NCBI GenBank assembly: GCA_031292735.1
Contig: JARLGP010000070.1
Span: forward strand, 1 to 17,129
Source of the DNA: Holophaga sp.
GTDB taxonomy: Bacteria > Acidobacteriota > Holophagae > Holophagales > Holophagaceae
Direction of reading: 5' to 3'
DNA: 17,129 nt
A program made the translations under genes and the position numbers. The notes beneath the pieces were generated by a model that was given only the letters and a program-made list of their open reading frames with translations, was not told the DNA's origin and did not search any database. How positions within the stretch are numbered: the first letter of the stretch is position 1; each line of letters opens with the position of its first letter. This document shows positions 1 to 17,129 of this stretch, in pieces.

Positions 1-188
1 GAAAGTCCGAAGCGTAAGCGTGGGTCGGCGCCTGGCCGGGGGACCCGAGTTGAGGCGGCGCCGTGCCGAGGGACTCGGACGAACGTTTCCGGAGCCACCG
101 GCAGGTCAGGATGGGACGGGACAAAATGTCCAAACTGCAGAAGCAGCCGTAGCGGAGCATGCTCCGCAACGGCTGCTAGAATCGGACC
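1..188. other. Non-coding leader upstream of nadE
   Basis: I recognise no protein gene here. An open frame passes through it, but its translation is low-complexity Arg/Pro/Gly sequence and it is the shadow of nadE. The left part has pairing potential: GTCCGA at 5-10 can pair with TCGGAC at 75-80, and GGCGCC occurs at both 28-33 and 57-62. It could therefore be the tail of an RNA or a structured leader, but I could not match it to any riboswitch or RNA family I know. The right end holds the strong inverted repeat listed separately. Confidence 0.4.
142..177. repeat. 36-base inverted repeat just before nadE
   Basis: The arms GCAGCCGT (143-150) and ACGGCTGC (169-176) are exact reverse complements. 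So are the inner arms GCGGAGC (152-158) and GCTCCGC (161-167). They are separated by a single A-A mismatch (151/168), and the centre is the dinucleotide AT. A142 and T177 add one more pair. The element ends 11 bases before the nadE ATG. There is no T-run after it on the + strand, so it is a poor intrinsic terminator for an upstream + strand gene. It could be a regulatory hairpin over the nadE translation start, an operator, or a terminator tail of a gene left of the window. I see no second copy in the window. Confidence 0.75.
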
Positions 189-1901
189 ATGCGAATCGCC
201 CTGCTCCAGATCAATTCCCGGCTCGCCGATCCCGAGGCGAACGGTCGCGCCATCGAGGCGGCCTACCAGGAGGCGCTCACCCTGGGCGCGGAACTGGTGC
301 TCACCCCGGAACTGGCGGTGGTGGGCTATCTGGCCGAGGACCGCCTGTGGGAGGGCGCCCTGCGCCGCCGGGTGAGCGCCGAGGCCCGGCGGCTGGCCGC
401 CCTGAGCGGGCCGGTGCCCCTGGTCATGGGCACCTGCAGCCCGGCGCCCTCCGGCCGGCTCTGGAACGAATTGTGGTGGTGCGAGCGGGGCGCGGTGCGC
501 GCGGTGGCGCACAAGCGCATCCTGCCGATGTACGACGTGTTCGACGAAAGCCGCTATTTCGAGGCCGACCCCAACGCCCAGCCGCTGGTGGCGTTCGGCG
601 GCGAGCGGATCGGCCTGTCCATCTGCGAGGACCTCTGGGCCAATCCGGAATTCTGCCCCGGCCCCATCCGCTACAGCTTCGATCCCATCGCCGAACTGGC
701 CGGCCAGGGCGCCACCCTGATCCTCAACGCCTCGGCCAGCCCCGGCCACCTGGGCAGCTACCTGCCGCCGGGGCGCCACGCTCCCTGGGCCGCCCCCAGC
801 AAGCTGGCCCTGCGCCGGCGGCTGCTGCAGGGGCACACCGCCAAGCTCGGGATCCCCATCGCCTACGCCTCCCGGGTGGGGTCGGAAAGCTGGCTCACCT
901 TCGACGGCGGGTCCGGCCTGAGCCGTCCGGACGGAACCTGGCAGCGGGACGAGTTCTTCCAGGAAGGGGTGGTGCTGGTGGACAGCGCCAGCGGCGGGCA
1001 GCCCTGGCCGTCGGAGCCGGAGGAGCCGTTCTGGCTGCGCAAGGCCCTGGGCATGGGGCTGCGCGAGAACCTCAGCAAGCAGGGCCTGGAGGCCGTGGTG
1101 GTGGGCCTTTCGGGCGGCATCGACAGCTCGGTGGTGGCCGCCATGGCGGCGGAGAACCTGGGCCCCGACCGGGTATTGGGCGTGGCCCTGCCCACCCGCT
1201 ACACCAGCGAAAAGAGCCTGGCCCTGGCCCGGGAGCAGGCCGAGCTGCTGGGCATCCGCTTTCTCCAGCTGGACGCCGAACCGCCCTTCGCCGGGGCGGT
1301 GCGTTCCCTGGCCGCGGCCTTCCCGGAGCGCGGCTTCGGCATCACCGACGAGAACTTCCAGAGCCGGTGCCGGGGCATGCTGCTCATGGCCGCCACCTCG
1401 GAACCGGCCGTGCACCGGATGCTGGGCAGCAGCCTGGTGGCGGTGCTCAACACCGGCAACAAGAGCGAGGCGGCCACCGGCTACTTCACTCTGTACGGGG
1501 ACGGCATCGGCGCCTTCGGCATCCTGGGCGACTGCCTCAAGGCCCGGGTGTTCGCCCTGGCCCGGGAACTGGGTCCGGCCATCCCCAAGGGGATCCTGGA
1601 ACGCCGGCCCACCGCGGAACTGCGCCCCAACCAGACCGACGAGGCCAGCCTGATCCCCTACGCGCAGTTGGACGCCATCCTCGGCACCCTGCTGGAGGCC
1701 CGGCGGGAGGAGGAGGGCATCCTGGACGACCTGGAACACCTGCTGGACGGACCCGAACTGGCCCAGGCCCAGGCCGCCCTGCCGCGCATCTTCAACCTGC
1801 TGCGGCACTCCGAGTTCAAGCGCAGGCAACTGCCGTTCTCGCTGAAGGTGAGCCCATGGGCGTTCGGCCGGGGCCGGAGGATCCCGCTGACTGGGCTCTA
1901 G
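189..1901 (+). CDS. nadE: Glutamine-dependent NAD+ synthetase
   Basis: This 570-residue cytosolic enzyme makes NAD+ from deamido-NAD+, ATP and glutamine, the last step of NAD biosynthesis. The N-terminal half (about 1-270) is a nitrilase-type glutaminase. Its expected Glu-Lys-Cys triad is visible as E41 in TPELAVVGY, K109 in AHKRILPMYD and C146 in LSICEDLW. The C-terminal half (about 285-570) is the synthetase, with the ATP-pyrophosphatase loop SGGIDSS at 308-314 and NTGNKSE at 421-427. It ends with the common SPWAFGRGRR tail. Length and domain order fit the two-domain NadE family and nothing appears missing. The ATG at 189 is chosen because the nitrilase strand MRIALLQINS starts there. Only a weak ribosome site precedes it, next to the hairpin at 142-177. 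Confidence 0.95.
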   Translation: MRIALLQINSRLADPEANGRAIEAAYQEALTLGAELVLTPELAVVGYLAEDRLWEGALRRRVSAEARRLAALSGPVPLVMGTCSPAPSGRLWNELWWCERGAVRAVAHKRILPMYDVFDESRYFEADPNAQPLVAFGGERIGLSICEDLWANPEFCPGPIRYSFDPIAELAGQGATLILNASASPGHLGSYLPPGRHAPWAAPSKLALRRRLLQGHTAKLGIPIAYASRVGSESWLTFDGGSGLSRPDGTWQRDEFFQEGVVLVDSASGGQPWPSEPEEPFWLRKALGMGLRENLSKQGLEAVVVGLSGGIDSSVVAAMAAENLGPDRVLGVALPTRYTSEKSLALAREQAELLGIRFLQLDAEPPFAGAVRSLAAAFPERGFGITDENFQSRCRGMLLMAATSEPAVHRMLGSSLVAVLNTGNKSEAATGYFTLYGDGIGAFGILGDCLKARVFALARELGPAIPKGILERRPTAELRPNQTDEASLIPYAQLDAILGTLLEARREEEGILDDLEHLLDGPELAQAQAALPRIFNLLRHSEFKRRQLPFSLKVSPWAFGRGRRIPLTGL

Positions 1902-1964
1902 GCCAGGACCAGGCATCGTTATTGCTCCTTAATCTCAGCTGCCGCCATGCGAAGGGAATTTAGG

Positions 1965-1970
1965 TATAAT
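1965..1970 (+). promoter_or_regulatory. Consensus -10 box (TATAAT) before the MFS gene
   Basis: A perfect TATAAT sits in an AT-rich patch of otherwise GC-rich sequence, and exactly seven bases (TGTTGCT) separate it from the ATG at 1978. With usual spacing, transcription would begin at or within a base or so of that ATG, so the mRNA would have little or no leader. I see no good -35 hexamer at the normal distance. The only purine-rich Shine-Dalgarno-like stretch (AAGGGA, 1952-1957) is about 20 bases from the ATG, too far to serve it. Confidence 0.55.
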
Positions 1971-1977
1971 TGTTGCT

Positions 1978-3543
1978 ATGACAATGAACGTTGCCCTCTC
2001 CAGCGCCATCCGGCGTAACCGCCGCCTGGCGCTCCTGGCGCAGCGGATCCTGGGACAGCCGAAACCGGTCCTGCGCCGGGGCCGCACCGGGCGTTCCAAG
2101 GCGCCCGAACCCCCTTCATTCATCCCCAAGCACAGTTTCCGGACCACCGCGCTGATCATCGCCAGCGCCCTGTTCATGGAACAGCTGGATTCCACCGTGC
2201 TGGCCACCGCCCTGCCCACCATGGCGCGCAGCTTCCACGTTTCGCCCCTGCACATGAGCGCGGCGCTCACCTCCTACATGCTCGGACTGGCCCTGTTCAT
2301 CCCGGCCAGCGGCTATTTCGCCGACCGCTTCGGGGCGCGCCTGGTCTTCCGGCTGGCCATCGGCGTGTTCACCCTGGGCTCCATCCTGTGCGGCCAGGCC
2401 GGGAGCCTGCCGGTGCTGGTGGCGGCCCGGCTGTTCCAGGGCATCGGCGGGGCCATGATGGTGCCAGTGGGCCGGCTGGTTTTGCTGCGCACCGTGGCCT
2501 GGAAGGACATGGTCTCGGCCATGTCCTGGTTCACCGTGCCGGCCCTGCTGGGGCCCGTGCTGGGCCCGCCCATCGGCGGCTTCATCGTCACCTACCTGTC
2601 CTGGCGCTGGATCTTCTACGTGAACGTGCCGTTCGGCATCCTGGGCATCTACCTGGCCACGGTGTTCATCGACGACGTGCGCGAGCCGGATCCCGGCCAG
2701 TTCGATCTGCGCGGCTTCTTCCTGTCCTCCATTTCCCTGTCCTGCCTCATGTACGGCCTGGAGATGATCAGCCGCGGGGGCGGCGAGTCCACCCGGGTCA
2801 CCGGGCTCATCCTGGCGGTGGGGCTGGTGGCGGGGGTGGGCTATGCCCGGCACGCCCGCTGGGCCCTGAACCCGATCCTCGACTTCCGGCTGATGCGGAT
2901 CCCCACCTTCAGCATCTCGGTGGTGGGCGGCTCGCTGACCCGGATCACTGGCGGCTCGCTGCCGTTCCTGCTGCCGATGATGATGCAGGTGGGCTTCGGC
3001 TATACCGCCGCCCAGAGCGGGCTGATCACCTTCTCCACCGCCATCGGCTCGTTCCTCATGAAGACCGTCACCAACCCGATCCTGCGCCGGTTTGGCTTCC
3101 GCACCACCCTGATGTGGAACGGGCTGATCGCCAGCGGGTTCCTGGCCATCTGCGCCGGGTTCCGGCCCAGCTGGCCGCTCATGGCGATCTACGCCACCCT
3201 GGGGGTGGGCGGGTTCTTCCAGTCGCTCCAGTTCACCGCCTACAATACGGTGGCCTACGCCGACATCCCCCAGCCGCGCATGAGCTCGGCCACCAGCTTC
3301 TACGCCACCTTCCAGCAGATGATGCTGTCCATGGGCATCTGCATCTCCTCGGGCCTGCTGGCGGTGTCCATGACCGTGCTCCGGCACCCGGCGCCCCGGC
3401 TTTCGGATTTCTCGGTGGCCTTCCTCGGCGTCACGCTCATCTCGGTGTTTGCCGCTCCGGTCTGCTCCCATCTGCCCAGGAACGCCGGATCGGCCATGAC
3501 CGGTCATGAAGACGGCGACGGCGAACCGGTTCCCGTGATCTAA
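1978..3543 (+). CDS. DHA2-family (EmrB/QacA-like) MFS efflux transporter
   Basis: This 521-residue inner-membrane protein is probably a proton-driven multidrug exporter. It shows the drug:H+ antiporter signatures: LDSTVLATALP at 70-80 in the first helix, motif A GYFADRFGAR at 112-121, the motif B Arg in RLFQGIGGA (R151), motif C GPVLGPPIGG at 192-201, and WRWIFYVNVPFG at 209-220. These are typical of the 14-helix DHA2 branch. No MFP (EmrA) or outer-membrane partner gene is adjacent, so its substrate and whether it acts alone are unknown. The first ~54 residues, before the first membrane helix, form an unusually long, Arg/Lys-rich cytoplasmic tail. No other plausible start codon lies between this tail and helix 1. 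A second ATG at 1984 is possible. Upstream is a candidate leaderless promoter. Confidence 0.9.
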   Translation: MTMNVALSSAIRRNRRLALLAQRILGQPKPVLRRGRTGRSKAPEPPSFIPKHSFRTTALIIASALFMEQLDSTVLATALPTMARSFHVSPLHMSAALTSYMLGLALFIPASGYFADRFGARLVFRLAIGVFTLGSILCGQAGSLPVLVAARLFQGIGGAMMVPVGRLVLLRTVAWKDMVSAMSWFTVPALLGPVLGPPIGGFIVTYLSWRWIFYVNVPFGILGIYLATVFIDDVREPDPGQFDLRGFFLSSISLSCLMYGLEMISRGGGESTRVTGLILAVGLVAGVGYARHARWALNPILDFRLMRIPTFSISVVGGSLTRITGGSLPFLLPMMMQVGFGYTAAQSGLITFSTAIGSFLMKTVTNPILRRFGFRTTLMWNGLIASGFLAICAGFRPSWPLMAIYATLGVGGFFQSLQFTAYNTVAYADIPQPRMSSATSFYATFQQMMLSMGICISSGLLAVSMTVLRHPAPRLSDFSVAFLGVTLISVFAAPVCSHLPRNAGSAMTGHEDGDGEPVPVI

Positions 3544-3564
3544 GGGACTGCCGGACAGGAATCC

Positions 3565-3593
3565 TTGAGCTTTTTTCCGGATGTTACGGTAAT
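3565..3593 (+). promoter_or_regulatory. Candidate sigma70 promoter for the kinase cluster
   Basis: TTGAGC (3565-3570) matches four of six bases of the -35 consensus. GGTAAT (3588-3593) matches four of six bases of the -10 consensus, with a 17-base spacer. Transcription would start near 3600, giving a leader of about 18 bases that contains GGAG (3608-3611), six bases before the ATG at 3618. It lies in the 74-base gap between the MFS gene and the first kinase, where AT content rises locally. This is a prediction from hexamers only. Confidence 0.4.
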
Positions 3594-3617
3594 TTACTCA
3601 ACAATCCGGAGTGGCCC

Positions 3618-5657
3618 ATGGACCCACAGCAGGTTAGCCCTCTGCCTGGCCTGGCTGGGGGCGAGCTGTCGCGGCCGGACCGGGGTTGGCGCGCGCTGGC
3701 CCTGGTGGCGCTGATCGCCGTCGGCATGGCCGGGAACTATTTCAAGTTTTCAGTCTTCTTCAACATCGATTTCATCTTCGGCAGCATCGCGGCCATGCTG
3801 GCGCTGCAGTGGTTCGGACTCGGCTGGGGGGTGGCGGCCGCGGGGCTGATCAGCCTCCCGCTGTGGCTCATCTGGGGCCACCCTTACGCCATCCCGGTGA
3901 TGACCGCGGAGGTGGCGGCGGTGGGCTGGCTGCGGGGCCGGCGCGGGATCGGCTTCATCCAGGCCGACGCGCTCTACTGGGTGCTGGCCGGCATGCCGCT
4001 GGTCTATATCCTTTACCGCGGGGTGATGGGGGTTCCCCTGGACAGCACCCTGTTCATCATGACCAAGGAGACGGTGAACGGCCTGGCCAACGTCCTGGTG
4101 GCCCGCCTGGCCTTCACCCTGGTGCCGCGGAATGCCCGCCAGGCGCCCATCTGGTTCCGGGAGGCCATCTACAACCTGCTGGCCCTGTTCGTGCTGGGCC
4201 CTACCGTGATCCTGCTGGCGGTGAACAGCCGGAGCGACTTCCACAGCGCCGACCGCAGGGTCCGCGACGCGCTGCTGCGCGAAAGCCGGCAGCAGACGCT
4301 GGCGGTGCGGAAGGGGGCGGCGAACCTGGAGGCCATCCGCGGCGAGCTGGCCCAGAACCTGGGCGGGGGCGGCACCCGCTTCACCCTGCTGGACCGGAAC
4401 CAGCGGGTGCTCCTGAGCAACCGGGACGATCAGGCGGAGCTGGCGCCCTTCCAGCGGGGGTCGGGGACCCTGGAACCGCTGGAACCCGGCATCAGCCGGT
4501 GGCTGCCGGTGGTGCCGCGCCGCTCTCCCTTCATCAACCGCTGGGGCGAATCGTCCTATGTGGCGGAAACAGCCATCGGCGAGCCGGCCGGCTGGAGCCT
4601 GGTGCTGGAACAGCCGGTGGCGCCCTTCCAGAAGGCCCTGTTCGTCAACTATTCCCGGGATCTGGCCGTGCTGTTCGCGCTGCTGATGGCCTCCCTGGCG
4701 GTGGCCGAGGTCGTGAGCCGCCGGTTCGCCCGCTCCTTCGTGCAACTGGGAGAGCTCACCAGCAACCTGCCGCTCAAGTTGGCCGCCAGCGGCCCCCCGC
4801 TGCTGTGGCCGGAAACCGGCATCCAGGAATCGAACCAGCTGATCGCCAATTTCCGGATCATGGCCGAGTCGCTGTCCCGGCAGTTCGCCGTGGTGCGCCA
4901 GGCCAACACCTCGCTGGAGCAGCGGGTGCAGGAAAGAACCCAGGAGCTGCAGCAGAAGCACGCGGAGATGGAACGGTTCACCTACATGGTCTCCCATGAC
5001 CTGAAGAGCCCCCTGGTGACCATCCGCACCTTCCTGGACTACCTGGAGCAGGACCTGCGCCAGGACAAGGCGGAGCGCGCGGCCAAGGACATGACCTTCA
5101 TCCGCGATGCCGCCGGCAAGATGGCCCACCTGCTGGAGGACCTCCTGGTGGTTTCCCGGGTGGGCCGGGTGGTGAACCCCTCGACCCGGGTGACCCTGGC
5201 CAGCCTGGTGCAGGAGGCCTTGAAATCCGTGGGTGGGGCCATCGCCTCCCGGGCCGTGGAGATCACCCTGGAAGGCCCGCCGGTGGAGCTGTTCGGCGAC
5301 CATCCGCGGCTGGAGGAGCTTTGGCAGAACCTCATCGAGAACGCGGTCAAATACATGGGCGACCAGCCGGCGCCCCGGATCGCCCTGGGCGCCCAGGTGA
5401 CGCCGCTTGAAACCCGGTTCTACGTGCGGGACAACGGCATGGGCATCGATCCGCGGTTCCACGGCAAGGTGTTCGGCCTGTTCGAACAACTGGACCCCGC
5501 CACTGAAGGCACTGGTCTGGGGCTGGCCCTGGTCAAGCGCATCGTCGAGCACTACGAAGGCCGCGTCTGGCTGGAATCCCAAGGGTCAGGGCAGGGCACC
5601 TGCTTCTGGTTCACGCTGCCCGGGGCGCTGCACGCCCTGAACCAAGGAGTCTCGTGA
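3618..5657 (+). CDS. Membrane sensor histidine kinase
   Basis: This 679-residue inner-membrane kinase begins with a multi-helix membrane region (about 26-170) containing a NYFKFSVFFNIDFIFGS stretch and WGHPYAIPV, which I cannot assign to a named family. A further helix (about 183-203), a likely periplasmic segment (about 204-345, Cache-like by position only) and a last helix (346-366) follow. A linker and coiled coil lead to HisKA with the phospho-acceptor H460 in VSHDLKSP. The ATPase domain has the N-box NLIENAVKY (N575), DNGMGID (605-611) and GTGLGLA (631-637). All catalytic boxes are intact. There is no receiver. The stop codon overlaps the ATG of the next gene, which begins with a receiver domain, so that protein is the natural phosphate acceptor. 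The start is supported by GGAG six bases upstream. The ligand is unknown. Confidence 0.88.
   Translation: MDPQQVSPLPGLAGGELSRPDRGWRALALVALIAVGMAGNYFKFSVFFNIDFIFGSIAAMLALQWFGLGWGVAAAGLISLPLWLIWGHPYAIPVMTAEVAAVGWLRGRRGIGFIQADALYWVLAGMPLVYILYRGVMGVPLDSTLFIMTKETVNGLANVLVARLAFTLVPRNARQAPIWFREAIYNLLALFVLGPTVILLAVNSRSDFHSADRRVRDALLRESRQQTLAVRKGAANLEAIRGELAQNLGGGGTRFTLLDRNQRVLLSNRDDQAELAPFQRGSGTLEPLEPGISRWLPVVPRRSPFINRWGESSYVAETAIGEPAGWSLVLEQPVAPFQKALFVNYSRDLAVLFALLMASLAVAEVVSRRFARSFVQLGELTSNLPLKLAASGPPLLWPETGIQESNQLIANFRIMAESLSRQFAVVRQANTSLEQRVQERTQELQQKHAEMERFTYMVSHDLKSPLVTIRTFLDYLEQDLRQDKAERAAKDMTFIRDAAGKMAHLLEDLLVVSRVGRVVNPSTRVTLASLVQEALKSVGGAIASRAVEITLEGPPVELFGDHPRLEELWQNLIENAVKYMGDQPAPRIALGAQVTPLETRFYVRDNGMGIDPRFHGKVFGLFEQLDPATEGTGLGLALVKRIVEHYEGRVWLESQGSGQGTCFWFTLPGALHALNQGVS
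5644..5649 (+). promoter_or_regulatory. Ribosome binding site fixing the start at 5657
   Basis: AAGGAG lies inside the last codons of the preceding kinase, seven bases before ATG at 5657. A GTG three bases earlier (5654) is also in frame, but its distance to this site is shorter and the ATG gives the normal receiver beginning MATRILVVED. The TGA of the upstream gene (5655-5657) shares its A with this ATG, which indicates translational coupling. Confidence 0.75.
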
Positions 5658-7558
5658 TGGCCACCCGCATCCTGGTCGTCGAAGACGAATCGGCCCATGC
5701 CGAGGCGATCCTTCGTTCGCTTGAAACCCTGCCCGGCATGGAATTCCGGGTGATGGGCACCCTGCGGGAATTCCAGGACCAGGCGGTGGCCTGGGCCCCG
5801 GACATCGCCCTGGTGGACCTCAATCTGCCCGATGGCCGGGCCACCGAGATCCTGGCCGACCCGGCCGAGACCCGGCACTTCCCGGTGATCGTCATGACCA
5901 GTTTCGGCACCGAGCGGGTGGCGGTGGAGGCGCTGAAGGCCGGGGCGCTGGACTACCTGGTCAAGTCGCCGGAGACCTTCAAGGAGCTGCCCCGGACCCT
6001 GGAACGGCTGCTGCGGGAATGGCAGTTCTACCGCGAGCGCAAACAGGCGGAGGACGCCCTGCGTGAGGCCGAGCAGTTCAGCGACCTGGTGCTCAGCAGC
6101 GCCCAGGAAGGGATCATCGTCTACGGCCCGGACCTGCACTACCGGGTGTGGAACGCCCACATGGAACAGCTCACCGGCATGTCCGCCGGCACCGTGATCG
6201 GCCGGCATCCCCTGGACCTGTTCCCGTTCGTCCGGGTGTCCGGGCTCATGGACTGCCTGGAGGAGGTGCTGGCCGGGGCGGCCCGCCGGGCCTTGGACAT
6301 GCCCTTCTTCCTCCAGTCCACCGGCAGGACCGGCTGGTCGCACCACGTCATTTCCCCTTTCCGCAACCTCAAGGGCGAAACCATCGGGGTGATGGCCATG
6401 GTGGCCGACATCACCGAAAGCAAGCTGGCCGAGGTGGCCCTGCGGGAGAGCGAGCAGCGCTACCGGAACCAGTTCAACCTGGCCAGCGACGGGATCTGCA
6501 GCGCCAACCTGGACTACGAGGCCATCGAATACAACGAGGCCTTCGCCCGGATGCACGGCTACCGGCCGGAGGAGGTGCGCCAGCTGTCCCTGCGCCAGCT
6601 GGAACGGCCGGAATGCCATCCGCAGATCCCCGAACGGATCCGGCGGATCCTGGCCGGAACGGCGTTGACCTTCGAGACCGAGCACCTGCACAAGGACGGC
6701 CATGCCATCCCGGTGGAGGTCACCGCCAGCCTGGTGGCGGCCGGCATCAAGCCGACCATCCTCTGCTTCTATCGCGACATCACCGAGCGCCGGGCCATGC
6801 GCGGGGTGCTGGAGCAGCGGGTGCAGGAGCGCACCGCCCAGCTGGAGGCCGCCAACCGGGAACTGCAGGCCTTCAGCTATTCCGTGTCCCACGACCTGCG
6901 CGCGCCGCTGCGGGGCATCGACGGCTTCAGCCAGATCCTGGAGGAGGACTACCAGGACAGCCTGGACGAAGTGGGCCGGAACTACCTGCACCGGATCCGG
7001 CACGGGGTCCTGCGCATGGGGCTGCTGATCGACGATCTGCTCAAGCTGTCCCAGATCCATCGGCAGGAGCTGAACCAGCAGGACCTGGACCTGTCCTGCC
7101 TGGCCGGCAAGGTGGTGGCCGATCTGGAACAGGCCAACCCGGAACGGCGGGTGGCCTGTGTCATCCAGCCGGCCATGCGGGTGGAGGGCGATGCCCGGCT
7201 GATCCGGGTGATGCTGGACAACCTGCTGGGCAACGCCTGGAAATTCACGGCCAGGCAGCCCGAGCCCCGGATCGAGGTGGGCGAGCAGGTGCCGGCCGGC
7301 GCGGAACGGGTCTTCTTCATCCGGGACAACGGCGCAGGGTTCGATATGACCTACCAGGACAAGCTGTTCAAGGCTTTCCAGCGGCTGCACTCGGCCACCG
7401 AGTTCGACGGCACCGGCATCGGCCTGGCCATCGTCCAGCGGATCATCCACCGGCACGGCGGACGGGTATGGGCCGAATCCGAGCTGGGCAGGGGAGCCAC
7501 CTTCTTCTTCACCCTTCCCGGAAGAGGAGCCGTCCGTGCGCCTGCGGAGATCCCTTGA
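5657..7558 (+). CDS. Receiver-PAS-PAS-histidine kinase
   Basis: This is a 633-residue soluble signalling protein with no membrane helix. The N-terminal receiver (about 3-120) has the acidic pair E9/D10, phospho-acceptor D54 in LVDLNLPDG, T81 and K103. Two PAS domains follow (about 140-252 and 262-376), each ending in the DITE motif typical of PAS C-terminal edges. A coiled coil (380-405) leads to HisKA with H412 in VSHDLRAPLRG. The ATPase domain has N526 in DNLLGNAWKF, DNGAGFD at 557-563 and GTGIGLA at 585-591. The FSYSVSHDLRAPL form resembles kinases of the cyanobacterial-phytochrome type. It is coupled to the upstream membrane kinase by a one-base overlap and probably receives phosphate from it, so that a receiver controls a second kinase. 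The PAS ligand is not deducible. Confidence 0.88.
   Translation: MATRILVVEDESAHAEAILRSLETLPGMEFRVMGTLREFQDQAVAWAPDIALVDLNLPDGRATEILADPAETRHFPVIVMTSFGTERVAVEALKAGALDYLVKSPETFKELPRTLERLLREWQFYRERKQAEDALREAEQFSDLVLSSAQEGIIVYGPDLHYRVWNAHMEQLTGMSAGTVIGRHPLDLFPFVRVSGLMDCLEEVLAGAARRALDMPFFLQSTGRTGWSHHVISPFRNLKGETIGVMAMVADITESKLAEVALRESEQRYRNQFNLASDGICSANLDYEAIEYNEAFARMHGYRPEEVRQLSLRQLERPECHPQIPERIRRILAGTALTFETEHLHKDGHAIPVEVTASLVAAGIKPTILCFYRDITERRAMRGVLEQRVQERTAQLEAANRELQAFSYSVSHDLRAPLRGIDGFSQILEEDYQDSLDEVGRNYLHRIRHGVLRMGLLIDDLLKLSQIHRQELNQQDLDLSCLAGKVVADLEQANPERRVACVIQPAMRVEGDARLIRVMLDNLLGNAWKFTARQPEPRIEVGEQVPAGAERVFFIRDNGAGFDMTYQDKLFKAFQRLHSATEFDGTGIGLAIVQRIIHRHGGRVWAESELGRGATFFFTLPGRGAVRAPAEIP
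7524..7529 (+). promoter_or_regulatory. Ribosome binding site for the GTG start at 7536
   Basis: GAGGAG lies six bases before a GTG codon at 7536, inside the 3' end of the preceding kinase gene. It supports the GTG as the start although the two genes then overlap by 23 bases. From this GTG the protein opens with Arg residues followed by a hydrophobic stretch, a normal signal-anchor beginning. The ATG at 7562 is in another frame. Confidence 0.7.
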
Positions 7559-10169
7559 AGCATGCGCCCGCCTGGTCCAGGCGGTCCTGGCGTTGGGTCT
7601 GAGCCTGGCCCTGGCGGCCGGGGTCGGGGACAAGCGGGTGCTGATCCTCACCTCCTATGGCGCGGGGCGGCCTGGGGTGGAAGCCCTCCTGGGCGGGTTC
7701 CGCACCACCCTGGGCCAGGCCGGCATGAGCGTGGAGCAGGTATTCACCGAGAACCTCGACCTGGAGCGCTCCAGGGACGAGGGCTTCCGCCGGAGCCTGG
7801 CGCAGACGCTCCGGCTGAAGTACGGCCGGCGTCCCGTTGACCTGGTGTACGTGGTGGAGCAGCCTGCCCTGGATTTCACCCTCCAGCACCTGCCGGACGT
7901 GGTCCGCGGGGCGCCGATCCTGGCCGTGCGGGCGGTCCTGCCCGGATCGGCCAGGGGCCCGGGGCCCTTCGTGCGCCAGCTGATCACCTACGATCTGGAC
8001 GGCACCCTGCGGCTGGCGATGAACCTGTTCCCGCGCACCCGCCGGGTGCTGTTCGTGGCCGGCAGCGCCCCCAGCGACCGGGAACTCCTGGCCGGGGCGG
8101 CGCGCGCCATGGCGCCCTGGCCGGGGGTCGCGCGCGAGGACACCACCGGGCTCACCGTCGACCAGGTGGAGGCCTGGATCCGGAACCCCGGTCCCGGCAC
8201 GGTGATCATGGTGCTGCCCTTCAACCGGGATTCCGCGGGCCGGTCCGTGGTCCAGATGGAGATGGCCTTCCTGGTGGCGGCCAGGGCCGGAGCGCCGGTG
8301 TTCACCTTGTGGGACAACGTCATCGGCCAGGGCGCCGTGGGCGGAAGCGTCACCAATTTCGAGGATGTGGGCCGGCAGGCGGCGGAGTTCTCGCTGGGGC
8401 TGCTGGACGGGCGCACCGTCCTGGCCGGCCCGGTGACCGATCTCCCGGCCAGGTCGTTCATCCGGTTCGACTGGCGGCAGCTCCAGCGCTGGCACGGCGA
8501 CCCGGCCGGGCTTCCGGCGGCGAGCCGGTTCGTCAACCGGCCCGCCACCCTGTGGCAGCAATACCGGCGGACCGTCATCGTGACCGGGGTGTTCCTGCTG
8601 GGGCAAAGCCTCCTCATCGCCCTGCTGCTGGTGCAGCGGCGGCTCCGGGCCCTGGCCCAGCAGCGGCTCCGGCAAAGCGACGAGGCGCTGCGCCGCAGCC
8701 GGTTCATGTTGATGCGCACCGAGGCCCTTTCCCACATCGGCGGCTGGCAGTGGGAGGCGGCCACCGACACCGTGGTCTGGTCGGACGAGATGTACCGGAT
8801 CGTCCAGCGCGACCCCGCCCAGGGCGTTCCAGCCATCGCCGAACAGCGCGCCATCTACCATCCGGACGACATGGCCCGGCTGGCGCCCCTGATCGACCAG
8901 GCCATGGCCCATGGCGTCCCCTACGAGATCGAGCTGCGCGCCCTCCGGCCCGGCGGCGAAGTCCGCATCTGCCTGGCCCGGGGCTATCCGGAGCTGGGCC
9001 CCGGCGGCCAGGTGACCGGCTTGTTCGGATCGCTCCAGGACATCACCGAGCCCAAGCAGACCGGCGAGCACGAGCGCAACCTGGAAGCCCAGCTGCAGCA
9101 GGCCCAGAAGATGGAAAGCCTGGGCCTGCTGGTGGCCGGGGTGGCCCACAACCTCAACAACGTCCTGGCCATCGTCATGGGCACCGCCTCCCTGCGCGAA
9201 CAGGTTGCCACCGATCCCCAGGACCGGGAGTCCTACCGGAACATCGGCCAGGTCTGCCTGCGCGGCCGGGATGTGGTGAAGTCCCTGATCCACTTCGCCG
9301 AGCCCACCCTCGCGGTGCAGGCGCCGTTCGAGCTGCACGGGCTGATCCAGGAGGTATGCAGCCTGCTGGACAGCACCACCCGGAACAGCATCCACATTGT
9401 CACCCGGTTCGCCGAGGGGCCGCTGTGGCTGCAGGGGGATGCCGGCAGCATCAACCACGCCCTGGTGAACCTCTGCGTCAATTCCCTGGACGCCATGCCC
9501 GGCGGCGGCACCCTCACCCTGAGCACGGCAGTCCTGGGCGAGGGCCAGGTGGAGGTCTCGGTGCAGGATGACGGCGCGGGGATCCCCCCGGAGGTGCTGG
9601 ACCATGTCATGGAGCCCTTCTTCACCACCAAGCCGGTGGGCAAAGGCACCGGCCTGGGCCTGAGCATGACCTACGGTGTGGTCAAGGCCCACGGGGGCAC
9701 CATCCGCATCGGCAGCGAGCCCGGCCGGGGCACCACCGTGACCCTCCGCTTCCCCCGGATCCCCGCCCCGGCCCCCAGCGCGGACGTCCCCGCCGCCGCG
9801 CCGTCCCTGAAGGCCCTCACGGTCATCCTGGTGGACGACGACGAGGACGTGCGCTTCCTGATGACCCGGATGCTCAAGCGGGCCGGGGTGCGCCAGGTGA
9901 AGACCTTCGCCGCGGGCGATGCCGCCCTGGACTACCTGCGCACCGGCGAGCTGCCCGACCTGGTGATCCTGGACCAGAACATGCCGGGCCTGAACGGCAG
10001 CCAGACCCTGGAACGGATCCGGGCCCGGTTCCCGCACCTGCCCGTGCTGATCTCCTCGGGCCAGCCGGACATCGAAGCCTGGCCCTGCTTCCGGCTGCCC
10101 GGAGTCGGGGTGATTTCCAAGCCCTTCACCCTGGAGGAGATCCAGGCGAAGCTGGGGCAGTTTGGCTAG
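7536..10169 (+). CDS. Hybrid histidine kinase with periplasmic binding-protein-like sensor
   Basis: This 877-residue protein has an N-terminal signal or anchor helix (about 10-28). A periplasmic domain (about 33-340) begins VLILTSYGAGRPG and resembles the ABC substrate-binding-like sensors found in some kinases. A membrane helix (about 346-366) and a PAS-like domain (about 390-505) follow. The kinase core has H538 in GVAHNLNNVL, N649 in LVNLCVNSLDAMP, DDGAGIP at 678-684 and GTGLGLS at 704-710. The C-terminal receiver (about 760-877) has D767-D769, phospho-acceptor D813 in ILDQNMPG, S840 and K862. The residue after the catalytic His is Asn, where most relatives have Asp or Glu. The gene overlaps the previous one by 23 bases and is the third kinase of the cluster. 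A small molecule is the likely ligand, but it cannot be named. Confidence 0.88.
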   Translation: MRLRRSLEACARLVQAVLALGLSLALAAGVGDKRVLILTSYGAGRPGVEALLGGFRTTLGQAGMSVEQVFTENLDLERSRDEGFRRSLAQTLRLKYGRRPVDLVYVVEQPALDFTLQHLPDVVRGAPILAVRAVLPGSARGPGPFVRQLITYDLDGTLRLAMNLFPRTRRVLFVAGSAPSDRELLAGAARAMAPWPGVAREDTTGLTVDQVEAWIRNPGPGTVIMVLPFNRDSAGRSVVQMEMAFLVAARAGAPVFTLWDNVIGQGAVGGSVTNFEDVGRQAAEFSLGLLDGRTVLAGPVTDLPARSFIRFDWRQLQRWHGDPAGLPAASRFVNRPATLWQQYRRTVIVTGVFLLGQSLLIALLLVQRRLRALAQQRLRQSDEALRRSRFMLMRTEALSHIGGWQWEAATDTVVWSDEMYRIVQRDPAQGVPAIAEQRAIYHPDDMARLAPLIDQAMAHGVPYEIELRALRPGGEVRICLARGYPELGPGGQVTGLFGSLQDITEPKQTGEHERNLEAQLQQAQKMESLGLLVAGVAHNLNNVLAIVMGTASLREQVATDPQDRESYRNIGQVCLRGRDVVKSLIHFAEPTLAVQAPFELHGLIQEVCSLLDSTTRNSIHIVTRFAEGPLWLQGDAGSINHALVNLCVNSLDAMPGGGTLTLSTAVLGEGQVEVSVQDDGAGIPPEVLDHVMEPFFTTKPVGKGTGLGLSMTYGVVKAHGGTIRIGSEPGRGTTVTLRFPRIPAPAPSADVPAAAPSLKALTVILVDDDEDVRFLMTRMLKRAGVRQVKTFAAGDAALDYLRTGELPDLVILDQNMPGLNGSQTLERIRARFPHLPVLISSGQPDIEAWPCFRLPGVGVISKPFTLEEIQAKLGQFG

Positions 10170-12628
10170 GCCACCGGCGGCACCGGCGCCGCCTGGGCGT
10201 TCCAGATCTCCGCGGCATAGTCCCGCACGGTGCGGTCGATGGAGAAGCGGCCCATGCCGGCCACGTTGAGGATGGACATGCGGGCCCAGTCCCGGGGCCT
10301 GGCGTAGGTCTGGGCGGCGCGGGCCTGGGTGGCCAGGTAGGAACCGAAATCGGCGCAGTGGCAGTAGTAGTCCGAGTCCAGCAGGATGCGGGCGATGCCG
10401 TCGAAGCGGCCGCCTTCCAGCCGGGCGATGGTGTCGATGGCGCGCATGAGTTCCGGTTCGGCCCCGGCCCAGGTCCGGGGCTGGTAGCCCTGGCCGCGCA
10501 GCCTGGCGATCTCCTCGGCGGTGTGGCCGAAGATGAAGATGTTGGCCTCGCCCACCTGGTCCTTGATCTCCACGTTGGCGCCGTCCAGGGTGCCGATGGT
10601 GAGCGCGCCGTTGAGGGCCGCCTTCATGTTGCCGGTGCCGGAGGCCTCGGTGCCGGCGGTGGAGATCTGCTCGGACAGCTCGCAGGCGGGGAACACCTGC
10701 TCGGCCAGGGTGACCCGGTAGTTCTCCAGGTAGGTCACGCTGAGCCGGTCCCGGCACACGGGATCGGCGTTGATGGCGGCGCCCATGGCCACGGCCAGCT
10801 GGATGATGTTCTTGGCCACCCAGTAGGCCGGCGCCGCCTTGCCGCCGAGCATGACCGCGCGCGGAACCCCGGCTTCCAGGCCGTCCCGCAGCCGGTTCCA
10901 GAGCACCGCCACGTGCACCAGGTTCAACAACTGCCGCTTGTACTCGTGGATCCGCTTCACCTGCACGTCGAACAGGAAGGACGGATCGAGCGCCGTGCCC
11001 TGGGCGTCGCGCAGGGCGGCGGCGAAGGCGTCCTTGTTGGCCCGCTTCACCTGGGTCCAGCGCTCCTGGAACGCGGCGTCCCCGGCCACGGCGGCGAGGC
11101 CGCGCAGCTGGTCCAGGTCCTTCATCCAGCCGGTGCCGATGGCCTCGCTGACCAGCCGGGACAGGCCCGGATTGCAGCGCAGCAGCCAGCGCCGGGGGGT
11201 GATGCCGTTGGTCTTGTTGTTGATCCGGCCCGGGAACAGTTCGTTCAGGTCGGCGAAGGTGGAGGCTTTCAGGATGTCCGTGTGCAGCTGGGCCACGCCG
11301 TTCACCGAATGGCTGCCGACGAAGGCCAGGTGGGCCATGCGCACGCTGTGCCCGTGGTCGACGATGGCCAGGCGGTCCAGCTTGGGCTCGTTGAACGGGA
11401 AGCGCTCGCGCACCGCAACCCGGAACCGGCGGTCGATCTCCTGGATGAGCTCCAGGTGGCGCGGCAGGATCCGGCCCAGGAGCTCCGTGGACCAGACTTC
11501 CAGGGCCTCGGGGAGGATGGTGTGGTTGGTGTAGGCGCACACCTTCTGGGTGAGCTCCCAGGCCAGGTCCCAGCCCAGGCCCTCCTGGTCGATGAGCACC
11601 CGGAGCAGCTCCGGGATGGCCAGGGACGGGTGGGTGTCGTTGAGCTGCACCGCCACCTTGTCCGGGAACTCCTCCCAGGTCCAGCTGGGCCGCTTCTTGA
11701 AACGGCGCACCACGTCCTGCAGGGTGGCCGAAACGAAGAAGAACTGCTGCTTCAGCCGCAGCTCCTTGCCGGCGCTCTGGTCGTCGGCCGGATAGAGCAC
11801 CTTGGAGATGTTCTCGGACAGGGTCTTGTCCTGGACCGCCTGCACGTACTCGCCGGCGTTGAACCGGCCCAGGTCGAACTCGCGGCTGGAGCGGCCGGAC
11901 CACAGCCGCAGGGTGTTGACGGTGCCGTTGCGGAACCCGGAGATGGGCGTGTCGAAGGCCATGGCCCAGACGTCCTGGGTGTCCACCCAGTCCACGTGGA
12001 AGTTGCCGAAGGCGTCGGTCCCGGGCTGGGTGCGGCCGTGGAAGCGCACCGGGAAGATCACGTCCGAGCGCCGGATCTCCCAGGGATTGCCGTAGCGCAG
12101 CCAGTTGTCGGGAAACTCCACCTGGGCGCCGTCGATGATCTTCTGCTGGAAGATCCCGTACTCGTAGCGGATGCCGTAGCCGTAGAAGGGCAGTTCCAGG
12201 GTGGCCGCGGCGTCCAGGATGCAGGCCGCCAGCCGCCCCAGGCCGCCGTTGCCCAGCCCGGCGTCCCACTCCTGCCCCTCGATGTCCTCCATGCGGAAGC
12301 CGATCTCGGCCATGGCCCGGGTGTAGGCGTCCTCCGCGTCCAGGTTGAGGATGTTGTTGCCCAGGGAACGCCCCATCAGGAATTCCAGGGACAGGTAGTA
12401 GACCCGCTTCACGTCGTTCCGGTAGTACGTGTTCTGGGTCTTGAACCAGCGCTCCATCAGCCGGTCGCGCACCGTGCGGGCCAGGGCCTGGTAGACGTCG
12501 AACTCCCGGGCGGTGAACTGGTCCTGGGCCACCGAATACATCATCCGGTGGGCGAAGGCGTCGATGATCCCCGGCACATCGAGCCGGCCGGGAGCGGGTT
12601 GCGGGATGTTGCGGATGCCGATGGCCAT
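10166..12628 (-). CDS. glgP: Glycogen phosphorylase
   Basis: This 820-residue cytosolic enzyme releases glucose-1-phosphate from glycogen or maltodextrin by phosphorolysis. The pyridoxal-phosphate lysine is K669 in EASGTGNMKAALNGAL, followed by TIGTLDGANVEI. Other family landmarks are GLGNGGLGRLAA (124-135), YEYGIFQQ (155-162), QLNDTHPSLAIPELLR (328-343) and KRIHEYKRQLLN (558-569). The length is standard for bacterial GlgP. The ATG at 12628 is preferred over an upstream one at 12784: the family N-terminus begins near here, the extra 52 residues look like translated promoter DNA, and AGGAAG lies about ten bases upstream. It is transcribed away from the Cu-ATPase fusion and converges on the hybrid kinase, with which it shares its stop region. 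No other glycogen genes are in view. Confidence 0.95.
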   Translation of the reverse strand: MAIGIRNIPQPAPGRLDVPGIIDAFAHRMMYSVAQDQFTAREFDVYQALARTVRDRLMERWFKTQNTYYRNDVKRVYYLSLEFLMGRSLGNNILNLDAEDAYTRAMAEIGFRMEDIEGQEWDAGLGNGGLGRLAACILDAAATLELPFYGYGIRYEYGIFQQKIIDGAQVEFPDNWLRYGNPWEIRRSDVIFPVRFHGRTQPGTDAFGNFHVDWVDTQDVWAMAFDTPISGFRNGTVNTLRLWSGRSSREFDLGRFNAGEYVQAVQDKTLSENISKVLYPADDQSAGKELRLKQQFFFVSATLQDVVRRFKKRPSWTWEEFPDKVAVQLNDTHPSLAIPELLRVLIDQEGLGWDLAWELTQKVCAYTNHTILPEALEVWSTELLGRILPRHLELIQEIDRRFRVAVRERFPFNEPKLDRLAIVDHGHSVRMAHLAFVGSHSVNGVAQLHTDILKASTFADLNELFPGRINNKTNGITPRRWLLRCNPGLSRLVSEAIGTGWMKDLDQLRGLAAVAGDAAFQERWTQVKRANKDAFAAALRDAQGTALDPSFLFDVQVKRIHEYKRQLLNLVHVAVLWNRLRDGLEAGVPRAVMLGGKAAPAYWVAKNIIQLAVAMGAAINADPVCRDRLSVTYLENYRVTLAEQVFPACELSEQISTAGTEASGTGNMKAALNGALTIGTLDGANVEIKDQVGEANIFIFGHTAEEIARLRGQGYQPRTWAGAEPELMRAIDTIARLEGGRFDGIARILLDSDYYCHCADFGSYLATQARAAQTYARPRDWARMSILNVAGMGRFSIDRTVRDYAAEIWNAQAAPVPPVA

Positions 12629-12667
12629 GGCGGGGGCTTCCTGGGTTGGGGGTTCCCGCAAGCATAG

Positions 12668-12679
12668 CCGCCCGGGCGG
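12668..12679. repeat. 12-base perfect palindrome in the divergent promoter region
   Basis: CCGCCCGGGCGG is fully self-complementary and lies 40-51 bases upstream of the glgP start. In DNA this GC-rich, a 12-base palindrome is not strongly unexpected, so function is uncertain. Part of it (CGCCCGG) recurs at 12684-12690, next to the second inverted repeat. Confidence 0.4.
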
Positions 12680-12687
12680 ATCCCGCC

Positions 12688-12707
12688 CGGAACAGAATTG
12701 TGTTCCG
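12688..12707. promoter_or_regulatory. Inverted repeat, candidate operator
   Basis: CGGAACA (12688-12694) and TGTTCCG (12701-12707) are perfect 7-base reverse complements around a 6-base AT-richer centre (GAATTG). The 20-base span and two-fold symmetry fit a dimeric repressor or activator site. It lies 60 bases from the glgP start and 101 from the ATPase start, so it could control either or both. I cannot name the regulator. It is not the CueR-type site expected for copA genes. Confidence 0.5.
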
Positions 12708-12807
12708 CACCCGGAAAACTTGAGATCAACAAATGAACCCCCCGGTGGTAATCTCCATGCACCGAAAACGGATCCAGGGCCCAACCGCGATTCTGCAAAG
12801 TGACGTT

Positions 12808-15800
12808 ATGAAACGTTCCCGAATACCGGTCACGGGCATCTCCTGCGCCAATTGCTGCCGGTTCATAGAGCGCAAGGTGGCCGCCCTGGCCGGGGTGAGC
12901 GAGGCCCGCGTGGATTTCGCCAGCGAGCAGCTCACCGTCCAGTTCGACCCGGACCAGACCGGGGAACCCGCCATCGTCGCCCAGATCCGGCTGGCGGGCT
13001 ACGGGGTGGCCGCGGGCAAGCTGGAACTGGCGGTCCTGGGGGTGCGCGGCCAGGCCGACGCGGACCGGCTGGGCCAGGCGCTGCGGGCCCAGGACGGCGT
13101 GCTGGGCGCCGGCGTGGACCCCGGCAGCGGCTGCGCCGGCATCGAGTTCCTGTCCGGCCGCACCGGGGTGGCCCGGCTGGCCGAGGTGATCCGCCAGGCG
13201 GGCTTCCGGCTGGCCCAGCCCCCCGAGTCCGGCGGCTTCGAGGACGGCGAGGCCCTGTCCAGGGAGGCCGGGCTGCGCGGCCAGAAGCGCCTCCTGGTGC
13301 TGGGCGCCGTCCTCACCGTGCCGCTGGTGGTGTTCAGCATGGCCCGGGATTTCGGCCTGGCCGGCCTGGGCAGCGCCGCCCGCGACCGGTGGGCCATGCT
13401 GGTGCCGGCCACCATCGTCCAGATCGCCCTGGGCTGGCGCTACTACGTGCGGGCCTGGAACAGCCTGCGCGCCGGCGCCGCCAACATGGACGTGCTGATC
13501 GTGCTGGGCGCCTCCGCCGCCTACGGTTCCAGCCTGGCGGTGACCCTGGGCCTGGCGGCCGGACCCAACGTCTACTTCGAAAGCGCGGCCGGGATCCTCA
13601 CCCTCATCAGCCTGGGCAAGTACCTGGAAGCCCGGGCCAAGGGCCGGGCCTCGGCCGCCCTGAAGGCCCTCATGGGGCTGGGCGCCCGCACCGCCTGCGT
13701 GGTGCGGGACGGCGCGGAGCAGCAGATCGACATCGGCCGGGTCGGGGTGGGCGACCTGGTGGTGGTGCGCCCCGGCGAGAAGGTGCCGGTGGACGGCATC
13801 ATCGCCTCCGGACGCTCGACGTTCGACGAGTCGATGCTCACCGGGGAGTCCATGCCGGTGGGCAAGGGCCCCGGCGACGAGGTGACCGGCGCCACCCTCA
13901 ACCAGGAGGGGCTGGTGCGGTTCGAGGCCACCCGGGTGGGCGCCGACACCACCCTGGCCCGGATCGTCCAGCTGGTGCGGGAGGCCCAGGGCAGCAAGGC
14001 CCCCATCGAGAAGCTCACCGACCAGATCGGCCGCTATTTCGTGCCGGCCATCCTGGTGATCGCCCTGGCCACCTTCTGCGTCTGGTTCGGGGTGGCCCAC
14101 GCGCCCTGGTCCAGGGCCATGATCAACGCCGTGGCGGTGCTGGTCATCGCCTGCCCCTGCGCCATCGGGCTGGCCACTCCCACCGCCATCCTGGTGGGCA
14201 GCGCCAAGGGGGCCGGGCACGGCATCCTGTTCCGGCACAGCGAGGCCCTGCAGCGGGCCGGCCGGGTGAACGTGGTGGTGCTGGACAAGACCGGCACCCT
14301 CACCCGCGGCCAGCCCCAGGTGACCGACCTCCTGCCGGCCCCCGGCCTGGACCCGGACGCCCTGCTCAGCCTGGCGGCCGGCGCCGAGCGCGGCTCCGAG
14401 CACCCCCTGGGCCGCGCCATCGTCCTGGCGGCCCGGGACCGGGGTCTCGCCCTGGCCGAGCCCGAACAGTTCACCGCGGTGAGCGGCTTCGGGGTCCGGG
14501 CCCTGGTGGCAGGCCGGCGGGTGCTGGTGGGCAACCCCCGGATGCTGCGCAACGACGGCATCGCCCTGGACGGCTGGGAGGACCAGCTGGGGCCGCTGTA
14601 CGGCGCCGGCAAGACCGCCATGCTGGTGGCGGTGGCCGACGGCGGGGAGCCGGCCCGGGTGGCCGGGATCATCGCGGTGGCCGACACCCTCAAGCCCGGC
14701 TCCGCCGAGGCGGTGGCCGAGCTGCGCCGGCTGGGCCTGGAGGTGGTGATGATCACCGGCGACAACCGGCGCGCCGCCGAGTGGATCGCCGCCCAGGCCG
14801 GCATCGACCGGGTGCTGGCCGAACTGCTGCCCGGGGAGAAGGCCGAGGCGGTGCGCCAGCTGCAGGCGGCCAACCACGGCTCCGGCGTGCCGGCGCCCGT
14901 CGTGGCCATGGTGGGCGACGGCATCAACGACGCCCCGGCCCTGGCCCAGGCCGACGTGGGCATCGCCATCGGCACCGGCACCGACGTGGCCATGGCCGCC
15001 GCCGGCATCACCCTGGTGGGCGGCGATCTGCGCGCGGTGGGCCGGGCCGTCGCGCTGTCCCGCGGGATCATGCAGACCATCACCGAGAACCTGGTGTGGG
15101 CCCTGTTCTACAACCTCGCCCTGGTGCCGGTGGCGGCCTACGGGCTGCTCAACCCGATGTTCGCCGCCGGCGCCATGGGCTTCAGCTCCCTGTTCGTGGT
15201 GAGCAACAGCCTTCGCCTGCGCGGCTACCGGTTCCGCGGCCTGGAGCCGCCCCGCTCCCGGCGCCGCCAGGTGGGCGGCATGGCCCTGCTCATCCTGGTC
15301 CCGGCCTGCTGCCTGGGCGTGCTGCTGGTGGTGCCGTTCCTGCTCATGTCCGGCGGGATGGAGATCCAGGGGGCCCGGGACACCGGCATGAGCCCCCTGC
15401 TGATGATGGTGATGGCCCTGGCCAACGGCTCCATCGCCGTGTCGTACTTCTCCATCCCGGTGTTCCTGGTGGCCTTCACCAGCAAGCGCAAGGACCTGCC
15501 GTTCTCCTGGGTGATCGTCCTGTTCGGCGGCTTCATCATGGCCTGCGGCAGCACCCACCTGATGCACATCATCGGCCTGTGGTGGCGGGTGGACTGGTGG
15601 CAGGCCGGGTTCGACAGCCTGTGCGGCCTCATTTCCGCCGCCACCGCCGTGGTGCTCTGGCCGACCCTGCCCAAACTCCTGGCCATCCCCACCCCCACCG
15701 CGCTCAGCCGGGTGAACCGGCAGCTTGAAGGGGAGAAGCAGCGCCTGGAACGCACCCAGGAAGAGCTGCGGATGGCCTACGCCGGGGTGGAACTCCGGGT

Positions 15801-17129
15801 GAGCGAGCGCACCGGGGAGCTGGCCCTGGCGAACCGCGCCCTGCAGGCCGAAGTCCATGAACGCCAGCGGGTGGAGGCGGAACTCCGGAGCAATCGGGAC
15901 CACCTGGAGGAGATGGTCGCCACCCGGACCATGGAGCTGGAGGCGGCGAAGCGTTCGGCGGAAGCGGCCAGCGAGGCCAAGAGCGCCTTCCTGGCCAACA
16001 TGAGCCACGAGCTGCGCACCCCCATGAACGCCATTGTCGGCTTTTCGGAAATCCTCGAGCACCAGATCAGCGACCCCCGGCAGTCCAGCTACCTGGCCCG
16101 GATCCGCACCAGCGGCGCGGTGCTGCTGCAGCTGATCAACGACATCCTCGACCTGGCCAAGATCGAGGCCGGCAAGATGGAGCTGAACTTCCAGCCCGCC
16201 TCGCTGCGCGTCCTGGCCCAGGAGATCCTCCAGATGTTCAGCTACAAGCTGGCGGAAAAGAGCCTGGAGCTCACCTGCGAGATCGCCCCCGAGCTGCCCG
16301 AGGCCCTGCTGGTGGACGAGATCCGGCTGCGCCAGGTGCTGGTCAACCTCATGGGCAACGCGGTGAAGTTCACCCCCAGCGGCAGCGTCACCGTGCGCAT
16401 CTGGCCATCGTACCCGCGGGGCGCCTCGCTCAGCCTGCCGGACATCCACATGGCGGTGACCGACACCGGGATCGGCATCCCCCCGGAGGTCCAGGACCGG
16501 ATCTTCGAGCCGTTCGAGCAGCAGCGGGAGGCCCAGATGACGGGCCACGCGGGGACCGGGCTGGGCCTGAGCATCACCCGCAAGCTGGTGACGGCCATGA
16601 ACGGCAACCTTTCGGTGACCAGCGCCGTGGGCGCGGGAAGCACCTTCACGGTGGTGCTGCGGGAAGTGGAAGTGGCGGCCGGGCCGGTGGAATCGGCCGC
16701 CCCGGAAGGCGAGAAGTTCGAGTTCGCCGCCGTGCGGTTCGCCAAGGCCACGGTGCTGATCGTGGACGACATCGACTTCAACCGGGACCTGATCCGGCTG
16801 TACTACGACGGCTACGGCCTGGAGCTGCTGGACGCGGTGAACGGCGAGCAGGCCATCGAGATGGCCCGGCGCTTCACTCCGGACCTGATCCTCCTGGACA
16901 TGCGCATGCCTGTGTTGAACGGCTACGAAACCGCCGTGATCCTGAAGAACGACCCGCAGTTGCGCGCCATTCCGGTGGTGGCGGTCACCGCCTCCGTGCT
17001 GGAGGACGACATCGCCCGGCTGGGCAGCAACTGCGACCGCTACCTGCGCAAACCGCTCGGCCGGGCCGAGCTGATCCGCTGCACCATGGAGTTCCTGCCC
17101 CATTCGGTGGCGGGGTCGCCGCCGCCCGC
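12808..17129 (+). CDS. Cu(I) P1B-ATPase fused to an ETR1-type receptor hybrid histidine kinase (3' end outside window)
   Basis: One open frame of 1440 whole codons with no stop. Metal-binding domain 1-70 has SCANCC (C13, C16, C17); a second fold (72-139) lacks its cysteines. The CopA-type ATPase follows: TGES (345-348), CPC (449-451), DKTGT (phosphorylated D493), HP (532-533), TGDN (650-653), GDGIND (703-708), YN (768-769) and MGFSS (790-794), the Cu(I) class signature. ATPases of this type end near 805; here an Arg-rich linker and an extra helix (824-848) follow. Residues about 868-956 are an ETR1-like three-helix domain with YFSIP (880-884), C913 and H917. A coiled coil (967-1050), HisKA H1067, N1184, DTGIGI (1219-1224), GTGLGL (1249-1254) and a receiver (D1364, K1415) complete it. 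It may pump Cu(I) outward and sense ethylene or copper. An in-frame ATG at 12757 is an alternative start. Confidence 0.9.

Follow-up and report, generated by a model that had tools for sequence, protein, structure and literature searches.

Results

A copper ATPase, an ETR1-type domain and a histidine kinase in one reading frame

The window analysed here, a stretch of 17,129 nucleotides of Holophaga sp. contig JARLGP010000070.1, ends in a forward-strand gene whose frame runs without a stop from the ATG at 12808 to the last base. This frame can be read for 1440 residues, which we number from nucleotide 12808. After a complete P1B-1 Cu(I) ATPase, the same polypeptide continues with one additional transmembrane helix, then an ETR1_N domain, and lastly a histidine kinase with a receiver:

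12808..17129, + strand: fusion gene, running off the contig end (stop-free frame, Pfam and NCBIfam domains)
12826..13002, + strand: HMA cytosolic Cu-binding domain, residues 7-65, CxxC = SCANC (Pfam PF00403)
13684..14955, + strand: P1B-1 actuator, catalytic and ATP-binding parts (PF00122, residues 293-469; PF00702, residues 488-716; TIGR01511)
14152..14160, + strand: CPC Cu(I)-transport motif, residues 449-451 (invariant, 41-row alignment)
15109..15114, + strand: TM7 Tyr-Asn, residues 768-769 (invariant, 41-row alignment)
15175..15189, + strand: TM8 MxxSS, residues 790-794 (M790, S793 and S794 invariant, 41-row alignment)
15277..15348, + strand: extra transmembrane helix between pump and receptor domain, residues 824-847 (hydrophobic segment)
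15400..15687, + strand: ETR1_N three-helix domain, residues 865-960 (Pfam PF25487, 99.2 bits, cut-off 27, E 1.6e-28)
15403..15414, + strand: Met cluster opening ETR1 TM1, M866, M867 and M869 (117/117 aligned)
15424..15426, + strand: N873, the ETR1 Asp25 position (Asn in 120/120 listed fused proteins)
15544..15567, + strand: C913 and H917 (ETR1 Cys65/His69) with the added H920 (117/117 aligned)
15613..15615, + strand: D936, the ETR1 Lys91 position (Asp in 120/120 listed fused proteins)
15694..15924, + strand: long helix leading to the kinase, a signalling coiled coil, residues 963-1039 (structure model)
15976..16665, + strand: histidine kinase core, HisKA 1057-1122 and HATPase_c 1170-1286 (Pfam; H, N, G1, F and G2 boxes)
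16753..17076, + strand: receiver, residues 1316-1423 (Pfam; phospho-acceptor Asp and conserved Lys)

Since the window holds no stop codon for this frame, the gene is truncated by the contig end. Its closest relative among the matches listed (93% identity over the searched part) is 1512 residues long, so about 70 C-terminal residues are probably missing here. The Pfam and NCBIfam domains agree with the first-pass annotation, which had seen one frame join a CopA-type ATPase, an ETR1-like domain, HisKA, HATPase and a receiver. It had also known of no described protein with this architecture, and among the matches listed from open-licence full-text PMC papers none describes a protein combining a Cu-ATPase, ETR1_N and a kinase.

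The fusion recurs in separate assemblies across phyla

An assembly artefact, or a recent accidental fusion of two genes, could produce such a frame, and all 41 close loci carry metagenome-assembled titles. Against this, numerous independent assemblies from different phyla share the junction, the linker and the invariant residues, with contigs reaching megabases in length, which contradicts an artefact and leaves this explanation with a negligible probability. A specific concern had been that a stop or frameshift lay hidden at 15200-15400; it is answered by relatives that share the pump/ETR1_N junction on other contigs, among them L010 on a contig of 5.26 Mb. The fusion of ATPase, ETR1_N and kinase is a genuine single gene.

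Among the best 120 of 206 matches (the window's own protein included), ATPase sequence lies ahead of ETR1_N in every one. The same order holds in 39 of the 41 close genomic loci, which come from many phyla; the remaining two are truncated by the contig start. The database search for both domains in one chain thus found the fusion across many bacterial groups, and the suspicion that it might be confined to this one assembly falls away. Seven of the 120 proteins carry no E1-E2 ATPase label; they begin inside the ATPase and are therefore taken as fragments, and four other protein starts that we inspected likewise lie inside it. Of the short matches near 70% identity, P0121 and P0123 also begin inside the ATPase, while P0122 (470 aa, on a 2.1 kb contig) begins in the linker and is either a split gene or a fragment. 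L086, with CopA in a 1309-residue frame, was considered as a further fusion and rejected: its frame ends after TM8 and the extra length lies upstream.

Both halves group by fusion status. The fused ETR1_N domains (53 rows) form one group in their tree (L039, L040, L045 and L061 left out; L025 counted as fused though its ATPase is cut off), in which ETR1 itself falls with the unfused domains and has a long branch. Likewise 32 fused ATPases cluster together, separately from 19 other carrier-genome ATPases, namely 18 of the 19 unfused frames over the cut-off (all except G012:C56) plus L095, which is under it. Not included in this second tree are L061, L063, anything shorter than 600 residues and 13 fused loci that nearly repeat others; RAN1 is in neither tree.

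The ATPase half is a full P1B-1 copper pump by model and motifs

The NCBIfam Cu-ATPase model TIGR01511 matches residues 209-805 with 557.5 bits against a cut-off of 397, and Pfam names residues 293-469 as E1-E2 ATPase and 488-716 as Hydrolase. The window protein has the CPC, YN, MxxSS, DKTGT and GDGxND (GDGIND) motifs. We tallied motifs over the 107 of the 120 listed fused proteins that have CxxTH beyond residue 800: DKTGT and GDGxND occur in all 107, ACPC and GAMxFSS in 106 each, YN in 105, S[EN]HP in 103 and TGE in 96, and the HMA CxxC was detected in just 75 with the pattern used. Solved structures matched by this half include 3j09 (571.7 bits) and 3rfu (506.1 bits). By model and motifs this half is a full P1B-1 Cu(I) ATPase, and copper transport is its predicted activity.

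The fusion thus has the full pump, with HMA and motifs, in common with CopA and its solved relatives (3j09, 7r0g, 3rfu), but continues past TM8 with a further helix, ETR1_N and a kinase. To our knowledge, known P1B-1 Cu(I) ATPases end after TM8. A hydrophobic segment separates pump and ETR1_N in 120/120 listed fused proteins, with a mean of 5.6 K+R before the extra helix versus 1.2 after it (n=109).

A predicted model of residues 1-1040 has an overall pLDDT of 70.7 and a pTM of 0.52. At low confidence it contains a helix at 818-846, corresponding to the extra helix, and another at 963-1039 leading towards the kinase. Its ETR1 part (pLDDT about 40-55) is too poor for distances, and the ETR1 segment found no convincing relative among solved structures (best E 0.063).

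The ETR1_N copper site is rebuilt in fused proteins

Ethylene receptors (plant ETR1, bacterial SynEtr1 and AzoEtr1) resemble the fusion in having ETR1_N with Cys/His Cu(I) ligands followed by a kinase. They differ in that the fused domain is internal (865-960), behind the pump rather than N-terminal, and in its Asp25-to-Asn and Lys91-to-Asp replacements, Met cluster and His920. For AzoEtr1, a passage in PMC11819568 describes D35, C75, H79 and K98.

We compared 117 of the 120 listed fused proteins (P0046, P0048 and P0087 missed the pattern) with a first unfused set, 117 of the best 120 of 176 matches without P0121-P0123 and containing many near copies, and with a second unfused set of 34 loci. 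ETR1 His69 was equated with H917 via the shared CxxTH, a MAFFT gap having paired it with H920. The Cys65/His69 pattern is present in 120/120 listed fused proteins, and the equivalents of Cys65, His69, Tyr32 (Tyr880) and Ile62 are invariant in the 117 aligned, with Pro36 kept in 116 and Ile35 in 112. Position 25 is Asp in 117/117 of the first unfused set and in 30 loci of the second (N in L053, L068 and L096; L045 is cut there). Position 91 is Lys in 115/117 of the first set and in 30 of the second (R 2, L 1, Q 1), with Asp in neither. The LMMxM pattern occurs in 120/120 listed fused proteins; the Met-cluster positions are mainly I/V, W and H in the 117 unfused domains. His at position 920 is found in 0/117 and 0/34 unfused domains, and Cys at 939 in 97/117 aligned fused proteins. 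Within each ETR1 helix the conserved positions favour one face more strongly than in shuffles (41 rows), which score as high in 32/5000 cases for TM1, 131/5000 for TM2 and 70/5000 for TM3.

With Asn for Asp25 and Asp for its salt-bridge partner Lys91 in 120/120 listed fused proteins, we reject a plain high-affinity ethylene receptor. A self-metallating ethylene receptor, one reading of the first-pass annotation, is now unlikely; in this reading, taken here to cover other gases such as CO, the pump would load Cu(I), the gas would bind it and the kinase would report. The invariant or mostly kept copper-site and neighbouring residues speak for it, as do outputs varied enough to resemble those of a general sensor. 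Passages of a 2026 review describe the Asp-to-Asn form of ETR1 as functional with about 100-fold lower affinity (PMC13012798), and one review passage has asparagine positioning the histidine (PMC12722077), at odds with the Asp of other sources. Passages in PMC13012798 and PMC12586476 have RAN1 and ETR1 interacting in plants, where RAN1/HMA7 likewise partners a Cu-ATPase with an ETR1-type Cu(I) domain, although as two separate Arabidopsis proteins rather than a single chain. Weighing against a gas receptor, the Asp25 and Lys91 positions replaced throughout the fused proteins are mostly retained in unfused domains, and the added Met/His ligands suggest metal handling. Moreover, 16 of 17 carrier genomes hold no other ETR1_N domain, and so give no independent sign of ethylene signalling.

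The copper site of the fused domain is rebuilt and seems to suit copper sensing better than ethylene reception. The added soft Cu(I) ligands (three Met, one His and a frequent Cys939), together with replacement of the ethylene-affinity pair, argue for a copper reading.

Outputs and genomic context

In the window protein the H, N, G1, F and G2 boxes of the kinase and the receiver Asp/Lys are all intact. Outputs after ETR1_N vary among fused proteins between PAS and kinase domains (six scanned for outputs, plus the match list), and in L013 and L036 the chain has no kinase, which is encoded by the next gene. A single-domain response regulator lies at most two genes downstream in 14/30 assessable loci, a frequency given without a control set. 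Among nine chosen neighbour genes scanned, DsbD_2 genes lie upstream in three loci, one with HMA.

These arrangements bear on two further explanations. The kinase and ETR1_N might chiefly regulate the pump by direct contact, through Cu(I) or phosphorylation state, with little outward signalling; both parts do lie in one chain in all assessable cases. The intact kinase and receiver motifs, the long helix to the kinase, the downstream response regulators and the separate kinase genes of L013 and L036, which suit outward signalling, make this improbable. Even less probable is an ETR1_N that acts as the place where exported Cu(I) is released or accepted on the periplasmic side, with signalling secondary: the Met-rich entrance and Cu(I) ligands would suit such a site, but this would not explain why ETR1_N is repeatedly coupled to kinases or PAS domains.

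In 5/17 carrier genomes no frame besides the fusion exceeds the Cu-ATPase cut-off; 12/17 have another. Over cut-off in the 17 carriers, which are drafts, the counts are CsoR 2, CueR 0 and CusS-type 3; among 14 control genomes, not matched to the carriers, CsoR passes in 6 and CueR and CusS in 1 each. Below cut-off, CueR-like matches occur in 15/17 carriers and CusS-like matches in 17/17. The genomes with the fusion as sole Cu-ATPase frame, the few regulators over cut-off, the downstream response regulators and the DsbD_2 neighbours speak for a copper-sensing role; the second Cu-ATPase frames, the regulator matches below cut-off and the incomplete detection of the HMA CxxC speak against it.

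Discussion

Our preferred interpretation, which we consider on balance probable, is that the protein combines a Cu(I) exporter of the CopA type with a kinase of its own that senses copper. Of the first-pass interpretation, the covalent joining of a Cu(I) pump, an ETR1-type domain and a kinase stands, and its alternative of a copper-load readout fits best; the self-metallating ethylene receptor is weakened by the replaced Asp25 and Lys91.

The ATPase would move cytosolic Cu(I) out to the periplasmic side, and the extra transmembrane helix would turn the chain so that the mouth of the ETR1_N bundle lies on the Cu(I) exit side of the membrane. There the Met cluster (866, 867, 869) and His920/Asp936 near the mouth could capture Cu(I) and hand it to the Cys913/His917 site. 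Occupancy of this site, and hence copper load or pump flux, would alter the bundle, and the long helix would relay this change to the activity of the kinase. The phosphate acceptor would be either the receiver in the chain itself or the product of a neighbouring gene, a response regulator or kinase. We infer the Cu(I) hand-over, the signal sensed and the direction of the kinase response; the hand-over is drawn from topology and conservation, because the structure model has no usable ETR1_N geometry.

It is plausible, if not quite probable, that one polypeptide pumps Cu(I) and passes it to its own rebuilt ethylene-receptor fold, with the kinase reading pump flux. This flux reading, held with the same reserve, would make the protein a P-type ATPase doubling as a receptor and the family a copper-sensing branch of the ethylene-receptor family. 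Transporter and histidine kinase also share one chain in CbrA and the Amt-kinase proteins; those carry secondary transporters or channels, whereas here a P-type ATPase is joined to the kinase with a metal-site receptor domain between.

If the interpretation is right, a primary active transporter reports its own cargo via a covalently attached receptor kinase, and the ethylene-receptor fold gains a second, copper-only use. With pump and Cu(I)-site domain joined, this family is a natural system in which to ask how the ETR1 membrane site acquires its Cu(I). Its natural Asp25/Lys91 variants could test what makes the site an ethylene site.

Domain organization of the fusion gene

The reading frame that begins at the ATG at 12808 on the forward strand stays open through the final base of the window, and its Pfam domains succeed one another in order, which bears out the proposal of the first-pass annotation that a copper ATPase, an ETR1-type domain and a kinase with its receiver share a single uninterrupted frame. 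A second in-frame ATG lies upstream at 12733; the database entry for the protein begins at 12808.

Pfam domains of the window protein (residues counted from the ATG at 12808)
7-65, + strand, HMA
293-469, + strand, E1-E2 ATPase
488-716, + strand, Hydrolase
865-960, + strand, ETR1_N
1057-1122, + strand, HisKA
1170-1286, + strand, HATPase_c
1316-1423, + strand, receiver

The protein scores 557.5 against the Cu-ATPase subfamily model TIGR01511, above its cut-off of 397, and it has both the kinase boxes and the receiver residues. The contig end truncates the gene; the closest relative among the matches listed has 1512 residues.

Elsewhere in the window, three consecutive sensor kinase genes with overlapping ends (kinase; receiver-PAS-kinase; PAS-HATPase-receiver) occupy 3618-10169, preceded by NAD synthase and an MFS transporter and followed by glycogen phosphorylase on the opposite strand.

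Distribution and ancestry

Queried against 5.8 billion proteins, residues 790-1010 returned 206 matches (E 1e-3 or better), and all protein-level counts of fusions rest on the best 120 of these, the window's own protein included. The co-occurrence of a P1B-ATPase and ETR1_N in one chain, for which a database check had been proposed, was found throughout: ATPase sequence precedes the ETR1_N motif in 120 of 120, with DKTGT in 116 and the remaining four being fragments that carry GDGxND and/or the TM8 motif. Database names among the matches listed include 'heavy metal translocating P-type ATPase' and 'Cu+-exporting ATPase'.

Scanning GTDB species genomes with a sequence pattern yielded 58 ETR1_N loci. 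The ATPase lies in the same frame in 39 of the 41 closer loci (56-78% identity; all metagenome-assembled according to their titles), the other two, L025 and L040, being cut at the contig start, and in 0 of the 17 distant loci (36-49% identity; L045 cut). By title, the closer loci belong to Bacteroidota, Chlorobiota, Acidobacteriota (Holophagaceae, Geothrix, Thermoanaerobaculia), Verrucomicrobiota, Desulfuromonadales/Geobacter, Syntrophobacteraceae, Spirochaetaceae, a Clostridiaceae bin and Omnitrophota. Of 296 Bacteroidota genomes sampled evenly, 18 carry ETR1_N, two in frames above 1500 residues (one being the sample's centre genome) and 16 in frames of 390-721 residues. Thus, the fusion is rare per species yet spread widely. 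The ETR1 part matches 19 records in the plasmid collection, every one below 60% identity, and none among phages. In two fusions, L024 and L030, long stretches separate ETR1_N from the kinase, and the frames reach about 2300 and 2450 residues.

A branch with support 100/100 splits the 53 fused rows from all others in a tree of 87 ETR1_N domains, which was built on 106 columns and has some long branches and a bootstrap nearly but not fully settled. By a quick method, the 32 fused ATPases among 51 sequences also form one group (SH-aLRT 100), and 19 other ATPases from fusion-bearing (carrier) genomes fall outside it. The grouping of each half fits a single fusion event, and the mixing of phyla inside the fused groups suggests transfer between phyla.

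A rebuilt copper site

Tyr880, Ile910, Cys913 and His917 (ETR1 Tyr32, Ile62, Cys65 and His69) are invariant in the 117 aligned proteins of the best 120 of 206, with Pro884 kept in 116 and Ile883 in 112. Asn873 at the Asp25 position and Asp936 at the Lys91 position occur in all of the best 120. M847, M866, M867, M869 and His920 are invariant in the 117, and M861 is found in 114.

The short unfused comparison set (117 of the best 120 of 176 matches) has D at position 25 in 117/117, K at position 91 in 115 (one E, one R), W at the M867 site in 111, H at the M869 site in 114, and H at position 920 in none. Among 34 more varied unfused loci, position 25 is D in 30 and N in 3 (one cut), position 91 is K in 30, R in 2, L in 1 and Q in 1, and neither H at 920 nor D at 936 occurs. 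Since Asn is found at position 25 in those three, it is the combination of residues that sets fusions apart. An identity gap separates the classes: three short matches stand at 69-70% and the next at 48%. One unfused cyanobacterial ETR1_N, L053, has Asn at position 25 and Tyr replacing His69.

ETR1 is said to require seven residues for ethylene (PMC6682694), its Asp to pair with a conserved Lys, and its Asp-to-Asn form to remain functional as a receptor although its affinity for ethylene is about 100-fold lower (PMC13012798, a 2026 review); the Azospirillum receptor is described as having D35, C75, H79 and K98 (PMC11819568). Another review has an asparagine positioning the histidine (PMC12722077), which is probably a slip.

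With the copper ligands kept and Asp25 and Lys91 replaced, Cu(I) binding is likely retained, and it is in doubt whether ethylene is still bound with high affinity. That the fusion serves as an ethylene receptor we consider unlikely.

Topology

The CopA C-terminus is cytosolic and the ETR1 N-terminus lies outside. All of the best 120 of 206 proteins have a hydrophobic segment between pump and ETR1_N (824-847 in the window protein), flanked by a mean of 5.6 K+R before and 1.2 after (n=109), so that ETR1_N could adopt its usual orientation. The AlphaFold model places helices at 783-806, 818-846, 863-893, 900-925, 930-958 and 963-1039, the ETR1 part at low confidence, and within each ETR1 helix the conserved positions concentrate on a single face. 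Judged by their order in the sequence, C913/H917 would sit deeper than the Met cluster, H920 and D936, which would be close to the periplasmic ends; a proposed Cu(I) path builds on this arrangement. That ETR1_N is a mere release site for exported Cu(I) seems very improbable to us.

Genomic setting and outputs

Each of 17 carrier genomes has a single fusion, and a further ETR1_N match occurs in G007 alone, the other 16 having none. This second domain, L096 (765 aa frame), has Asn at 25, Gln at 91, and Asn and Ser replacing the copper-ligand Cys and His, and is thus a degenerate form. The fusion is the sole frame above the Cu-ATPase cut-off in five carriers (G003, G006, G009, G013, G017); 12 have further such frames. 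Regulators above cut-off number CsoR 2, CueR 0 and CusS-type 3 in the carriers, and CsoR 6, CueR 1 and CusS-type 1 in 14 control genomes. Given these control counts, and below-cut-off matches in 15 (CueR-like) and 17 (CusS-like) of the 17 carriers, regulators lend weak support to copper sensing.

DsbD_2 genes upstream of the fusion at three loci
L003, 6181-7203, cupredoxin-like tail (25.8 bits, cut-off 27)
L004, opposite strand
L039, with HMA

The L003 protein may be a copper-handling partner. Simple gene calling, at fusion loci only, left 30 loci with a gene following the fusion; 14 of these have a single-domain response regulator on the same strand, no further than two genes downstream, and at several it is followed by a gene resembling the receiver-PAS-kinase scanned at locus L002. 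Six fusion proteins were scanned for outputs, which differ among them: some have a kinase, alone or joined to receivers, and PAS domains and an Hpt domain also occur. In L013 and L036 the chain has no kinase and a PAS-kinase gene is next. That the ETR1_N/kinase part regulates the pump itself we regard as decidedly improbable.

Transporter-kinase fusions are already known as a kind; searches of open-licence full texts (ethylene domains, P-type ATPases, kinase fusions, D25N, CopA copper release) turned up no account of this architecture among the titles listed. We consider it reasonably probable that the protein is a putative Cu(I) exporter that reports on its own work: the ATPase half would export Cu(I), and the ETR1_N site would pass a signal of copper load or flux to the attached kinase.
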